A DNA stretch of 64,000 nucleotides from Formosa sediminum. GTDB taxonomy: Bacteria; Bacteroidota; Bacteroidia; Flavobacteriales; Flavobacteriaceae. A program made the position numbers and the translations under genes. Shown piece after piece: positions 1-64,000 of the stretch. Location: the NCBI RefSeq assembly GCF_007197735.1, contig NZ_CP041637.1, positions 3,753,001 to 3,817,000 of the forward strand, in the 5' to 3' direction. Numbering within the stretch: position 1 is the stretch's first letter; the number at the start of each line of letters is the position of its first letter. A model generated the notes under the pieces. That model searched no databases and was not told the origin of the DNA. It worked only from the letters and a program-made list of their open reading frames with translations.

Positions 1-3000
1 ATAAAGATGCGTGATATGGTGGGTCGTAAGTTCCTTTATCTACTAAATCTTCCGGACTTAAATCTAGGTAACTATTAACAAGAGTACCATCTGCCTTATA
101 AGCTGTTGGAGCTCCTTTGTCATTTAGGCCAGCATAACGTATAGCATAAAGTGTATTTAATTCTTGCCCTTCTCTTAGTTGATTTTCAGAAACATAATCA
201 TATACATATGTAGTTCTTTCTTCTACGAACTCTGTAACTTTATTTCTATTATAACTAAGTATTAAATTACCACTCCATCTAAAATCATCGGTAGTTATAA
301 ATTTTGGACTAATTTGCAATTCAATACCTCTGTTGTTTAATGAAGCATAATTTTTAGGAAGGCTTGTCCAACCTAAAATAGGGTCTGAGTCTACATAAGC
401 TACAGCGTCTACGGTTCTCTTATTATAAAATTCTATACTACCTGATAATTTTTTAGAAAATAACTCGTAATCTATACCTATATTGGTTATGTATGTTTGT
501 TCCCATCTTAAATCTTCATTTGGGGGAGAAGTTATATTTGCTTGTGTTTCTCCAGCCTCATTAAGAATAGTAGAAATTGATGCTATGGCAAATGGCCCAC
601 TATTATCAAAAACATTACCACTTATTCCATATGTAGCTCTAACTTTTAATCTATTAAGCCATGGTAAAGATAAAGATTCTGTATCTACAATATAGTTAGA
701 TCCAAAAGACCAAAGTGGTCTATATGTATATTTAGGGTTTTTACCAAATAAATTAGATTCATCCATTCTTGCACTTACATTAAATCCTAATTTATCATCA
801 TACATGTAAGAAACATTTGCATAACCAGATATATATCTACTATCTGTATTTTGGTAAATAGTTTGTCCTCCTAAAGTAAAAGTCCCTAGAACAGATTGTG
901 TTGTCTGAATCCCTGCCACTAAGGTAGCCTCATCTACATCTGTAAAACTTAAACTTTCTGGATCATAACCATAACGTTTAAATCCATATGATTCTGTAAC
1001 TGCTTTGCTTCTCTCTCCCCCTAAAATTACATTTACATCATGTTTTTCTTTAAATGTTTTAGAGTAATTAAGTTGTGCTCGTAAAGTATATGAATTTCTA
1101 TCGTAAAAGGTTTCTGTAATCTGACCACCGTAAGGAATATTATTAATAACCTCACCATTAATTATTTGAGTAGCATCGTTTATCATATTACGAACATTAT
1201 AACTATCTTCTGATGCATAAATCTCACTATGGGTTTTACCGTACCCTAACTGACCTCTTAATTCCAAGCCTAAAGATTCTGAAAGTTTAATTTCTGTTCC
1301 AACATTTATAACAGCAGAAGGACTTTTACTTGATGTTTTTACTTCCTTCAATTGATTAAGCGGATAATACGATTGATCTAATAATCCTAACGAAATAAGC
1401 CTCTCAATCTCGCTATCACTTTTAATGTAATTCCATTCTGCTGGATTTCCATTTTCATCTCTAAGCACTTCATAAGGAAGTCGTGAAGCTCCTAATAAAG
1501 CAATACCTGAAACCCCTGAATAATAATCTGAAAAACCATAGCTACCTAAAAGAGAAATATCAAATTTAAACCAGTCATTAAATTTAAAATAGTTTTTTAC
1601 GTTTAGCCCTAATTGCTCAACAGGTCTATCTTTTTCAAAAGAACCTCTACTCGAATAATTAAGAGATAATGCATATTGATGCTTTTCAGTACCACCTCTT
1701 AATGCAAGGTTATGTTGTTGTGTAATTTTTGGAGTTAACAACTCATCTACAACTTGATCATAACCATCTAAGTTTCTTAGTTTATCTAATTCTGAATTTA
1801 AATATTCTGTTGAAATTAAACCATCTTCATGTGCATATAATAATGTATTAACTTCGTCTAAAGCTAAGGTTGAAGTCTTTCGTGTATCGGACACTGTTGC
1901 ATTAAAAACATCTATCTGATAATCAACAAATTCTGGAGAAGACATTAAGTTTTGATATGATCTACTTGGTAATGGCTCTATTTGAAATGATGATGAGTAA
2001 CTTAAAGTTGGTTTACCAACAATACCTCTTTTGGTAGTTACCACAATAACTCCATTGGCAGATCTTACACCGTAAATTGAAGCCGCTGTAGCATCCTTCA
2101 ATACTGTAACATTCTCTATATCGTTAGGGTTAATAGACTCTAAATCACCTTCATAAACCGCACCATCTAAAACAATTAAAGGATAATCTTCTCCATTAAG
2201 TGTAGAAACTCCTCTAATAACAGGTGTCCCTCTGTATAAAGACAAACCACTTACAGTCCCTTCTAATCTATCTAAAATATTTGTTTGAAATTTAGTTTCG
2301 ATGACATCAGATCCAACAACCTCATATGAACCAATAGATTTTGCCTTTGAAAGCACTTGATACCCTGTATTTACAGTTTTCTTTCCAGAGACAACTATTT
2401 CATCTAACTCATTAGAAGATTCTTTTAATACTACATTTATTACTTTTTTATCTCCTACTTCAATATATTGTTTTTCAAACCCCATACTTGAGAAAATTAA
2501 GACATCTGTAGTCTTAAGACCTTTAATCTTAAAATCACCATCAAAATCTGTTAGCGTCCCTCTTCTAGTACCTTTAATTAAAACACTTACACCCGCTAAT
2601 GGACTATTTTTTTCATCGGTAACATTACCTGTAATTTCTTCTTGTATTACTCTTGCAACCTTTTTTTCTATAACAATAGTATTATCTTTTAATAGTTCAA
2701 AACTATACTGATTAGTAGATATGACCTTAGATAATAAATCCTTGACTTTAATTGTACTTTTATTTAACGTAACAGAAGGAATTTCTTTAAAAAGATCTGA
2801 ACGATAAATAAAAGTATACGTTGTTTGCGACTGAATAATATCAAAAATCTCATCTACAGAAACTGTTTTATCCTGATTAATTGTAATTTTTGCATTTTGA
2901 GAGATGATATCGGCAGGCGTAAAACTAAAAATAGTAGAGCAAAACAACATCAAAATTGTTCTCATAATAATGTTTTTGGTTGATTTTCTAAAAAAGTAAA

Positions 3001-3025
3001 ATTCTTTAGTAAAATTAAAATTCAT
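1..3025 (-). CDS. SusC/RagA-type TonB-dependent outer-membrane receptor, 3' end outside window
   Basis: The minus-strand frame is open from an ATG at 3025 to the window edge, so about 1008 codons are present and only the last barrel strands are missing. After a hydrophobic export segment (around residues 20-40) comes an STN/secretin-like N-terminal domain, then a CarboxypepD_reg-like domain with the PLAGVSVLIKGTRRGTLTDF motif, a TonB box near LDEIVVSG and a plug with the LKDATAASIYGVRSANGVI signature of SusC proteins. The STN domain is what FecR anti-sigma proteins sense, and fecR lies directly upstream. The protein is closely related to the SusC at 17780-21289. I chose 3025 because an upstream in-frame extension has no start codon before a stop. 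Role: TonB-driven import of an unidentified ligand over the outer membrane; the partner SusD would lie left of the window. Confidence 0.93.
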   Translation of the reverse strand, partial: MNFNFTKEFYFFRKSTKNIIMRTILMLFCSTIFSFTPADIISQNAKITINQDKTVSVDEIFDIIQSQTTYTFIYRSDLFKEIPSVTLNKSTIKVKDLLSKVISTNQYSFELLKDNTIVIEKKVARVIQEEITGNVTDEKNSPLAGVSVLIKGTRRGTLTDFDGDFKIKGLKTTDVLIFSSMGFEKQYIEVGDKKVINVVLKESSNELDEIVVSGKKTVNTGYQVLSKAKSIGSYEVVGSDVIETKFQTNILDRLEGTVSGLSLYRGTPVIRGVSTLNGEDYPLIVLDGAVYEGDLESINPNDIENVTVLKDATAASIYGVRSANGVIVVTTKRGIVGKPTLSYSSSFQIEPLPSRSYQNLMSSPEFVDYQIDVFNATVSDTRKTSTLALDEVNTLLYAHEDGLISTEYLNSELDKLRNLDGYDQVVDELLTPKITQQHNLALRGGTEKHQYALSLNYSSRGSFEKDRPVEQLGLNVKNYFKFNDWFKFDISLLGSYGFSDYYSGVSGIALLGASRLPYEVLRDENGNPAEWNYIKSDSEIERLISLGLLDQSYYPLNQLKEVKTSSKSPSAVINVGTEIKLSESLGLELRGQLGYGKTHSEIYASEDSYNVRNMINDATQIINGEVINNIPYGGQITETFYDRNSYTLRAQLNYSKTFKEKHDVNVILGGERSKAVTESYGFKRYGYDPESLSFTDVDEATLVAGIQTTQSVLGTFTLGGQTIYQNTDSRYISGYANVSYMYDDKLGFNVSARMDESNLFGKNPKYTYRPLWSFGSNYIVDTESLSLPWLNRLKVRATYGISGNVFDNSGPFAIASISTILNEAGETQANITSPPNEDLRWEQTYITNIGIDYELFSKKLSGSIEFYNKRTVDAVAYVDSDPILGWTSLPKNYASLNNRGIELQISPKFITTDDFRWSGNLILSYNRNKVTEFVEERTTYVYDYVSENQLREGQELNTLYAIRYAGLNDKGAPTAYKADGTLVNSYLDLSPEDLVDKGTYDPPYHASL

Positions 3026-3035
3026 AAATTTGCAT
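3015..3035 (-). other. Upstream mini-ORF overlapping the susC start (MQIYEF)
   Basis: An ATG ten bases before the susC ATG opens a six-codon reading frame (MQIYEF) that ends inside susC in another frame. The same overlap occurs before the locus B susC (MQIYEN, 21279-21299), while in locus E the upstream ATG is followed at once by TAA. It may only reflect conservation of the nucleotide motif ATGYAAATTTATG rather than a translated leader. Confidence 0.25.
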
Positions 3036-3036
3036 G

Positions 3037-3126
3037 GTGTTAGTTAATAATTTAATTAATACATGTTAAAACTAAGGGATGAAATCAGTGTACTTTGAGC
3101 GGTATGTTACGATTTGTCCCTTTTTT
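3037..3126 (+). ncRNA. Candidate antisense RNA over the susC leader, locus A
   Basis: On the plus strand, opposite to fecR-susC, TAAATTTG (3025-3032) matches the Bacteroidota -7 promoter element TAnnTTTG; a good -33 TTG is not evident. About 45 bases further on a hairpin (3074-3122, stem AAGGGA plus AAATC, 24-base loop) is followed by six T (3121-3126), the form of an intrinsic terminator. The predicted RNA is about 90 nt, begins at the susC start and ends at the fecR stop. The same layout recurs in loci B and E. Start and size are inferred; no expression evidence is available. Confidence 0.45.
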
Positions 3127-4258
3127 ATTCAATAATTATCTTTTTATCATATAATTTATATTTCAGATTTGTGTTTCTTTTTATTGGAATTAATATTTCT
3201 TCTAAAGTCATAGTTTTACTTAAGACACCATTAAACCTTATATCCTCAAGTTCTTTATTTTTAATAAGTATATCTACATCATACCATCTAGATAAAGATT
3301 TCATAATTTCTTTCAACGGTTTATCTCTAAATGAAAAAATACCCTCTTTCCAAGCTATTTCATTATAAACATTTACCGTCCTAACATCAATAACCTCTCT
3401 CTCACCTACCACGACAGACTGATAACCAGGATCTAAAACTTCCTTAAAAGCTTCGTTTTTCACAGATACTTCACCTTCAACTAAAGTAGTATATACACTT
3501 ATATCGTCTTTATAAGCTTTTAAGTTAAATTCTGTTCCTAGCACCTCTACTTCCTGTAGCTTAGAACGTACTTTAAATGATGCTCCATTATGATTTTTAC
3601 TTGAAGACACATCAAAATAAGCTTCCCCATACACAAGTTCAACTTCACGTGTTGTACCTGATTTGAAGCTAACTGGATATTTTAATTTTGAATCTGAATT
3701 TAACCAAACTCGAGTACCATCAGCCAATTCAACTTCAAACCTCCCTCCTCTTGGTACGGTTAAGTAATTATATAATATATGATTCTCGTCTTTTTTGTCA
3801 TATATAATTTGTTCTCCATTACTAGTAACTTTAGCTGCATTATAAGGCTGTCCCTTTTCTAACACAATATTAGAACCGTCTTCCAGAGTTAAAATAGCCT
3901 TATTAAAACCAGGGGTTCCTGTTTCTACAACAGAGTGTTTAACCTCTGCTTGTTCTTTGTTATTTATTAAATAGTAAGATAACGAAAACATCAAAACTAA
4001 CACAGCTGCTGCTGCATATTTAAACCACATGGGAAAAAACAATTGTCTAGATGGTTTTTGTTTCTCTATTTCCTTCCAAAGTTTATCAAAAGCTTTATCT
4101 ACATCTGGTTTATTTAGTACGGCATGTACATCATAATAATCTTTGACATAGTCTTTGAAAAGTTCTTGATTTTCCTTTTCTTTTAACATCTCCTTAAGTT
4201 CTAACAACTCTTTTGAAGATATTGTACTCGTTATATATTTTATAGTTATTTTTTTCAA
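3125..4258 (-). CDS. FecR-family anti-sigma factor (locus A)
   Basis: A 377-residue inner-membrane anti-sigma factor of the FecR family. The N-terminal cytoplasmic part (residues 1-80) would bind the FecI-type sigma factor; one membrane segment lies near residues 82-100 (YAAAAVLVLMFSLSYYLI); the periplasmic FecR domain carries the family motifs LTVPRGG, VWLNSDSKLKYPV and VELVYGEAYFDV; a DUF4974-like C-terminal domain ends the protein and would contact the STN domain of the SusC encoded 100 bases downstream. Known family role: relay of ligand binding at SusC to the sigma factor. The sigma gene is divergent at 4377. A promoter-like element shared with the gene at 5832 lies about 30 bases before the start. 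Confidence 0.93.
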   Translation of the reverse strand: MKKITIKYITSTISSKELLELKEMLKEKENQELFKDYVKDYYDVHAVLNKPDVDKAFDKLWKEIEKQKPSRQLFFPMWFKYAAAAVLVLMFSLSYYLINNKEQAEVKHSVVETGTPGFNKAILTLEDGSNIVLEKGQPYNAAKVTSNGEQIIYDKKDENHILYNYLTVPRGGRFEVELADGTRVWLNSDSKLKYPVSFKSGTTREVELVYGEAYFDVSSSKNHNGASFKVRSKLQEVEVLGTEFNLKAYKDDISVYTTLVEGEVSVKNEAFKEVLDPGYQSVVVGEREVIDVRTVNVYNEIAWKEGIFSFRDKPLKEIMKSLSRWYDVDILIKNKELEDIRFNGVLSKTMTLEEILIPIKRNTNLKYKLYDKKIIIE

Positions 4259-4289
4259 CGGTTTGTTTGTTTTACTTAACTTAATATTA

Positions 4290-4340
4290 CTAATACGTTA
4301 ATTTATTATTTTACCCTTAGTCTATTTATTATTTTTTTTT
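4290..4340 (-). promoter_or_regulatory. Candidate ECF-sigma promoter of fecR (locus A)
   Basis: Read toward fecR, the element is an A-run, then CTAAGGG, 16 bases, and CGTATTAG ending 31 bases before the fecR ATG. A second copy with about 85 percent identity over roughly 45 bases precedes the gene at 5832 in the same orientation relative to its gene, and a looser version precedes the locus B fecR. CGT-containing -10 boxes are common among ECF sigma factors, so the locus A FecI-type factor is the obvious candidate to use it; this is inference. Confidence 0.45.
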
Positions 4341-4376
4341 GGCATATTTGTATATTAATAGAAAAACAGAATTATT

Positions 4377-4961
4377 TTGGAAGTTTTAATTAACGACTCT
4401 TTATTAGCTATTGAGATTAAAAAAAGCGACAAAAAAGCTTTTAGAATCTTATTTGAGCGTTATTATAAAAATCTTTTAGATTATACCATTACCTATACTT
4501 ATGATTTACAAGAAGCTGAAGATATAGTACAACAAACTTTTATTACACTTTGGAACAATAGATTAAATATAAATTCTGAAAAATCTATTAAAAGTTATTT
4601 ATATAGAATAGCATACAATACTTATATAGATATATACAGAAAACAAAAAAAAAGAAATGCTTTTTTTAATGAACTTAAAGAACAAGCTCTAAGAGATAGA
4701 ATTACACCAGATCATGAAGCTTTAGATATACGCATTAATAAATTAAAAAATGTGATAGAAACACTACCTGAAAAATGCAAAGAGATTTTATATTTAAATA
4801 AATTTGAAGGTCTTAAGTATAAAGAAATTTCAGAACAATTAAATATTTCTGTAAAAACAGTAGAGTCTCACATGTATAAAGCTTTTAAAATAATTAGAAA
4901 AAACTTTAGCGAAGACGATTTATTTTTATGTATTGTATATAAAAACTTTTTTAAAGATTAA
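4377..4961 (+). CDS. ECF RNA polymerase sigma factor, FecI type (locus A)
   Basis: A 194-residue ECF sigma factor. Region 2 is visible at residues 20-85 (FRILFERYYKNLLDY, DIVQQTFITLWNN) and region 4 at about 125-180 (LPEKCKEILYLNKFEG, YKEISEQLNISVKTVESHM). It should direct RNA polymerase to promoters of the adjacent SusCD system when FecR releases it. The gene diverges from fecR across 118 bases. The start is a TTG: the frame has TAG six codons upstream and no early ATG, and the TTG start aligns well with the N-terminus of the locus B sigma factor. The rare start codon may keep the level low. Confidence 0.93.
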   Translation: MEVLINDSLLAIEIKKSDKKAFRILFERYYKNLLDYTITYTYDLQEAEDIVQQTFITLWNNRLNINSEKSIKSYLYRIAYNTYIDIYRKQKKRNAFFNELKEQALRDRITPDHEALDIRINKLKNVIETLPEKCKEILYLNKFEGLKYKEISEQLNISVKTVESHMYKAFKIIRKNFSEDDLFLCIVYKNFFKD

Positions 4962-5751
4962 AATTACATCTTCTAAATACTATTTTAAAAAGTTAACATT
5001 GAACCCCTCTCTTATAAAACGCTAATCATACTAAAATCTCTTTTTCTTGACTTATCACTAATGCTTTTGTTTTTTTCTTACCCTTTGCAGACCTCCATCA
5101 TAGTTTCATCTAAAACTATTGCAACTAGTAAATAACTTAAAACCCAAAACATATATCTCTAACAAGTTTTCTTTTTAATTTTTCACCCCACCTAAATAAC
5201 TTTATAACGAGTTTTTACTTTTTAGCAACTCTATTAATTTGAAAGTTTAAATAAACTTTTTAAATCATTTATCATAAATATATATATTGTTCAATTTTCG
5301 CATATACTTTTTTAAATAAATACACACATAGTTTTCTTAAATTTTAAAAATAATTTCAAAGATTTCTATTTGTGAGACTAATCTTAATACATAAGGTTTT
5401 AAAGTTCCTTTAGTTTAATACTTGTTTGACTTTTAGTTGTTTTTCGGTAAGATTGTTTTTCTGGTTTATTACCCCACTTGATTTAGTCTTAATTTTTAAT
5501 CAACTATTTTCACTTAAGCTTAACAACTATACACAAATACACTTCTTTATTAATTTAAATTACCCTAGCAAGATAACGCATCTTCAAATTCAGTTAATAA
5601 ACTCGAAACATGAATAGTATCTATAACTATTTTACTCTTACACAGTGTAATTTTATAGCTTTATACACACAACACAATCCAAAACAAAACAAGCTTTTTT
5701 ATAAGTTTTTAGCAACAAAACAGAGAAAACACAAGATATAGTTGTAAGAAT
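4962..5751. other. AT-rich intergenic region without a convincing gene
   Basis: About 790 bases between the locus A sigma gene and the promoter-like repeat before the next gene. A 63-codon open frame at 5426-5617 has a low-complexity F/L/N-rich product and no family signature, so I do not call it. No clear terminator hairpin follows the sigma gene. Confidence 0.5.
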
Positions 5752-5804
5752 TTTAAAAAAAAATAAAAATAAACTAAGGGTAAAATAATAAACGAACGTA
5801 ATAG
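5752..5804 (+). promoter_or_regulatory. Promoter-like repeat shared with fecR of locus A
   Basis: An A-rich tract, then CTAAGGG (starting at 5774), 16 bases, and CGTAATAG (5797-5804), 27 bases before the ATG at 5832. It is an inverted-orientation copy, in window terms, of 4290-4340. Sharing of both sequence and distance to the start suggests control by the same sigma factor. Confidence 0.45.
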
Positions 5805-5831
5805 AGCATATAAACTAAAACATAAATAATT

Positions 5832-7340
5832 ATGAAACATTATTACCTTTTTGCTTTGCTTCTTATATCAAGCTTAGCAAATTCGCAACAAATTACACTT
5901 GTTAAAGACATTAATGCTTTTCCTGGTGCTGTAGGCAAAGAAGGTCGCCACTCTAGCCCAAATAATTTAACTGCATTTAACGGTAAACTTTATTTTGCTG
6001 CAGATGATCAAATTGCTTCAAATACTAATGGTGTAGATGTTGGTATTGAACTTTGGGTTTCTGATGGAACACCTGAAGGTACAGTGTTGTTAAAAGATAT
6101 TGATGGATCTAGTGATGACTCAAGCCCATCAAAGTTCTTTGAATTAAATAATAAATTATATTTCCAAGTATACGAGACATCTACAGGAAATTACAGTCTC
6201 TACACTACAGATGGTACAGAAGCAGGAACAGTACTACTATTTAATGATTTTCAATTCGAACCACCTACAATTATTGGTAATAAAGCTTATATGAGAAAGT
6301 ATATTACTGATGCTGATGGTGTATTTACAGGTATTTATTATGAATTTGACGGCACAAACTTACAAGTATTACCAGATACTGGTTCAGGCACAATATCAGC
6401 TGGAAGTAATTATATTGCACTTAACGATAATTCTATTTTATTTAATATGACATATACTGTAGGAGGCACATCTGACGGGCAAGAATTATACCTTTACAAC
6501 ATTTCTAATCAAACCTATACGTTGGTTAAAAATTTTGATGATGCTAATGGAGACTCTTCTTTAACTCATTTCACAAAGATGGGAGACAATGTTTACTTTG
6601 AATATGACAACAATTTATGGGTAACCGATGGTACCGCAGCAGGAACAACACAAGTAACAATTGCATCTTCTATTAATGGTCTTGCGTCTTTATTCGCTTG
6701 GGAGAATAAATTGTATTTTGAAGGTGATGATGGTAGCTTTGACCAACTATGGGTATACGACCCTACAGCAAACAAAGTTACTAACCTTAGTGGTACTACT
6801 GAAGCTAATCCTACTGGTTTCTCTTTTAACCACGACCCTGTCCACTTTGTTGCACCTGGTGACGGCTACTTATATTACGCCGGTAAATCTGTAGCGACTT
6901 TTGCTAGCTACAACTTGTACAGAACAAACGGAGTTACTATAGAAAGTATAGAAATGGACTTAATTGATAGTGTTGATGATATTGTTAAGCTAAACAACGC
7001 GTTATATTTTGAAGCTGCCTATACAGATTCTAATCCTGAATTTACTGATTTGGGACGAGAATTATATACTTATACAAATGATAAATTATTAAGTACTAAT
7101 ACATTTGAACTTAATAATTCAATTTCAATTTACCCAAATCCATCAACTAGTTTTTTAAATGTTAAAACTACATTAGATGGAGAAATTAACTACTCAATAT
7201 ATAATTTATTAGGTAAGCAAGTGCAAACTGGAACAATTAATAACAATGTAATAAACCATAATTTAACATCTGGATTATATTTATTAAAATTAGACAACGG
7301 TACACAATCAATTACTAAGAAAATTATAGTAAAAAACTAA
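5832..7340 (+). CDS. Secreted protein with ELWVSDGT-type repeats and T9SS sorting domain
   Basis: A 502-residue exported protein. It starts with a signal peptide (MKHYYLFALLLISSLANSQQ). The body holds repeated motifs of the form ELWVSDGTPEGT, SLYTTDGTEAGT and NLWVTDGTAAGT at intervals of 50-120 residues, a beta-propeller-like pattern seen in Bacteroidota surface proteins of unknown function. The last 75 residues (from about ISIYPNPSTSFLNV) are a type A T9SS C-terminal sorting domain, so the product should cross the outer membrane and be released or anchored at the surface. A strong terminator follows. The shared promoter-like element links it to the locus A SusC system; it might be a cell-surface binding partner, but nothing shows its ligand. 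Confidence 0.85.
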   Translation: MKHYYLFALLLISSLANSQQITLVKDINAFPGAVGKEGRHSSPNNLTAFNGKLYFAADDQIASNTNGVDVGIELWVSDGTPEGTVLLKDIDGSSDDSSPSKFFELNNKLYFQVYETSTGNYSLYTTDGTEAGTVLLFNDFQFEPPTIIGNKAYMRKYITDADGVFTGIYYEFDGTNLQVLPDTGSGTISAGSNYIALNDNSILFNMTYTVGGTSDGQELYLYNISNQTYTLVKNFDDANGDSSLTHFTKMGDNVYFEYDNNLWVTDGTAAGTTQVTIASSINGLASLFAWENKLYFEGDDGSFDQLWVYDPTANKVTNLSGTTEANPTGFSFNHDPVHFVAPGDGYLYYAGKSVATFASYNLYRTNGVTIESIEMDLIDSVDDIVKLNNALYFEAAYTDSNPEFTDLGRELYTYTNDKLLSTNTFELNNSISIYPNPSTSFLNVKTTLDGEINYSIYNLLGKQVQTGTINNNVINHNLTSGLYLLKLDNGTQSITKKIIVKN

Positions 7341-7377
7341 ATTGTTAATTACTTTTTAACCATTTAAATCTATATAT

Positions 7378-7410
7378 AATTATCGCCCTAAATGGGCGAT
7401 AATTTTTTTT
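7378..7410 (+). terminator. Intrinsic terminator after the T9SS protein gene
   Basis: A near-perfect hairpin with stem ATTATCGCCC and loop TAAAT, followed by eight T, 38 bases after the stop at 7340. Confidence 0.9.
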
Positions 7411-7469
7411 ATAAAACTAATAAAGCTAAAATCAAGACACTATAGATTAACTCCATAGATTTATTATAC

Positions 7470-7487
7470 GAGAGACATAAGTCCCTC
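7470..7487. repeat. Small hairpin, possible right end of the IS200-type remnant
   Basis: GAGAGAC-ATAA-GTCCCTC forms a seven-pair stem with one mismatch and a four-base loop. It lies 48 bases past the end of the decayed transposase frame. IS200-type elements carry subterminal hairpins at their ends, so this may be one of them; the partner end was not identified. Confidence 0.35.
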
Positions 7488-7534
7488 TTTGTTTTCACCC
7501 TAATATGAAATTAGAGTTGATCAAATGAGGCTTT

Positions 7535-7935
7535 TTATGATTTATGATGTCCTAAATATTCATTCACCATGTCATCTATCATGTTTCCTGTACTCCAGAC
7601 ACCATTACCTGTGGCCCAAAAGTGTTATCCCACTAATGCTCCCTTAACTTCAGAAATTCTTGCTATAACTTTCTTAAATTCCTGCCCTTCATTTGTTTTT
7701 TTTTTAAACTAATACTCTGTTTTGAAGAATATTCCATATGTATATGGTCTGAACTCATAACTTCTTTTTAATATTTCAAGTTCTTCGGCTTCACCTATTT
7801 GATTCAGTACATCCTGGCCGCATACACTTGACTGAATATACCTTTCAATAGGTTATATCTATATTTGGTAAACCAACTTATCTGACAACTTAAACAACTT
7901 ACTGTATGCGATCCTTTGCGTTGATATTCTCCCAT
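7535..7935 (-). pseudogene. Decayed IS200/IS605-type (Y1, HUH) transposase tnpA
   Basis: Read on the minus strand, the region spells most of a TnpA in several frames: MGEYQRKGSHTVSC, then WFTKYRYNLLKG, DVLNQIGEAEELEILK, SSDHIHM with the HUH histidines, and at the end HFWATGNGVWSTGNMIDDM followed by VNEYLGHHKS, where the tyrosine of the last stretch would be catalytic. At least three frame changes and internal stops (for example directly after AARMY) break the gene, so it is dead. No left end or flanking TnpB gene is seen. It sits between the T9SS protein gene and the locus B dsbD. Confidence 0.85.
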
Positions 7936-7998
7936 TACATAAAGACATCATTTTAAACCACTAAAAAAAACTGATTTTCAATACTTTGTTTGACACAA

Positions 7999-8037
7999 TA
8001 AAAAAAAACTTTCAAGAAGCACACGCTTTTGAAAGTT
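7999..8037 (-). terminator. Intrinsic terminator after dsbD of locus B
   Basis: On the minus strand, AACTTTCAA pairs with TTGAAAGTT around an inner stem AAGC/GCTT, followed by at least seven T. It lies about 65 bases after the dsbD stop and closes the locus B redox genes. Confidence 0.85.
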
Positions 8038-8100
8038 CTTTATTACAGCTGTATTTATAAGATGAATTATAAATAAAACTCTTAGATTTTATTTATAATT

Positions 8101-10071
8101 TTAAAATTTATTAACCCCTTCTTCTAACCAAGCATGATATGTGTCTACATCTGGTGTATACCCTACTGGATCGACTAATTTCTCTTCGTTATGGTCGATA
8201 ATTACGTAAAATGGTTGTGAATTTGATTTGTACTTTATAGTTTGCATCTCACTCCACTTTTGACCTATGTATTTTAACTTTTTCCCAGGTTTTAATTGTG
8301 ATGCTACAATCTCGTCTGATTCTAGTTCCCGTTTATCATCTACATACAACGATATTAAAACCACATCGTTTTTTAAAATATTTAAAACAGCTGGTTCTGG
8401 CCAAACATTTTGTTCCATCTTTCTACAGTTTACACATGCCCAACCTGTAAAATCTAACAGTACTGGCTTTCCTACTTTCTTTGCATACGCTAATCCGGTA
8501 TCGTAATCATCAAATGCAATGATATCGTGAGGCGCTAATAAATGGGCCCCACCTGGTAAATCTCCGTGTGCAGATGCACTACCTCCTGAACCTAATTTTG
8601 AGAAGCCTACTCCATAAGGCGATTCGCTATATTCTTGGGGCGGTGGAAATGCGCTAATTATATTTAATGGTGCGCCCCAAAGTCCGGGAATCATGTAAAT
8701 GGTAAATGACAACACTATAAGACCTAAACTTAAGCGTCCTACAGATATATATGGTAAGGGGGAATCGTGTGGTAATTGGATCTTTCCGAATAAATAAAAG
8801 GCTAAAGTACCAAAAACTGCTATCCAAATTGCTACAAACACTTCGCGCTCTAAAATATGAAGTTGAAGCACTAAATCTGCATTCGATAAAAATTTAAATG
8901 CTAAAGCTAATTCTAAAAAGCCTAATACTACTTTTACGGTATTTAACCACCCTCCCGATTTTGGTAACGAATTTAACCAGCCTGGAAAGGCTGCAAATAA
9001 CGCAAAGGGTAATGCTATGGCTAACGAAAATCCAAACATCCCGATAATGGGTGCTATTCCGCCTTTAGAGGCTGATTCTACCAAAAGCGTTCCCACAATT
9101 GGACCTGTACATGAAAAAGATACTATGGCTAAGGCTAAGGCCATAAAGAAAATACCTACTAATCCTCCGCGATCGGCTTGAGAGTCTACTTTATTGGCCC
9201 ACGAGTTTGGTAATACTATTTCGAATGCGCCTAAAAAAGATACTGCAAAAACGACTAACAACACAAAGAAAATTACGTTAAACCAAACATTGGTTGACAA
9301 TGCATTTAATGCACTTGCCCCAAAAATTCCGGTTACGGCACTTCCTAATAAAACATAAATAACAATGATACTAACACCGTAGATAATTGCATTTTTAATT
9401 CCAGCTGCTTTATTTTTACTTTGTTTGGTAAAGAAGCTTACCGTCATAGGAATCATCGGGAATACACATGGCGTTAATAAAGCCGCAAAACCTGATAAAA
9501 AGGCTATAAAAAAGATAGAAAAAAGACCTGTATTACTTGCCGAATCTGAGGAGTTTTTCACGGCCTTTTCTACTCCTGTTGATGCGTCTGACGCTTTACT
9601 TGCTGAGGCTGCTGAAGCTGTGTTTTCTTCCAAATGAAATTCTAATTCAATTTCGGTTGGTGGTAAACAACGCGTATCGTCGCAAACCATAAATTCTACA
9701 AAACCTAAAAGGGTTGGTGTAGGTTTGCTAACGTTTATTTTTTGAATAAATTTAGCTTCGCCTTCAAAAAACTTAATCTCCATCTCAAACACAGGATCCT
9801 CAATGGTATGTCCTACGTCTTCTATTGTATTCCCTTTTAAAGTAAAAGTCTCTTCAGAATTATCGTAGGTAAACGTCGTGGCTATTGGACCCCCTTCTGG
9901 TACTGTTTGCGAATATAAATGCCAGCCAGAATCTATCTTTGCGGTTGTGATTAAATTGTATTCTGTATCGGATAGTTTCTCTACAGAAGTACTCCACTTT
10001 ACCGGGTCTAATACTTGGCCATTAAAACACCAAGTGATAAGACATGCGAAAAAAAATAATGTGTGTTTCAT
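8101..10071 (-). CDS. DsbD-like transmembrane thiol:disulfide interchange protein, copy 1
   Basis: A 656-residue electron shuttle of the DsbD family, which moves reducing power from cytoplasmic thioredoxin to periplasmic thiol proteins. Signal peptide 1-18; an N-terminal periplasmic immunoglobulin-like domain (about 20-150) with the cysteine pair C130/C135 (CDDTRC); a DsbD membrane domain (about 183-480, eight or more segments) with C202 in LTPCVFP and C321 in FSCTGP; and a C-terminal thioredoxin domain with C546/C549 (WACVNC). All three cysteine pairs are intact. From the residue after the signal peptide to the stop it is nearly identical to the gene at 50697-52667, whereas the signal peptides are unrelated. 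The likely partners are the TlpA-like proteins upstream. Confidence 0.95.
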   Translation of the reverse strand: MKHTLFFFACLITWCFNGQVLDPVKWSTSVEKLSDTEYNLITTAKIDSGWHLYSQTVPEGGPIATTFTYDNSEETFTLKGNTIEDVGHTIEDPVFEMEIKFFEGEAKFIQKINVSKPTPTLLGFVEFMVCDDTRCLPPTEIELEFHLEENTASAASASKASDASTGVEKAVKNSSDSASNTGLFSIFFIAFLSGFAALLTPCVFPMIPMTVSFFTKQSKNKAAGIKNAIIYGVSIIVIYVLLGSAVTGIFGASALNALSTNVWFNVIFFVLLVVFAVSFLGAFEIVLPNSWANKVDSQADRGGLVGIFFMALALAIVSFSCTGPIVGTLLVESASKGGIAPIIGMFGFSLAIALPFALFAAFPGWLNSLPKSGGWLNTVKVVLGFLELALAFKFLSNADLVLQLHILEREVFVAIWIAVFGTLAFYLFGKIQLPHDSPLPYISVGRLSLGLIVLSFTIYMIPGLWGAPLNIISAFPPPQEYSESPYGVGFSKLGSGGSASAHGDLPGGAHLLAPHDIIAFDDYDTGLAYAKKVGKPVLLDFTGWACVNCRKMEQNVWPEPAVLNILKNDVVLISLYVDDKRELESDEIVASQLKPGKKLKYIGQKWSEMQTIKYKSNSQPFYVIIDHNEEKLVDPVGYTPDVDTYHAWLEEGVNKF

Positions 10072-10091
10072 TTTATCTTTTATTATGTTGT

Positions 10092-10121
10092 AAAAAAGAC
10101 TGCCTTTTTAGACAGCCTTTT
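10092..10121 (-). terminator. Terminator-like hairpin between the protease-like gene and dsbD
   Basis: On the minus strand a 9-10 pair stem (GGCTGTC opposite GGCAGTC, with one G-U pair) is followed by TTTTTT. It suggests that dsbD copy 1 has its own promoter or depends on partial readthrough from the gene at 10206. Confidence 0.6.
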
Positions 10122-10205
10122 GCTTCTTTTACACTCTTAGACTAATTCAAAATAATGTATAAAAACAAGTGTTAAAGAAAGTTGAAATATCATAATATAT
10201 CTTTA

Positions 10206-11900
10206 TTATTTTATATCCTTTACTGTTTGTAAAACAACATCTAAAGGAATTGCAAAAGAACTCGTTCTATTTTCTTTAGCTATATTTATTCCGATTACAT
10301 TTCCTTTTATATCTACAACCGGGGTTCCTGTTTCATTAACCTCTATAGGCATATCGTGAGTAAAGGCTTGAGTAAAATCATACTTTCGTTCGCTTGTATC
10401 AAGATCATAACCAATATGTCTATTTCGTATTCTCTTTTCGTTCTCCTTTAACAAAGTAACTTCTACTTCCTTTTCCGCTCCCTCTCTTAAAACTGTTACC
10501 TTTACCTTTTGATTTACTTGAGTGGTTTTTAAAAATGAAATACGGTCTTCACTACTTTCTATCTTTGTGTCATCAAATTTAACTATGATATCTCCTCTTT
10601 TTAACCCAGCTAACTTTGCTGCTCCATTTTCATAAAGCACAAAAATTTTATTTGAAAATGTTACTGATGCTCCTAAAAAACCTTGAGAAGCTGCCGCTGG
10701 TAATATCTGTCTTGCGGGAGCACTAATAACTCCTGAATACTTAATGTCTTCCTTAAAACTTGCTGACCCTATTAATGTTCCGACTCTTGTATCTGTCTTT
10801 TTGGGAATATTAATTGCAATTATATCTTTTGATTGGATTTGCAGCACAGCCAAATCGTTAGATTTATCAATCCCAATTAGTCTTGCCGGACTAATTACGC
10901 CATTATACTGCTCGCAGCTTAACCCTGATTTACTTAACTCTGAAGCTTTCGCTACTATATAGCCCTTAGAACTTACAATAGTACCGTAAGTGTTTACCTC
11001 TGTTTTATCTTCATTAAGGCTTTTTATTTTGACTACCGATTTGTGTAGGTCTTTTACCGTTTTTCCAATGGCTTTAATTATAGCACCTTTTCCGCCTTCT
11101 AAAGAAAAATCTGCCGTGGTCTTTGACGGTGAAATCGTTTCATTATCTTTAGGAAATTGAGGCTCTCTTGGTCCTCTTTTATTAAACCTTTCTCCGTTAA
11201 TTAACTTTGTCCAATTTGCTTTTACGGGGTCTATTGGCGCGTAAAAATTATCCTCCATTGAACGATCTATATGACTACAAACACCTATTACTTTTCCATT
11301 TAAATCTACTAAAGGTCCGCCTGAATCACCTGGCATCATAATACAACTTGTTTTTAAGTACCCTAATGCCTTGGTCCCTTTATAAAATCCTATACGCATT
11401 AAAGCTGGTCGATCTGCTTGATATCCGCTAGAATGACCAAACATTAAACAAGCTTCATCTTGTCCTAAATCTGAAGAAGACCCTAACTCTAGATATTCCC
11501 ATGTCCCTTTATCTACTATTTTCATAAGTGCATAATCCCCTTTCTCATCTAAACCTAAATGAATAGCCTTATAGGTAGTGCCGTCACTCATTGTTATACT
11601 ACTCTGTTCTTCTCTAACACCTAAAACAACATGAGCTGCTGTTAAAATATAGCCGTCAGAAGAGACCAAAACTCCTGTCGCATGTGTATTTATGGTAACA
11701 GTACTGGCCAATACTTTTTTATATGTTTTTTGAATTTGATGCTCTAAATCTTCAAGTTTTAAATCTGAATCTTCTAAAGGTGATACTTTAAAATAGGTTT
11801 CGTTCTCTTGTTGGGCATTAACATTTAACTGATTGAAAAAAAGAAAAATGAGAAGAATATATGCTTTAATTAAAACTAAATTATTTGTGTTTTGTTTCAT
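10206..11900 (-). CDS. Exported double trypsin-like (HtrA-type) protein with PDZ domain
   Basis: A 564-residue protein from the ATG at 11900, chosen because it begins a normal signal peptide (MKQNTNNLVLIKAYILLIFLF); an ORF start 13 codons upstream would give an unlikely leader. The first chymotrypsin-fold domain (about 55-235) has an intact triad: H90 (LTAAHVV), D122 (GDYALM) and S193 (GDSGGP). The second (about 285-564) keeps the Asp-like motif (SNDLAVL) but has AKASEL where the His motif should be and NETGTPVVD in place of GDSGGPVVD, so it should be inactive. A PDZ domain (about 405-485) lies before that Ser-like motif, inside the fold rather than after it. Probable role: periplasmic or surface protease or peptide-binding protein of locus B. 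Confidence 0.85.
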   Translation of the reverse strand: MKQNTNNLVLIKAYILLIFLFFNQLNVNAQQENETYFKVSPLEDSDLKLEDLEHQIQKTYKKVLASTVTINTHATGVLVSSDGYILTAAHVVLGVREEQSSITMSDGTTYKAIHLGLDEKGDYALMKIVDKGTWEYLELGSSSDLGQDEACLMFGHSSGYQADRPALMRIGFYKGTKALGYLKTSCIMMPGDSGGPLVDLNGKVIGVCSHIDRSMEDNFYAPIDPVKANWTKLINGERFNKRGPREPQFPKDNETISPSKTTADFSLEGGKGAIIKAIGKTVKDLHKSVVKIKSLNEDKTEVNTYGTIVSSKGYIVAKASELSKSGLSCEQYNGVISPARLIGIDKSNDLAVLQIQSKDIIAINIPKKTDTRVGTLIGSASFKEDIKYSGVISAPARQILPAAASQGFLGASVTFSNKIFVLYENGAAKLAGLKRGDIIVKFDDTKIESSEDRISFLKTTQVNQKVKVTVLREGAEKEVEVTLLKENEKRIRNRHIGYDLDTSERKYDFTQAFTHDMPIEVNETGTPVVDIKGNVIGINIAKENRTSSFAIPLDVVLQTVKDIK

Positions 11901-12006
11901 GCTAATATGTAAACTATAGGGTTTTAAAATCTTTAACAACTCTTTGTTGCTCTATTACAAATACTATTTCTGAAAAATAAACTCAGAATAGTATTCTTAT
12001 ACTATT

Positions 12007-13386
12007 TTAAATCTCTAGTGTATTAAATAATTCTAATAACTCAGGATCTGATGGTTTTGGAGCATTTTGTGTTACAATTACACCGTTTGGATCTATTAAT
12101 ATAAAACGCGGAATTGATTTGATTATATAATCTGATATGAATTGTGATTCAAAGCCGTTATCTGCAATTACTTGAATACCACCAAGGTCTTTATCTACCA
12201 CCATTTCTTTCCATTTGTCATAATCTTTTTCAACATCAACAGAGATACTTAAGAACGTAATATTTTTATCGTGATACGCTTTTTCAATACGTTTTAAATC
12301 TGGTATTTCCTTTATACAAGGCACACACCAAGTAGCCCAAACATCTATATAAATATATTGTCCTTTAAGGTCGTCTAAAGACAAAGTGCCTCCTGAATGC
12401 TTTTCATAATTTATGAATTTTGGAGACGGCTGTCCTGGATTTACTTTACTTAACTCTTTGTAAATTTTAGTAATCTTTGCATTATTTTCTGCATTTGTTG
12501 ATGCGTTTATAAAAAGGTCAAAGAATTTTTCAAAATCTATGGTTTGATATAAATCGTATTCTGCTTTTTTAAAAATAAGTTCGTTTTTAATAATTTGATT
12601 TGGAATCTTGGAATATACCGTTACTCCTATTAGTCCATACTCAAGAGAACCGTCTTTAAGCATAGCATTTATTTGTTTATTATAATAGCGGTTTACCATT
12701 TCTTTGTAAGCGCTAGAAAACTGAAAATCAATACCATTATCTAAATCAACACCTTCTGATTCTGCCAAAAAGTCTTTAGAAGGTTTATAACCACGTTTTT
12801 GAGCCCATTGTCTATGATATCCTCCTGCATAACGTTCTAATTCATTTAAATATTCGTAATTAAGGTTACGCTTTTCAAGAGTTTTAAATTCTGTAGAAAT
12901 ACCTTGAGCCGTGTCTAATTTAGCATTTAAAGTTTGGGCTATCTCCTTAAATTTAGCTTTAAAGTCATCCTCTTCCAACTTATATACATCCATACCCTTT
13001 CCTTTTTGCTCCGAAATTAGTTTCTTCTTATAAAGCATATAATTGGTAGTCTCTGCTCCTTTACCAGAAACTTCAATAGAACTACTAAAATCTGTAGCAT
13101 CTGCAATAAGATTTACTTTACTTCCATGATCTAAATAGATAGGAGTACTCTTGTTTTTATCTATACTAAGAAAATAAAGCCCAGAATTAGCTCTGATTGT
13201 ATCTGCAAACACACCGTTTTCTACAGCAATTTCTTTTTTAAAAGATTGATCTAATTTTTCTAGAGTCACTTGTTTAGCATCAAGGTTTTTAATTTTACCT
13301 GTAAATAATGCATAATTTACCGGAGTTGTATTGGTACACCCGATAAGGCTCAGTGCTAATACGGAACTAAAAATTGTTTTTTTCAT
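12007..13386 (-). CDS. TlpA-like thioredoxin lipoprotein (locus B, first)
   Basis: A 459-residue lipoprotein starting at 13386 (MKKTIFSSVLALSLIGC, lipobox cysteine at 17); an ORF start 23 codons upstream has no signal character. Residues 20-320 form a mostly helical N-terminal region with no named activity. The C-terminal AhpC/TSA-TlpA thioredoxin fold carries the redox pair C354/C357 (WATWCVPC) and the cis-Pro loop SIPRFIL. The protein ends with PSDPELLELFNTLEI, a tail shared with the next gene and with the locus E TlpA. Family role: membrane-tethered periplasmic disulfide reductase supplied with electrons by DsbD-type proteins; dsbD and a protease-like gene follow. Confidence 0.88.
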   Translation of the reverse strand: MKKTIFSSVLALSLIGCTNTTPVNYALFTGKIKNLDAKQVTLEKLDQSFKKEIAVENGVFADTIRANSGLYFLSIDKNKSTPIYLDHGSKVNLIADATDFSSSIEVSGKGAETTNYMLYKKKLISEQKGKGMDVYKLEEDDFKAKFKEIAQTLNAKLDTAQGISTEFKTLEKRNLNYEYLNELERYAGGYHRQWAQKRGYKPSKDFLAESEGVDLDNGIDFQFSSAYKEMVNRYYNKQINAMLKDGSLEYGLIGVTVYSKIPNQIIKNELIFKKAEYDLYQTIDFEKFFDLFINASTNAENNAKITKIYKELSKVNPGQPSPKFINYEKHSGGTLSLDDLKGQYIYIDVWATWCVPCIKEIPDLKRIEKAYHDKNITFLSISVDVEKDYDKWKEMVVDKDLGGIQVIADNGFESQFISDYIIKSIPRFILIDPNGVIVTQNAPKPSDPELLELFNTLEI

Positions 13387-13539
13387 GTTTTGTGTTGTTA
13401 TAGTATTAATTATGTTGTTAACTACTGATTTAGATAAAATACTTACTGAAAGCAATAGTTTTAAAGACTTTATACATTAACATATGTCTTTACTTATTTT
13501 TAGAAATGAAATTTTATTTGAAATAGATATTAAATTATT

Positions 13540-14916
13540 TTAAATCTCTAATGTGTTAAATAATTCTAATAACTCAGGATCTGATGGTCTCGGGGCTTTT
13601 TTATCTACGATATTCCCTTCTGGATCTAATAATATAAAACGCGGAATAGAAGAAATAAAATAGTCATCTAAAAATTTAGACTTCCCGCCCTTATCTGCAA
13701 GTACTTGAATCCCGCCTAGCTCTTTTGTTTTAACCATGTTTTTCCACTTATCATGATCTTTTGATTCATCTATGGAGATACTTAAAAAAACAATATTCTT
13801 TCCATGATACGCTTTTTCAATACGTTTTAAATCTGGTATCTCTTTTAGACAAGGCACGCACCAAGTAGCCCAAACATCTATATAAACATATTGTCCTTTA
13901 AGTTCCGCTAATGACAAAGTGCCTCCTGAATACTTTTCGTAATTTGTGAAGGTTGGTGAGGGTTTACCTTTGTTAACACTTATTAACTTATTATAAGTTG
14001 CGGTAATTTTAGCATTGTTCGCTGCATCTGTGGATGCATTTATAAAGGTTTTATAATACGCTTCAACATCTGTCGCTTTCATCAATCCATATTCTGCTCC
14101 TGTAAATAACAACTCATTCTTAATGGTTTCATTCGCAATAGTCGCATGAACCTTAAGCTTTGCTAGCATATAAGGTATTGATTCCTTTTTAGATAACGCT
14201 TTAATTTCATCATTATAATGCGCTATCACTAATTGTTTATAAGTATTAATTGATACAAAATCGGCCTCATTATTGACATCTAAAGTATCTAAATCTGATA
14301 AAAATTCTGCTGTGGGTTTATAATAGGCTTGTTTTGACCAATACACGTGTTTTCCTGTTGCGTATTTTGATAACTCTAATAAATAATTGTAATTAAGCTT
14401 ACGCTTTTCTAAAGCTTTAAAAGCTGGATCTACGCCCTCTAGAGTGTCTAAGGCTTTAGAGAGTAATAAGGTGCTTTTTTTGATGTTATTTTTAAACTCT
14501 ACTTCATCTAATGCATAAAATAAGGACTCCTCTAATTTCTGAGAGTCTGTTTTACTTTTTAATAATAGATAATTGGTCGTTCCCGAACCTTCTCCTGAAA
14601 TTTTAAGTGAATGATTAAAATCTTTTGAATTGGCTGTAAGTGTAATATCATTTCCGTTATTTAAATAAATACTAACACTGTTTTTTCCTGCTGTTAGCAA
14701 ATAAAGTCCTGATCCCGCTCTTATAGTGTCTGAAAAAACACCGTTTGAAGCTACAGAAATTTTCTTTTTAAAAGTTTTGTTTAACTTAATTAAGGTGAGT
14801 TCTTCTGCTTCTAAATTTTCAATCTTTCCTGAAAATAGAGCATAGTCTACTGCTGTTTCTTTATTGAAAACCATGAGGCTTAAAATCAATCCGAAACTAA
14901 ATATTAGTGTTTTCAT
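13540..14916 (-). CDS. TlpA-like thioredoxin (locus B, second)
   Basis: A 458-residue paralogue of the protein encoded just downstream, clearly from tandem duplication: same N-terminal domain (DYALFSGKIENL), same redox motif WATWCVPC (C353/C356), cis-Pro loop SIPRFILLD and the same C-terminal tail. It differs in lacking a lipobox cysteine: the leader MKTLIFSFGLILSLMVFN is hydrophobic but has no Cys, so it may be soluble in the periplasm or held by an uncleaved anchor. Spacing to the next gene is about 150 bases; about 270 bases separate it from the third thioredoxin gene. Confidence 0.88.
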   Translation of the reverse strand: MKTLIFSFGLILSLMVFNKETAVDYALFSGKIENLEAEELTLIKLNKTFKKKISVASNGVFSDTIRAGSGLYLLTAGKNSVSIYLNNGNDITLTANSKDFNHSLKISGEGSGTTNYLLLKSKTDSQKLEESLFYALDEVEFKNNIKKSTLLLSKALDTLEGVDPAFKALEKRKLNYNYLLELSKYATGKHVYWSKQAYYKPTAEFLSDLDTLDVNNEADFVSINTYKQLVIAHYNDEIKALSKKESIPYMLAKLKVHATIANETIKNELLFTGAEYGLMKATDVEAYYKTFINASTDAANNAKITATYNKLISVNKGKPSPTFTNYEKYSGGTLSLAELKGQYVYIDVWATWCVPCLKEIPDLKRIEKAYHGKNIVFLSISIDESKDHDKWKNMVKTKELGGIQVLADKGGKSKFLDDYFISSIPRFILLDPEGNIVDKKAPRPSDPELLELFNTLEI

Positions 14917-15097
14917 TTAATAAAATAGTGTAAAATAGAGGATAATGGTATTTACCAATACATCTAGTAATTTTAAGTGTTTATTGGTTCTTGTATGTGA
15001 ACTCATCTCAAACAAAATCCTTTTTGTAACAAACTGATTTTGAAGTTAACTTTTTATACAAACACGTTATGATGAGAAAGATTTATTCTTCCTTCTT

Positions 15098-15131
15098 TTA
15101 AAACCTCATTATGTACATAATGAGGTTTTAA
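15098..15131. repeat. Perfect 34-base palindrome, possibly a fragment of a tlpA-like gene
   Basis: TTAAAACCTCATTATGT is followed directly by its exact reverse complement. Read on the minus strand it gives KPHYVHNEVLKEGRIN, which resembles the N-terminus of the thioredoxin just upstream (ENPHYVINGVFKGGEGQEI), so the palindrome may have arisen from a gene fragment. As RNA it would form a 17-pair hairpin between the third and second thioredoxin genes and could limit readthrough from the SusCD part of the operon. Confidence 0.5.
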
Positions 15132-15186
15132 GTAGATAAATAGTATTAAAACTATAATGTAATTGTTTTAATATTTTTAAAAAGTA

Positions 15187-16308
15187 TTACTTGGCTAGTA
15201 ATTCTTTTATTTTTGATTCTAGCTCTTCTCCTTGAAGGCCTCGTGCTACTATGACTCCTTCTTTGTCTATTAAGATCGTTTCTGGTATCATGGTTATGGC
15301 AAATGTTTTTGCTGATGGGCAATTCCATTCTAGTAATGAAGAGGCCTGATCCCAAACAACATATTCGTTTTGCTTTAAAAAATTACGCCATTTACTCTCG
15401 TCTCTATCGTAAGATATTCCTAAAACCTCCAATCCTTGTGGATGAAATTCTTCGTAAATCTCTCCTACATGAGGCATTGCTTTTAGACATGGACCACACC
15501 AGGTTGCCCAAAAATCTATAAGTAAAACTTTACCTCGGTATTGATACAAACTCGTTTCGCCTCCATCTAATGACGGGATGGTAAAGTTCTCTGGCGTGCC
15601 TCCTACAAAAGACCTTTTTAACTCTTTTACCTCATCTTTAAAAACGGTAGCTTCTTTTGAGTTTTTTATACGATCTGATAAGTTTGCAAAGGCTTGCTCT
15701 ACTACAGGTAAAGGATCATATCTTAACATATAATTTTTTATATAAAAATAAGTCCCATAACTATCTGGATAATTGCTTAAAATATTAAGCGTTTCATCAA
15801 TAAAATCTGCATCTAATTTTGCTCGCGTTTTTTCTAAGTCTTCATCACTAAGTTCTCCCGCTTCATTGGCTTTAACTACTCGATTACTTTTACCTCCCCA
15901 AACGGTTCGTCTTTCCTTATAATTAGACTTTAACTTAGCATAAACTGCGTCTTCTTTTCCGCGTTCTAATTCAAAAAGATATTTGGTGTATTTCTCTGTA
16001 ACTACTTTTGTTATAATATTTACATTAATAACCGTATCTTCTAGTATAAAATTTTCTTTAAATCGAGTTCCTACAATAGATAATCTGACTTCTTTTATTT
16101 CTCCAAAAGCATCCCCTGTAAAGGTAAATTTACCATTAGAATCTACTTGTGTAGAACCTAGGCGCTTTACAACGCGCATATTGGAAAGTTCTTCTAAAAC
16201 GATTTCTTGTCCTTCTCCCCCTTTAAAAACCCCATTAATTACATAATGAGGGTTTTCTGAAGCAGATAGGAATAATGTTGTTATTAAAATTATAATTATA
16301 TTTTTCAT
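15187..16308 (-). CDS. TlpA-like thioredoxin with DUF4369-type N-terminal domain (locus B, third)
   Basis: A 373-residue exported thioredoxin. Leader MKNIIIILITTLFLSASE; residues 20-110 match the DUF4369 pattern (HYVINGVFKGGEGQEIVLEE) common in Bacteroidota TlpA-like proteins; a helical linker follows; the thioredoxin domain has C271/C274 (WATWCGPC) and cis-Pro in TMIPETILID. It is only distantly related to the two thioredoxins downstream. It starts 8 bases after the susD stop, so it is almost certainly co-transcribed with susCD, which ties the redox function to the importer. Confidence 0.88.
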   Translation of the reverse strand: MKNIIIILITTLFLSASENPHYVINGVFKGGEGQEIVLEELSNMRVVKRLGSTQVDSNGKFTFTGDAFGEIKEVRLSIVGTRFKENFILEDTVINVNIITKVVTEKYTKYLFELERGKEDAVYAKLKSNYKERRTVWGGKSNRVVKANEAGELSDEDLEKTRAKLDADFIDETLNILSNYPDSYGTYFYIKNYMLRYDPLPVVEQAFANLSDRIKNSKEATVFKDEVKELKRSFVGGTPENFTIPSLDGGETSLYQYRGKVLLIDFWATWCGPCLKAMPHVGEIYEEFHPQGLEVLGISYDRDESKWRNFLKQNEYVVWDQASSLLEWNCPSAKTFAITMIPETILIDKEGVIVARGLQGEELESKIKELLAK

Positions 16309-16316
16309 GTGTTATT

Positions 16317-17774
16317 TTATCTATCGTATACAGGTATATCTGGGTTATATTCTATAACACTATGAGGAAGTGGTAAAATCCATCTTGGATCGTTTGGTGG
16401 TAATGTATAATCTACACCGTCTACAGTATGCGTTACTGTTTTAGCAAATTCAGATTCTGTATTCAATCTTTTAAGATCTTGAAATCTAAAATCGGCATTA
16501 AAACTAAACTCTCTTCTTCTCTCGTCTAAAACAATTTTTAACGCCTCTGCATTAGTCGCTGCAACTAAAGGCTCATTACCTACAATTCTATAGTTTCTAA
16601 GGTAATCTAAATATTCCATGGCTTTATCTTTACTACCTATCCTAGCTTCTAATTCTGCTAAAATAAGATATAACTCAGACAACAACATTCCAGAATTTCT
16701 TTCGGTAACTGCATAATACATTGTTGATCCAGGGAATTCATACACTCTAGTTTCTGAAGTCCAAAGTTCATCCGTAGCAAAGTACAAATCTTCGCGTTTA
16801 TCAACAGCTCCTTCAGGTAAATTTAAACGATAAGTATCCATTAGTTCATCCGATGCAAGCGTCTGATTAAAATAATATAGTGACGTTTTTAGATACATAT
16901 TTTCTGGAATATCTATTGGATCTAACATTGGCTCACCTGTTCTGGAATCTATAAGTCTTGAATACCAACCAGCTTTAACAGTATAATATTGAGTTAAATC
17001 TTGTAACTCAAAAGGAGAAGCGGCTTTATCTTCTAAAGCAAGGTTTGCGTATGTAAGGGCATTTTCATAATCGCCTTTAAACAAATACACTTTAGATAAT
17101 AGTAAATTTCCAGACATTTGAGTTGGATGAAATATGTTTAGCGTATAGTCTTCTAGTAGAGGTGTAGCTTCTATTAAATCATTAATGATAAAATCATAAA
17201 CTTCCTCCACAGAATTTCTAACATATTCTGCATTAATATCTTCATCTAAAATAATAGGAACTCCATAATCTGTACTTGCTGTAGCAGGATCATAGGCTTT
17301 ACCATAAAAATTTACTAATTTAAAATAATTAAATGCTCTGCTAAACATGGCTTCAGCCTTAGTGACTGATTTGCTTTCTTCGGTAGCATCTGTAACATCC
17401 ATAATATTATTAATAACAACATTATAGGTGTATATTTGAGAATAGGCTTGAACGTAATACCCATCATCCTGTCCTTGAGGAAATGTTGGTCCAGGATTAA
17501 AATAATAATAATTTAGATTTTTCTCACTAAGATTTGATAAAAGTGATGAACTTGGATAACTAGGATCTGTAGTTTTCTCTGCATCGTCTGTTAACAAAAT
17601 TGTGTATCCCATTTCATCCATAGTAGAAAGAGATGACTCATTTAATAGTAAAGCAAAATCATTATAGGTCTCAGGTATTGTATATCCTTTTGGTTCTATG
17701 TCTAAATAATCATCACAAGAATTAAAAGTAAAAATGGTGATTAACGCGAATAATATTCTATATATATGTTTCAT
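16317..17774 (-). CDS. SusD/RagB-type surface lipoprotein (locus B)
   Basis: A 485-residue outer-membrane lipoprotein (lipobox FNSC, Cys 20, followed by DDYLDIEPKGY). SusD-type features include the N-terminal helices with ALLLNESS, the TPR-like VYLFKGDYENALTYANLALE segment, LILAELEARIGSKDKAMEYLDYLRNYR, and the C-terminal DERRREFSFNADFRFQDLKRLN motif with PLPHSVIEYNP. Role: lid and substrate-binding partner of the SusC encoded 5 bases upstream. In size and context it could serve a peptide (RagB-like) as well as a glycan ligand; no glycoside hydrolase is nearby in this operon. Confidence 0.93.
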   Translation of the reverse strand: MKHIYRILFALITIFTFNSCDDYLDIEPKGYTIPETYNDFALLLNESSLSTMDEMGYTILLTDDAEKTTDPSYPSSSLLSNLSEKNLNYYYFNPGPTFPQGQDDGYYVQAYSQIYTYNVVINNIMDVTDATEESKSVTKAEAMFSRAFNYFKLVNFYGKAYDPATASTDYGVPIILDEDINAEYVRNSVEEVYDFIINDLIEATPLLEDYTLNIFHPTQMSGNLLLSKVYLFKGDYENALTYANLALEDKAASPFELQDLTQYYTVKAGWYSRLIDSRTGEPMLDPIDIPENMYLKTSLYYFNQTLASDELMDTYRLNLPEGAVDKREDLYFATDELWTSETRVYEFPGSTMYYAVTERNSGMLLSELYLILAELEARIGSKDKAMEYLDYLRNYRIVGNEPLVAATNAEALKIVLDERRREFSFNADFRFQDLKRLNTESEFAKTVTHTVDGVDYTLPPNDPRWILPLPHSVIEYNPDIPVYDR

Positions 17775-17779
17775 AATTT

Positions 17780-20700
17780 TTAAAAATTTAAATTAACCCC
17801 GAAAGTATATGTTGGCATTATCGCAGTTCCTCTACTATACTGATCTGTCCAAGTTTCAGGATCTAAGTTATTTCTATTATTATTCCAACTTAAAGGGTTT
17901 TGTACATCAAATACAAGTTTTAATTTGGAAATATTTAAAGTCTCTAAAAATGATTGAGGTAAGTTATAAGCTAAAGAAATATTTCTCAATTTGGCATAAT
18001 CGGCTTTTTGAACATGTAAATCTGCATATTCCCATAAAGGAGTTACGCTATCACCTGTTCCAGATAAATGAGCAGGAGATGTATAAATATTTGCTTCATC
18101 ACCAGGTTCCTTCCAATAGTTACCATGTATTTTATCTATATTGGTATTGAATGTATAAGGATTTGTATATGTTGGATAGAACCCTGCTGCAACATCTCTT
18201 TGAACGTGTCCTCCGTAATAAACAATAAGGAATGAAAAATCAAATTGCTTATATGTTATACTACTAGAAAAAGAAGCACTATAAGGGGGTGTATACGTTC
18301 CTGAATTTACTAAATCCTCTACTTCTAAACTTTCTAATGAGTTTACAATAGTACCATCTTTTTTATATGCAGTTGGAGCTCCTTCATCATTTAAACCTGC
18401 ATATCTAATACTATAAAGACTATTCATTGGCTGCCCTACAAGTTGTTGTAATCCTATTACCTGATTGTATACATCTTGACCTGTATGGTCTAGATTTGTA
18501 ATTTCATTTTTATTATAACTAAACAATAAACTGGTACTCCATGTAAAGTTCTTATTAGCTATATTTAGTGAATTTACCTGAAACTCAATCCCCTTATTAT
18601 CTATTGAGGCATAATTTTTTAAAACAGAGTCCCAACCTAAAGTAGGATCTGTATTAACATTACCTAACACATCCTTAGTAGATTTCTTATAAACATCTAT
18701 ACTACCAGATATTCTGTTAGAAAATAAACTATAGTCTATACCTAAATTAGTTGTGTTTGTTTTTTCCCATCTTAATGATTCATTTGGAGGAGAAAGCACA
18801 TATGCTTGTTTCTCATTGGTTATGTAGTTATTAACACTAGCTACTTGTGTAAAAATAAATGGTCCAACATCTTTAGCTACATTTCCATTTATACCATAAG
18901 TCGCTCTAACTTTTAACCTATCAAGCCAAGATAAAGATTCGGTATTAAGTCTATAACTTGCACCTAAAGACCAAAGTGGGACATATTGATATTTTGGATC
19001 TGTACCAAATAAGTTAGATTGATCCATTCTAATACTAGCATTAACCCCTAATTTATTATTAAACATATAAGCCCCATTTCCATAAAAAGAAACATATCTG
19101 TTTTCTTCTTCAATTGTTTCAGGCTCTACTGAAGTATAAGTAAAGTATCCATAAGGTGGTATTTCAGCTCCAAATATACCCGAGCTTAAACCTACTTCAT
19201 CAATATTGGTATAAGAAAAATTATCAGGATCATAACCGTATCTTTTATATCCTTTTTGACCGGTAACCACCTTTCTTCTTTCAGCCCCAAATAGCAAATT
19301 TATATCATGCTTGTCATTAAATACTTTGGCATAATTAAGTTGTGCTTTTAGAGTGCTTGAATAGCTTTCTCCAAATGTTTCAGTTATTTGCCCTCCTTCA
19401 GGGATATTATATGTAATAATTCCATTTTCATCAATTTGGGCAGCATTATTTATTAATCTACTAACAGCAATATTTTCAATTGAAGAATAATCAGATAGAG
19501 AAGACCTACTCATTTCTGTTTGCGCTCTTACTTCTAAATTTAACGATTCCGTAACATCAATTTTTGCTCCAATATTTAGGTTAACATAAGGATTCTTATA
19601 GGTTTGAGTACGTGTATCTAATTGTTCCAAAGGATAGTAAGACTCATCTAATAAACCAACACTAATAAGCCTATCTACCTCTTCGAAACTTTTATAATTT
19701 TCCCATCGTACAGCGTTTCCATCTTCATCTTTAAGTAACTGATAAGGAAGCATAGAACCTCCTAATAAAGATAAACCACTAATACCTACATTATTATCAT
19801 AACTATTATAACTACCTATAACACTTGCGTCTACTTTTAGCCAATCTGCTAATTGAAGGGTGTTTTTTAAAGTCATCCCTATTTTATCTACAGAACGATC
19901 TTTCTCATAAGACCCTGTATTTTGATAATTAACAGAGAGTGCATATTGATACTTTTCTGTACCTCCTCTTAATGAAAGATTATGTTGTTGAGTAATCATT
20001 GTTTGTAACAACTCATCTTCTACTTGACTATAACCATCTAATCCTCTAAGTCTGTCTATTTCAGAATTAAAGTAATCTTCTGTAATTTCTCCATCTTCTC
20101 TTGCATATAATAATTTATTTACATCATTCATCTCTAATCTAGAATTTTGTCTAGACCCTGACAATGCTTCATCAAAAATATACATCTGATAATCAATCAA
20201 TTCTGACGACGACATTAAATTTGAGTATGATTGATCTGGAAGAGGTGTTATTTGTAATGTTGATGAATAATTAATTACAGGCTTACCAACAATCCCTCCT
20301 TTTGTAGTAATTACAATAACTCCATTTGTTGATCTAACACCGTAAATAGAAGCTGCTGTAGCATCTTTTAATACAGTAACACTTGCAATTTCATTTGGGT
20401 TAATAGATTCTATATCGCCTTCAAAAATTGCACCATCTACAACATATAAAGGAAGTGTACTTGCATTAAAAGTAGCCGTTCCTCTAACAGCAGGTGTTCC
20501 TCTATATAATGAAAAACCAGGTACAAGCCCTTCTATCCTTGATAAGATATCTGTTTGAACTTTATTTTCAATTTGCTTAGAACTTACCATTCCGTAAGCT
20601 CCTGTAGACCTTTCTTTTGAAATCGTTTGATACCCTGTTACAACAACTTCATCTAATTCGTTCATAGACTCTTTAAGAGTTATGTCTATAACATTATTAT

Positions 20701-21289
20701 CTCCTACCAAAATTTCTTGACCTACATAACCAACAAAACTAAACGATAGTGTGGTGTTTTCATCTCTATTACTAAGAGTTATTTCATAATTTCCATCAAA
20801 ATCAGTCATTACACCATTTAAAGTACCTTTTTCTACTACAGATGCACCTGGTAGAGGCATGCCATTCTCGCTGATGACCACCCCTTTTATTTTTAAATTT
20901 TGAACACTCGAATTTTGTTTAGATCGCTTTCTAACACTAATATTTTTTTTATTAGAAAATCCGTAACTAAATTCTTCTTTAGGAATGCTCATCTCTAAAA
21001 GTTCTGATACTTTTATCTTTCCTTTCTTTAAATCTACTTTACCGAGACCTACAAAAAAATCATCTGGGTAAATAAAATTGTAATCGGTTTGGTCACTAAT
21101 CATTTTAAAAATCTCCTCTATAAAAACCATTTTATCTTCATCGATAACGATTTCTGCATTTTGAGACAATGAATTCTTTGGAGCTAAACTTAGCAGTGTA
21201 AAACAAAAAGCAAAAAGAAATGTTCTCATAATAATTTCTAAGATCCACTTACCTAAAAAGGGACGGTGGTTTGTTAAGTTAATTTTCAT
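17780..21289 (-). CDS. SusC/RagA-type TonB-dependent receptor with STN domain (locus B)
   Basis: A 1169-residue receptor from the ATG at 21289, which aligns with the starts of the other two STN-type SusC genes; an ATG 10 codons upstream is less likely. A long leader (hydrophobic MRTFLFAFCFTLLSL) is followed by an STN domain (about 45-125), a CarboxypepD_reg-like domain (GMPLPGASVVEKGTLNGVM), a TonB box near LDEVVVTGYQT, a plug with LKDATAASIYGVRSTNGVI, and a 22-strand barrel ending in PTYTFGVNLNF. It is most similar in this window to the truncated SusC at the left edge. STN plus the FecR upstream indicates trans-envelope signalling. Confidence 0.95.
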   Translation of the reverse strand: MKINLTNHRPFLGKWILEIIMRTFLFAFCFTLLSLAPKNSLSQNAEIVIDEDKMVFIEEIFKMISDQTDYNFIYPDDFFVGLGKVDLKKGKIKVSELLEMSIPKEEFSYGFSNKKNISVRKRSKQNSSVQNLKIKGVVISENGMPLPGASVVEKGTLNGVMTDFDGNYEITLSNRDENTTLSFSFVGYVGQEILVGDNNVIDITLKESMNELDEVVVTGYQTISKERSTGAYGMVSSKQIENKVQTDILSRIEGLVPGFSLYRGTPAVRGTATFNASTLPLYVVDGAIFEGDIESINPNEIASVTVLKDATAASIYGVRSTNGVIVITTKGGIVGKPVINYSSTLQITPLPDQSYSNLMSSSELIDYQMYIFDEALSGSRQNSRLEMNDVNKLLYAREDGEITEDYFNSEIDRLRGLDGYSQVEDELLQTMITQQHNLSLRGGTEKYQYALSVNYQNTGSYEKDRSVDKIGMTLKNTLQLADWLKVDASVIGSYNSYDNNVGISGLSLLGGSMLPYQLLKDEDGNAVRWENYKSFEEVDRLISVGLLDESYYPLEQLDTRTQTYKNPYVNLNIGAKIDVTESLNLEVRAQTEMSRSSLSDYSSIENIAVSRLINNAAQIDENGIITYNIPEGGQITETFGESYSSTLKAQLNYAKVFNDKHDINLLFGAERRKVVTGQKGYKRYGYDPDNFSYTNIDEVGLSSGIFGAEIPPYGYFTYTSVEPETIEEENRYVSFYGNGAYMFNNKLGVNASIRMDQSNLFGTDPKYQYVPLWSLGASYRLNTESLSWLDRLKVRATYGINGNVAKDVGPFIFTQVASVNNYITNEKQAYVLSPPNESLRWEKTNTTNLGIDYSLFSNRISGSIDVYKKSTKDVLGNVNTDPTLGWDSVLKNYASIDNKGIEFQVNSLNIANKNFTWSTSLLFSYNKNEITNLDHTGQDVYNQVIGLQQLVGQPMNSLYSIRYAGLNDEGAPTAYKKDGTIVNSLESLEVEDLVNSGTYTPPYSASFSSSITYKQFDFSFLIVYYGGHVQRDVAAGFYPTYTNPYTFNTNIDKIHGNYWKEPGDEANIYTSPAHLSGTGDSVTPLWEYADLHVQKADYAKLRNISLAYNLPQSFLETLNISKLKLVFDVQNPLSWNNNRNNLDPETWTDQYSRGTAIMPTYTFGVNLNF

Positions 21290-21300
21290 AAATTTGCATA

Positions 21301-21392
21301 AATTTAATTGGTTAGACATTTAATTAATTTAATTGAGATTAGGAGGGAAAAATATTCACGGTCCAATGTTTATATTTCTTTCCCTCTTTTTT
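21301..21392 (+). ncRNA. Candidate antisense RNA over the susC leader, locus B
   Basis: TAAATTTG at 21289-21296 on the plus strand overlaps the susC start codon in the same way as in locus A; a TTTG at 21270-21273 could be a -33 box but the spacing (15 bases) is short. A strong hairpin follows (21343-21386, stem GAGGGAAA plus further A/T pairs) and then six T at 21387-21392, touching the fecR stop. The predicted RNA is about 92 nt and fully complementary to the susC 5' leader. Confidence 0.47.
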
Positions 21393-22530
21393 ATTCTAGA
21401 ACAATAAGTTTTCCTTCTATTCTATAATTTTTAATTTTATTTGTATCCTGAATTAATTCTAATATTGTTTCAAGGTTTTGATTTTTATTAAATTCACCGT
21501 TAAACCTCTTATCTCTTAAAGATTCATTCAAAAATTTAAATTCTACATCATACCAGCGTGTTAATACTTTTGAGATATCCAATAGTGACTTTTTCTGAAA
21601 GACAAACTCACCATGTCTCCAAGCAATATCTCCTCTAACATCTGCATCTCGAATTATTAAATTATTATTTTCTATATTATAAATAGCTTGCTCATTTGGT
21701 ATTAATAACTTAGAGTCCGATTTTGTATTTATAGCAACCTTACCTTCTACTAATGTAGTATATACCTGAGATTCACCTTTATATGATTTAATATTAAATT
21801 TTGTTCCTAAAACTTCTATCGTTTGGTCTAAATTAATGACTTTAAACTTGGATCCTTCATGTTTTGTACTTGGAGACACTTCAAAATAAGCTTCACCATA
21901 AACCAATTCTACTTCTCTAGGTTTGCCTGTTATAAAATTTACAGGATATTTTAACTGTGATTCAGAATTTAGCCAAACTTCTGTATTGTCTGAAAGTACA
22001 ATATGGTATTGTCCTCCTCTAGGAATAGTTAAATAATTATATTCTATACTATTTGTTTTATTATCTACCTTTTTATATCTGATCTCTTTACCAGAACTTG
22101 TTAATATATTATTTTGATATTGAGTTAAACTATCTAAAATTAAATGAGAGCCATCTGCAAGTGTTAAAGTCGCTTTGTTTGTCCCTGGATTTATAGATAC
22201 TTTAGTGTTTTCAACTAAAGTATTCTTAGTTAGAAAGAAAAGACCGATTGTTACTAAGACTAACACTGCTACTGCATATCTAATAAATTTTCTTTTGTAC
22301 AAAGGAATTACCTTTTTTAACTTATCATCATTATTATTTATAGCATGTTTAACTTTTCCATAAGCAGCATTAACATCATTTTTTAAAGTCGCTAGATTGA
22401 CATCATGATAATCAACAACATATTGTTTAAATTCATGCTGGTTTTCAGTCTTTTCTAACCACTTATAAAGTAACTTTAACTCATCTTCGGTTATGGTATT
22501 TGCTATAAATTTCGCTATAATACTCTTCAC
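21391..22530 (-). CDS. FecR-family anti-sigma factor (locus B)
   Basis: A 379-residue FecR protein: sigma-binding N-terminus, one membrane segment (about residues 87-105, YAVAVLVLVTIGLFFLT), FecR periplasmic domain with LTIPRGG, VWLNSESQLKYPV and VELVYGEAYFEV, and a DUF4974-like end (DKRFNGEFNKNQNLETILE). It sits between the divergent sigma gene (22802) and susC, whose STN domain it should read. Its stop overlaps the T-run of the antisense hairpin. A promoter-like element with GGGG and GTAATAG lies 31 bases before the start. Confidence 0.93.
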   Translation of the reverse strand: MKSIIAKFIANTITEDELKLLYKWLEKTENQHEFKQYVVDYHDVNLATLKNDVNAAYGKVKHAINNNDDKLKKVIPLYKRKFIRYAVAVLVLVTIGLFFLTKNTLVENTKVSINPGTNKATLTLADGSHLILDSLTQYQNNILTSSGKEIRYKKVDNKTNSIEYNYLTIPRGGQYHIVLSDNTEVWLNSESQLKYPVNFITGKPREVELVYGEAYFEVSPSTKHEGSKFKVINLDQTIEVLGTKFNIKSYKGESQVYTTLVEGKVAINTKSDSKLLIPNEQAIYNIENNNLIIRDADVRGDIAWRHGEFVFQKKSLLDISKVLTRWYDVEFKFLNESLRDKRFNGEFNKNQNLETILELIQDTNKIKNYRIEGKLIVLE

Positions 22531-22561
22531 AATTCAATAGTTATTTTGTTGTTTACATATA

Positions 22562-22590
22562 CTATTACTCGCAAATCAGATAAAACCCCT
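22562..22590 (-). promoter_or_regulatory. Candidate ECF-sigma promoter of fecR (locus B)
   Basis: Read toward fecR: AGGGG, about 17 bases, then CGAGTAATAG ending 31 bases before the ATG. It resembles the fecR element of locus A (AGGG, 16 bases, CGTATTAG, same distance to the start), but the spacer differs, which could reflect its own sigma factor. Confidence 0.35.
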
Positions 22591-22801
22591 AAAAAAAATT
22601 ACACTTTTTTAAAAATCATTATTAATTTGCTAAAACACAAACACTATTCATTAAAAAAAAAGTCTTAATTACTTTTAAAATATTAATTTATCAATTTCAA
22701 TGACAAAAAATTTTCAAACCTTCATTTTTTAAGCTTTTATGGTGTTTTAAACTCTACTTAAAAAAAAAATAATTAGTTTTAAAGACTCCTAATTTTTAAT
22801 T

Positions 22802-23407
22802 ATGAATACACTAGAAGCTGTTAAGGCTTTAAAAAATGGTGAAGAATATGCCTTTAAATTTCTATTTGATAAATATTATAACAGACTAGTCGCATATATC
22901 ACTACATATACGCATGATAAAATGAGTGCTGAAGACATTGTTCAACAAGCATTCATTGACTTATGGAATAACAAAAAAAAAATAAATGAAAATAAACCTT
23001 TAAAAAGCTACTTATATGCAATAGCATACAACCGCTTTATTGATACCGTAAATAAAGATAAGCGTCAAAATATTGTATTAGGACAAATATATGAACTTGC
23101 TTTAAGAGATATTATTGATGAAGACAATGAAGCATTAGAGAAAAGAATTTTAAAGATGAACCAAATTATAAAAACCTTACCTCCAAAATGTAGACAAACA
23201 CTCGAAATGAATAAAATTAAAGGTTATAAATATCATGAGATAGCAGAAATAATGGGTGTTTCTATAAAAACAGTGGAGTCACAAATGAGTGTTGCTTTTA
23301 AAAAAATACGCAAAGGTTTTGACAAAGAAAACCTCCACCTATTATTTATAAATTTTTACAAAAAAATTAATATAAGACAAACTAAAAATTCAAATCTTTC
23401 ATTTTAA
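22802..23407 (+). CDS. ECF RNA polymerase sigma factor, FecI type (locus B)
   Basis: A 201-residue ECF sigma factor with region 2 (FKFLFDKYYNRLVAYITTY, DIVQQAFIDLWNN) and region 4 (LPPKCRQTLEMNKIKG, YHEIAEIMGVSIKTVESQM). It diverges from fecR across 271 bases. Together with the FecR and STN-SusC genes it forms a complete surface-signalling set. Compared with the locus A factor the region 4 recognition helix is similar but not identical, so partly distinct promoters are expected. Confidence 0.94.
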   Translation: MNTLEAVKALKNGEEYAFKFLFDKYYNRLVAYITTYTHDKMSAEDIVQQAFIDLWNNKKKINENKPLKSYLYAIAYNRFIDTVNKDKRQNIVLGQIYELALRDIIDEDNEALEKRILKMNQIIKTLPPKCRQTLEMNKIKGYKYHEIAEIMGVSIKTVESQMSVAFKKIRKGFDKENLHLLFINFYKKINIRQTKNSNLSF

Positions 23408-23876
23408 TTTTTAATAAGAATCCTAAAAGTATTTATGCAGGTTTACTAACGTTTACATATTGATTTAAATTTCAATCCTTAAAAGTGTAACCAAATACGA
23501 TTGCTGATTAATTTATAAAACTTTTTTTAAAAGTTACAATTGTAATTCTTTTTCGATTTGATAATAAATAATCCCTACACTTTTATACTTCTATAATGAT
23601 TTAATATTACAGGATCCCTTACCTAAAAACATGTACTACGTTAATAAACTAGTCTTAAATTAATTACAGCTTAAATAGATTTTTTTTAATAAAACTGGCT
23701 TCCTCAAATAATTTTGCCTTATCATAAAAAATACAACATTAATTACATTTCCTATTAGATTACTTTTTTTATAATAGATTCATCAACATAACAAATCTAG
23801 TCTCTCTATATAAAATTATTCTAGTCTATTTTACATCTTTAAATTTGCATAACAAAAATAGCTTACATCAGAAATT
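23408..23876. other. AT-rich gap between convergent operons, no gene seen
   Basis: About 470 bases downstream of the locus B sigma gene. I find no open frame with family similarity and no repeat apart from the terminator that follows it. Confidence 0.5.
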
Positions 23877-23921
23877 AAAAAAAGCCGCAACATTTATTGC
23901 ATAAATATTACAGCTTTTTTT
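23877..23921. terminator. Bidirectional terminator between the sigma gene and the glucan operon
   Basis: A long imperfect stem (AGCCGCAACATTTAT opposite ATAAATATTACAGCT) is preceded by an A-run and followed by a T-run, so it can act in both directions. It ends the minus-strand operon at the MFS transporter gene. Confidence 0.85.
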
Positions 23922-23946
23922 GTAATTTTTTTTTAGGTAGATATTA

Positions 23947-25326
23947 TTACTTTTTCCAAAACTCTTCAATTTCTTCAAGAGATTTTCCTTTTGTTTCGGG
24001 TATAAATTTATAAGTCACAAATACAATTATTAGAATAAAACCTATAAATATATAATAGGGTAAAGATCCATTCCAAGGTTCACTTGTATTGGTTTCGCTT
24101 CCCATTACTACTGGAAATGACTGAGATACCACATAATTTGCAGCCCATTGTGCTGCCACAGCTACAGACATGGCTACACTTCTAATTTTATTCGGAAACA
24201 TCTCTGCCAATAAAACCCAGACCACTGGACCCATAGACAGTGCAAAAGACGCTATAAATACCAAGACTCCTATTAGCGATATTACACCAACATTTTGCTG
24301 TTGCAAAGTAATGCTTAACAGTAAAAAACCAACAACCATACCTACTGAACCGATGTAAAGTAGTGGTTTTCTTCCAAATTTATCTACAGTAAACATTGCT
24401 ACAAAAGTAAATACCAAATTAACAAAAGCTAATAGTATTTGCTGTAACAACACATCTTCTTTTCCAAATCCAAGTGCTTTCTCAAAAATATCCGCACCGT
24501 AATACAATACAGCATTAATTCCTGTAAATTGCTGTAAAACAGAAAGGATTGTACCTATTGCAATGATACTTAAAATCGCTTTAGAAAAGTAATTTACATC
24601 TACTCCATCATTAGCTTCATTTAAAGAGGCCTTAATATCTTTCATTTCTTTTAAAGCAACCTCATCTCCATTTATTTGTTGCAATACTGCTAGTGCATCT
24701 TTATCTCTACCTTTTAAAGCTAACCATCTCGGACTTTTAGGCACAATAAATAATAACACTAAAAACAGTATACTTGGAATTAACTCTGACCAAAACATGC
24801 GGCGCCATCCAAACTCTATATTCTGGGCTAAACTTAAATTATTACCAATAAAATAGGTTGCTAAAAACACCACAAAAAAACCAATTACAATTGCCAATTG
24901 GTAATATGTAACCATACGCCCCCGAATATTTGAAGGTGCAATTTCTGCTATATACATTGGTGCATTCATAGACGCTACTCCAATACCTAAACCTCCTATA
25001 ATTCTAAAAACAACCAACATACTTACAGTTTGTGGAAATAGCTCTGGCAAACCTGAACCATAGGCTGAAAGTGTAAAAAATACAGCCGATATAATTAAAG
25101 ATTTTTTCCGGCCAATCTTAACACTTAAAGGTCCGGCTATAATTGCTCCTACAAAACAACCTAATAGCGCACTTCCTACAACCCAACCTTTTAAAGCATC
25201 GCTTAATTGAAAATATTCTGTTAAATAAAATTGGGCGCCATTAATAACTCCTGTATCATAACCAAACAACAAGCCTCCTAAAGCGGAAACTGCTGCGATT
25301 AATAATAAAAAAAGACTTTTTTTCAT
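23947..25326 (-). CDS. MFS sugar:proton symporter (locus C)
   Basis: A 459-residue inner-membrane transporter of the sugar porter family with about 12 membrane segments. Signatures: GGLLFGYDTGVINGA in TM1, GRKKS after TM2, the central PKSPRWLALKGR, QQFTGINAVLYYGADIF in TM7, GRKPLLY after TM8, and the C-terminal PETKGKSLEEIEEFWK. It is most like glucose/xylose proton symporters. As the last gene of the beta-glucan operon it should bring glucose released in the periplasm into the cytoplasm. It follows the GH16 gene by about 90 bases. Confidence 0.92.
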   Translation of the reverse strand: MKKSLFLLLIAAVSALGGLLFGYDTGVINGAQFYLTEYFQLSDALKGWVVGSALLGCFVGAIIAGPLSVKIGRKKSLIISAVFFTLSAYGSGLPELFPQTVSMLVVFRIIGGLGIGVASMNAPMYIAEIAPSNIRGRMVTYYQLAIVIGFFVVFLATYFIGNNLSLAQNIEFGWRRMFWSELIPSILFLVLLFIVPKSPRWLALKGRDKDALAVLQQINGDEVALKEMKDIKASLNEANDGVDVNYFSKAILSIIAIGTILSVLQQFTGINAVLYYGADIFEKALGFGKEDVLLQQILLAFVNLVFTFVAMFTVDKFGRKPLLYIGSVGMVVGFLLLSITLQQQNVGVISLIGVLVFIASFALSMGPVVWVLLAEMFPNKIRSVAMSVAVAAQWAANYVVSQSFPVVMGSETNTSEPWNGSLPYYIFIGFILIIVFVTYKFIPETKGKSLEEIEEFWKK

Positions 25327-25417
25327 TGTTTATGTATTTGTGAAAACTTATTTAAATGTTTTGGAAATTAGATTTGGACACCAAAAATCACGCTCTATTA
25401 GTGTCCTATTTTATTAT

Positions 25418-26473
25418 TTATTGATACACCCTAACATAATCTATCTCCATAGTGTCTTGAGTAAAGTCTGGGTCTACATCTCCACCAAGATTTCCACCCA
25501 TTGCTACATTTAAAATGATAAAGAAATCGGCATTAAAAGGTAAATCGCTGCTGTTAGTTAAAGTTACATAAGTTACATCATCATACATTACATTTATAGT
25601 TTCGGGCGTCCATTCTAAAGTATATAAATGGAAGTCGGATGTTGATGAAGGAGCAGAAGTACTTTCTCCATAATGTGCATATGTATCACTTGAACTGTCT
25701 TGCCAATGAAACGTTCCTAAAACACTATTTTTATCCCAACCGGTTTGCTCCATGATATCCATTTCTCCACAATTTGGCCATCCCACAGTAGAAAAATTAG
25801 AACCTAACATCCAAATGGCAGGCCAAGTACCTTGAGAGGCCGGTAATTTTGCACGTACTTCAATTTTACCATAAGTAAATGCCTGTAAATTATGAGATTT
25901 TAATCTTGCAGAAGTGTAACCTGTTCCATCAGCTTTTGCTGTAATTTTAAGCATACCATCTTCAACAATTACATTCTCTTCATTATTAGTGTAGCTCTGT
26001 AATTCGTTATTATCTGGCCACGGCCCATCACTTAAATCGTACCCCCAATTTGAAGCATTAGGCGTACCATTGGTATCAAACTCATCAGACCAAACCAATT
26101 GTAATTCATTAGATACATATACGGTAATAGAATAGGTAGTACTGCTAAACCCTGCGGAATTATATGCAGAGACTATCACAGGATAGTCCTGAGTACCATT
26201 TTCTGTAAAAGTGTAACTAAAAGTATTATTTGTAAGTTCTAACGTTTCATTATTAATTAACACCCTATAGGACGTTGCATTGGTAGCTGTAATTGTAAAA
26301 TCTACAACACCACTACCATCTCCGTTTGGGTTATTTGCATCTGCACCAAATTTCTCACCTGATATAGACAAATCTGTTGGAGTATTAGGCTCGTTAGTAT
26401 CATTATCACTACTACTGCATGATAAAAATGATAATAACGTTACGGTAAGTACTATAACTATTCTATTTTTCAT
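25418..26473 (-). CDS. GH16 endo-beta-1,3-glucanase (laminarinase-like) lipoprotein
   Basis: A 351-residue lipoprotein (lipobox FLSC, Cys 19) with a PKD-like domain (about 35-120) and a GH16 catalytic domain (about 125-351). The active site reads E237-M-D239-I-M-E242 (GEMDIMEQTGW), the ExDxxE motif of laminarinase-type GH16 with nucleophile E237 and acid/base E242; WPAIWMLG and HLYTLEWTPE are further family motifs. It should cut internal beta-1,3-glucan bonds at the cell surface or in the periplasm. It lies 24 bases after the GH3 gene in the same operon. Confidence 0.93.
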   Translation of the reverse strand: MKNRIVIVLTVTLLSFLSCSSSDNDTNEPNTPTDLSISGEKFGADANNPNGDGSGVVDFTITATNATSYRVLINNETLELTNNTFSYTFTENGTQDYPVIVSAYNSAGFSSTTYSITVYVSNELQLVWSDEFDTNGTPNASNWGYDLSDGPWPDNNELQSYTNNEENVIVEDGMLKITAKADGTGYTSARLKSHNLQAFTYGKIEVRAKLPASQGTWPAIWMLGSNFSTVGWPNCGEMDIMEQTGWDKNSVLGTFHWQDSSSDTYAHYGESTSAPSSTSDFHLYTLEWTPETINVMYDDVTYVTLTNSSDLPFNADFFIILNVAMGGNLGGDVDPDFTQDTMEIDYVRVYQ

Positions 26474-26497
26474 ATGTATTAATCCTTTAATTGTTAT

Positions 26498-28804
26498 TTA
26501 TTCTAAGGTGAATTCACTCGACAATGTGGTCTCTGAACTCCCCCCAACATATACCTTAAATGCTCCAGGCTCTACGATAAACTCACCTTTATTGGTATAA
26601 AACCCTAGTTCTTTTTCTGTGAGCACAAAATCAATAGTTTGGCGTTCATTGGGTTTTAACTCTACCATTCTAAATCCTTTTAATTCTTTTACAGGTCTTG
26701 CTACAGAAGCAAATGTATCCTGAATATAAAGCTGTAAAACTTCCTTGCCTTTTACTGTCCCTGTATTAATTACCTCAACCGAAACTTTAATTTCTCTTGC
26801 AGATAAAGTCTTTATTTTTAAATTTTCATAAGCAAATGTGGTATAACTTAAACCATGACCAAATGGATACAATGGCTTGTTACTCTCATCGCTGTAATGC
26901 GACCAAAACACGACATCACTATTTTCACCATTTGGTCGTCCTGTATTTTTGTAATTGTAGTAAATTGGAATTTGTCCTACACTTCTAGGAAATGTCATTG
27001 GCAATTTACCACTCGGATTATAATCCCCGTACAGTACTTGGGCTATAGCATTTCCGCTTTGCACTCCTAATTGCCATGCTTCTACAATGGCAGGAATGTT
27101 TTCGTCTGCCCATGTAATCGCTAAAGGCCTACCATTGGTTAATACCAAAACAATATTTTTATTCACTTTATACACCGCTTCTAAAAGCTCTTGTTGTACT
27201 CCCGGAAGGTCTATATTAGTTCTACTTCTGCCCTCTCCAGTTTGATAGCCATGTTCCCCCAATACCATCACTACAACATCGGATGATTTTGCAACTGCTA
27301 TGGCTTCTGAAAATCCAGAAGTATCCGTTTCATTTATTTTAAGTTCGTTAATAAAGGTGATTTTAGAATCTGGCGTTACCACATCTGCTCCCTTCGCATA
27401 TGTTAAGGTATTACCTTTATATTGCTGTAGGCCTTCTAGTACTGAAACTGCAGTACCATCTTCCCCTGCTATTCGCCAACTACCTAACGGACTTGTTTTA
27501 TCGTTTGCTAACGCTCCTATTAAGGCAATTTTCTGATTGTCCTTCTTTAAAGGCAAAAGATTGTTTTCATTTTTAAGCAGAACGATTGATTTTTTAGCGA
27601 TATCTAAAGCATCTTCATGAAAGGCTTGTTTGCCTACAACCTCTTTTTCATGTTCTTCGTTACAATATAGATATGGGTCGTCAAATAACCCTAACTCAAA
27701 TTTTACTCTTAAAATGCGTTGTGCAGCATCATCAATATGTTTTTCATCTACTTTTCCTTCTCTAACCAAATTTGCCAATTCTGATACGTATGCACTAGAT
27801 TCCATATCCATATCAGACCCTGCATTGGCTGCTAATTCTGCTGCATGTTTAATGTTTTGGGCATAACCATGAGGAATCATTTCGGCAATAGAGCCCCAAT
27901 CTGACACTATAAATCCATCAAAGCCCCAATCTTTCTTCAATACATCTCTTTGTAAAAATTCGTTACCTGTGGCCGGCACATCATTTAGTAAATTAAATGC
28001 ATTCATAAATGTTCTTACTCCAGCGTCTGTAACGGCTTTAAAAGGCGGAAATACCACATTATATAAAGTTGAAGTTCCTATATCTGCGGTATTGTAATCG
28101 CGTCCGGCTTCTGCAAACCCATAGGCTGCAAAATGTTTGGCACATGCAGCAATAGTTTTAGGCGATGCTAAATCATTTCCTTGAAACCCTTGTACGCGCG
28201 CCACACCAATTTTAGCGCCCAGATACGAGTCTTCACCAGCACCTTCCATGACACGTCCCCAACGCGCATCTCTTGATATATCTACCATAGGAGCAAACGT
28301 CCAGTTAATACCTGAAGCAGCAGTCTCTTCGGCTGCATTTTGAGCTGCTTTTTTTATAGCCTCTAAATCCCAACTTGCAGATTCTGCTAAAGGAATGGGA
28401 CCAATGGTTTTATAGCCATGAATGACATCAAACCCAAAAATTAAAGGAATACCTAATCTGGTTTCTTCTACAGCTATTTTTTGAAGCGCTTTAACTTGTT
28501 TTACGCCTTTTACATTAAGCATAGAACCGACTAACCCTTTTTTTAAATGCTCGTATTTTAATGCAGCTTGTTCGTTGGATTTTGGAACAGGACCTGTAGC
28601 ATCCCAAAACCCATTATATTGATTCATCTGACCTATTTTTTCTTCCAAGGTCATTAGTTTTAATACGCTGTCTACACGACGTTCTATTCCCACTTTTTCA
28701 GAAACCTCTATGGTCGTATTTTGAGAAATAGAATCGGTATTATTCTGTTTTGAAACGTTGCATGATAAACAAGTTACCAAAACAATTAAGATTACTTTTT
28801 TCAT
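26498..28804 (-). CDS. GH3 beta-glucosidase lipoprotein
   Basis: A 768-residue enzyme with lipobox LSC (Cys 15). The GH3 N-terminal barrel holds the KH pair (CAKHFAAYG, about 223-224) and the nucleophile D302 in FIVSDWGS; the C-terminal alpha/beta sandwich (about 415-620, VMVLGEHGYQTGEGRSR) supplies the acid/base; a fibronectin type III-like domain ends the protein. Expected activity: release of glucose from the non-reducing end of beta-gluco-oligosaccharides. It starts 3 bases after the preceding GH30 stop, so expression is coupled. Confidence 0.94.
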   Translation of the reverse strand: MKKVILIVLVTCLSCNVSKQNNTDSISQNTTIEVSEKVGIERRVDSVLKLMTLEEKIGQMNQYNGFWDATGPVPKSNEQAALKYEHLKKGLVGSMLNVKGVKQVKALQKIAVEETRLGIPLIFGFDVIHGYKTIGPIPLAESASWDLEAIKKAAQNAAEETAASGINWTFAPMVDISRDARWGRVMEGAGEDSYLGAKIGVARVQGFQGNDLASPKTIAACAKHFAAYGFAEAGRDYNTADIGTSTLYNVVFPPFKAVTDAGVRTFMNAFNLLNDVPATGNEFLQRDVLKKDWGFDGFIVSDWGSIAEMIPHGYAQNIKHAAELAANAGSDMDMESSAYVSELANLVREGKVDEKHIDDAAQRILRVKFELGLFDDPYLYCNEEHEKEVVGKQAFHEDALDIAKKSIVLLKNENNLLPLKKDNQKIALIGALANDKTSPLGSWRIAGEDGTAVSVLEGLQQYKGNTLTYAKGADVVTPDSKITFINELKINETDTSGFSEAIAVAKSSDVVVMVLGEHGYQTGEGRSRTNIDLPGVQQELLEAVYKVNKNIVLVLTNGRPLAITWADENIPAIVEAWQLGVQSGNAIAQVLYGDYNPSGKLPMTFPRSVGQIPIYYNYKNTGRPNGENSDVVFWSHYSDESNKPLYPFGHGLSYTTFAYENLKIKTLSAREIKVSVEVINTGTVKGKEVLQLYIQDTFASVARPVKELKGFRMVELKPNERQTIDFVLTEKELGFYTNKGEFIVEPGAFKVYVGGSSETTLSSEFTLE

Positions 28805-28807
28805 GTT

Positions 28808-30307
28808 TTAGTATATTACAGATTGCATGGCATGTGGTGCGATCTCTAAAGCTATTTCACGATCACCAACTAGTAATTTATAAGCAATTTTATCGTCTGT
28901 TTTATTCATAACCACAGTTACAATAGAACCATCAGGATTTTGAAACGATGTACTTTCCAATGTACTTCTGCTTGTAGTTGTACTTACTCTAAAAGCACCT
29001 TTAGTAATGAATTTTGAAAAATGACCGATGTAATAATAAGATGGGGTGTAGATTAACTCATTTGTTTTAGTGTCTGCATGTATCGGTGCAAAACAAAAAT
29101 TTTGTACGTGATTTGGCCCTCCTTTTTCATTTAATAAAATGTTCCAATCGGTCCAACCTACAGTTCCGCTATTAAAATCGTTAATCATAGAATTACCATA
29201 TCGTTCTGCATTAGACCAGCGTTGATATTCTGCTGGGTCAAACCCCTCTTGACAGCCCTCGGTAAACAATAAATTCATATCTGGAAATGATGCTTCAATA
29301 TTCTTTAAATTATCATATTTAGGTTCGCCACCTGCCCAAGTCTCGTACCAGTGAAAACCAATTCCCCAAGCATATTTCATGGCTTCTGGGTCTTCAAAAA
29401 TAGTATTGGCTCGGTGCGATATTAAATCTCTGTTATGGTCCCAAACGACAATGTTTTTATCTCCTAATCCGTTATTCTCAAATGTAGGACCTAAATAATT
29501 CTTTAAAAAATCGCGTTCTTCTTCAGCCGTATAAATACAAGATTCCCATCGTTGAACGGCCATAGGTTCATTTTGTATGGTTACTCCCCAAACCGGTATA
29601 TCTTCTGCTTCATAAGCTTCAATAAATTTTACAAAGTAATTTGCCCACGCTTGGTTATATTCTGGTAACAACTTACCACCTTGTAACATGTTATTATTGG
29701 TTTTCATAAAAGCTGGCGGACTCCATGGACTTGCGTAAAACACTAAATCTTCATTGATTAATGCTTGTGCACGTTTAATCATAGGAATACGCTTTTCCTT
29801 ATCTTTTTCTATAGAAAATGTTTTGAGTTCTTTGTCGCCTTCTTCGATATAGGTATGACTTCCTAACCCAAAGTCACTACTATGAATACTCGTTCTTATA
29901 ATATTATAGTTAATACCTTCTTCAGAGTAATAAGCTTTTAATAGTTCTTCTTGTTTGTCTTGGCTTAAGGTTGAAAACACCTCTGCCGCTGCATCTGTAA
30001 TGGCGCCACCAATACCCAAGAATTCTTGGAATTGTTTTTCTGGATTTACAAAAACGGATACTTCAGATTCTAAAGGTTGCTTTGCTTTTTTAAAACTTGT
30101 TTTTAGGTCTAAAGACAGTCTTTTGTCGGTATCTTTTGCCGTAGTATACACTTGGGCTTGTTCTGGATTAAAAGCTGTTACTTTATTTTCAATCGGTTTA
30201 TCTTCCGATACTTTTATTACGTCCTCTTTTTTTGAATTGTTACAAGATGCCAATAACATTAACATTGCTATGGATACAACATATTTTTTTTTCATGCTTT
30301 TATTCAT
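28808..30307 (-). CDS. GH30 beta-glucanase/glucosidase lipoprotein (second GH30)
   Basis: A 499-residue GH30 enzyme with lipobox ASC (Cys 22). Acid/base E247 is in TIQNEPMA and the nucleophile E350 in LLFTEG; FLGIGGAITDAAAE and the ASPWSPPAFMKTNNN motif are typical of GH30. The likely reaction is removal of beta-1,6-linked glucose from laminarin-type glucan, as for other GH30 enzymes in marine laminarin loci; xylan-type subfamilies are less likely from context. The ATG overlaps the stop of the GH5 gene (ATGA), which suggests translational coupling; an internal ATG four codons later is possible. Confidence 0.92.
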   Translation of the reverse strand: MNKSMKKKYVVSIAMLMLLASCNNSKKEDVIKVSEDKPIENKVTAFNPEQAQVYTTAKDTDKRLSLDLKTSFKKAKQPLESEVSVFVNPEKQFQEFLGIGGAITDAAAEVFSTLSQDKQEELLKAYYSEEGINYNIIRTSIHSSDFGLGSHTYIEEGDKELKTFSIEKDKEKRIPMIKRAQALINEDLVFYASPWSPPAFMKTNNNMLQGGKLLPEYNQAWANYFVKFIEAYEAEDIPVWGVTIQNEPMAVQRWESCIYTAEEERDFLKNYLGPTFENNGLGDKNIVVWDHNRDLISHRANTIFEDPEAMKYAWGIGFHWYETWAGGEPKYDNLKNIEASFPDMNLLFTEGCQEGFDPAEYQRWSNAERYGNSMINDFNSGTVGWTDWNILLNEKGGPNHVQNFCFAPIHADTKTNELIYTPSYYYIGHFSKFITKGAFRVSTTTSRSTLESTSFQNPDGSIVTVVMNKTDDKIAYKLLVGDREIALEIAPHAMQSVIY

Positions 30308-32055
30308 TTAAATTCTAGATAGTTTATAATTGCTCCACCGTTATCAAAAACCAATTTGATTTTATGTTCACCTTTAGATAATTTGATATTTTTAACGGTT
30401 ATGGTTTTATAGATGGTATGGTTGTTATTTGTTGTTTTAGGTAAAATAATATTCTTAGTTATTTGTTGTTTATTATTTTCTAAATGAAAAGATGCATGTG
30501 TAGCATTACTCGAGTATCTTATATAAATAGTATAAGTCCCTTCACGCTCTACGACTACAGTATATTGCAACCATTCTCCATCCTGAATGTCAAAAACTTG
30601 ATACCCATTTGATTTTTGGTCCTTACAAGTTTGGATATCCACACCATCATTACGCATTTTTCTTCCTGTATTCCAAGTCACGGGTTTACCGGTATCTATT
30701 CTATAATTGATATAATCGTTATCTAAATAGGCATGACCATTAGTACCTAAATCGTAATCGGTTGCATACATAATTCCTGGAATGCTGTGTTTTTTAAAGG
30801 GTTTAGTAGTATCTGTTTGAACTTGCCTAAACATGGCGTCAATAACATCTGGTTTTATGGTTAGCTGTTCCATTTTGTAGTTTTCGGCCAATTGCATTAA
30901 CGCGTTAAATGCAAAATCTTCAGTTGGTTTATCGCCTCCATTTTTCCAATAATTAAGCAACGTTTCATAGCCAGTATTTTTAGTAACTGAAGTTACGCCT
31001 GCTGTATTATCTACTTTTTTCATGGGCCAAAACGCCCAGCCAATATTGTGTCGTTCTACTAAACTAATGGCCTCTTTAAACCATACATTAGAATTTTCGC
31101 CACTTTCGCCCAACCAAATGGGAACATTATATTGCTCTCTATAGTCTAAAAATTGTTGAATGGATGCAGTGGTATTGTAGGTCCAGTATTTATGAAAACT
31201 CAGCACCATATTATTGTCCCAAACTGGTAAAATACCTTCGTAGTTGTTTCCCCAACAATTTCCTTCTATAAAAATGATATGATTGGTATCTACTTCTCTG
31301 ATGGCTTTGGTAACATCAACCATTAGCTGTCTTAACGGTGCATTTGATGTTTCATCACAACCATTTTTATTCTCGCCCGTAAAATTCCAATTTGGCTCGT
31401 TAATAATGTCGTACCCTCCAATCCATGATTCATCTTTGTACCGATTTGCAAGTTTTTTCCATAAGGCTATCATTTTTTTCTGATTAGCTTCGCTTTCCCA
31501 TAGTGATGGTTTGCTGGAATCGTAATCCGATATATTGGCATCGTTTCCTTGACCACCTGGTGCGGCATGTAAATCTAAAATAAGATACATTTGGTTTGCT
31601 TTGCACCATTCTAATACATCATCGGTCATTTGAAATCCTTTTTCAATCCAAGTGATTTCATTATTCTTTTCCTCTTCAATGGGTGGCGTATATAAATTAT
31701 AATGCATGGGTAACCTTACTGAATTAAATCCCCAAGCGGCAAGCGAATCTATATCTCTTTTAGTAACACCATTAGTTATATAGGCGTCATAGAATAATTT
31801 TGTTTTTTCATCACCTATAAGGTCTTTTATATGTTGTTTGATTTCATGTTGTGGTCCTGCAAAACTTCCTGTTTGTAACATATAGCCTTCCTGTACCATC
31901 CAGCCACCAAGGCCTAAACCTCGTAACAGCACATTTTTCCCATTACCATCCACTATGTTTTGCCCATCAGTATGTAAAAAGTGCTGCGCAGCAATAGTAT
32001 GTAATGGTGCTGAGCCCAAGTACATAAGAATAAAGCCTAAGAATATTTTTTTCAT
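30304..32055 (-). CDS. GH5 glucanase with C-terminal CBM6-like domain
   Basis: A 583-residue exported enzyme (leader MKKIFLGFILMYLGSAPLHTIAAQ). The GH5 barrel (about 25-400) has GLGLGGWMVQEGY near the N-terminus, acid/base E220 in DIINEPNW and nucleophile E317 in IWLGESGEN. Residues 430-583 form a CBM6-like beta-sandwich (GEWLQYTVVVEREGTYTIYI, KLSKGEHKIKLVF). Placed between two GH30 genes in a beta-glucan operon, it probably cuts a beta-1,3 or beta-1,6 glucan; the exact subfamily cannot be assigned by eye. No lipobox is visible, so it may be periplasmic. Confidence 0.9.
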   Translation of the reverse strand: MKKIFLGFILMYLGSAPLHTIAAQHFLHTDGQNIVDGNGKNVLLRGLGLGGWMVQEGYMLQTGSFAGPQHEIKQHIKDLIGDEKTKLFYDAYITNGVTKRDIDSLAAWGFNSVRLPMHYNLYTPPIEEEKNNEITWIEKGFQMTDDVLEWCKANQMYLILDLHAAPGGQGNDANISDYDSSKPSLWESEANQKKMIALWKKLANRYKDESWIGGYDIINEPNWNFTGENKNGCDETSNAPLRQLMVDVTKAIREVDTNHIIFIEGNCWGNNYEGILPVWDNNMVLSFHKYWTYNTTASIQQFLDYREQYNVPIWLGESGENSNVWFKEAISLVERHNIGWAFWPMKKVDNTAGVTSVTKNTGYETLLNYWKNGGDKPTEDFAFNALMQLAENYKMEQLTIKPDVIDAMFRQVQTDTTKPFKKHSIPGIMYATDYDLGTNGHAYLDNDYINYRIDTGKPVTWNTGRKMRNDGVDIQTCKDQKSNGYQVFDIQDGEWLQYTVVVEREGTYTIYIRYSSNATHASFHLENNKQQITKNIILPKTTNNNHTIYKTITVKNIKLSKGEHKIKLVFDNGGAIINYLEFK

Positions 32056-32076
32056 TATTAATTTTTTAGAAACGTT

Positions 32077-33552
32077 TTACCAAACATAGGTACCAACAGC
32101 TCCAGCCTTTAAAGAGGTTGAAATAGATTCTCCAGGGGTTTTTATGTTAAATGATTTATCGATTTGTGTATTATTGACTACGATGACAACAATGTCTCCG
32201 TCTGGTGTTATAAAAGCGACATTTGGTAACTCATCTGAATAGTTTGAAGTTATTCTATGCGATCCAGGTTTTACAAATTTTGAAGCATGAGCAATAATAT
32301 AGTACGCTACATTTCTAGTAACGGTATTACCATCTATAGTTAATGCGCCTAAGCATTCGGTACAACCTCCCTCAGTATGAGGCTCTAAATTAGAGTTGGA
32401 TGCTAAATTCCATTCTAAAACCGTTTTGCACCAATTTCGGGTTGCTCCTACTATTAATTCTCTGGTATGCCAAAGTAAATTATCGCCAAAATCACTATTA
32501 GCACCAACCCATTGTTCTGTAAAATATAAGTTTTTGTCTGGGTGGGCATTGTGCACATTGCTAAGATTATTGATGGATCCGGCGTATAAATGAAATGCAG
32601 AACCATCGATGTAAGGATTTGCTTCAGCATCATCTAGGATACTTGTAGCATACGCCGTATTATCTGCATTATGATCCCAAATTATAATTTTAGTATCTAT
32701 GTTGGCGGCTTGGAAAGCTGGACCTAAAAAATCTTTAATAAATAATGCCTGTTCGGTAGATTCCATATACATACTTGGATTATTACCATCATGATAGGGT
32801 TCATTTTGAATAGTTACAGCATCTATAGCAATTCCTTCTGCTTGATAGGCTTGAATATATTTTACAAAATAATTGGCATAGGTTAAATAATATTCAGGTT
32901 TCAGACTTCCGCCAATGGAATTATTATTGGATTTCATCCATGAGGGAGCTGACCAAGGCGAACCCATTATTTTAATATCTGGATGTATTGCTAAAATTTC
33001 CTTTAATATTGGGATAAGATGTTCCTGATCTTTAGCGATGGAGAATTGTTCCAAGTTTTCATCGGTTTCTCCATTTGGCAAATCGTTGTAGGTAAAGGGC
33101 TTTGCATCTAAATCGGAAGCCCCAATACTTACACGTAAGTAACTCACACTTAAATTGTCTTCATTAAATAATTCATTTAAAACAATTTCTCTTTCAGTAG
33201 ACGACATATTATTTAAATGCATTGCGCTTCCTCCGGTTAGCGAAAACCCAAAACCATCTATTTCTTGATACGTTACATTAGGGTCAACCGTTATGGAGAA
33301 ATTTATATTTTCTGAAAATAAAGGAGGATTTGTTGGCTGTAAGCTAAACAACTCTGATTTATCGGCCTCTGTTAAATAAAGGTTTACATTACTGTAAGCT
33401 ATTGTTGGATTAGTATCAATTACATCTTCACTATTAGAGTTTGAATCATCTGAAGCACAATTTACAAGTATCGTAAAGCAAGTACATAATACAATGCATT
33501 TACCCATACGTCTAGATTTATACAGATTTAGTAATCGATTTAAAAGTGTCAT
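32077..33552 (-). CDS. GH30 beta-glucanase/glucosidase lipoprotein (first GH30)
   Basis: A 491-residue GH30 enzyme. Lipobox LVNC (Cys 32); a start at the internal ATG (33507) would shorten the leader to 17 residues but remove its positive charges, so the longer form is kept. Acid/base E251 (TIQNEPYHD) and nucleophile E346 (LYFTEQW) are present, with GSPWSAPSWMKSNNN as in the other GH30. The two GH30 proteins share the motif set but are far from identical, so they probably divide the work (for example endo versus exo, or polymer versus oligosaccharide). Confidence 0.92.
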   Translation of the reverse strand: MTLLNRLLNLYKSRRMGKCIVLCTCFTILVNCASDDSNSNSEDVIDTNPTIAYSNVNLYLTEADKSELFSLQPTNPPLFSENINFSITVDPNVTYQEIDGFGFSLTGGSAMHLNNMSSTEREIVLNELFNEDNLSVSYLRVSIGASDLDAKPFTYNDLPNGETDENLEQFSIAKDQEHLIPILKEILAIHPDIKIMGSPWSAPSWMKSNNNSIGGSLKPEYYLTYANYFVKYIQAYQAEGIAIDAVTIQNEPYHDGNNPSMYMESTEQALFIKDFLGPAFQAANIDTKIIIWDHNADNTAYATSILDDAEANPYIDGSAFHLYAGSINNLSNVHNAHPDKNLYFTEQWVGANSDFGDNLLWHTRELIVGATRNWCKTVLEWNLASNSNLEPHTEGGCTECLGALTIDGNTVTRNVAYYIIAHASKFVKPGSHRITSNYSDELPNVAFITPDGDIVVIVVNNTQIDKSFNIKTPGESISTSLKAGAVGTYVW

Positions 33553-33633
33553 TTTTTGTTTAAGTGTGATATGAGATTAATTATCTGAACTATTAAATGT
33601 AAATACAGGGTATACAAAGTGTTGTGATTTTAA

Positions 33634-33671
33634 TTTAAAGTCCATATCCACTACCGAACATGGACCTTAAA
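33634..33671. other. Intercistronic hairpin between the PKD lipoprotein and GH30 genes
   Basis: TTTAAAGTCCAT pairs with ATGGACCTTAAA with one mismatch and a 14-base loop, inside a 162-base gap in an otherwise tightly packed operon. There is no T-run on the minus strand, so a terminator is unlikely. It could protect the upstream susCD mRNA from 3' decay and so give more importer than enzyme. Confidence 0.5.
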
Positions 33672-33714
33672 ATCTAAACAAACATACTTCAACCAACAAC
33701 AAATATTGTGTAAG

Positions 33715-34593
33715 CTAGTTTGAACCTGTACCTCTCATTTCTACATTAGTAATTGTATACCCAGGTACAGTACCACCACCACATTTAATGACTAGATATA
33801 TGGTACCTGAAGTCTCAAACGTAACTGTATTGCTTCTTGAACTTGTAAATGAATTATCTACACATCCTACTGTAGATAACAATCCACTAAATGTTCCTGC
33901 TCCACAACCAGACCATGTATTAAGTCCCATAACTACATTACTAGCATAATCATTCCATTGTATAGGTTCTACGGTACTTGCCATAACTTCAAACCAAGCC
34001 TCATCATTACCATCTCCAGAAACAATCATATTTATTTGATATTCTTTTCCAGCAACAACCTCTATGGCCTGATAAATTGCTTGTTGATTATAATCACTCG
34101 CAACAATAGTCGCACTGCCTTCATTAAATATCCAGTTTGCATTTCCTCCACTAATATTTAATATGGTCCATTCTGAGTGATCTATCTCATCTTGAAAACT
34201 TCCACCTTTCACTAAATTTCCGGCAATTGGATCTGAAGTTTCTACTTCAATAGTTTGACTATATGTTTCAGCAACACCACCTATACCGGTAACTTTATGC
34301 ATAACGTTATAGGTGCCTGCATCTGGATAAAAAACCGCTTCATTAGTACGCCCTGAAACAAAACCTGAACCATTATCAAAGTCCCAACTCGAGGAGATAT
34401 AACTTCCATTAGCTGTAAATAAATAGGTATTATTGGCATCAGCCACCTCAGTAACTGTAAATCCGGCATCTAAATCTGAAGTTGTGATTCCGTTACCATC
34501 TCCAACTTCATCAGGTTGACAGGCTACAATAAATAGTGATAACACAAGAGCAACATACTTTAAACCCTTTTTTAATCTTAAATTTACTTTCAT
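33715..34593 (-). CDS. PKD-domain surface glycan-binding lipoprotein (locus C)
   Basis: A 292-residue lipoprotein (lipobox VAC, Cys 25, then QPDEVGDG). Residues 40-125 form a PKD domain (SSWDFDNGSGFVSGRTNEAVFYPDAG in part, with the DAGTYNV motif); residues 130-292 look like a carbohydrate-binding beta-sandwich (GNLVKGGSFQDEIDHSEWTI, then GYTITNVEMRG). Position directly after susD, with a 19-base gap, is that of the surface glycan-binding protein in many utilization loci. Role: extracellular capture of beta-glucan beside the SusCD complex. Confidence 0.82.
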   Translation of the reverse strand: MKVNLRLKKGLKYVALVLSLFIVACQPDEVGDGNGITTSDLDAGFTVTEVADANNTYLFTANGSYISSSWDFDNGSGFVSGRTNEAVFYPDAGTYNVMHKVTGIGGVAETYSQTIEVETSDPIAGNLVKGGSFQDEIDHSEWTILNISGGNANWIFNEGSATIVASDYNQQAIYQAIEVVAGKEYQINMIVSGDGNDEAWFEVMASTVEPIQWNDYASNVVMGLNTWSGCGAGTFSGLLSTVGCVDNSFTSSRSNTVTFETSGTIYLVIKCGGGTVPGYTITNVEMRGTGSN

Positions 34594-34612
34594 TATAATT
34601 TTATTTTAAGGG

Positions 34613-36127
34613 TTAATAATTTGGATTTTGAACCAGTAGTGTATTTTCCAATTCTGACAAAGGAATTGGTAAAATTTCATTCTTACCAGCCACAAAACCT
34701 CTGTTTGCTAAAGTAGTAGCTGCTTTACCTGTTCTTACTAAATCATACCATCTATGTCCTTCTCCAGCCAATTCTAAACGACGTTCGTTCATAATAGCAT
34801 CTAGGGATACAGGAACAGAAGGTAAACCAACTCTTGCTCTAACAGCATCAAGTAAAGCTTGAGCGCGTGGTCCAACACCACCTAGAGCTTCTGCTTCTAA
34901 TAAATATGTATCTGCTAAACGCATCATATACGTATGTTGTTTGTAATTCAATTCAGTAGCACCACCACCAGTTGACCTATCTGATGTATATGGCATGAAT
35001 TTTTTTAGAAAGTACCCTGTGTTTTGATAACTAGCTTCGTATTGTACCTGTCCAGCATCTTCATAAGCTTGTATATTTTCAATAGTAGCATCAAATCTTG
35101 GGTCACCTTCAAGCGCATCATATAAACTTTGAGTTATGATATTAAATCCCCATCCGGCTGCATAATCTGGAGCAGTAGAACCTTGTGTACGAATATACCC
35201 TCTTGGCCCAACCATAACATTTAGACTATTCCCTTCATCATCACTAGCACCCCAGAACCACCAATCGGCATTACTTTTATCTGTATGTGCAATTTCAATT
35301 ATAGACTCACTGTGATAATTATTACCAACTACCCACAAATCAGAAAAATTATCTAGTAATTTATACCCATAAGGACTTGTTGTGCCAGGCGTACCATTTA
35401 CCTCTGCAAATTGTGAAGCTGCTTCATCATTTTTACCTTGATATAAATATACCTTACCTAAAAGCGCAATAGCAGCACCTTGTGTTAAACGTCCCGCTTC
35501 ACTAGCTAAATCCAAAGTTACAGGAAGGTCTGATATAGCGTCAAGTAAATCGGTTTCTATTTGTGCATAAACATCGCTAGGATCTGCCTGTGTTACATTA
35601 TAAATTTCATCTGTACTTAGCGGCGATGTAATTAAAGGGATATTCTTAAAAAGCCTTACTAATTCAAAATAATAAATAGCTCTTAATGCTTTACTTTCTG
35701 CCGTAAATCTTGCCTTTGTCTCTTCTGACATATCTACATCTGGCAACTTAGTTAATAAGGTATTTGCTCTAAAGATTCCTTGATAGAAATCACTCCAATA
35801 ACTTGTTGCAACGTTTGATTCGCTTATGGTGTAATTAGAAAATGCCTGAAATTGAGGACCATCTGAAGAACTACCTCCTCCTGCATAATGATCATCTGAC
35901 CCCGAATTTAATAATGCTATCATATTTTCAAATCCTCGAGATTGCTTACCAATAACATCGTAAACAGCTACTAGACCAGAATAAGCTTCATCCTCATTAG
36001 AGTAATAATTTTCTTCTAAAGTCGTACCTTTAGGTTCAACTTCTAAAAATTCTTCACTACAAGATACCATAAGTATGATTATTGGCAGAACCATACTCAT
36101 ACTCCATATATTTTTTAATTTTTTCAT
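34613..36127 (-). CDS. SusD-type surface lipoprotein (locus C)
   Basis: A 504-residue SusD protein with lipobox VSC (Cys 23) followed by SEEFLEVEPKGTT. Family features: RAIYYFELVRLFKNIPLI, LGKVYLYQGKNDEAASQFAEV, YMMRLADTYLLEAEALGG, and the C-terminal NERRLELAGEGHRWYDLVRTG motif with ILPIPLSELENT. It starts 13 bases after susC. It should bind beta-glucan chains and close over the SusC barrel. Confidence 0.95.
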   Translation of the reverse strand: MKKLKNIWSMSMVLPIIILMVSCSEEFLEVEPKGTTLEENYYSNEDEAYSGLVAVYDVIGKQSRGFENMIALLNSGSDDHYAGGGSSSDGPQFQAFSNYTISESNVATSYWSDFYQGIFRANTLLTKLPDVDMSEETKARFTAESKALRAIYYFELVRLFKNIPLITSPLSTDEIYNVTQADPSDVYAQIETDLLDAISDLPVTLDLASEAGRLTQGAAIALLGKVYLYQGKNDEAASQFAEVNGTPGTTSPYGYKLLDNFSDLWVVGNNYHSESIIEIAHTDKSNADWWFWGASDDEGNSLNVMVGPRGYIRTQGSTAPDYAAGWGFNIITQSLYDALEGDPRFDATIENIQAYEDAGQVQYEASYQNTGYFLKKFMPYTSDRSTGGGATELNYKQHTYMMRLADTYLLEAEALGGVGPRAQALLDAVRARVGLPSVPVSLDAIMNERRLELAGEGHRWYDLVRTGKAATTLANRGFVAGKNEILPIPLSELENTLLVQNPNY

Positions 36128-36140
36128 ATCTCTATAAATT

Positions 36141-39100
36141 TTAAAATTGTAAGTTAATCCCTATTTGGTTTGTAACAGCTTGTGGATAGTAACCTCGGTC
36201 TATACCTAGAACACCTCCACCTATTTCAGGATCATAACCACTATATTTTGTAAATGTTAATAGGTTTTCTGAAGTGAGGTAAACTCTTAATTTACTTACA
36301 CCATATTTATTTAATACTTCCGATGGAAGCGTATACCCTATTTGTATGGTCTTAAATCTCAAATAATCACCATCTTCTAGATAAAAATCTGAAGGATTAG
36401 AAAAGTTATTATTAGTATCGTTTGTGGTTAATCTTGGATATGAATTAGATGTACCTTCGCCAACCCATCTACCCAAAGCCGACGTTTGGTAATTAGCATT
36501 TTCTACATCTAATCTTCTTAAAGCTTGGAAAATTTTATTACCACTAGCCCCTTGGCAGAATACCATTAAATCGAAATTTTTATAATCCATATTTACAGTA
36601 AATCCGAAGGTTATTTTTGGTATGGAACTACCCAAAAAATCTCTATCATCTGAATCTATATTGCCATCATCATCTAAATCTTTCCACTTAAAATCTCCTG
36701 GTTTAGCATTGGGTTGAATTACGACTCCATTAGAATTAACATAGTTATCAATTTCTGCTTGATTTTGAAAAATACCATTGGTTCTAAAACCATAAAACGA
36801 ATTAACTGGTTGCCCTACTTGTGTTCTTGTAATAGGATAAGTACTGGATTGAATGGTTTCTCCTCCAGACAGAAATTCTACCCCATTACCTAAAAAGGTT
36901 ACCGTATTTTCTAAGAATGACACGTTACCGTTTAGTGATAAATTAAAATTATTAAAGCTCTTACTGTATCCTAATTCTAGATCTATACCAGTATTCTCCA
37001 TGTCGGCAACATTACCTGTAGGACTTCCTACTGCCCCAACATATCCCGGTATAGTAACACTTTGCAGAATACCTGTAGTCTCTTTTTTATACCAATCAAA
37101 TGCTACTGAAAAATTATTGAATAATCTGGTATCGAAACCAATATTTAGCTGACTTGTTTCTTCCCATTTTAAATCTGGATTAGATGGTGCGTCTGGACTA
37201 TTACCAATAACTACCGATCCAGAGGTTCCTATAGTGTAATTTCTACCACCACTTACGGTTGATAAATATTGAAAATCTCCAATAGCATCACTACCAGTTA
37301 TCCCATATCCTCCTCTAATTTTTAACTGATTTACTACGTCATTATCTTTCCAAAAATCTTCTTTAGAAGGTACCCATCCTGCCGAAAACGATGGAAAAAA
37401 ACCATACTTATTATTGGCTCCAAATCGTGAAGATCCATCGCGTCTCATAATTGCTGTTAGCAAATATTTTTCACTATAATTATAAGTTAATCTAGAAAAC
37501 AATGAGGTTACTTTGTGCTCATTACCCGTATAGGCAGAAGCTGTAATTTGGTCTGTTGACACACTATAATTAAAGGATGCATCCTTATAATTATCTACAG
37601 GAATATCAAAATAAGTTACTGTTTCTCCAGAGGAAATATTGTCAACATATGCACCTTGACCAAGTAGGACACTAAAATTATGGTTTCCTAACGTTTTTTC
37701 ATAAGATAACGTGTTTTCAATATTCCAACCAAAACCTTTATTTGTAGATCTTGATATGTTATTTTGTGTTGTTATTAATGAAGCATTTAAATAAGACACT
37801 GGCGTATAACTCTCACTTCCCCAATACGCTAATTTTCCTCCTAAAGTACTTCTAAATTTTAAGCCTTCAATAGGTTCAAATTCAAGATATGCGTTTCCTA
37901 CAAAATTATCTGCCCAACTATAATTTCCCATTTGGGTTTGTTGATATGCTAATGGATTGGACATTTCTTGTGCAACTAAGCTAGAAATCCCATAAGGGTT
38001 TCCGTTAGAATCTCTCCAAATTCCATTATTTGTATAAGGTGCTTGATTGGTTAGGACGGGATCTGTTTCTACAATAGGTGTTAACGGGTCTAAATTTATG
38101 GCAGAAGACAAAGGGCCTCCAAACTCACTATTAGTATTTCCAATACCTTTGGTTTTTTCATTTGAATATGCAACCGTCTGTCCGAAACGAATTTTATCAG
38201 TAATATTATGTGTTGAATTTAATCGAATATTTTTTCTTGTATAATTTGAGATGTCACTCAAGACTATACCTTCTTGATCCGTATATCCAAATGAAGCATA
38301 AAATTTAGAAATATCGTTACCTCCGCTCAAGCTAAATTCATGACTCACTCTTTTAGCACTATCGTTAAAAATTACAGATTGCCAATCGGTACCTTTACCA
38401 AACGAGGCTGGATCTGAAAATAATATACCACCTCCACCATTCACAGATTTCTCATTTAATAATGTAGCATATTCTGTTGCATTTAATAAATCTAATTGTT
38501 TCGCAGCAGATGATATTCCTGTATACCCATTATAATTTACACTTAGTTTTCCAGATTTTCCTTTTTTGGTAGTAATAAGAATCACTCCTGTTGCAGCACG
38601 GGCACCGTAAATAGCCTGAGATGCAGCATCTTTTAACACCTCTACAGATTCTATATCTGATTGGTTTAAATACCCTATACCTCCAGAATCTACCACAACA
38701 CCATCTACAACCCACAAAGGTTCGTTGCTACCTAATGTAGTAACTCCTCTAACCCTTACTGTAGAAGATGAACCTGGTTGTCCTGAGTTAGCAGCAATGG
38801 TTACACCTGATACTCTACCTTGTAAGGTTTGCTCTACTCTTGTTATAGGTAAATCTTCAAGTTCACTTTGTTTAACTCCAGAAATAGCTCCGGTAACAAC
38901 ACTCTTTTTTTGAGTACCATATCCCACAACTACAACTTCATCCAGTTCAGACAAATCTTCGCTTAAAGAAATTGTTAATGCAGCACTGTCTTTAATAACA
39001 ACTTCTTGAGTAGCGTATCCAATATAGCTAAAAGATAAGATGTCTCCTACTTCTGCATTTATAGTAAATGCACCATCAAAATCGGTTACTGTGCCTTCAC

Positions 39101-39254
39101 TAGTTCCCTCTTTAATTACGTTTACACCAGGAATAGGGAATCCTGTTTCATCATTTACAATTCCATTTATAGTTATCTCTTGAGCAAAAGAAAACCATGT
39201 TGAAAGAATAAATAAAATCGCGAACGACTTTAGTTTCAAATTGTTTTTTTTCAT
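36141..39254 (-). CDS. SusC-type TonB-dependent receptor (locus C, no STN domain)
   Basis: A 1037-residue receptor: signal peptide (SFAILFILSTWFSFAQ), a CarboxypepD_reg-like domain (GFPIPGVNVIKEGTSEGTVT), a TonB box at LDEVVVVGYGTQKK (about 103-116), a plug with LKDAASQAIYGARAATGVI and a barrel ending NQIGINLQF. Unlike the SusC genes of loci A, B and E it has no STN domain and no FecI/FecR pair, in keeping with control by the SusR-like protein upstream. Predicted ligand: beta-glucan oligosaccharides, from the enzymes in the operon. Confidence 0.95.
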   Translation of the reverse strand: MKKNNLKLKSFAILFILSTWFSFAQEITINGIVNDETGFPIPGVNVIKEGTSEGTVTDFDGAFTINAEVGDILSFSYIGYATQEVVIKDSAALTISLSEDLSELDEVVVVGYGTQKKSVVTGAISGVKQSELEDLPITRVEQTLQGRVSGVTIAANSGQPGSSSTVRVRGVTTLGSNEPLWVVDGVVVDSGGIGYLNQSDIESVEVLKDAASQAIYGARAATGVILITTKKGKSGKLSVNYNGYTGISSAAKQLDLLNATEYATLLNEKSVNGGGGILFSDPASFGKGTDWQSVIFNDSAKRVSHEFSLSGGNDISKFYASFGYTDQEGIVLSDISNYTRKNIRLNSTHNITDKIRFGQTVAYSNEKTKGIGNTNSEFGGPLSSAINLDPLTPIVETDPVLTNQAPYTNNGIWRDSNGNPYGISSLVAQEMSNPLAYQQTQMGNYSWADNFVGNAYLEFEPIEGLKFRSTLGGKLAYWGSESYTPVSYLNASLITTQNNISRSTNKGFGWNIENTLSYEKTLGNHNFSVLLGQGAYVDNISSGETVTYFDIPVDNYKDASFNYSVSTDQITASAYTGNEHKVTSLFSRLTYNYSEKYLLTAIMRRDGSSRFGANNKYGFFPSFSAGWVPSKEDFWKDNDVVNQLKIRGGYGITGSDAIGDFQYLSTVSGGRNYTIGTSGSVVIGNSPDAPSNPDLKWEETSQLNIGFDTRLFNNFSVAFDWYKKETTGILQSVTIPGYVGAVGSPTGNVADMENTGIDLELGYSKSFNNFNLSLNGNVSFLENTVTFLGNGVEFLSGGETIQSSTYPITRTQVGQPVNSFYGFRTNGIFQNQAEIDNYVNSNGVVIQPNAKPGDFKWKDLDDDGNIDSDDRDFLGSSIPKITFGFTVNMDYKNFDLMVFCQGASGNKIFQALRRLDVENANYQTSALGRWVGEGTSNSYPRLTTNDTNNNFSNPSDFYLEDGDYLRFKTIQIGYTLPSEVLNKYGVSKLRVYLTSENLLTFTKYSGYDPEIGGGVLGIDRGYYPQAVTNQIGINLQF

Positions 39255-39326
39255 GTTTTAGTTTAGTTTCGTTTGTAGCCATCAAATCATTGAAGCATGA
39301 AACAAATTAAACCAAGTCATAAACAA

Positions 39327-39344
39327 AGTACAACCCTATGTACT
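39327..39344. promoter_or_regulatory. Inverted repeat upstream of susC (possible operator)
   Basis: AGTAC, 8 bases, GTACT, about 75 bases before the susC start and between the SusR-like gene and susC. An inverted repeat here could bind the SusR-like regulator, but I found no second copy to support it. Confidence 0.25.
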
Positions 39345-39530
39345 AAATAAGTAGATTTAATATAGCTAAAAAAACAATTAAAACACTGTAAAACAAATAT
39401 TTAGATTTTTTATAAATTGAAAAAAAAGTAGTAAAATTGTTATAAAAACAAAGACAAAACGAGATATTTTACCTAAACTAGATTAATAAAAAGTGAATTT
39501 TAAAGACCCTATTATGATTTAATACTAAAA

Positions 39531-41186
39531 TTACATTATTTTTTTTACCATATCCTCAAACTCTTCTCTATCTTTAGCATTGTTTCTTACCTTAACTCTA
39601 TAATTGTAAATAGTGTTAACTGAGTACCTTAAGATTTTAGAGATTTTAGAACTATTTACAATGCCTAATCTAATTAAAGCAAAAATTCGTAATTCTACCG
39701 TTAAGGTATTTTCTTTTTTAATCACAATTTTACCTTCATCTTTTAGCAACTCATTAAATCCTTCAATAAAGTTTGGATAGATGTGTAAAAACGATTTATC
39801 GAAATTAGTATAGAATAATTTTAACTCGTCGTCTACAATATTTTTAGATTTTACCAATTCTAGCAAATCATTAGTTTTATTGGTTACAATATATTTTCGA
39901 ACATTTTTTCTGTAGTTATCTAATTTGTCTATATACTCGGAGTATAGATTTAAAAATGTCCCAACGTATTGTTCTTTAATAGTATCTACAGCAGACAATT
40001 CATTATATAATCGTTTTAAATCGTTATTAGAGTTATTTAATTGTTCGTTTAGATCTTTTAATTGCAAATTAGCAGTTTTTAAATGCTCGCGTCCCAACTT
40101 TATTTTATTGAATTGTTTAAAAATAAAAAATAAAGCCAAGGCTAAAATTAGTGAGAGTATACTAATAAAAATGATTTGTTTTTTAAGTCGATTATTCTGC
40201 TTTACATTTTTGATTTCATACGATTTTGCAATTACTGGTAGTACATTTGATATGTCTAAAAATCGTAATTTAGAGTTGTAAAATTTGGCATCTTCAAAAG
40301 TAAAACTAATGTAATTATGGGCTTTATCTACATCTCCTTCTTCAAAAAGTATAACTGCCAAATTTGACATTGAGGCATTATCTTTTACTGAAGCTTGAAT
40401 ATCCGAGATCGCAGATAAAATCAAATATTTTTTTTGATTTATTCTATTTCCTTCTATTTCATAACTCATATAAGAGCGATCAAAAGCTACCATTGCAAAA
40501 TCTCGCGTTCCCATTTTTGCTAAAGACAGTCGTTTTGTATTAATTTCTAAAGCTTTTTTATTATCATAGACATCTCTATAGTTTTGTTCAATTAATTTTA
40601 AATACAAGTCAGAATTTGGATCGAGTTTAGAAATTTGTGCATTTAAAGAATCTTTATACACATAATAAAGCTTATTATATTTTTCACTGATGTTTTTAAC
40701 GGTAGAAATGGTTCTAAGCTCTGAATAACATCGTTTATATGTAGAATAATATTCTCTAATTAATTCATCAGATAGATTTTTAGACGAGATGTCTTCAAGT
40801 AATTTTATAGATTCGTCGTACCGTCCAGATGTCGCCAAAAGTTTCGCTAGCCTTAAAGTAGATTCGTTTATAAAATAAGAATTACCAATTTTTTTTGCAA
40901 TGGCTAAATTCTCTTCAATATAATAGAGTGTTGAATCAAAACTATAATATTCATATTCGTTGATTAACTTTTTAGTTAAGAAATATTGATTTTCTAGTGA
41001 TACATTTGGTTCAGAAAAAAGTACTTTTAGATTGGTAATACGCTGTTCTTTGGCTTGATCGTAAATATCTCTTTTAGCCATTTCATGTTCCAATTTTACA
41101 ATTAACGAATCTAATTCGTTAGAAGCATATATTGGATTCACTACATTAAATAGAATTGCTAATAGAAGTGTTTTATAGATTGTCAT
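39531..41186 (-). CDS. SusR-like membrane-spanning transcriptional regulator (locus C)
   Basis: A 551-residue protein with the layout of SusR/DUF6377-type regulators of Bacteroidota: signal peptide (to about residue 21), a periplasmic TPR-like helical region (about 25-330), one membrane segment (338-358, IIFISILSLILALALFFIF), a coiled coil (about 365-400) and a C-terminal cytoplasmic helix-turn-helix (about 505-551, FALIRLGIVNSSKISKIL and YSVNTIYNYRVKVR). It would sense oligosaccharide in the periplasm and activate the susCD operon that starts 276 bases downstream. It is the likely master regulator of locus C. Confidence 0.85.
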   Translation of the reverse strand: MTIYKTLLLAILFNVVNPIYASNELDSLIVKLEHEMAKRDIYDQAKEQRITNLKVLFSEPNVSLENQYFLTKKLINEYEYYSFDSTLYYIEENLAIAKKIGNSYFINESTLRLAKLLATSGRYDESIKLLEDISSKNLSDELIREYYSTYKRCYSELRTISTVKNISEKYNKLYYVYKDSLNAQISKLDPNSDLYLKLIEQNYRDVYDNKKALEINTKRLSLAKMGTRDFAMVAFDRSYMSYEIEGNRINQKKYLILSAISDIQASVKDNASMSNLAVILFEEGDVDKAHNYISFTFEDAKFYNSKLRFLDISNVLPVIAKSYEIKNVKQNNRLKKQIIFISILSLILALALFFIFKQFNKIKLGREHLKTANLQLKDLNEQLNNSNNDLKRLYNELSAVDTIKEQYVGTFLNLYSEYIDKLDNYRKNVRKYIVTNKTNDLLELVKSKNIVDDELKLFYTNFDKSFLHIYPNFIEGFNELLKDEGKIVIKKENTLTVELRIFALIRLGIVNSSKISKILRYSVNTIYNYRVKVRNNAKDREEFEDMVKKIM

Positions 41187-42156
41187 AGATTGTTCAGCAG
41201 GATAGAAATGTTTAAAAAAGTTTAAATTTCACAAAAAAAACATTAAAATTAATAATGATTCTATGTATTATGTGTTTTTTATAACTAAAAAATACATATT
41301 TAATAAGATACTAAATCTAATAATTTGCAATAAACATACAAAATCTTATTTACACATAGTGTAATTAGAGCGATGTACGATTATATTATTATATACTCAT
41401 ATATCCTTGAAAAATTACTCTTATACCCAAAATGGATACTGATCTTATCAAGAAAGTGATCCCTAATTTTTTTTCCTCATTCATAATTATAAGAATATTT
41501 ATAAACTAAATATTTACTTTAAATATAACACATAGTAATATCAAAATTGAAATGTCAAAAAAATCAACAAGATTTAACAACGTAAACTAAAGCAATCAGA
41601 AATTTTAGTAAAAGAACAGAAACAACATTTTCACACCTCTGTTATGAGTTTATGATTCATAAAAAATATATGCTTTTTTAAAGTATAAAGCAAAAATACG
41701 TTCTAAAATAATTACAATAATGATAATTGAATTCATCAATAGATTATGTATTTATAATGACTTAAAAATTATTATTATCTAATTATACCCTTAATTAAAT
41801 AACGCATGTAAATTATCTGAAAATGCAATTATAATACGTACGTATTCACGTTTCAAGACAAGACAACGAATTTAAACTAAAAATTAGATCTAACAAGACA
41901 GCCTTTTGTTTTAAAGGACACTTACAAAAGAGAAGTGATAAATTTCATGTAGAGGAATTATATTTTTTTTTGATTTTAAATCCATCTGTTCTTTAAATAT
42001 ACGATTAAACAGCACGAATTAATTACCTCATATCAACCTAAACTTTATGTTTTTTTTAAGACTTGTGTTAATAAAAAACAAAAAAAAATGAATTTCGTCA
42101 TCCAAAAAACGAATTTCATCGTAAATCATTATATATAAATAACTAAAACCTACAAA
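41187..42156. other. Long divergent intergenic region between the SusR-like and PL7 genes
   Basis: About 970 bases of AT-rich sequence with no open frame I can support. It must hold the promoters of the SusR-like gene (minus) and the alginate lyase gene (plus). No conserved element, terminator or repeat was identified. Confidence 0.5.
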
Positions 42157-44517
42157 ATGAAACAAAAATTACGAGTGCCAAGACACATGAGGAAACTATT
42201 AAAATGTTTTATAACTGGTCTGATGTTTTCGGTTACATTTATTAGTCAAGTGAATGCTCAAAGTAATTTGGTGCCCTCTGACTTATTAAATGCATGGAAT
42301 TCTAACACAGAAAATAATACAACTTATGCGCATTGCGAACAATGGAAAATTACTTATCCAACAAGTGATGAAGATAAAACGTTATGCGGAGAAGATAACA
42401 ACGAGTTTTTTTATGTAAATTCTTCAAATGATGGAATAGTATTTTATGCCCCTATACGATCTGATAATGGTACTACTCCAAATTCTAGTAATATACGTTC
42501 TGAATTAAGAGAAAGAGAAATTGATGGTGGTTCTGATAAATACTGGACTACAGAAGGTAGACATGTTATTTACGTAAAACAAGCAATTACGCACTTACCT
42601 ATTAATGTAAACAAATTAGTAGCAACACAAATTCATGGTAACAAATCTGATGGAATTGATGATGCTTTGGTTGTAAGACTAGAGGGTAAGCATCTTTTTT
42701 TAAATTTTAATGGAGGTGTTTTAAGAAGTAATGTAACTATAACTAATAATTATGAATTAGGAACTTTACATGAAGTTATTTTTGAAGTACTTGATGATAA
42801 ACATTACGTATACTATAGTGAAGATGGTAATTTGAAAGCGGCATACCAAAACGGAACTGCATCTTCTTATTTAGTAAAAGATAATGGGAATGCGGTATTG
42901 ATGGATATTGAATATGATGATGCCTATTTTAAAGTTGGTAATTACACCCAAAGTAATCCTTCAAAAGAAGGCGATGATACTGACGATCCAGATAACTATG
43001 GAGAAGTTGTTGTTTATGATATGTATGTTGATCATGCCGATGAACCTGTTATCACTCCAATTAACTGTAATGCATCAGCTCCTACAGGATTAACAGTAAC
43101 GAATGTATCGAAAACCGAAGCAACTTTAAGCTGGAATTTTAATACTACTGTAGATCACTATAACGTTAGATATAGAGAAGTAGGTAATTCTACTTGGATT
43201 ACTAAATCATCTATTACAGCAGGTAGTGTTACTTTAACAGGCCTAAATGAAGATGCAGAGTACGAATGGCAAATTAGAGCAAAATGTGCCGATGAAACGG
43301 GCTCTAATTACTCAGATGCTCAAGGTTCAAACTTTACAACAACAGAGACTGAAACAAGCTGTAATGCAACAGCTCCTACAGGATTAACAGTAACGAATGT
43401 ATCGAAAACTGAAGCAACTTTAAGCTGGAATTTTAATACTACTATAGATCACTATAATGTTAGATATAGAGAAGTAGGTAATTCTACTTGGATTACTAAA
43501 TCTTCTATTAGAACAGGAAGTGTTACTTTAACAAGCCTAAATGAAGATGCAGAGTACGAATGGCAAATTAGAGCGAAATGTGCTGATGAAAATGGTTCGA
43601 ATTATTTAGATGCTCCTGGTCCTAATTTTGAAACAACATCAAGCCCATCTTCAACAACTTGTAGCGACACACCAACAGGATTATACGTTAGTAACCTAAC
43701 CAATAATAGTGCAACTTTAAATTGGGATTATAATTCCAGTGTAAACCACTATAATGTACGTTATAAAAAAACGGGAGATTCGGATTGGAGATACATTGAG
43801 AGTATTAAAACAGGAAATGTAATGTTAACTGATGTAAATACAAGTTCTAGCTACGAATGGCAAATTAGAGCAAAATGTGAAGACGGTAGTGGTTCTGATT
43901 ATAATGATGGTCAAGGTCCTGACTTCCTACCTACTTCTTCAAACCAAAACACTGTAGTACAATCATGTAGCGACACACCAACAGGATTATATGTTAGTAA
44001 CTTAACTAGTAATAGTGTTACTTTAAATTGGGATTACTCTTCAAGTGTAAACCACTATAATGTACGTTATAAAAAAACAGGAGATTCGGATTGGAGATAC
44101 GTTGAGAGTATTAAAACAGGAAATGTAACGTTAACTGACGTTAACACTAGTTCTAGCTACGAATGGCAAATTAGAGCAAAATGTGAAGACGGTAATGGCT
44201 CTGATTATAATGATGGTCAAGGTCCTGACTTTTTACCTACATCATCAAATATAAGCTCTCAATCTTCTATTGTAGCATATACTAATTCGTCTAAAACTAA
44301 CTTAATCGTTAAAATAGATGACAATACTAACACAACAGCAGATCAGTCTATAAAAATATTTAATATTTATGGTAGATTAGTATATGAGAAATCAAATATA
44401 AATTCTTCTGATAGTCAAATTTTAAATGATATTAGTATTGAAGATGGGATATATGTAATAATGCTATTTAACAAAAATGGTGAAATTATAGAATCTAAAA
44501 AAGTTATGAAAAATTAA
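42157..44517 (+). CDS. PL7 alginate lyase with four FN3 domains and T9SS sorting domain
   Basis: A 786-residue secreted enzyme. Signal peptide to about residue 35; the PL7 (alginate lyase 2) domain at about 38-295 carries all three family motifs: RSELRE (114-119), QIH (158-160) and YFKVGNYTQ (257-265). QIH rather than QVH is usually linked to preference for guluronate-containing alginate. Four FN3 modules follow (about 304-700) in two near-identical pairs, then a C-terminal T9SS sorting domain (KIFNIYGRLVYEKSNI and GIYVIMLFNKNGE). It should cut alginate by beta-elimination outside the cell. The gene stands alone with its own terminator; no other alginate gene is in the window. Confidence 0.93.
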   Translation: MKQKLRVPRHMRKLLKCFITGLMFSVTFISQVNAQSNLVPSDLLNAWNSNTENNTTYAHCEQWKITYPTSDEDKTLCGEDNNEFFYVNSSNDGIVFYAPIRSDNGTTPNSSNIRSELREREIDGGSDKYWTTEGRHVIYVKQAITHLPINVNKLVATQIHGNKSDGIDDALVVRLEGKHLFLNFNGGVLRSNVTITNNYELGTLHEVIFEVLDDKHYVYYSEDGNLKAAYQNGTASSYLVKDNGNAVLMDIEYDDAYFKVGNYTQSNPSKEGDDTDDPDNYGEVVVYDMYVDHADEPVITPINCNASAPTGLTVTNVSKTEATLSWNFNTTVDHYNVRYREVGNSTWITKSSITAGSVTLTGLNEDAEYEWQIRAKCADETGSNYSDAQGSNFTTTETETSCNATAPTGLTVTNVSKTEATLSWNFNTTIDHYNVRYREVGNSTWITKSSIRTGSVTLTSLNEDAEYEWQIRAKCADENGSNYLDAPGPNFETTSSPSSTTCSDTPTGLYVSNLTNNSATLNWDYNSSVNHYNVRYKKTGDSDWRYIESIKTGNVMLTDVNTSSSYEWQIRAKCEDGSGSDYNDGQGPDFLPTSSNQNTVVQSCSDTPTGLYVSNLTSNSVTLNWDYSSSVNHYNVRYKKTGDSDWRYVESIKTGNVTLTDVNTSSSYEWQIRAKCEDGNGSDYNDGQGPDFLPTSSNISSQSSIVAYTNSSKTNLIVKIDDNTNTTADQSIKIFNIYGRLVYEKSNINSSDSQILNDISIEDGIYVIMLFNKNGEIIESKKVMKN
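43066..44249 (+). repeat. Tandem repeat of four FN3-encoding units (about 300 bases each)
   Basis: Units begin at TGT codons at 43066, 43360, 43660 and 43966. Units 1 and 2 are nearly identical to each other in DNA, as are units 3 and 4, while the two pairs differ, so a two-unit ancestor was probably duplicated pairwise or homogenised within pairs. All keep HYNVRY and YEWQIRAKC. Confidence 0.9.
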
Positions 44518-44552
44518 TATATAATAAATCTTATTGCTTTAATATAGTATTT

Positions 44553-44590
44553 ATAAGGCAGGTATATTTCTATAAATATACCTGCCTTAT
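44553..44590 (+). terminator. Terminator after the alginate lyase gene
   Basis: A perfect 17-pair stem (ATAAGGCAGGTATATTT and its complement) with a four-base loop, 36 bases after the stop, followed by a T-rich stretch. Confidence 0.85.
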
Positions 44591-44973
44591 TTAGTTTATA
44601 TATAATAATTAATTAGTGATTAAACTCTATTCTTTTAAATTACACAAAGTACTTCTGGATTATAAATATTTAATTCTGTGTTAAAGAATATAAATCTAAG
44701 ATAACGTAGGAGAACATAACCTCTTTTAAAAAACACTCCAAAATCAATACTTTTTATTTTAATAATTGCATTGCATAGATTTCTTATTATCTAATAATAA
44801 GAAACATAAACACATTATTTTTTACACGTATTTTACTGAGGTAAATTTTAGAACTGATGATAATAAATCTAATTAATATAAAGTCTACAATTAAGAGATG
44901 TAATAAAACTTCTGCTCATGGCTTATATAAGATTCAAAATAACGAAGATATTTTAATACACGAAAAAAGTAAT

Positions 44974-45013
44974 TAAAAAAAAGATAATTAGCCACTTAAT
45001 TAAGTGGCTAATT
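44974..45013 (-). terminator. Terminator after the S8 protease-like gene
   Basis: On the minus strand the palindrome AATTAGCCACTTAATTAAG with its matching arm (44986-45013) is followed by ATC and eight T. It lies 17 bases past the stop at 45030. Confidence 0.87.
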
Positions 45014-45029
45014 TATACTTACACATTAT

Positions 45030-48000
45030 CTAATTCACAATTTTTTTAACAACCTTTTTATTGTCTACAGTAGTTATTTGCGCTATAAACACTTGATTAG
45101 TATCACTAATCATATTTATAGTAGCTGTATTCGAATTTACATTTTTTTGATCTACTACTAATCGTCCTAACAAATCAAAAACTCTAATAGAATTAATTGT
45201 AGTTATTGAAGATTTTACATATATAGTTTTATTATTCTTATAAACTATTATGTTATTCTCATTTAATACAGGCGTAGTTACACTCAGTGTTCCTTGATTT
45301 ACATTAATAATACCTGTTCCACTAAAATAAGAGTCGTCCTTATGAGAAGCCAGAGATAAACTACTTCCCCAAGAACCAGAATCAGCTTTAGTATCCGAAA
45401 AGTTTAGCGTATTTGTTGAATGTGAAAGAGCTGTTCCCAAGTCTATTATACCTGTTGAAATTAAGCAGTCATTGGTAATATTTATTGTATTTACCAGTGT
45501 TAAACCTGAACTATTAGTGAGCTCTAAATTGTAAAAGGTAGTACTTCCTGTGATTAACTGATTAGCAGTTCCTGCAAACGTAACTTTACCCTCATTAGGT
45601 AAAAACAAACCATTATTTGTCCAGTCTCCTTCTATTATAATATCTTTTCCATTAGCATCTAAAGTCCCTCCTGAAATAGTAAGGTCATTACTTACATATA
45701 AATCATTATCAACCAATTGTATATTAGGTTCATTAAAACCATTTAAATATAAATTATAAATTGGAGCACTACTGTCTAGCCTAAATGTTTTTCCTGCGTC
45801 GGTTGTATGGTCTCCCAGTTGAAGCGTACCACCGCTAACAGCATTGGAACTAGATAGGTTAACATAATCTGCATAATTTGGTGAAGGCTTTTTAATTATA
45901 ATAGTACCCCCATTAAATGTAAAATCAGCATTAACCCCCATTTCAAAAGGTGCTCTAGAGGTACTTGTATTCCCTACAATATTTACAGTTACAACACCTC
46001 CTGTTTGTGTATATGTAACACTTGAATTATTACTATTTGGACTTATTCGACCACCTACATTTAAAGTTCCTCCTTCAACAATAAGCTCTCCATCATTAAG
46101 GTAATTAATTCTATTATTACTTCCTGTACCAATATTGGTAACTCCTCCAGAAATTTTTAATAATCCAGAATTAAGCGTCCAAGTAAAATTTCCAGTACTA
46201 ACTGTACCTCCATTATTCCAAAAGCCTCTGCTTGAAGTTAATGCCACAGCCGATGTAAAAGGCGTTATGGTAGAGGCACTAGAAAGCTTAAAGGTTCCAG
46301 ATGTTAACACCAACGGATTTGAAGATGCATCAAGTGTTATTAGAGAATTTACCTCTAGAATAATATCTTTACTTCCTTTGGTTACTTTTAATATATAAAA
46401 ATTTGTTGTGGATGTTCCCGAAATTTCCTGATAAGAAGTGGTGTTTATAAAATCTACGGTACCTACGCCACTAGTAAATGTTCCGTTATTGATCCAATCT
46501 TTTGAAACAGATAACGTATAAGCTGTTGTTGCATCCATGGTTAAACTAGCTCCAGAATCAATTGTTATCGCTCCACAAATGGCACCATCGGCAGCAATTT
46601 CAGGTTGATTAGGTGCTGATGAGGGAATTACGACATCGTCTACACTTGTTGGGATAGTTCCAGAAGACCAATTGGCATCATCAAACCAATCTGAAGATAT
46701 TGTTCCAACCCAACTCAGTGTATTACAACTAATATATCCTGCTGTTTTTTGTATGGCAAGGCTCCTTTGTCCTTCTGCAGTGTTTGTAATAGCACTAACT
46801 GCATAAAATTCGTTGTCGGCTGTACTTTGTCCTATTAGCTCTGCACTATTTCCAGAAAACGTAATATTTGAACTGATTTCTTCCATATATTCTGCTCCTA
46901 ATCTATAGATTTTATAAGCAGTCGCACCAGGAACTTCAGACCATTTAAAAGAGACAACATCATCGCAGACTTTTGTTATTCTAAAATTTTCAGGTGTTTC
47001 ACCAATTTGATTAACACCACTAATTGATGATAATGAATTTCGTTCCACTTTAAATCTAATCGTATTAATTCCATTTGAAACATCTGGAGCCAACCATTTG
47101 TAGACCCTCTTTGATGCATCGTAAGCATTTTCAAGCTCAACCCATGTACCACTGTTATTAAGCTCGTATGAAATATTGAAAGCACCTGTATCTCCATAAC
47201 TATCCCATCTTACATAATAAGTCTCACCAGGGGTGAATTTTTGGTTTTCTAAAGGAAAAACGATTTCAAGCTCATCATACACATATTCATATACTACATA
47301 ATAAGTTTGAGGGCCTAAAGGCACATTATTACCATCTATATTTAGCGTCCAAGAACCTGCTGATGGATTATCTACAGTGACTTGTTCTATAGTATTTAAA
47401 TTGTCTATACCTCGAGTTGCAGGAGCGCTAAGACTTGCTATTGAAGGGCTACTATCTAACACCCACGGATTGTAAGTTGTAGAAGAAGGAGCGGTTAAAG
47501 ATAAATTAAGATTGTTAACAATTGCTGTTTCTGCATTCACTGATGCAGCAACATCTGGCCAAACAATCATTACACGTACTTGCTTAACATTCTCAGGAAT
47601 TGCTATATTATGTTTATTAATCACTCCATGTTCGACAGTACTTGTAATGAATTGATTTTTATCTATAATATTGTAAGCTCTTCTTAAATTTGGCCGTCCA
47701 TAACCATAAATAAAATCGGGACCAGAATTCCCTAAATCATCGGCTGTATTCATAACTACAGCTCTTAAAAGTGAAGATGCAGGTTCTGTTCCCCCATTTT
47801 TATCTTTATATGCTTGAGCTAAAACAGCAAATTGTCCAATAACCTTAGGTGATGAAAAGGAAGTTCCATCAGCGCCTTCGTCTACTAATTGAGGTATAAT
47901 TCGCCCATCATACATTGGGCCACGACTACTAAAACTTTCAATCACATCCTCTGGAGATATCGCTCCAACAGTAATCTGATTTTTACTTTCTTTAAAAGAT

Positions 48001-49148
48001 CCTGTAATATTTGCCCAATTAGAAAATGTATAAGGAGAAATTCCTGTAGAACTCCCTAAATTTCCTGAAGAATAAGAAACCATATGATTTGGCAAGCTTT
48101 CAATTCTAAGATCGTGCTCTCTGGCACGAGAATCATATCCTCCCTGAACTCCTGCCACACCATAAGAATGGTTGGTATATCGTAAATTATGTGAACTATA
48201 AAGACCAGTATAGTCAGGTGAATTCCCTAGACTAAGTAAAGTAGCTCCCCATGCATTATTTCGGTTTGTAGGATCAAGATTACCTGCTCCTCCCATATTT
48301 TGCATACCGTTAATTTTATGATCATTAGATTCTCCAGTATTAGAAGTTCTTATTTCAGTAACCCTTCCTTTAAAATCTATATCATCTCCAACAATTTCCC
48401 CTTCACCATGACCTATAACCACACCAGATCCATTATAATTTAATCCATTATAACCTGTATTTAAATAATTAACACGTGATGTAGAATTTCTATAATCTAA
48501 GCTTTCATTAACAAAATCTCTTTGTTTTAATCCTATAAATTGTACATATGGGGAATTTGTTATGGTTTCTAATTGCGAATCACTAAAAATCACATCTATC
48601 TGATAGGAATAATCTCTATGTGCCACAATTTGAACACCTTTAGATTGTAAATCTGAACTCACATCATTATAATCTAAACCTTTATAATAACTAATTACAT
48701 ACTCCCTTCTACTATTAGGCTTTTCAGTTGCTTTTAAAGCCTCTTCTTCATACAAAGCTTCTTCCTTTTTATATTGTCCATCAACAGGCATGATAGCACG
48801 TACTATTCCTTTGAGTTTATCAATAAAAAATTCCTTATTTACACTTACATAATAGGTATTTGCCGACAAGTAATCTACGAGAATCAATCCTTGTTTTTCC
48901 CAAGATTTTCGTTGTTGATTTGTTGGAATTTCATAAAATTGAACTAAACGAAAATATTTTCCTTCGAACTCAGCACCCTGCAGTGGCTGAAAATCAGAAT
49001 CTTTAAAAGCATTTACTTTATATGTTCCATGCTTTGTTTTTATGTCATATTTATTTGAATCTTTTTGACCCAACGAGATTTGGCTAAAAACAAAAAAGGC
49101 TAATAACGGTAATAATAAAATCTTTTTTTTAGTAATTTGTGTAATCAT
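45030..49148 (-). CDS. Large subtilisin-like (S8) protein with T9SS sorting domain, altered Asp motif
   Basis: A 1372-residue secreted protein. Signal peptide to about 28, a prodomain-like region (30-215), an S8 peptidase-like domain (about 225-495), a CUB/P-like beta domain, an FN3-like module, then strand-rich repeats (LSWVGTISSDWFDDANWSSG onward to about 1290) as in surface adhesins, and a C-terminal T9SS sorting domain. The Ser motif is intact (DGTSFSSP, S430) and H277 fits the His motif, but the Gly after it is Lys, and the usual Asp motif (GDNG before DFKGR) reads GHGEGEIVGDDIDFKGR with E249 in the Asp place. It may therefore be inactive or act differently. It converges with the alginate lyase gene. 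Confidence 0.85.
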   Translation of the reverse strand: MITQITKKKILLLPLLAFFVFSQISLGQKDSNKYDIKTKHGTYKVNAFKDSDFQPLQGAEFEGKYFRLVQFYEIPTNQQRKSWEKQGLILVDYLSANTYYVSVNKEFFIDKLKGIVRAIMPVDGQYKKEEALYEEEALKATEKPNSRREYVISYYKGLDYNDVSSDLQSKGVQIVAHRDYSYQIDVIFSDSQLETITNSPYVQFIGLKQRDFVNESLDYRNSTSRVNYLNTGYNGLNYNGSGVVIGHGEGEIVGDDIDFKGRVTEIRTSNTGESNDHKINGMQNMGGAGNLDPTNRNNAWGATLLSLGNSPDYTGLYSSHNLRYTNHSYGVAGVQGGYDSRAREHDLRIESLPNHMVSYSSGNLGSSTGISPYTFSNWANITGSFKESKNQITVGAISPEDVIESFSSRGPMYDGRIIPQLVDEGADGTSFSSPKVIGQFAVLAQAYKDKNGGTEPASSLLRAVVMNTADDLGNSGPDFIYGYGRPNLRRAYNIIDKNQFITSTVEHGVINKHNIAIPENVKQVRVMIVWPDVAASVNAETAIVNNLNLSLTAPSSTTYNPWVLDSSPSIASLSAPATRGIDNLNTIEQVTVDNPSAGSWTLNIDGNNVPLGPQTYYVVYEYVYDELEIVFPLENQKFTPGETYYVRWDSYGDTGAFNISYELNNSGTWVELENAYDASKRVYKWLAPDVSNGINTIRFKVERNSLSSISGVNQIGETPENFRITKVCDDVVSFKWSEVPGATAYKIYRLGAEYMEEISSNITFSGNSAELIGQSTADNEFYAVSAITNTAEGQRSLAIQKTAGYISCNTLSWVGTISSDWFDDANWSSGTIPTSVDDVVIPSSAPNQPEIAADGAICGAITIDSGASLTMDATTAYTLSVSKDWINNGTFTSGVGTVDFINTTSYQEISGTSTTNFYILKVTKGSKDIILEVNSLITLDASSNPLVLTSGTFKLSSASTITPFTSAVALTSSRGFWNNGGTVSTGNFTWTLNSGLLKISGGVTNIGTGSNNRINYLNDGELIVEGGTLNVGGRISPNSNNSSVTYTQTGGVVTVNIVGNTSTSRAPFEMGVNADFTFNGGTIIIKKPSPNYADYVNLSSSNAVSGGTLQLGDHTTDAGKTFRLDSSAPIYNLYLNGFNEPNIQLVDNDLYVSNDLTISGGTLDANGKDIIIEGDWTNNGLFLPNEGKVTFAGTANQLITGSTTFYNLELTNSSGLTLVNTINITNDCLISTGIIDLGTALSHSTNTLNFSDTKADSGSWGSSLSLASHKDDSYFSGTGIINVNQGTLSVTTPVLNENNIIVYKNNKTIYVKSSITTINSIRVFDLLGRLVVDQKNVNSNTATINMISDTNQVFIAQITTVDNKKVVKKIVN

Positions 49149-49338
49149 AAAAATATTATTTAGATTAATTAGTTTCTTAACTGAATTTTAGAAGTCTTTT
49201 TTTGGACACTATTTTACATTCATCAATATTTGAATTACTAATAGATTTAGCTTTAACTAAAAACTTATTTTACTAATAGGCAAAACTTTTTATTTTAAAA
49301 CCAAGATTCAATAATCTCTTTCTCTACGTTAAAATTTT
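49149..49338. other. AT-rich region upstream of the S8 gene, no gene seen
   Basis: This stretch should hold the promoter of the S8 protease-like gene. No open frame or repeat is evident. Confidence 0.4.
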
Positions 49339-49476
49339 CTATATAAATAAATTCATTTTTAACAATACATAATCCAATCCCCAAATAGAAATGTAATCTG
49401 CGACTTCTTTTATAGCATTACAAATAAATTCTGATTCAGAATTGGTCATAATTGGATGAACAAATATGCGTATCCT
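49339..49476 (-). pseudogene. Possible C-terminal remnant of a class V aminotransferase-like gene
   Basis: In one minus-strand frame the region reads RIRIFVHPIMTNSESEF, then ICNAIKEVADYISIWGLDY, and stops after LLKMNLFI. This resembles the C-terminal end of flavobacterial class V aminotransferase-fold proteins. Upstream the frame is broken by stops and no further similarity is visible, so at best it is a fragment. Recognition is by eye only. Confidence 0.3.
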
Positions 49477-49758
49477 TCATAGGCGAGCAATTAAACACCT
49501 TCCTAATTTACCTCTGTAGATTTAGATTTGAACTCATTGACATTCAATTAAAAAACATCCAGAGGCTCTAGCCATCTATTCGTGTAATAAAACATTATCT
49601 ATCAATGCATTTACATAATTTTAATAATAGATCTTTCCTCTATATAACCATATGTAATTACAACCCTTGATACAAATGGTAGTTATATAAAAAATGAAGC
49701 TCATATTATTTAATATATTTGTCCTATGCATGAAGTTAAAAATCACTTTTTACAAATG
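49477..49758. other. Intergenic region after the locus E trypsin-like gene
   Basis: About 280 bases with no open frame, hairpin or repeat that I can support. No terminator was recognised after the stop at 49759. Confidence 0.4.
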
Positions 49759-50673
49759 TTATTTTAGCACCTCCTCCTTAACATATTTATTAAGTTCACT
49801 TACTGGTATAACAATTTTTAAAAGCAGTTGTAAATCACCTTTTCGATTTGCCCCTTCTGTATAATAAGAACGTGTAGCACTAACTACACCAACGACTTGT
49901 CCAGAATCATTAACAACGGGTCCGCCACTTGCCCCAATACCGAAATCTGCTGTAATTGAAATTCTAGGTTTACTAGATTTAGAATTCACAAATTTTCTAG
50001 ATATAATCCCTTTGGTCATAAAAAACGTATTCTTAAAGGGGTGTCCCATCATATACACATCTTCACCCACAAGTTCTTGATCTGCTAAAGGTAAAGCTGT
50101 TAATTTTTTACCGTTAGTTTCTACTTTAAGAATAGCTAAATCGTTAGCCTTACTTGCCGATAGAATTTCGGTTACTACATAAACATTTCCATCATAATCT
50201 ACTGCGAATAACCCATCATATTCAATGGTATCTTTAGGTGAAATAACATGATAATTAGTTACAACTACACCATCTTCATGAATTACAAAACCTGATGCAG
50301 CACTTAAATGCACATTCGGACATTGATCGCATAAATAAGAAGAGCCAATGTATAACGTACTTTTTTGTAAGTGGTAATACATTTCATGACCTGTCTTTTT
50401 CTCTGACATCGTATGGACTATCTCAACACCTGAATTTGCCTCATAATTTTTAACTCTATCTTCCTTAAGTTTTTTAAAAGGTATATGTTTATTTGAAGCT
50501 ACAATTTCATCAATTTTTAAACTCGCTGCCTTTACAAATTCTGAACTATTTTCTGCCTCATCCTCTTGTGTTTCAAAAACAACACTTTCGTTAGCTTCAC
50601 TAATATTCTTAGTAGAATTACAACTATTGAATATTACTACTAATGTGAGATATATGATATAATTAAATTTCAT
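49759..50673 (-). CDS. Trypsin-like serine protease lipoprotein with CxxC motif (locus E)
   Basis: A 304-residue lipoprotein (lipobox FNSC, Cys 18). One chymotrypsin-fold domain with a complete triad: H142 (VVTNYHVIS), D178 (KANDLAIL) and S249 (GASGGPVV). The fold is closest to HtrA-type and glutamyl-endopeptidase-like proteases without a PDZ domain. A C115-DQ-C118 pair lies just before the first strand of the domain, which is unusual and notable next to dsbD (24 bases upstream) and a TlpA gene. It is the counterpart of the gene at 10206 in locus B but has one domain, not two, and lies on the other side of dsbD. Confidence 0.88.
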   Translation of the reverse strand: MKFNYIIYLTLVVIFNSCNSTKNISEANESVVFETQEDEAENSSEFVKAASLKIDEIVASNKHIPFKKLKEDRVKNYEANSGVEIVHTMSEKKTGHEMYYHLQKSTLYIGSSYLCDQCPNVHLSAASGFVIHEDGVVVTNYHVISPKDTIEYDGLFAVDYDGNVYVVTEILSASKANDLAILKVETNGKKLTALPLADQELVGEDVYMMGHPFKNTFFMTKGIISRKFVNSKSSKPRISITADFGIGASGGPVVNDSGQVVGVVSATRSYYTEGANRKGDLQLLLKIVIPVSELNKYVKEEVLK

Positions 50674-50696
50674 TTTTTATTTATTTAAGTTATTTT

Positions 50697-52667
50697 TTAA
50701 AATTTATTAACCCCTTCTTCTAACCAAGCATGATATGTGTCTACATCTGGTGTATACCCTACTGGATCGACTAATTTCTCTTCGTTATGGTCGATAATTA
50801 CGTAAAATGGTTGTGAATTTGATTTGTACTTTATGGTTTGCATCTCACTCCACTTTTGACCTATGTATTTTAACTTTTTCCCAGGTTTTAATTGTGATGC
50901 TACAATCTCGTCTGATTCTAGTTCCCGTTTATCATCTACATACAACGATATTAAAACCACATCGTTTTTTAAAATATTTAAAACAGCTGGTTCTGGCCAA
51001 ACATTTTGTTCCATCTTTCTACAGTTTACACATGCCCAACCTGTAAAATCTAACAGTACTGGCTTTCCTACTTTCTTTGCATACGCTAATCCGGTATCGT
51101 AATCATCAAATGCAATGATATCGTGAGGCGCTAATAAATGGGCCCCGCCTGGTAAATCTCCGTGTGTAGATGCACTACCTCCTGAACCTAATTTTGAGAA
51201 GCCTACTCCATAAGGCGATTCGCTATATTCTTGGGGCGGTGGAAATGCGCTAATTATATTTAATGGTGCGCCCCAAAGTCCGGGAATCATGTAAATGGTA
51301 AATGACAACACTATAAGACCTAAACTTAAGCGTCCTACAGATATATATGGTAAGGGGGAATCGTGTGGTAATTGGATCTTTCCGAATAAATAAAAGGCTA
51401 AAGTACCAAAAACTGCTATCCAAATTGCTACAAACACTTCGCGCTCTAAAATGTGAAGTTGAAGCACTAAATCTGCATTCGATAAAAATTTAAATGCTAA
51501 AGCTAATTCTAAAAAGCCTAATACTACTTTTACGGTATTTAACCACCCTCCCGATTTTGGTAACGAATTTAACCAGCCTGGAAAGGCTGCAAATAATGCA
51601 AATGGTAATGCTATGGCTAACGAAAATCCAAACATCCCAATAATGGGTGCTATTCCGCCTTTAGAGGCTGATTCTACCAAAAGCGTTCCCACAATTGGAC
51701 CTGTACATGAAAAAGATACTATGGCTAAGGCTAAGGCCATAAAGAAAATACCTACTAATCCTCCGCGATCGGCTTGAGAATCTACTTTATTGGCCCACGA
51801 GTTTGGTAATACTATTTCGAATGCGCCTAAAAAGGATACTGCAAAAACGACTAACAACACAAAGAAAATTACGTTAAACCAAACATTAGTTGACAATGCA
51901 TTTAATGCACTTGCCCCAAAAATTCCGGTTACGGCACTTCCTAATAAAACATAAATAACAATGATACTAACACCGTAGATAATTGCATTTTTAATTCCAG
52001 CTGCTTTGTTTTTACTTTGTTTGGTAAAGAAGCTTACCGTCATAGGAATCATCGGGAATACACATGGCGTTAATAAAGCCGCAAAACCTGATAAAAAGGC
52101 TATAAAAAAGATAGACAAAAGGCCTGTATTACTTGCCGAATCTGAGGTGTTTTTCACGGCCTTTTCTACTCCTGTTGATGCGTCTGATGCTTTACTTGCT
52201 GAGGCTGCTGAAGCTGTGTTTTCTTCCAAATGAAATTCTAATTCAATTTCGGTTGGTGGTAAACAACGCGTATCGTCGCAAACCATAAATTCTACAAAAC
52301 CTAAAAGGGTTGGTGTAGGTTTGCTAACGTTTATTTTTTGAATAAATTTAGCTTCGCCTTCAAAAAACTTAATCTCCATCTCAAACACAGGATCTTCAAT
52401 GGTATGTCCTGCTTCTTCTATTGTATTCCCTTTTAAAGTAAAAGTCTCTTCAGAATTATCGTAGATAAACGTGGTCGCGATTGGGCCACCTTCTGGTACT
52501 GTTTGCGAATATAAATGCCAGCCAGAATCTATCTTTGCGGTTGTGATTAAATTGTATTCTGTATCGGATAGTTTCTCTACAGAAGTACTCCACTTTACCG
52601 GATCTAATACTTGGCTATTTACAAATCCAAAAGTTAAAAAAGCTAATACTATTAATATATTTTTCAT
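50697..52667 (-). CDS. DsbD-like transmembrane thiol:disulfide interchange protein, copy 2
   Basis: A 656-residue protein with the same domain order and cysteine pairs as copy 1: C130/C135 (CDDTRC), C202 and C321 in the membrane domain, C546/C549 (WACVNC). By hand count about 25 bases differ from copy 1 over roughly 1.92 kb, and most of the protein is identical. Similarity stops at the signal peptide, which here is MKNILIVLAFLTFGFVNS, and at the stop codon. It lies between the trypsin-like gene and a TlpA gene and should supply electrons to the latter. Conserved upstream bases (GACTAATTCAAAAT) recur at the same place before copy 1. Confidence 0.95.
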   Translation of the reverse strand: MKNILIVLAFLTFGFVNSQVLDPVKWSTSVEKLSDTEYNLITTAKIDSGWHLYSQTVPEGGPIATTFIYDNSEETFTLKGNTIEEAGHTIEDPVFEMEIKFFEGEAKFIQKINVSKPTPTLLGFVEFMVCDDTRCLPPTEIELEFHLEENTASAASASKASDASTGVEKAVKNTSDSASNTGLLSIFFIAFLSGFAALLTPCVFPMIPMTVSFFTKQSKNKAAGIKNAIIYGVSIIVIYVLLGSAVTGIFGASALNALSTNVWFNVIFFVLLVVFAVSFLGAFEIVLPNSWANKVDSQADRGGLVGIFFMALALAIVSFSCTGPIVGTLLVESASKGGIAPIIGMFGFSLAIALPFALFAAFPGWLNSLPKSGGWLNTVKVVLGFLELALAFKFLSNADLVLQLHILEREVFVAIWIAVFGTLAFYLFGKIQLPHDSPLPYISVGRLSLGLIVLSFTIYMIPGLWGAPLNIISAFPPPQEYSESPYGVGFSKLGSGGSASTHGDLPGGAHLLAPHDIIAFDDYDTGLAYAKKVGKPVLLDFTGWACVNCRKMEQNVWPEPAVLNILKNDVVLISLYVDDKRELESDEIVASQLKPGKKLKYIGQKWSEMQTIKYKSNSQPFYVIIDHNEEKLVDPVGYTPDVDTYHAWLEEGVNKF

Positions 52668-52790
52668 TAAATAGATGTTATAATTATTGCTTTAGTTTAA
52701 ATACAACTAGATACACTTTTACAATATTTAAAAACCTTTATTACAATTATATTTACTATTTATTAGAAGACACATCTATAAGTAAATTTA

Positions 52791-52818
52791 AAAGGGCTAC
52801 TTTTTCAAATAACCCTTT
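52791..52818 (-). terminator. Terminator-like hairpin between tlpA and dsbD of locus E
   Basis: On the minus strand AAAGGGTTA pairs with TAGCCCTTT (one G-U pair), followed by a short TTTTAAATTT. It occupies the same place relative to dsbD as the hairpin at 10092-10121 in locus B, though the sequences differ. Confidence 0.5.
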
Positions 52819-52951
52819 AAAGCTTTCTAAACTTTGATAAAGACTAATTCAAAATGTTATGCTAACATTAATGTAAAGAAAGAATAGTGTAATAATATTA
52901 ATATTTGTTTTTAAACATAAGCTAAACTCATTTCCTTATGCTTTTCTTTAT

Positions 52952-54325
52952 TTATATATTAAGAGTATTAAAGACTTCAATTAATTTTGGATCTGATGGT
53001 CTAGGCGCATTAGCATCTACAATATTACCTTTTGGATCTATTAAGATAAATCGTGGTATTCCCTTTATTTGGTAAGATTTAATAAACTCACTCTTCCAAT
53101 CATTATCTGCTATTAATTGAACACCACCAAGTTCTTTACGTTCTACCATTTTTCTCCAAGATTCACGAGCTTTTTCTGCATCAATAGAAATACTAACAAA
53201 TTCTATGTTTTTATTATGGTATTGTTTTTCGATTTTTTTTAGAGATGGAATTTCAGCTATACAAGGTGCACACCATGTTGCCCAAACATCAATATAGACA
53301 TACTTACCTTTAAAATCACTTAAAGAGGTGGTTCCTCCTGCATGATTCTCATAATCTGTAAATATTGGAGAAACCTGATCTTTAGTTAAAAGTTTTAATT
53401 TTTCATACTTTTCTTGTATGGTTTGTTTATGTTTTGATTCTGTAGATACCGTAAGGAATGTTTGATAATATTCATCCAATTTATCTGTATGACTAATATC
53501 ACTTGTAGCTGCTGATATTAATAAATTATTCTTTATTTTATCAACAGGAATTTCTCCAAACACTTTTAATTTAGCAAAGTATTTATCTGTTCCTTCTTGC
53601 ATGGCTAATTCTTCAGCTTTACGATTAAAGTGAGCAGAAACTAAATTACGGTAAGACCCTCCTCTATTGTAAGCTGACTCATTTAAGTAATTTACAGTAT
53701 CTAATTCCTTGAAAAAATCTTTTGAAACTTTAAATTCAGGTTGTTTGGTAAACATTCGGTGTAATGTCGGGTACTTGGCCAAAGCTAATAGGTGATAATA
53801 GTTCAATTCTTCTCGCTCAGTTTTTTTAAGAGCTTTAGGCAAATTTGGAAAACTGTCTAAATAGCTAATATAACTTTGTGCTAACTCTTTTTCTTTAGCT
53901 ATAAAATCGTTTTCATTTAAAGAATAAAATTCTGTATTATTTCCTCGTAAATTTTTAATACGTTCGAACTTAGTCATTAAATAGTGGGATCCATCAGTAT
54001 TCGTCCCTGTTAACTTTGCTGATTTTTTAAAATTTTTTAAATCTGCAGTAAGGTTATATTCTGATCCATTAGTAAAATAAAAATCTAATCTATTTCTAGA
54101 ATCAAATAAAACGTATCGTCCTTCTCCTAAGTTCAAGGTATCCAAAAAAGACCCATCATCGTTTAACTCTAGCGTAATATTTCCTTTTTCCCCTCCTAAC
54201 ATTAGTTTGTTAGAAGGAACATTTTCAATTTTTCCAGAAAATATAATGTAATCTTTTTTTTGTTTACTTTCTGCACAAGACATTAAGGGTAATGTTAAAA
54301 GTAATAGAGCAATCTTAATTTTCAT
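52952..54325 (-). CDS. TlpA-like thioredoxin lipoprotein (locus E)
   Basis: A 457-residue lipoprotein (leader MKIKIALLLLTLPLMSC, Cys 17). It has the same N-terminal domain type as the locus B thioredoxins (IIFSGKIENVPSNKL), a thioredoxin fold with C352/C355 (WATWCAPC), the loop GIPRFILID and the tail PSDPKLIEVFNTLNI. It is an orthologue-like partner of the genes at 12007 and 13540 but clearly diverged from both, in contrast to the neighbouring dsbD copies. Role: membrane-bound disulfide reductase. It follows the DUF4465-like gene by 29 bases. Confidence 0.88.
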   Translation of the reverse strand: MKIKIALLLLTLPLMSCAESKQKKDYIIFSGKIENVPSNKLMLGGEKGNITLELNDDGSFLDTLNLGEGRYVLFDSRNRLDFYFTNGSEYNLTADLKNFKKSAKLTGTNTDGSHYLMTKFERIKNLRGNNTEFYSLNENDFIAKEKELAQSYISYLDSFPNLPKALKKTEREELNYYHLLALAKYPTLHRMFTKQPEFKVSKDFFKELDTVNYLNESAYNRGGSYRNLVSAHFNRKAEELAMQEGTDKYFAKLKVFGEIPVDKIKNNLLISAATSDISHTDKLDEYYQTFLTVSTESKHKQTIQEKYEKLKLLTKDQVSPIFTDYENHAGGTTSLSDFKGKYVYIDVWATWCAPCIAEIPSLKKIEKQYHNKNIEFVSISIDAEKARESWRKMVERKELGGVQLIADNDWKSEFIKSYQIKGIPRFILIDPKGNIVDANAPRPSDPKLIEVFNTLNI

Positions 54326-54354
54326 TTTATATATTTTATATAATCATTAATATT

Positions 54355-55416
54355 TTATTGAAGTCGTATACCATCTAAACAGAAGGTAGTAGGGTAAATC
54401 ATTTGACCTTGATTGTCAACGTAAGACGATGCCATTTTAAATAATACTTTATCAACCACACCCAAAGAGGTTAAGTCAAATTTTTTCCAATCGTTTAAGA
54501 CAAAATTATAATCAGGATATTCAGGATCTACATCAGGCATAAGTCCTAAATACATTTCTACATTTCCAGTAGAATTTCCGTTTAAAAAACCTTCTGCTAT
54601 TAATTTTACATAACCAGTATTGTAAGCTGCATAAGCTTCATTGTAAGCTGTATTATATGCTGATTCGGACTCATCTTCTGTTCCTCCTGCATCTAAAACG
54701 TCTTGTTTTGCAAGGTTACCAGCTTCTTCACCAACACTACGCTTAGCCAAAATATTATGATTTCTTAATGATATAGCCTCTACATTATTAGGTGCAGGTA
54801 AACTAAAAGCACTATACATATTAATATCAGTGTTTACTATTTTCGGGTTTTGAATAGCAGAACCATTAAATAAATATGCTCGAGTATCATCGTCTAATGT
54901 ACCAGAATAGATGGATCCATAACTAGATAAAAGATAATTATATGATGTGTTTGCTACTAAAACATGTTCTACAATACCAGATTGTTCTAATGTAAAATAA
55001 GCATTATCTCCTGTTGTATTCCCTACAAGATAATTTTCGGTTCTATTTACATCATTGGTAAATACGCTAAAGGCTGTTGAGTCTATAGCAGCCTGAGTTT
55101 CTGCTTCAGTAAGGCCTCCTGCAGGAGCAAAGTCTCGGCTTAAACTCCAAGGATATGAACGAAAATTTTTATTAGATAATGCGAAACCACTAAACTCACT
55201 TTCTGATGTTTTTGATACATTAATTGTAACTACACCAGAATCATCATCTCCTACTGTGAATGGAGTATCGTAAATTTCAAACGTAAATCGATCTAAAGTC
55301 ATTTCGTTAAACGTTATGTCATTTGGGTATGCTATTTTAAGCTCTAATTCGTCATCACAGGAATTAAATAACGCTAAACATGCTAGTGCAACTATATATT
55401 TTGGGATAAATTTCAT
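54355..55416 (-). CDS. DUF4465-like surface lipoprotein (locus E)
   Basis: A 353-residue lipoprotein (lipobox FNSC, Cys 20, then DDELELK). The pattern FSGFALSNKNFRSYPW, LLSSYGSIYSGTL, VEMYLGLMPDVD, DWKKFDLTSLGVVDKVLFKM and the closing FCLDGIRLQ matches DUF4465 proteins, beta-sandwich lipoproteins of unknown role often encoded after susD. An insert rich in Ala, Tyr and Glu (AYNTAYNEAYAAYNTGY) around residues 245-275 is unusual for the family. Its place 15 bases after susD suggests that it is the surface binding protein of the system; locus B has no counterpart. Confidence 0.75.
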   Translation of the reverse strand: MKFIPKYIVALACLALFNSCDDELELKIAYPNDITFNEMTLDRFTFEIYDTPFTVGDDDSGVVTINVSKTSESEFSGFALSNKNFRSYPWSLSRDFAPAGGLTEAETQAAIDSTAFSVFTNDVNRTENYLVGNTTGDNAYFTLEQSGIVEHVLVANTSYNYLLSSYGSIYSGTLDDDTRAYLFNGSAIQNPKIVNTDINMYSAFSLPAPNNVEAISLRNHNILAKRSVGEEAGNLAKQDVLDAGGTEDESESAYNTAYNEAYAAYNTGYVKLIAEGFLNGNSTGNVEMYLGLMPDVDPEYPDYNFVLNDWKKFDLTSLGVVDKVLFKMASSYVDNQGQMIYPTTFCLDGIRLQ

Positions 55417-55431
55417 AGATTATAATTTAAA

Positions 55432-56922
55432 TTATTCTAAACCAGTATTTTGTGTTATTAGTTTATTATATTGTGTTTCAACAGAAGGAATAGGATAACA
55501 TAAATGATTTTCATCTATAGGTTCCCCTCTAATAGATTCAATCCATAATTTCCCAGAACTATCTTTAAATCTTAAAGAGGCAAAATACTCACTTCCGTTT
55601 TCAACAAAAGTTTCTAAAAAGTATTCTTTAAAAATAGCATCCATAAGTTCTTGTTGTGATACAGGGTTTAAGCTATTTAAAATTGGATTTGTTCTTTTAG
55701 AACGCATCTCATTAATTGGAGCTATGGCGTCTGCCACAGAAGCACCTGTTCTTGCCAACAACTCTGCCTTTAAAATATACAATTCTGGATATCTAAAAAA
55801 ATAAGTATTATACTTAAGATCCTGAGGACTAGACAACTGACCTACATACCTACCTGTTCTTGCTACTTTAGTAAATGCAAATCTTTCTTGTGTATCCCAT
55901 TCGATTGGAGCTCTTGCTTCTCCTGTAATAATATTCCAACGAGGATCTGGTAAAAACCAATTAAAACCATATTCTAAGCCAGCATCTAAATTACCAGTCA
56001 CTGGTAAACGATTTGCAAAACTCATAATCATACTAAATGAATACGTATAACTAATATTATCATACCTATCATTTTCAGACACATAACTAGAAAATAAATT
56101 TTCTTCAGAATCCCAAGAATCTTGATAAACTTGAGCTAAATCTTCTTGCATTGAAAAACCAGAAATACTTGCATTTAATACTTCATCAATTAAAGTAAGG
56201 GCATCAGTCAAATCAGTGATTCCGTCATTATATCCATTTCTGTAAAGAATAATTTTAGCTTTTAAGACTTTTGCAAATTCCTTAGATACATATCTATTAC
56301 TTGTAAAACTTCCTAAATTTTCAATAGCAAAATCAAGATCTTCAAATATTTTATCATAACTATCTCCTACATTTAAACGCTCTATTTCAATATCATCTAA
56401 AACTATAGATTCCTCTCTAAATATTATTCCATTAGGGTTCGAATCGTCGCTAGACCACCAGTGTCCATAGTTCCAAAACAAGAAAATATTTGCAAATGCT
56501 CTTAAACATTTAGCTTCGGCTAAAAGCGCATTTTTGTCATCAATATCAATTTGGCTTTCTGTTAAATCTGTAATATTACTTATTGCAAAATTTGCAGCAT
56601 TTAGAGTTGTAAAATAATCTAACCATCGGTTTGGAATATTAGTAGTTGTCTCGTTAGATGCAGAATATTCCATAAAGTAATCGCCACTAGACCATTTTAC
56701 AAATCCAGCTTTAGATGCAAAAGAAACAAAAACTTTACCTGAAAAATTATCTGTATTAACTATAGTTTCATAAATTCCATTAATAGCAGCACGAGCTTCT
56801 TCGGCATTGGTTATGGCGCTTTCTTCATTTAAAGAATAACTAGGCGATAAATCTAAATTGTCTTCACAGGAACTTGTTCCAATACATAAAACAATTAATG
56901 CTAAATAAAATATTTTTTTCAT
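55432..56922 (-). CDS. SusD/RagB-type surface lipoprotein (locus E)
   Basis: A 496-residue SusD protein with lipobox SSC (Cys 19) and EDNLDLSPSYSLNEE after it. Features include NAEEARAAINGIYE, CLRAFANIFLFWNYGHWW, ELYILKAELLARTGASVADAIAPINEMRSKR and a C-terminal FKEYFLETFVENGSEYFASLRF in place of the usual NERRxEF motif, so it belongs to a more distant branch than the locus C SusD. It starts 12 bases after susC. Expected role: substrate-binding lid of the importer. Confidence 0.92.
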   Translation of the reverse strand: MKKIFYLALIVLCIGTSSCEDNLDLSPSYSLNEESAITNAEEARAAINGIYETIVNTDNFSGKVFVSFASKAGFVKWSSGDYFMEYSASNETTTNIPNRWLDYFTTLNAANFAISNITDLTESQIDIDDKNALLAEAKCLRAFANIFLFWNYGHWWSSDDSNPNGIIFREESIVLDDIEIERLNVGDSYDKIFEDLDFAIENLGSFTSNRYVSKEFAKVLKAKIILYRNGYNDGITDLTDALTLIDEVLNASISGFSMQEDLAQVYQDSWDSEENLFSSYVSENDRYDNISYTYSFSMIMSFANRLPVTGNLDAGLEYGFNWFLPDPRWNIITGEARAPIEWDTQERFAFTKVARTGRYVGQLSSPQDLKYNTYFFRYPELYILKAELLARTGASVADAIAPINEMRSKRTNPILNSLNPVSQQELMDAIFKEYFLETFVENGSEYFASLRFKDSSGKLWIESIRGEPIDENHLCYPIPSVETQYNKLITQNTGLE

Positions 56923-56934
56923 GTGTTATGTTTT

Positions 56935-59900
56935 TTATTGTAAACTAAATTTGACTCCAAGACTATAAACTTGAGCAGAAGGATATTTACTAGAATCTAT
57001 CGCTAGTCCCGAACCAATTGATGTACTAGACCAGTTCCCTTGAGGATCAAACCCTGGATATTTAGTTATTGTAAATAAGTTCGTTGCTTGAAGAGTTATA
57101 TCTATACTCTTAATTGTTGATTTAGTAAAAATATAATTAGGTAAACTGTAGCTAACGTTTAATGCATTTAAACGGACATAAGAAGCATCGTGTAAATAAA
57201 AATCGGAAAATTTATTATTACCAAGTCCACCTCCAGGTACCATTCTTGGGTATGAAGCATCATACGGACTATTTAATATAGTACTCTGTCCTGCAATTAA
57301 ATTACTTTGATTATTGTTTCCTGTATTTACAACATCGGTATATGCTAAGTTCCAAAATCTCTTGTGCCCGTAAGCATAAGAAAATGTTGTGTTAATACTA
57401 AAGCTTTTATATTGATAAGTTAAACCAAACCCTCCAGAACCTAAAGGTGTAGAACTTCCTATATTTACACGGTCATCGTCAGTTATTAATCCATCATCAT
57501 TTTGATCTATAAAAATAAGATCCCCAGCGGTTTCTGTAGAACTGTTTAAATATGTTACTTGTCCATTAGAATCTACATTGTCTGAAATACCGTATGTATC
57601 TTCTGCATTAACATAAAATCGACCAGCTGTTTCTAATCCGTACCATTGACCAATTTCCCCTCCTTCAACTAATCTTATATATGGAGAATATGTTCCTGGA
57701 AAAAATAATTCTTCAAGAGAACCATTAATTTTTGTTACTTTAGTTACGTTTTTTGAGAAATTAAAATCAAAAGTTAATCGGTGATCCTTAGATTGAATAA
57801 TATTATATTTTATATCAAATTCAAAACCTCTGTTACTTGTAGACGCTACGTTAGATGTCACATCTTTAAAAGAAGAACTCCAAGCAATAGGTTTGTCGTA
57901 AATTAAATCTTTACTTGCTTTTTCATAAACTCCGATAGTCCCTGAAAGACGGTGATCGAAAAAACCAAAATCTAATCCTAAATCAAGCATTCGAGTTTGC
58001 TCCCATCCTAAGTCTGGGTTTCCAATTGTTGATGGAGATAAAGCAGCACTATCATCATATATTCCAGAATCTACAATAGTAATCCAGTCAAAATTACCTA
58101 AATTTTGAGATCCTGTTATTCCTAAAGATGCACGTAGTTTTAAATAAGATATATATTTTTTTGCTGCTGTAGATTTAATAAAATTCTCCTCTGACACCAA
58201 CCAAGCTAAAGCGCCAGAAGGAAATATTCCAAAACGATTGTCTTTACCAAAACGAGAAGAGCCATCGCGACGGACTGTACCTGAAATAATATAACGATCA
58301 TTATATTTATAATGAACACGAGCAAACTGAGAAATTAAGGCATTCTGGGTACTAGTTTCATCTACATCTGTAATATCTGTTGCAGAACCAAAATTATTAA
58401 GAACGTCATCATCTGGAAAACCTTCTCCTTTTATATAATAATAATCACTATTACTGCCTTCACTAGAATACCCTGCTAAAAGCGTTATATCATGTTTATC
58501 ATTTATTAATTTAGAATATGATAACGTAACATCTGCCACATGAAAAGTACTTTTAGTATCAGACCAAGTTCTGTTTGCAAGAGCATTATTATCACTTGTT
58601 CCTAAGCGGTTATAACTTAGATATTCAGAATCTGAATAGTTATTTGTGTAAGCCCCTCTTAAAGTTAAATCTTTTATTATTTCATAACTTAAAGATGCTG
58701 TTCCACTAAATAATCTTCCTATAGATGTATTTGTATTTAAGAGTGTGGTATATGGATTTTCGGTATAGATATCTTCGGTATAGATACTTCCATCTTCATT
58801 AAATGCAGGAAGATCTGGACGTGTAGATTTTAAACTGCTTAACAATCCATCTTTATCATCTGCCTCACGTACACTTGCATTTAAATTTAACCCAAATGTA
58901 ATTTTATCACTAAGCTTTGTATCGAAATTAAGTCTACCTCCATAAATTTCACTTTTTCCAGATTTCACGATTCCATCTCTATCACTATAATTAAAAGATA
59001 TAAAATAGGTACTTTCTTCTGAACCTCCTCGGAGAGAAATATTATGTTGTATTGCTAGAGGGTTTTGTGTCATTTCATCCTGCCAATTTATGTTCGAATC
59101 ATAAAAGGCATCGGGTAATACTTGTAAATCTGAAGCATCATACTCGCTTGTATTTAAACTTAAAAATGCATTTTCATCTAAAAATGTTTCTGTATAACTA
59201 TTAAAATCTCCAGTAGTAATTACAGATTCTTTACTTGCAGCTATAATAAATGCTTTATACTCTTCAGAATTAAACAACTCGTAATCATTAAAATCCATCA
59301 TTGTAAGTCCTACACGAGAGGATATTTCAAGTACGGGTTTAGTACCATGTTTACCTCTTTTTGTTGTTACTATTATAACTCCATTGGCTGCTCTAGAACC
59401 ATATACCGCCGTTGCCGATGCATCTTTTAGTATATCGATGCTTTTAATATCATCTAAATTTAGATTATTTAATGCATTAGAAACATCTCCTGAAGTTGTG
59501 GAGGTGTATTGAGGTACTCCATCAATAACCCATAAAGGTTGGTTATCTCCAGAAAGTGAAGATTGCCCTCTAATAATTACACTTATTGGGGATGTTGGTG
59601 ATGCAGATTGGACCTGAACACTAACACCTGCAGCTTTACCTTGAAGTAAACTTTCTACTGTAGCTTCCATGGGTGCATTATCAATATCTGCTGTTGTTAT
59701 TCTAGAGATTGCCCCAGTAGCATCTTTTACTTTAGAAGTACCATATCCAATCACAACCACCTCTTCTAAATTATCAAGATTTGGAATCATTTTCACCTGA
59801 ATATGAGTTTTACCTTCAATAGACTCCTCTATGCTTTTAAACCCCATATAACTAAAAACTAATATAGTTGGTTTACTAAAATCACTTATCTTTATTGAAA

Positions 59901-60423
59901 AATTACCATCAAAATCTGTAACTACACCATTTCTAGTACCTTTTATTAATACACCTACTCCTGGCAACGGTATTCCTGAATCGTCTGTTACGTGACCTGT
60001 TATTACTTGTTGTAAATTATTGACAGAATTTACGTTTGCATTTACATTATTCCCTTTACTTTTTTTTATAACTATGCAATTTTGTTCTGAAAATTCATAA
60101 ATAAAATCTCCATTAGACAAGCTCATATTTAAAAGTTGATATGCAGGAAATATTCCTTTTGTTAATTTTATTTTCGGATAATTCTCGAATAAATCTGCTC
60201 GATAAACAAAAGTAAACTCTGTCTGCTCCTTAATAAGTTTGAATACTTCATCGACAGAAACAACCTGATTATTTTTAATTTCAATTTTTTTGTTTTGTGA
60301 GAATCCGTTTTTAGGGCTTAAACTAAAAACAGAAATCGAGAAAAGAAAAATAAATATTTTCATGACGAGCGTTAAAAACTGTCTCTTGGACAAGAGAAGT
60401 GAATTAATAATTTTTTTTTTCAT
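56935..60423 (-). CDS. SusC/RagA-type TonB-dependent receptor with STN domain (locus E)
   Basis: A 1162-residue receptor from the ATG at 60423, chosen by alignment of the ATGYAAATTTATG start context with loci A and B. Leader with hydrophobic MKIFIFLFSISVFSLS, STN domain (about 45-120, DEVFKLIKEQTEFTFVYRAD), CarboxypepD_reg-like domain (GIPLPGVGVLIKGTRNGVVT), TonB box LEEVVVIGYGTSK, plug with LKDASATAVYGSRAANGVI, barrel ending SLGVKFSLQ. The plug and barrel differ clearly from the locus A and B receptors, so the ligand may differ. Confidence 0.95.
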   Translation of the reverse strand: MKKKIINSLLLSKRQFLTLVMKIFIFLFSISVFSLSPKNGFSQNKKIEIKNNQVVSVDEVFKLIKEQTEFTFVYRADLFENYPKIKLTKGIFPAYQLLNMSLSNGDFIYEFSEQNCIVIKKSKGNNVNANVNSVNNLQQVITGHVTDDSGIPLPGVGVLIKGTRNGVVTDFDGNFSIKISDFSKPTILVFSYMGFKSIEESIEGKTHIQVKMIPNLDNLEEVVVIGYGTSKVKDATGAISRITTADIDNAPMEATVESLLQGKAAGVSVQVQSASPTSPISVIIRGQSSLSGDNQPLWVIDGVPQYTSTTSGDVSNALNNLNLDDIKSIDILKDASATAVYGSRAANGVIIVTTKRGKHGTKPVLEISSRVGLTMMDFNDYELFNSEEYKAFIIAASKESVITTGDFNSYTETFLDENAFLSLNTSEYDASDLQVLPDAFYDSNINWQDEMTQNPLAIQHNISLRGGSEESTYFISFNYSDRDGIVKSGKSEIYGGRLNFDTKLSDKITFGLNLNASVREADDKDGLLSSLKSTRPDLPAFNEDGSIYTEDIYTENPYTTLLNTNTSIGRLFSGTASLSYEIIKDLTLRGAYTNNYSDSEYLSYNRLGTSDNNALANRTWSDTKSTFHVADVTLSYSKLINDKHDITLLAGYSSEGSNSDYYYIKGEGFPDDDVLNNFGSATDITDVDETSTQNALISQFARVHYKYNDRYIISGTVRRDGSSRFGKDNRFGIFPSGALAWLVSEENFIKSTAAKKYISYLKLRASLGITGSQNLGNFDWITIVDSGIYDDSAALSPSTIGNPDLGWEQTRMLDLGLDFGFFDHRLSGTIGVYEKASKDLIYDKPIAWSSSFKDVTSNVASTSNRGFEFDIKYNIIQSKDHRLTFDFNFSKNVTKVTKINGSLEELFFPGTYSPYIRLVEGGEIGQWYGLETAGRFYVNAEDTYGISDNVDSNGQVTYLNSSTETAGDLIFIDQNDDGLITDDDRVNIGSSTPLGSGGFGLTYQYKSFSINTTFSYAYGHKRFWNLAYTDVVNTGNNNQSNLIAGQSTILNSPYDASYPRMVPGGGLGNNKFSDFYLHDASYVRLNALNVSYSLPNYIFTKSTIKSIDITLQATNLFTITKYPGFDPQGNWSSTSIGSGLAIDSSKYPSAQVYSLGVKFSLQ

Positions 60424-60434
60424 AAATTTACATG

Positions 60435-60500
60435 TTGGTTTAATAATCAATGCCAGGGATATAACAAGCGGTCAGAGGTTTAGTTTTATCCCTTTTTTTT
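60435..60500 (+). ncRNA. Candidate antisense RNA over the susC leader, locus E
   Basis: Same architecture as in loci A and B, shorter. TAAATTTA (60423-60430) lies over the susC start on the opposite strand, one base off the TAnnTTTG consensus. A hairpin at 60455-60493 (AGGGATATAAC against GTTTTATCCCT, 10 of 11 paired) runs into eight T ending at 60500, next to the fecR stop. Predicted size is about 65 nt. Confidence 0.42.
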
Positions 60501-61650
60501 ATTCTATAATTATTTTATTATCTTCAATTCTATAATTCATATTATTCGTGTTTTTTATAATTTCTAGAATATAGTCTATAGACTGTTTTTTATTTAAGAC
60601 CCCTGTGAAAGCAACATTTTCCATATCTTGATTAACAAAGAGAACATCAATATCATACCACCTAGACAAAACCTTCATTATATCTTTTAAAGGTTTATTG
60701 GTGAAACTAAAAGCACCATTACGCCAAGAAATTACATCAAATACATCTACTGTAGATATTTCAAAATCATGTTTTACTTGAGAGAGTCTTGATTGCTCTC
60801 CAGGCTGTAAAATATTTTGATTAATATTATTAGTAACAGCTATACTTCCTTCAATTAGAGTTGTGAGTATTTCTGTTTCGTCTTTATAGGCTTTAACATT
60901 AAAACTTGTACCTAAAACAGTTAAACTTTGTTCGCTTGTTTTTAATGTAAAAGCATCTCCATTATGCATTGTGCTTTTTGAAACCTCAAAATAAGCTTCT
61001 CCATAAATTAATTCCACCTCTCTTGGTTGTCCTTTTATAAAATTAACAGGGTATTTTAGTTGCGATTCTGAATTTAACCAGACTTCTGTATTGTCTGACA
61101 ATTTAATTTTAAACTGTCCTCCGCGAGGGATAGTTAAAATATTATATTCTAATGTTACATTTTTATTTCCAACAACATTATATATTATTTCTTTTCCTGT
61201 ACCTTTTATTCCTTGTTTTTGATAAAGATTAGTACTATCTAACATTACTGTAGATCCATCTGAAAGTGTTAATACAGCTTTATCTGTACCTACTTTAATA
61301 GGAGTATTTGCTATCTCTATGGTAGTGCTTTTCGTCTCTTTTGTACCAAAAACAAAAGTAAGACCTAGAATTAAAACTATAGATGCCGCAGCTGCATACT
61401 GCCAATAATAGGTTTTCTTTGGCACGTTTAACTTCTCTTTTAAAGTTTGCCAATCTGCTTTTCTATCTATTTTACTTTTTAATTGTAACCGAGATTCTAT
61501 TTTCGTTTTATCTGTTAATCTATTTAAAATATCTTCTTTATCTTTTGAAGAAAACAAATTTGAAGATTCGAATGCTTTAGCCTTTTCATCTTTTAAAAGT
61601 GAAGCAGCTATTTGCTTAGATAATTTTAAGAATTCACTAAATTTAATCAT
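60499..61650 (-). CDS. FecR-family anti-sigma factor (locus E)
   Basis: A 383-residue FecR protein: cytoplasmic N-terminus (1-85), membrane segment (about 86-104, YAAAASIVLILGLTFVFG), FecR domain with LTIPRGG, VWLNSESQLKYPVNF and VELIYGEAYFEV, and a DUF4974-like C-terminus (VAFTGVLNKKQSIDYILEI). Unlike loci A and B the sigma gene is on the same strand upstream, 131 bases away. A CGTCTTAG box lies 22 bases before the start and may be an ECF-type -10 element. Confidence 0.93.
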   Translation of the reverse strand: MIKFSEFLKLSKQIAASLLKDEKAKAFESSNLFSSKDKEDILNRLTDKTKIESRLQLKSKIDRKADWQTLKEKLNVPKKTYYWQYAAAASIVLILGLTFVFGTKETKSTTIEIANTPIKVGTDKAVLTLSDGSTVMLDSTNLYQKQGIKGTGKEIIYNVVGNKNVTLEYNILTIPRGGQFKIKLSDNTEVWLNSESQLKYPVNFIKGQPREVELIYGEAYFEVSKSTMHNGDAFTLKTSEQSLTVLGTSFNVKAYKDETEILTTLIEGSIAVTNNINQNILQPGEQSRLSQVKHDFEISTVDVFDVISWRNGAFSFTNKPLKDIMKVLSRWYDIDVLFVNQDMENVAFTGVLNKKQSIDYILEIIKNTNNMNYRIEDNKIIIE

Positions 61651-61672
61651 TAGTTTTGACTACTATTTTAAA

Positions 61673-61710
61673 CTAAGACGACAAAACTCTTTTACAGGGT
61701 TAAAAAAAAG
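61673..61710 (-). promoter_or_regulatory. Candidate ECF-sigma promoter of fecR (locus E)
   Basis: Read toward fecR: TAACCCTGTAAAAGAG, then TTTTGTCGTCTTAG, which ends 22 bases before the ATG. The CGTC-type -10 box fits ECF sigma factors; it differs from the AGGG/CGTAWTAG elements of loci A and B, in keeping with a separate sigma factor. Confidence 0.35.
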
Positions 61711-61781
61711 TTAATTTTTTTAATCTAAATTTAATTTTTTAACACTATTCGATTAATAATTAGGACATAGAAGAAATATTT

Positions 61782-62342
61782 TTAATCGAAAGAATAAAAA
61801 ACAAAGGCTATAAAAACAAAATAATCTTTAAGTAATGGTCTTAGACGTTTATATGCTATTTTTTTTTGAGCTTTAACTGTATTTACAGAAATGTCTAATT
61901 GCTTTGCAATTTCAACATTGGTCAATTCTTTTATACTTAACCTCATAATTTGAGCACATTTATTTGGAAGAGTATTTATCGCTTCTTCAATACGGCTTGA
62001 GGCTTCTTCTATAACAACTTCTTTTAAATAAAAAGATTCTTTATTTAGACTATCTATTTCTATAACCGACATATGTTCTGTAGATTTAAAGCGACTGCTT
62101 TTTAAAAAATCTAAGGACTTATTTTTTACAGAAGTGTATAAATATGATTTTATAGCAACCTCATTATTAAATTCGATTTTATCTTCCCAAATCTTAATAA
62201 ATACATCTTGAACCAAATCCTTAGCGACGTCGAGGTTATTAACATAACTCTGTGAAAAAACACATAACGAAGCATATAAAGAATCGAAGATTTTCTTATA
62301 TTCTGCTAAAGATAATGTATGTATTTCTTTGGCGTACGACAA
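61782..62342 (-). CDS. ECF RNA polymerase sigma factor, FecI type (locus E)
   Basis: A 186-residue ECF sigma factor: region 2 at about 15-80 (YKKIFDSLYASLCVFSQSY-like, DLVQDVFIKIWEDK) and region 4 at about 120-170 (LPNKCAQIMRLSIKEL, NVEIAKQLDISVNTVKAQK). It is more distant from the other two sigma factors than they are from each other, and it is co-oriented with fecR. It should activate the locus E operon when released by FecR. No terminator is evident after it, so fecR may be partly read from the same transcript. Confidence 0.93.
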   Translation of the reverse strand: MSYAKEIHTLSLAEYKKIFDSLYASLCVFSQSYVNNLDVAKDLVQDVFIKIWEDKIEFNNEVAIKSYLYTSVKNKSLDFLKSSRFKSTEHMSVIEIDSLNKESFYLKEVVIEEASSRIEEAINTLPNKCAQIMRLSIKELTNVEIAKQLDISVNTVKAQKKIAYKRLRPLLKDYFVFIAFVFYSFD

Positions 62343-62584
62343 TTATCTATTGAATTAATTTGGTGTCCAAATCTAATTAAAATTAATCGAGTTTAAGTTA
62401 CTCTAGATTTTTTTATGATTTAATCAAATTTGTAATATCAAAAAATTATTAATTTATTTTAAACAGTTACTTTTTACTAATCTTATAAAGATACCAAGAA
62501 GAACACAACATATATGTGCCTTTACTCTTTTATATGCCCTTCTAAACTTTCTAAAAAGTTTAATATCAATTTTAAAGTGACAAC
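62343..62584. other. Intergenic region upstream of the locus E sigma gene
   Basis: About 240 AT-rich bases that should hold the sigma gene promoter. Nothing else is recognisable. Confidence 0.4.
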
Positions 62585-62612
62585 AAAAAAGCTCACAACA
62601 ATTGTAAGCTTT
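62585..62612 (-). terminator. Terminator after the ABC ATPase gene
   Basis: On the minus strand AAAGCT and ACAA pair with TTGT and AGCTTT (one mismatch, three-base loop), followed by a T-run. It lies about 90 bases past the stop at 62699. Confidence 0.75.
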
Positions 62613-62698
62613 ATGCATAAAAATTAATACGCTTATATAATTTAAATTTCTTTACAAATTTTCCTTTTACAGACAACGTTATATTAAGCTTAGGTCTT

Positions 62699-63400
62699 TT
62701 AAGAATCTATAGTTGCTAAATACAAGTCTTCTAGTTCTTTTAAAGTAATTTCATCACTTCCAAAAGATTCTACTAACTGACCTTCTTTCATGATTCCAAT
62801 ATGAGTACCAATCTGTTTTGCACGAAAAATATCATGTGTTGCCATTAGCGTTGCTACACCTTGTTCTTTAAGCTTTAATAGTAAATTTGAAAACTCATTA
62901 CTCGCTCTAGGATCTAATCCAGATGTAGGCTCATCTAAAAGTAATACTTTTGCATGCTTTGCCAATGCTATAGCTATACCTACTTTTTGGCGCATCCCTT
63001 TAGAGTATGCAGAGACCCGTTTTAAATGTGCATTAGATTGGAGTCCTGCTTCCGTTAGAAAATTGATAAACTCTGCCTTAGTATATTTTTTGTTTGCTAA
63101 ACCCACAAAATATTCTAAATTTTCTAATCCTGTTAATGTAGGATAAAGCATTAAGTTTTCTGGAATGTAAGACAGATACATTTTAGTTTCCATATTCTTT
63201 TTACTTACATCCAAACCATTAATACTAACGCTACCCGATGTGGGTTCTATAAAACCTAAAAACAAATTAATAGTAGTAGATTTTCCTGCACCATTAGCTC
63301 CTAACAAACAATAAATATCACCTGCTTCTACTTTAATATTTAAACTATTAAGAGCACAAAAATTATTATATTCTTTTCTTAAGTTAATTGCTTCTAACAT
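62699..63400 (-). CDS. ABC transporter ATP-binding protein
   Basis: A 233-residue ABC ATPase with Walker A LLGANGAGKST (about 33-43), a Q-loop region near YIPENLMLYPTLTG, the signature YSKGMRQKVGIA in place of LSGGQ (about 137-148), Walker B VLLLDEPTSGLDP (about 157) and the H-loop ATHD. This is the type that pairs with ABC-2 or DUF3526-type permeases such as the one 3 bases upstream in the same operon. The exported or handled substrate is unknown. It seems unrelated to the SusCD loci. Confidence 0.93.
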   Translation of the reverse strand: MLEAINLRKEYNNFCALNSLNIKVEAGDIYCLLGANGAGKSTTINLFLGFIEPTSGSVSINGLDVSKKNMETKMYLSYIPENLMLYPTLTGLENLEYFVGLANKKYTKAEFINFLTEAGLQSNAHLKRVSAYSKGMRQKVGIAIALAKHAKVLLLDEPTSGLDPRASNEFSNLLLKLKEQGVATLMATHDIFRAKQIGTHIGIMKEGQLVESFGSDEITLKELEDLYLATIDS

Positions 63401-63403
63401 ATC

Positions 63404-64000
63404 TTAATTACGTTTTGGTTTTGGGAAATTATTAAAATCTTCTACGGTTAATTTTTGATGATTTTTGTACTTATTATAAAAATAATTGGTCCATTCTTTC
63501 TGAAAAATTTTGGCCTCATATTGAAAATTTAAATAGTGTTGCGTATCTGTTTTAGCTATTTTATTCATGGTATTCTGCAATAAAATAGCAGGAGAAAACC
63601 AACTTAAATTTTTGGCTAACGCACGTTGTTTAGTAGATTGATTTTCATACTTACTTTCAAATGCATCCATAAATTTTCTTTTTTCATCTAAAAGAATAAA
63701 ATTTTTATTCCAATACGCTCTAAATCTGTCGTTTGTTTTGTTGTTTTTTTCTAGTTCTGAAGGATTTTCTTCATAATACTTTTGTAAAATAACCTCTTCT
63801 TTCTTTTCAAAGTTTTTTTCAATATCCCGTTTGGCAGTTACAAATTCTACTCTAGAAGGCGCAGGATGTATACTACTTGCCATAATATTTACAAAGCTTG
63901 GTATAATTAAAACAAAAAGTAGCCATGTACCTAATAGTAAAATAATGTTTTGAGAAGACGATTTGTTAAGTAAATTTATTACAAATGCCAAAGCAAACCA
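63404..64000 (-). CDS. ABC-2/DUF3526-type permease, N-terminal part outside window
   Basis: The frame is open through the right edge (residues WFALAFVINL precede the first internal ATG-like position), so the N-terminus is missing. The visible 199 residues include one membrane segment (IILLLGTWLLFVLIIPSFVNIMA) and a long charged periplasmic-type loop (VEFVTAKRDIEKNFEKKEE, QSTKQRALAKNLSWFSPAILLQ) characteristic of DUF3526 permease proteins of Bacteroidota. It pairs with the ATPase that starts 3 bases downstream. Confidence 0.8.
   Translation of the reverse strand, partial: WFALAFVINLLNKSSSQNIILLLGTWLLFVLIIPSFVNIMASSIHPAPSRVEFVTAKRDIEKNFEKKEEVILQKYYEENPSELEKNNKTNDRFRAYWNKNFILLDEKRKFMDAFESKYENQSTKQRALAKNLSWFSPAILLQNTMNKIAKTDTQHYLNFQYEAKIFQKEWTNYFYNKYKNHQKLTVEDFNNFPKPKRN

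Follow-up and report, generated by a model that had tools for sequence, protein, structure and literature searches.

The FecR-linked susC loci and their antisense elements

The window analyzed here, a 64,000-nucleotide (nt) stretch of the Formosa sediminum genome, carries three loci, termed A, D, and E, at which an ECF sigma/anti-sigma pair (Pfam FecR, FecR_C, and Sigma70_r2/r4) accompanies a susC gene. FecI/FecR-SusC systems are common for nutrient uptake in Flavobacteriia. In locus A, an STN/SusC-type TonB-dependent receptor gene, the presumed target of the element described below, occupies 2..3025 on the minus strand and is cut by the window edge (Pfam CarbopepD_reg_2 and Plug, with STN sub-threshold; TIGR04056). 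The anti-sigma gene fecR (3125..4258, minus strand; Pfam FecR and FecR_C) and a divergent fecI-like ECF sigma factor gene (4377..4961, plus strand; Pfam Sigma70_r2 and r4_2) complete the locus. Locus D comprises susC at 17780..21289 (minus strand; TIGR04056 match at G000:C1:3770783-3773893) and fecR at 21391..22530 (minus strand; FecR and FecR_C), and locus E comprises susC at 56935..60423 (minus strand; TIGR04056 match at G000:C1:3809941-3813006) and fecR at 60499..61650 (minus strand; FecR and FecR_C). These last two susC genes are counted from the ATG that coincides with an antisense -7 box.

On the plus strand, opposite the fecR-susC junction, all three loci bear the same features in the same order: a -7 box, a 5′ hairpin, a terminator hairpin, and a T-run. 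The box reads TAAATTTG in loci A (3025-3032) and D (21289-21296) and TAAATTTA in locus E (60423-60430), and in each case it sits on the susC start codon, its first base being the final T of the CAT that is complementary to the susC ATG (CAT at 3023-3025 in locus A). The sequence TAnnTTTG is the -7 box of sigma-A (PMC7366714, PMC9723704); loci A and D match it exactly, and in locus E the final base is A. A conserved -33 column was not found in 107 aligned type 1 loci from the pattern search described below, an alignment from which a motif at variable distance would escape. In F. johnsoniae, likewise, no -33 element could be identified (PMC7366714).

Because the -7 box occupies -12 to -5 in F. 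psychrophilum (PMC9723704), the RNA start was set 5 nts past the box, and the 3′ end was inferred from the T-run. The resulting predicted RNAs span 3037-3127 (~91 nts), 21301-21394 (~94 nts), and 60435-60500 (~66 nts) on the plus strand of loci A, D, and E, respectively. Folding places a 5′ hairpin at 3037-3062 (A+T-rich), 21301-21334, and 60435-60450, beginning 0, 4, and 3 nts after the box when folded from the box end. The terminator hairpins follow at 3074-3122, with the T-run next at 3121-3126, at 21341-21388, and at 60455-60493; their loops contain CGGT at 3100, 21359, and 60469. All three are matched by RNA model R2 (E 1.7e-4, 4.2e-5, and 6.7e-4), of which they are themselves model-building members. 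The T-run ends on the complement of the fecR TAA stop codon (3125-3127, 21391-21393, and 60499-60501). The criterion for an intrinsic terminator, a G+C-containing hairpin followed directly by a T-run on one strand, is satisfied. A generic terminator scan limited to loops of 3-8 nts did not list the locus A hairpin among its results. The predicted RNAs fold at -23.4 (A), -21.8 (D), and -16.6 kcal/mol (E), the sense strand of the same spans at -10.0, -13.8, and -10.3 kcal/mol.

Most of this anatomy had been claimed in a first-pass annotation, and its descriptive part held: a box over the susC start codon opposite the operon in three FecI/FecR loci, a T-run ending at the fecR stop, a CGGT-like loop core (CGGT itself in all three loops), and the lack of any such element at the FecR-less susC of locus C (L123), where neither box nor antisense hairpin is present. 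Its spacing of 45-50 bases from box to hairpin (30 in locus E) held within the choice of boundaries, the measured distances from box end to terminator hairpin being 41, 44, and 24 nts. Its RNA of about 90 nts compares with predicted lengths of 91, 94, and 66 nts, for which there are no transcript data.

The position of the box bears on gene annotation. For the locus D susC, the boxed in-frame ATG at 21289 is probably the true start, in preference to the first ATG of the open reading frame (ORF) at 21319. In locus A, roughly 20 residues of SusC (~2966-3025, minus strand) precede a second Met that, by eye, resembles the start of a signal peptide, and other FecR-linked loci also have an extension upstream of the inner Met. 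Because the box lies on the upstream ATG, annotating the inner ATG would mask the overlap with the antisense promoter.

Prevalence at fecR-susC junctions

The F. sediminum genome has 8 FecR genes, and FecR was found in 34 of 59 relatives searched. From the relatives, 78 FecR loci with an open frame of ≥370 aa were chosen by reading, a set that is not exhaustive. Two of the 86 loci so assembled (L055 and L073) were dropped for want of a susC ORF downstream, leaving 84 junctions. Controls were 40 hand-picked FecR-less susC genes, 16 from genome G000, 20 from G025, and 4 from G001, none of them adjoining a listed FecR; 130 nts were scanned for each, versus a mean of 150 nts for the junctions.

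An antisense hairpin followed by a T-run, at or below -12 kcal/mol, occurs at 67 of the 84 junctions, compared to 5/84 on the sense strand and 16/420 in dinucleotide shuffles. A laxer cut-off of ≤ -8 kcal/mol gives 74/84, 12/84, and 94/420, respectively. FecR-less susC genes have the antisense hairpin in 3/40 cases (L128, L149, and L150) and a sense hairpin in 1/40 (L159) at the stricter cut-off, and in 5/40 and 4/40 at the laxer one. The shuffles and the sense strand of the same junctions rule out a chance match or a generic A+T-rich hairpin. The box behaves similarly: allowing G or A as its last base, it lies in register with an in-frame ATG within the first 60 codons of 58/84 FecR-linked susC genes, at the first ATG in 53 of these 58, as against 2/78 susD and 3/40 FecR-less susC genes. 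Those two control counts exclude the idea that a TANNTTTG-like string merely reflects the general translation context of SusC. Box and hairpin also co-occur, the box being present in 53 of the 67 junctions with a hairpin versus 5 of the 17 without (p 2e-4). All these counts ignore kinship: paralogues and relatives enter as if they were independent.

The element is not universal. Seventeen of the 84 junctions do not meet the hairpin cut-off, and 14 of these also lack an element by eye. Within the F. sediminum genome, A, D, E, and L119 meet the cut-off and L120 is recovered by model R1 (E 0.04); the remaining three of eight (L116, L117, and L118) show no clear element. One susC lineage (N-terminus MKNALYR.YFRAKI) accounts for three FecR-linked junctions, L062, L113, and L116, that lack a proper antisense terminator; in L062 and L116 the start codon still bears a box-like TATTTTTA. 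Conceivably, these junctions hold decayed elements. A converse observation concerns FecR-less genes. L128 (G000:C1:3826925-3826996, ~10 kb past the window end) is a FecR-less susC with an antisense hairpin and T-run (R1 E 0.24), and L149 and L150 are FecR-less susC genes with hairpin, T-run, and box.

Strand preference of the fold

A G-U pair on one strand is an A-C mismatch on the other, so that mismatches within a hairpin tell which strand folds. The best hairpin built from Watson-Crick pairs only was taken at each junction, and 77 of the 84 junctions yielded one. Single internal mismatches comprised 35 that are G-U in the antisense RNA, 1 that is G-U in the sense RNA, and 6 others; the 35-to-1 split has a two-sided binomial p of 1e-9, with kinship ignored. 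Hairpins picked on the antisense strand gave a wobble count of 31 to 0. Of 66 terminator hairpins, 60 were also more stable when folded as antisense RNA, and so were 62 of 63 5′ segments, although the antisense strand supplied the windows and part of the difference follows from base composition alone. At five junctions (L038, L054, L099, L104, and L120), a hairpin with T-run at ≤ -12 kcal/mol is present on the sense strand as well. Judged from sequence alone, it is the antisense RNA in which selection has maintained pairing, and not the mRNA or the DNA.

Two structural classes

The classed elements, assigned by eye, fall into two types. Type 1 (39 loci) has a stem like TCGGGAAATG, a loop of about 6 nts, and CATTTTCCGA; type 2 (27 loci, including A, D, and E) has a stem like GGGGATAAAGTT and a long loop, which contains CGGT in 12 of the 27. 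Stems and loops are similar between paralogues and between genomes. Among the 30 of 39 type 1 elements that were aligned, 10 of 11 pairs show changes on both sides, and 98.5% of cells are paired (82.1% in shuffles). Across all 27 type 2 elements, 8 of 9 pairs show such changes and 87.2% of cells are paired, compared to 74.9% in shuffles. Double-change pairs in type 2 are no more numerous than shuffles allow (64/500 reach the same number), while the double-change cells and the covariation score lie beyond them (0/500).

Predicted lengths, whose ends are themselves predicted, are 65-82 nts for type 1 (median 74; 37 elements) and 65-104 nts for type 2 (median 89; 26 elements). Of the 66 classed elements, 63 have 24-53 nts between box and terminator, and the remaining three were measured from a wrong start; in 107 pattern-found type 1 loci the distance is 40-57 nts (mean 47.3). 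The 5′ hairpin differs between the types. In type 2 elements with a canonical box it begins 0-6 nts past the box in 22/22 cases (~0.62 in shuffled sequence). In type 1 elements this position is taken in 16/31, no more than in shuffles (~0.58), and the hairpin start instead peaks 11 nts past the box (8/31; 0.02 in shuffles).

Specificity and phylogenetic spread

Two covariance models, R1 (30 of the 39 type 1 elements) and R2 (all 27 type 2 elements), were built from the RNA part only, with the box and the genes excluded. In five whole genomes at E ≤ 0.05, all 14 R1 and all 15 R2 matches were antisense and adjoined a listed FecR. Matches from outside model building accounted for 5 of the 14 (L052, L114, and single places in G000, G001, and G003) and 1 of the 15 (L052). 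Weaker matches (E 0.05-1) were more scattered: the five for R1 comprised two by a listed FecR, L128, the reverse strand of a member, and one place elsewhere, and the seven for R2 comprised the reverse strand of a member and six places elsewhere. In 18 fresh genomes at E ≤ 0.1, 12 of 13 R1 matches lay antisense between fecR and susC, the one failure being at a contig end, as did 5 of 9 R2 matches; all 5 R2 matches at E ≤ 0.003 qualified, and the four failures had E values of 0.017-0.095. Each model was positive in 6 of the 18 genomes. A draw of 40 genomes from the family, most of them used before, contained 13 positive for R1 and 9 for R2; fecR and susC flanked 53 of the 55 matches checked out of 69, L355 having susC only and L361 neither. 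When R1 was run across the class with stricter filters, 2 of 247 genomes gave matches, a count that is only a lower bound because the weak members of the F. sediminum genome itself were lost.

A strict pattern for the type 1 hairpin alone, CGGGAAATG-N6-CATTTTCCG-N-TTTT, was scanned across 84,980 species genomes. It returned at least 118 places, which are no random sample. Every one of the 118 lies on the strand opposite to the adjoining susC and/or fecR. Both genes flank 110 of the 118 (107 by the limits of the script, with L211, L245, and L253 added on reading), one gene is found at 7 where the stored DNA ends nearby, and susC occurs without fecR at 1 (L235). A box lies upstream of 108 of the 118 matches, and the terminator of the pattern-found type 1 loci is a median of 84 nts from fecR. 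FecR and SusC in L181-L202, L203-L320, and L324-L378 were called by profiles built from the 84 loci. Record titles, available for 80 pattern places, are mostly Flavobacteriaceae; the others name Draconibacterium, Prolixibacteraceae, Bacteroidales, Bacteroidia, one Chlorobiota-labelled MAG, and Fulvivirga. Flavobacterium aquidurense, F. pectinovorum, Zobellia uliginosa, and Maribacter species are among the named carriers. Judging by these titles, type 1 appears to cross orders. Since strong model and pattern matches fall almost only at fecR-susC junctions, a generic flavobacterial terminator is ruled out.

No known RNA family was matched: Rfam 15 at its gathering cut-off has no match in the window or in 20 of the 84 junction loci, and the sole low-threshold match, a Dictyostelium snoRNA at E 1.1, can be dismissed as noise. 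Models and gap scans give little sign that the element extends to f36, a family within the same phylum: three of its genomes gave no R1 or R2 match at E ≤ 0.1, and one of 20 f36 fecR-susC gaps (L166) has a comparable hairpin, as do 3 of 20 on either strand when 150 nts of fecR and 60 nts of susC are added to the gaps. This element (L166, L321-L323) combines a hairpin of -21.6 kcal/mol and a T-run with a near-box TATTTTAG at the susC start; in a set of 40 genomes, two relatives of the L166 element share 82-83% identity with it.

These distributions bear on the wider claims of the first-pass annotation. It had proposed an antisense RNA acting as a general brake on FecI/FecR-controlled SusC systems, to be refuted in part by a lack of conservation at other fecR-susC junctions, and had suggested a covariance model as a check. 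Conservation holds strongly in junction counts, models, and pattern alike, and the covariance check, extended to two models, places strong matches almost only at such junctions. The antisense RNA reading is supported by the directional evidence, with transcription and repression remaining inferred. "General" is borne out as a distribution (67/84 FecR-linked versus 3/40 FecR-less at ≤ -12 kcal/mol) and fails as a universal statement, given the 17/84 junctions that miss the cut-off and the 3/8 in the F. sediminum genome without a clear element. The element is far more general than the three-locus view from which the annotation started.

A minimal ORF in susC leaders

The sense strand of the leaders has a feature of its own. 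The motif GCC[TA]ATG occurs within 330 nts upstream of the hairpin in 58 of 109 pattern-found type 1 loci, and all 58 of these ATGs meet an in-frame stop within 5 codons, versus 113/313 other ATGs of the same stretch. In the leader proper, from the fecR stop to the hairpin, all 54 GCC[TA]ATG ORFs have at most 3 codons, compared to 71/128 for other leader ATGs; 16 of the 54 are ATG-stop and 30 are ATG-NNN-stop, with a varied second codon and stop codon. More generally, the first leader ATG opens an ORF of ≤3 codons in 72/98 pattern-found loci (0.29 in shuffled sequence). The same is true of 23/34 type 1, 12/21 type 2, and 10/14 unclassed members of the 84-locus set (0.23-0.28 shuffled), and of 12/34 FecR-less susC leaders (0.33 shuffled). 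GCC[TA]ATG is rarer in the 84-locus set (16/84) than in the pattern-selected loci, and occurs in 2/40 FecR-less leaders; its weight is uncertain, because only those 16 loci have it and the pattern-found loci are mutually related. Weak echoes of the mini-ORF are visible in the window at 3056-3064 (ATG TAT TAA, minus strand) and 60428-60433 (ATG TAA, minus strand).

The mini-ORF and the antisense element may be unconnected. Fewer AUGs than expected lie close to starts in this phylum (PMC6847099), and an ordinary cause could be that upstream AUGs survive only if soon stopped, which leaves the shared GCC[TA] context unexplained. A bolder reading, no more than a possibility at present, is that FecR-linked susC leaders contain a two-part RNA switch, in which an antisense RNA made from a promoter built on the start codon is combined with a ribosome-parking or recycling mini-ORF (ATG-stop or ATG-NNN-stop, often after GCC[TA]); ribosomes coming from the mini-ORF and the pairing antisense RNA would compete for the leader and set the induction threshold. 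If so, the start codon and the brake could not drift apart.

A probable antisense brake and its rivals

The element is an ordered, one-stranded, conserved unit of box, hairpin, and terminator, tied almost exclusively to susC and fecR. The one-sided T-run, the wobble asymmetry, and the order of box and terminator on one strand together favor an antisense RNA gene. We therefore regard it as most likely the gene of a cis-antisense RNA of ~65-105 nts, a flavobacterial family that probably acts as a brake on susC; transcription, pairing in vivo, repression, and a threshold are inferred, without RNA data. In the proposed mechanism, the RNA would begin about 12 nts upstream of the susC start codon, from a housekeeping promoter of the sigma-A type whose -7 box takes in bases of that codon. 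The RNA would carry the A+T-rich 5′ hairpin, would end by intrinsic termination at or before the fecR stop, and would be complementary to the susC leader. While FecI is held by FecR, the sigma-A-made RNA would pair with the few susC leaders present, from about -12 upward; pairing would make it harder for ribosomes to load directly ahead of the start codon, open the duplex to RNases, or both, keeping the receptor low. Upon induction, leader RNA would exceed antisense RNA, producing a threshold. Polymerase collision over the common start codon may contribute as well.

In this phylum, translation proceeds without Shine-Dalgarno pairing, and mRNA structure and the bases shortly before the start serve to tune it (PMC6847099). 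Counting against the brake, the predicted RNA starts ~12 nts upstream of the codon and therefore leaves the start codon itself uncovered. Among the antisense RNAs of polysaccharide utilization loci (PULs) in B. thetaiotaomicron, some correlate with their susC and others anti-correlate (PMC10994844), and this mixed behavior also speaks against a simple brake. Further points on the negative side are the lack of a conserved -33 column, the type 1 5′ hairpins, which show no preference for the predicted RNA start, and the 17 junctions that miss the hairpin cut-off. In addition, a purely cis-acting antisense RNA would not need conserved loops, which could hint at a protein partner or a role in trans.

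That last point feeds a rival in which the antisense RNA is mainly trans-acting, or an activator or stabilizer, instead of a cis repressor. In its favor, paralogues and different genomes share similar stems and loops, the FopS RNAs of Bacteroides act in trans by binding susC start regions (PMC11697453), and the correlations of the B. thetaiotaomicron antisense RNAs are positive as well as negative (PMC10994844). The element nevertheless stays at its own susC, and any RNA made would be perfectly complementary to its own leader, which makes this reading unlikely. Similarly unlikely is an insulator, in which the hairpin and T-run would stop antisense transcription leaking from susC before it silences fecR, with no discrete RNA. 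The T-run of loci A, D, and E, and of many type 2 loci, falls on the fecR stop and is thereby well placed to protect fecR. However, an insulator needs neither a -7 box nor a limited distance from box to terminator, and the median of 84 nts between terminator and fecR in pattern-found type 1 loci does not fit it.

Two further rivals do without an antisense RNA altogether, and both appear very unlikely. A structured element of the sense mRNA, in the susC leader or the fecR 3′ end, such as a processing or attenuation hairpin, can point to the five junctions that also have a sense hairpin and T-run at ≤ -12 kcal/mol; against it stand the wobble count of 35 to 1 disfavoring the sense strand, the one-sided T-run, and the greater stability of the antisense folds (60/66 and 62/63), the last owing partly to base composition. 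A DNA-level operator or ECF promoter, with protein-bound inverted repeats, draws support from the location of the repeats where a susC promoter could be, but gives no reason for G-T over A-C mismatches (35 to 1) or for a T-run on one side only.

Relation to known antisense RNAs and significance

Returning to the cis-antisense brake, its closest counterparts are the DonS family of B. fragilis and the ten DonS-like RNAs of B. thetaiotaomicron, which are likewise antisense to susC homologues (PMC7366714, PMC11697453, PMC9723704). DonS represses its B. fragilis PUL by an unknown mechanism (PMC11697453), and host-glycan PULs are typically under sigma/anti-sigma control (PMC7366714, PMC11697453, PMC9723704). 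The don PUL itself is sigma/anti-sigma controlled. Sizes may be comparable, at 78-128 nts for the DonS family and a predicted 65-104 nts for the flavobacterial elements (91 in A, 94 in D, and 66 in E). A sigma-A-type promoter is found for 52% of B. thetaiotaomicron cis-antisense candidates and is predicted from the -7 box for the flavobacterial elements. The latter are set apart from DonS by their two sequence and structure classes, by loops that are conserved, and by the overlap of the -7 box with the start codon. The comparison with DonS, already drawn by the first-pass annotation, thus holds for position and setting; that the flavobacterial element works like DonS is an argument by analogy, in which transcription and repression are inferred and kinship is not established. 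The FopS of B. thetaiotaomicron, multicopy small RNAs that block susC translation near the start codon (PMC11697453), offer a further likeness, but act in trans via a common 5′ seed, whereas each flavobacterial element sits on its own susC. In F. psychrophilum, 287 transcribed regions antisense to 281 CDSs were reported, and the authors refer to the antisense RNAs of B. fragilis PULs (PMC9723704); the relevant passages make no claim about fecR-susC, and members may be among the transcripts of the supplementary tables.

The open-licence literature searched describes antisense RNAs at Bacteroides PULs, but no fecR-susC antisense family in Flavobacteriia and no control layer beneath the sigma factor of FecI/FecR-SusC systems. 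Two covariance models and a strict pattern can now detect members in genomes without RNA data. A promoter embedded in the start codon suggests how a cis-antisense RNA stays in register with its target while both diverge. If the element is indeed a brake, antisense control of PULs would be a habit of the phylum and not a Bacteroides speciality, and it could be tested in tractable strains.
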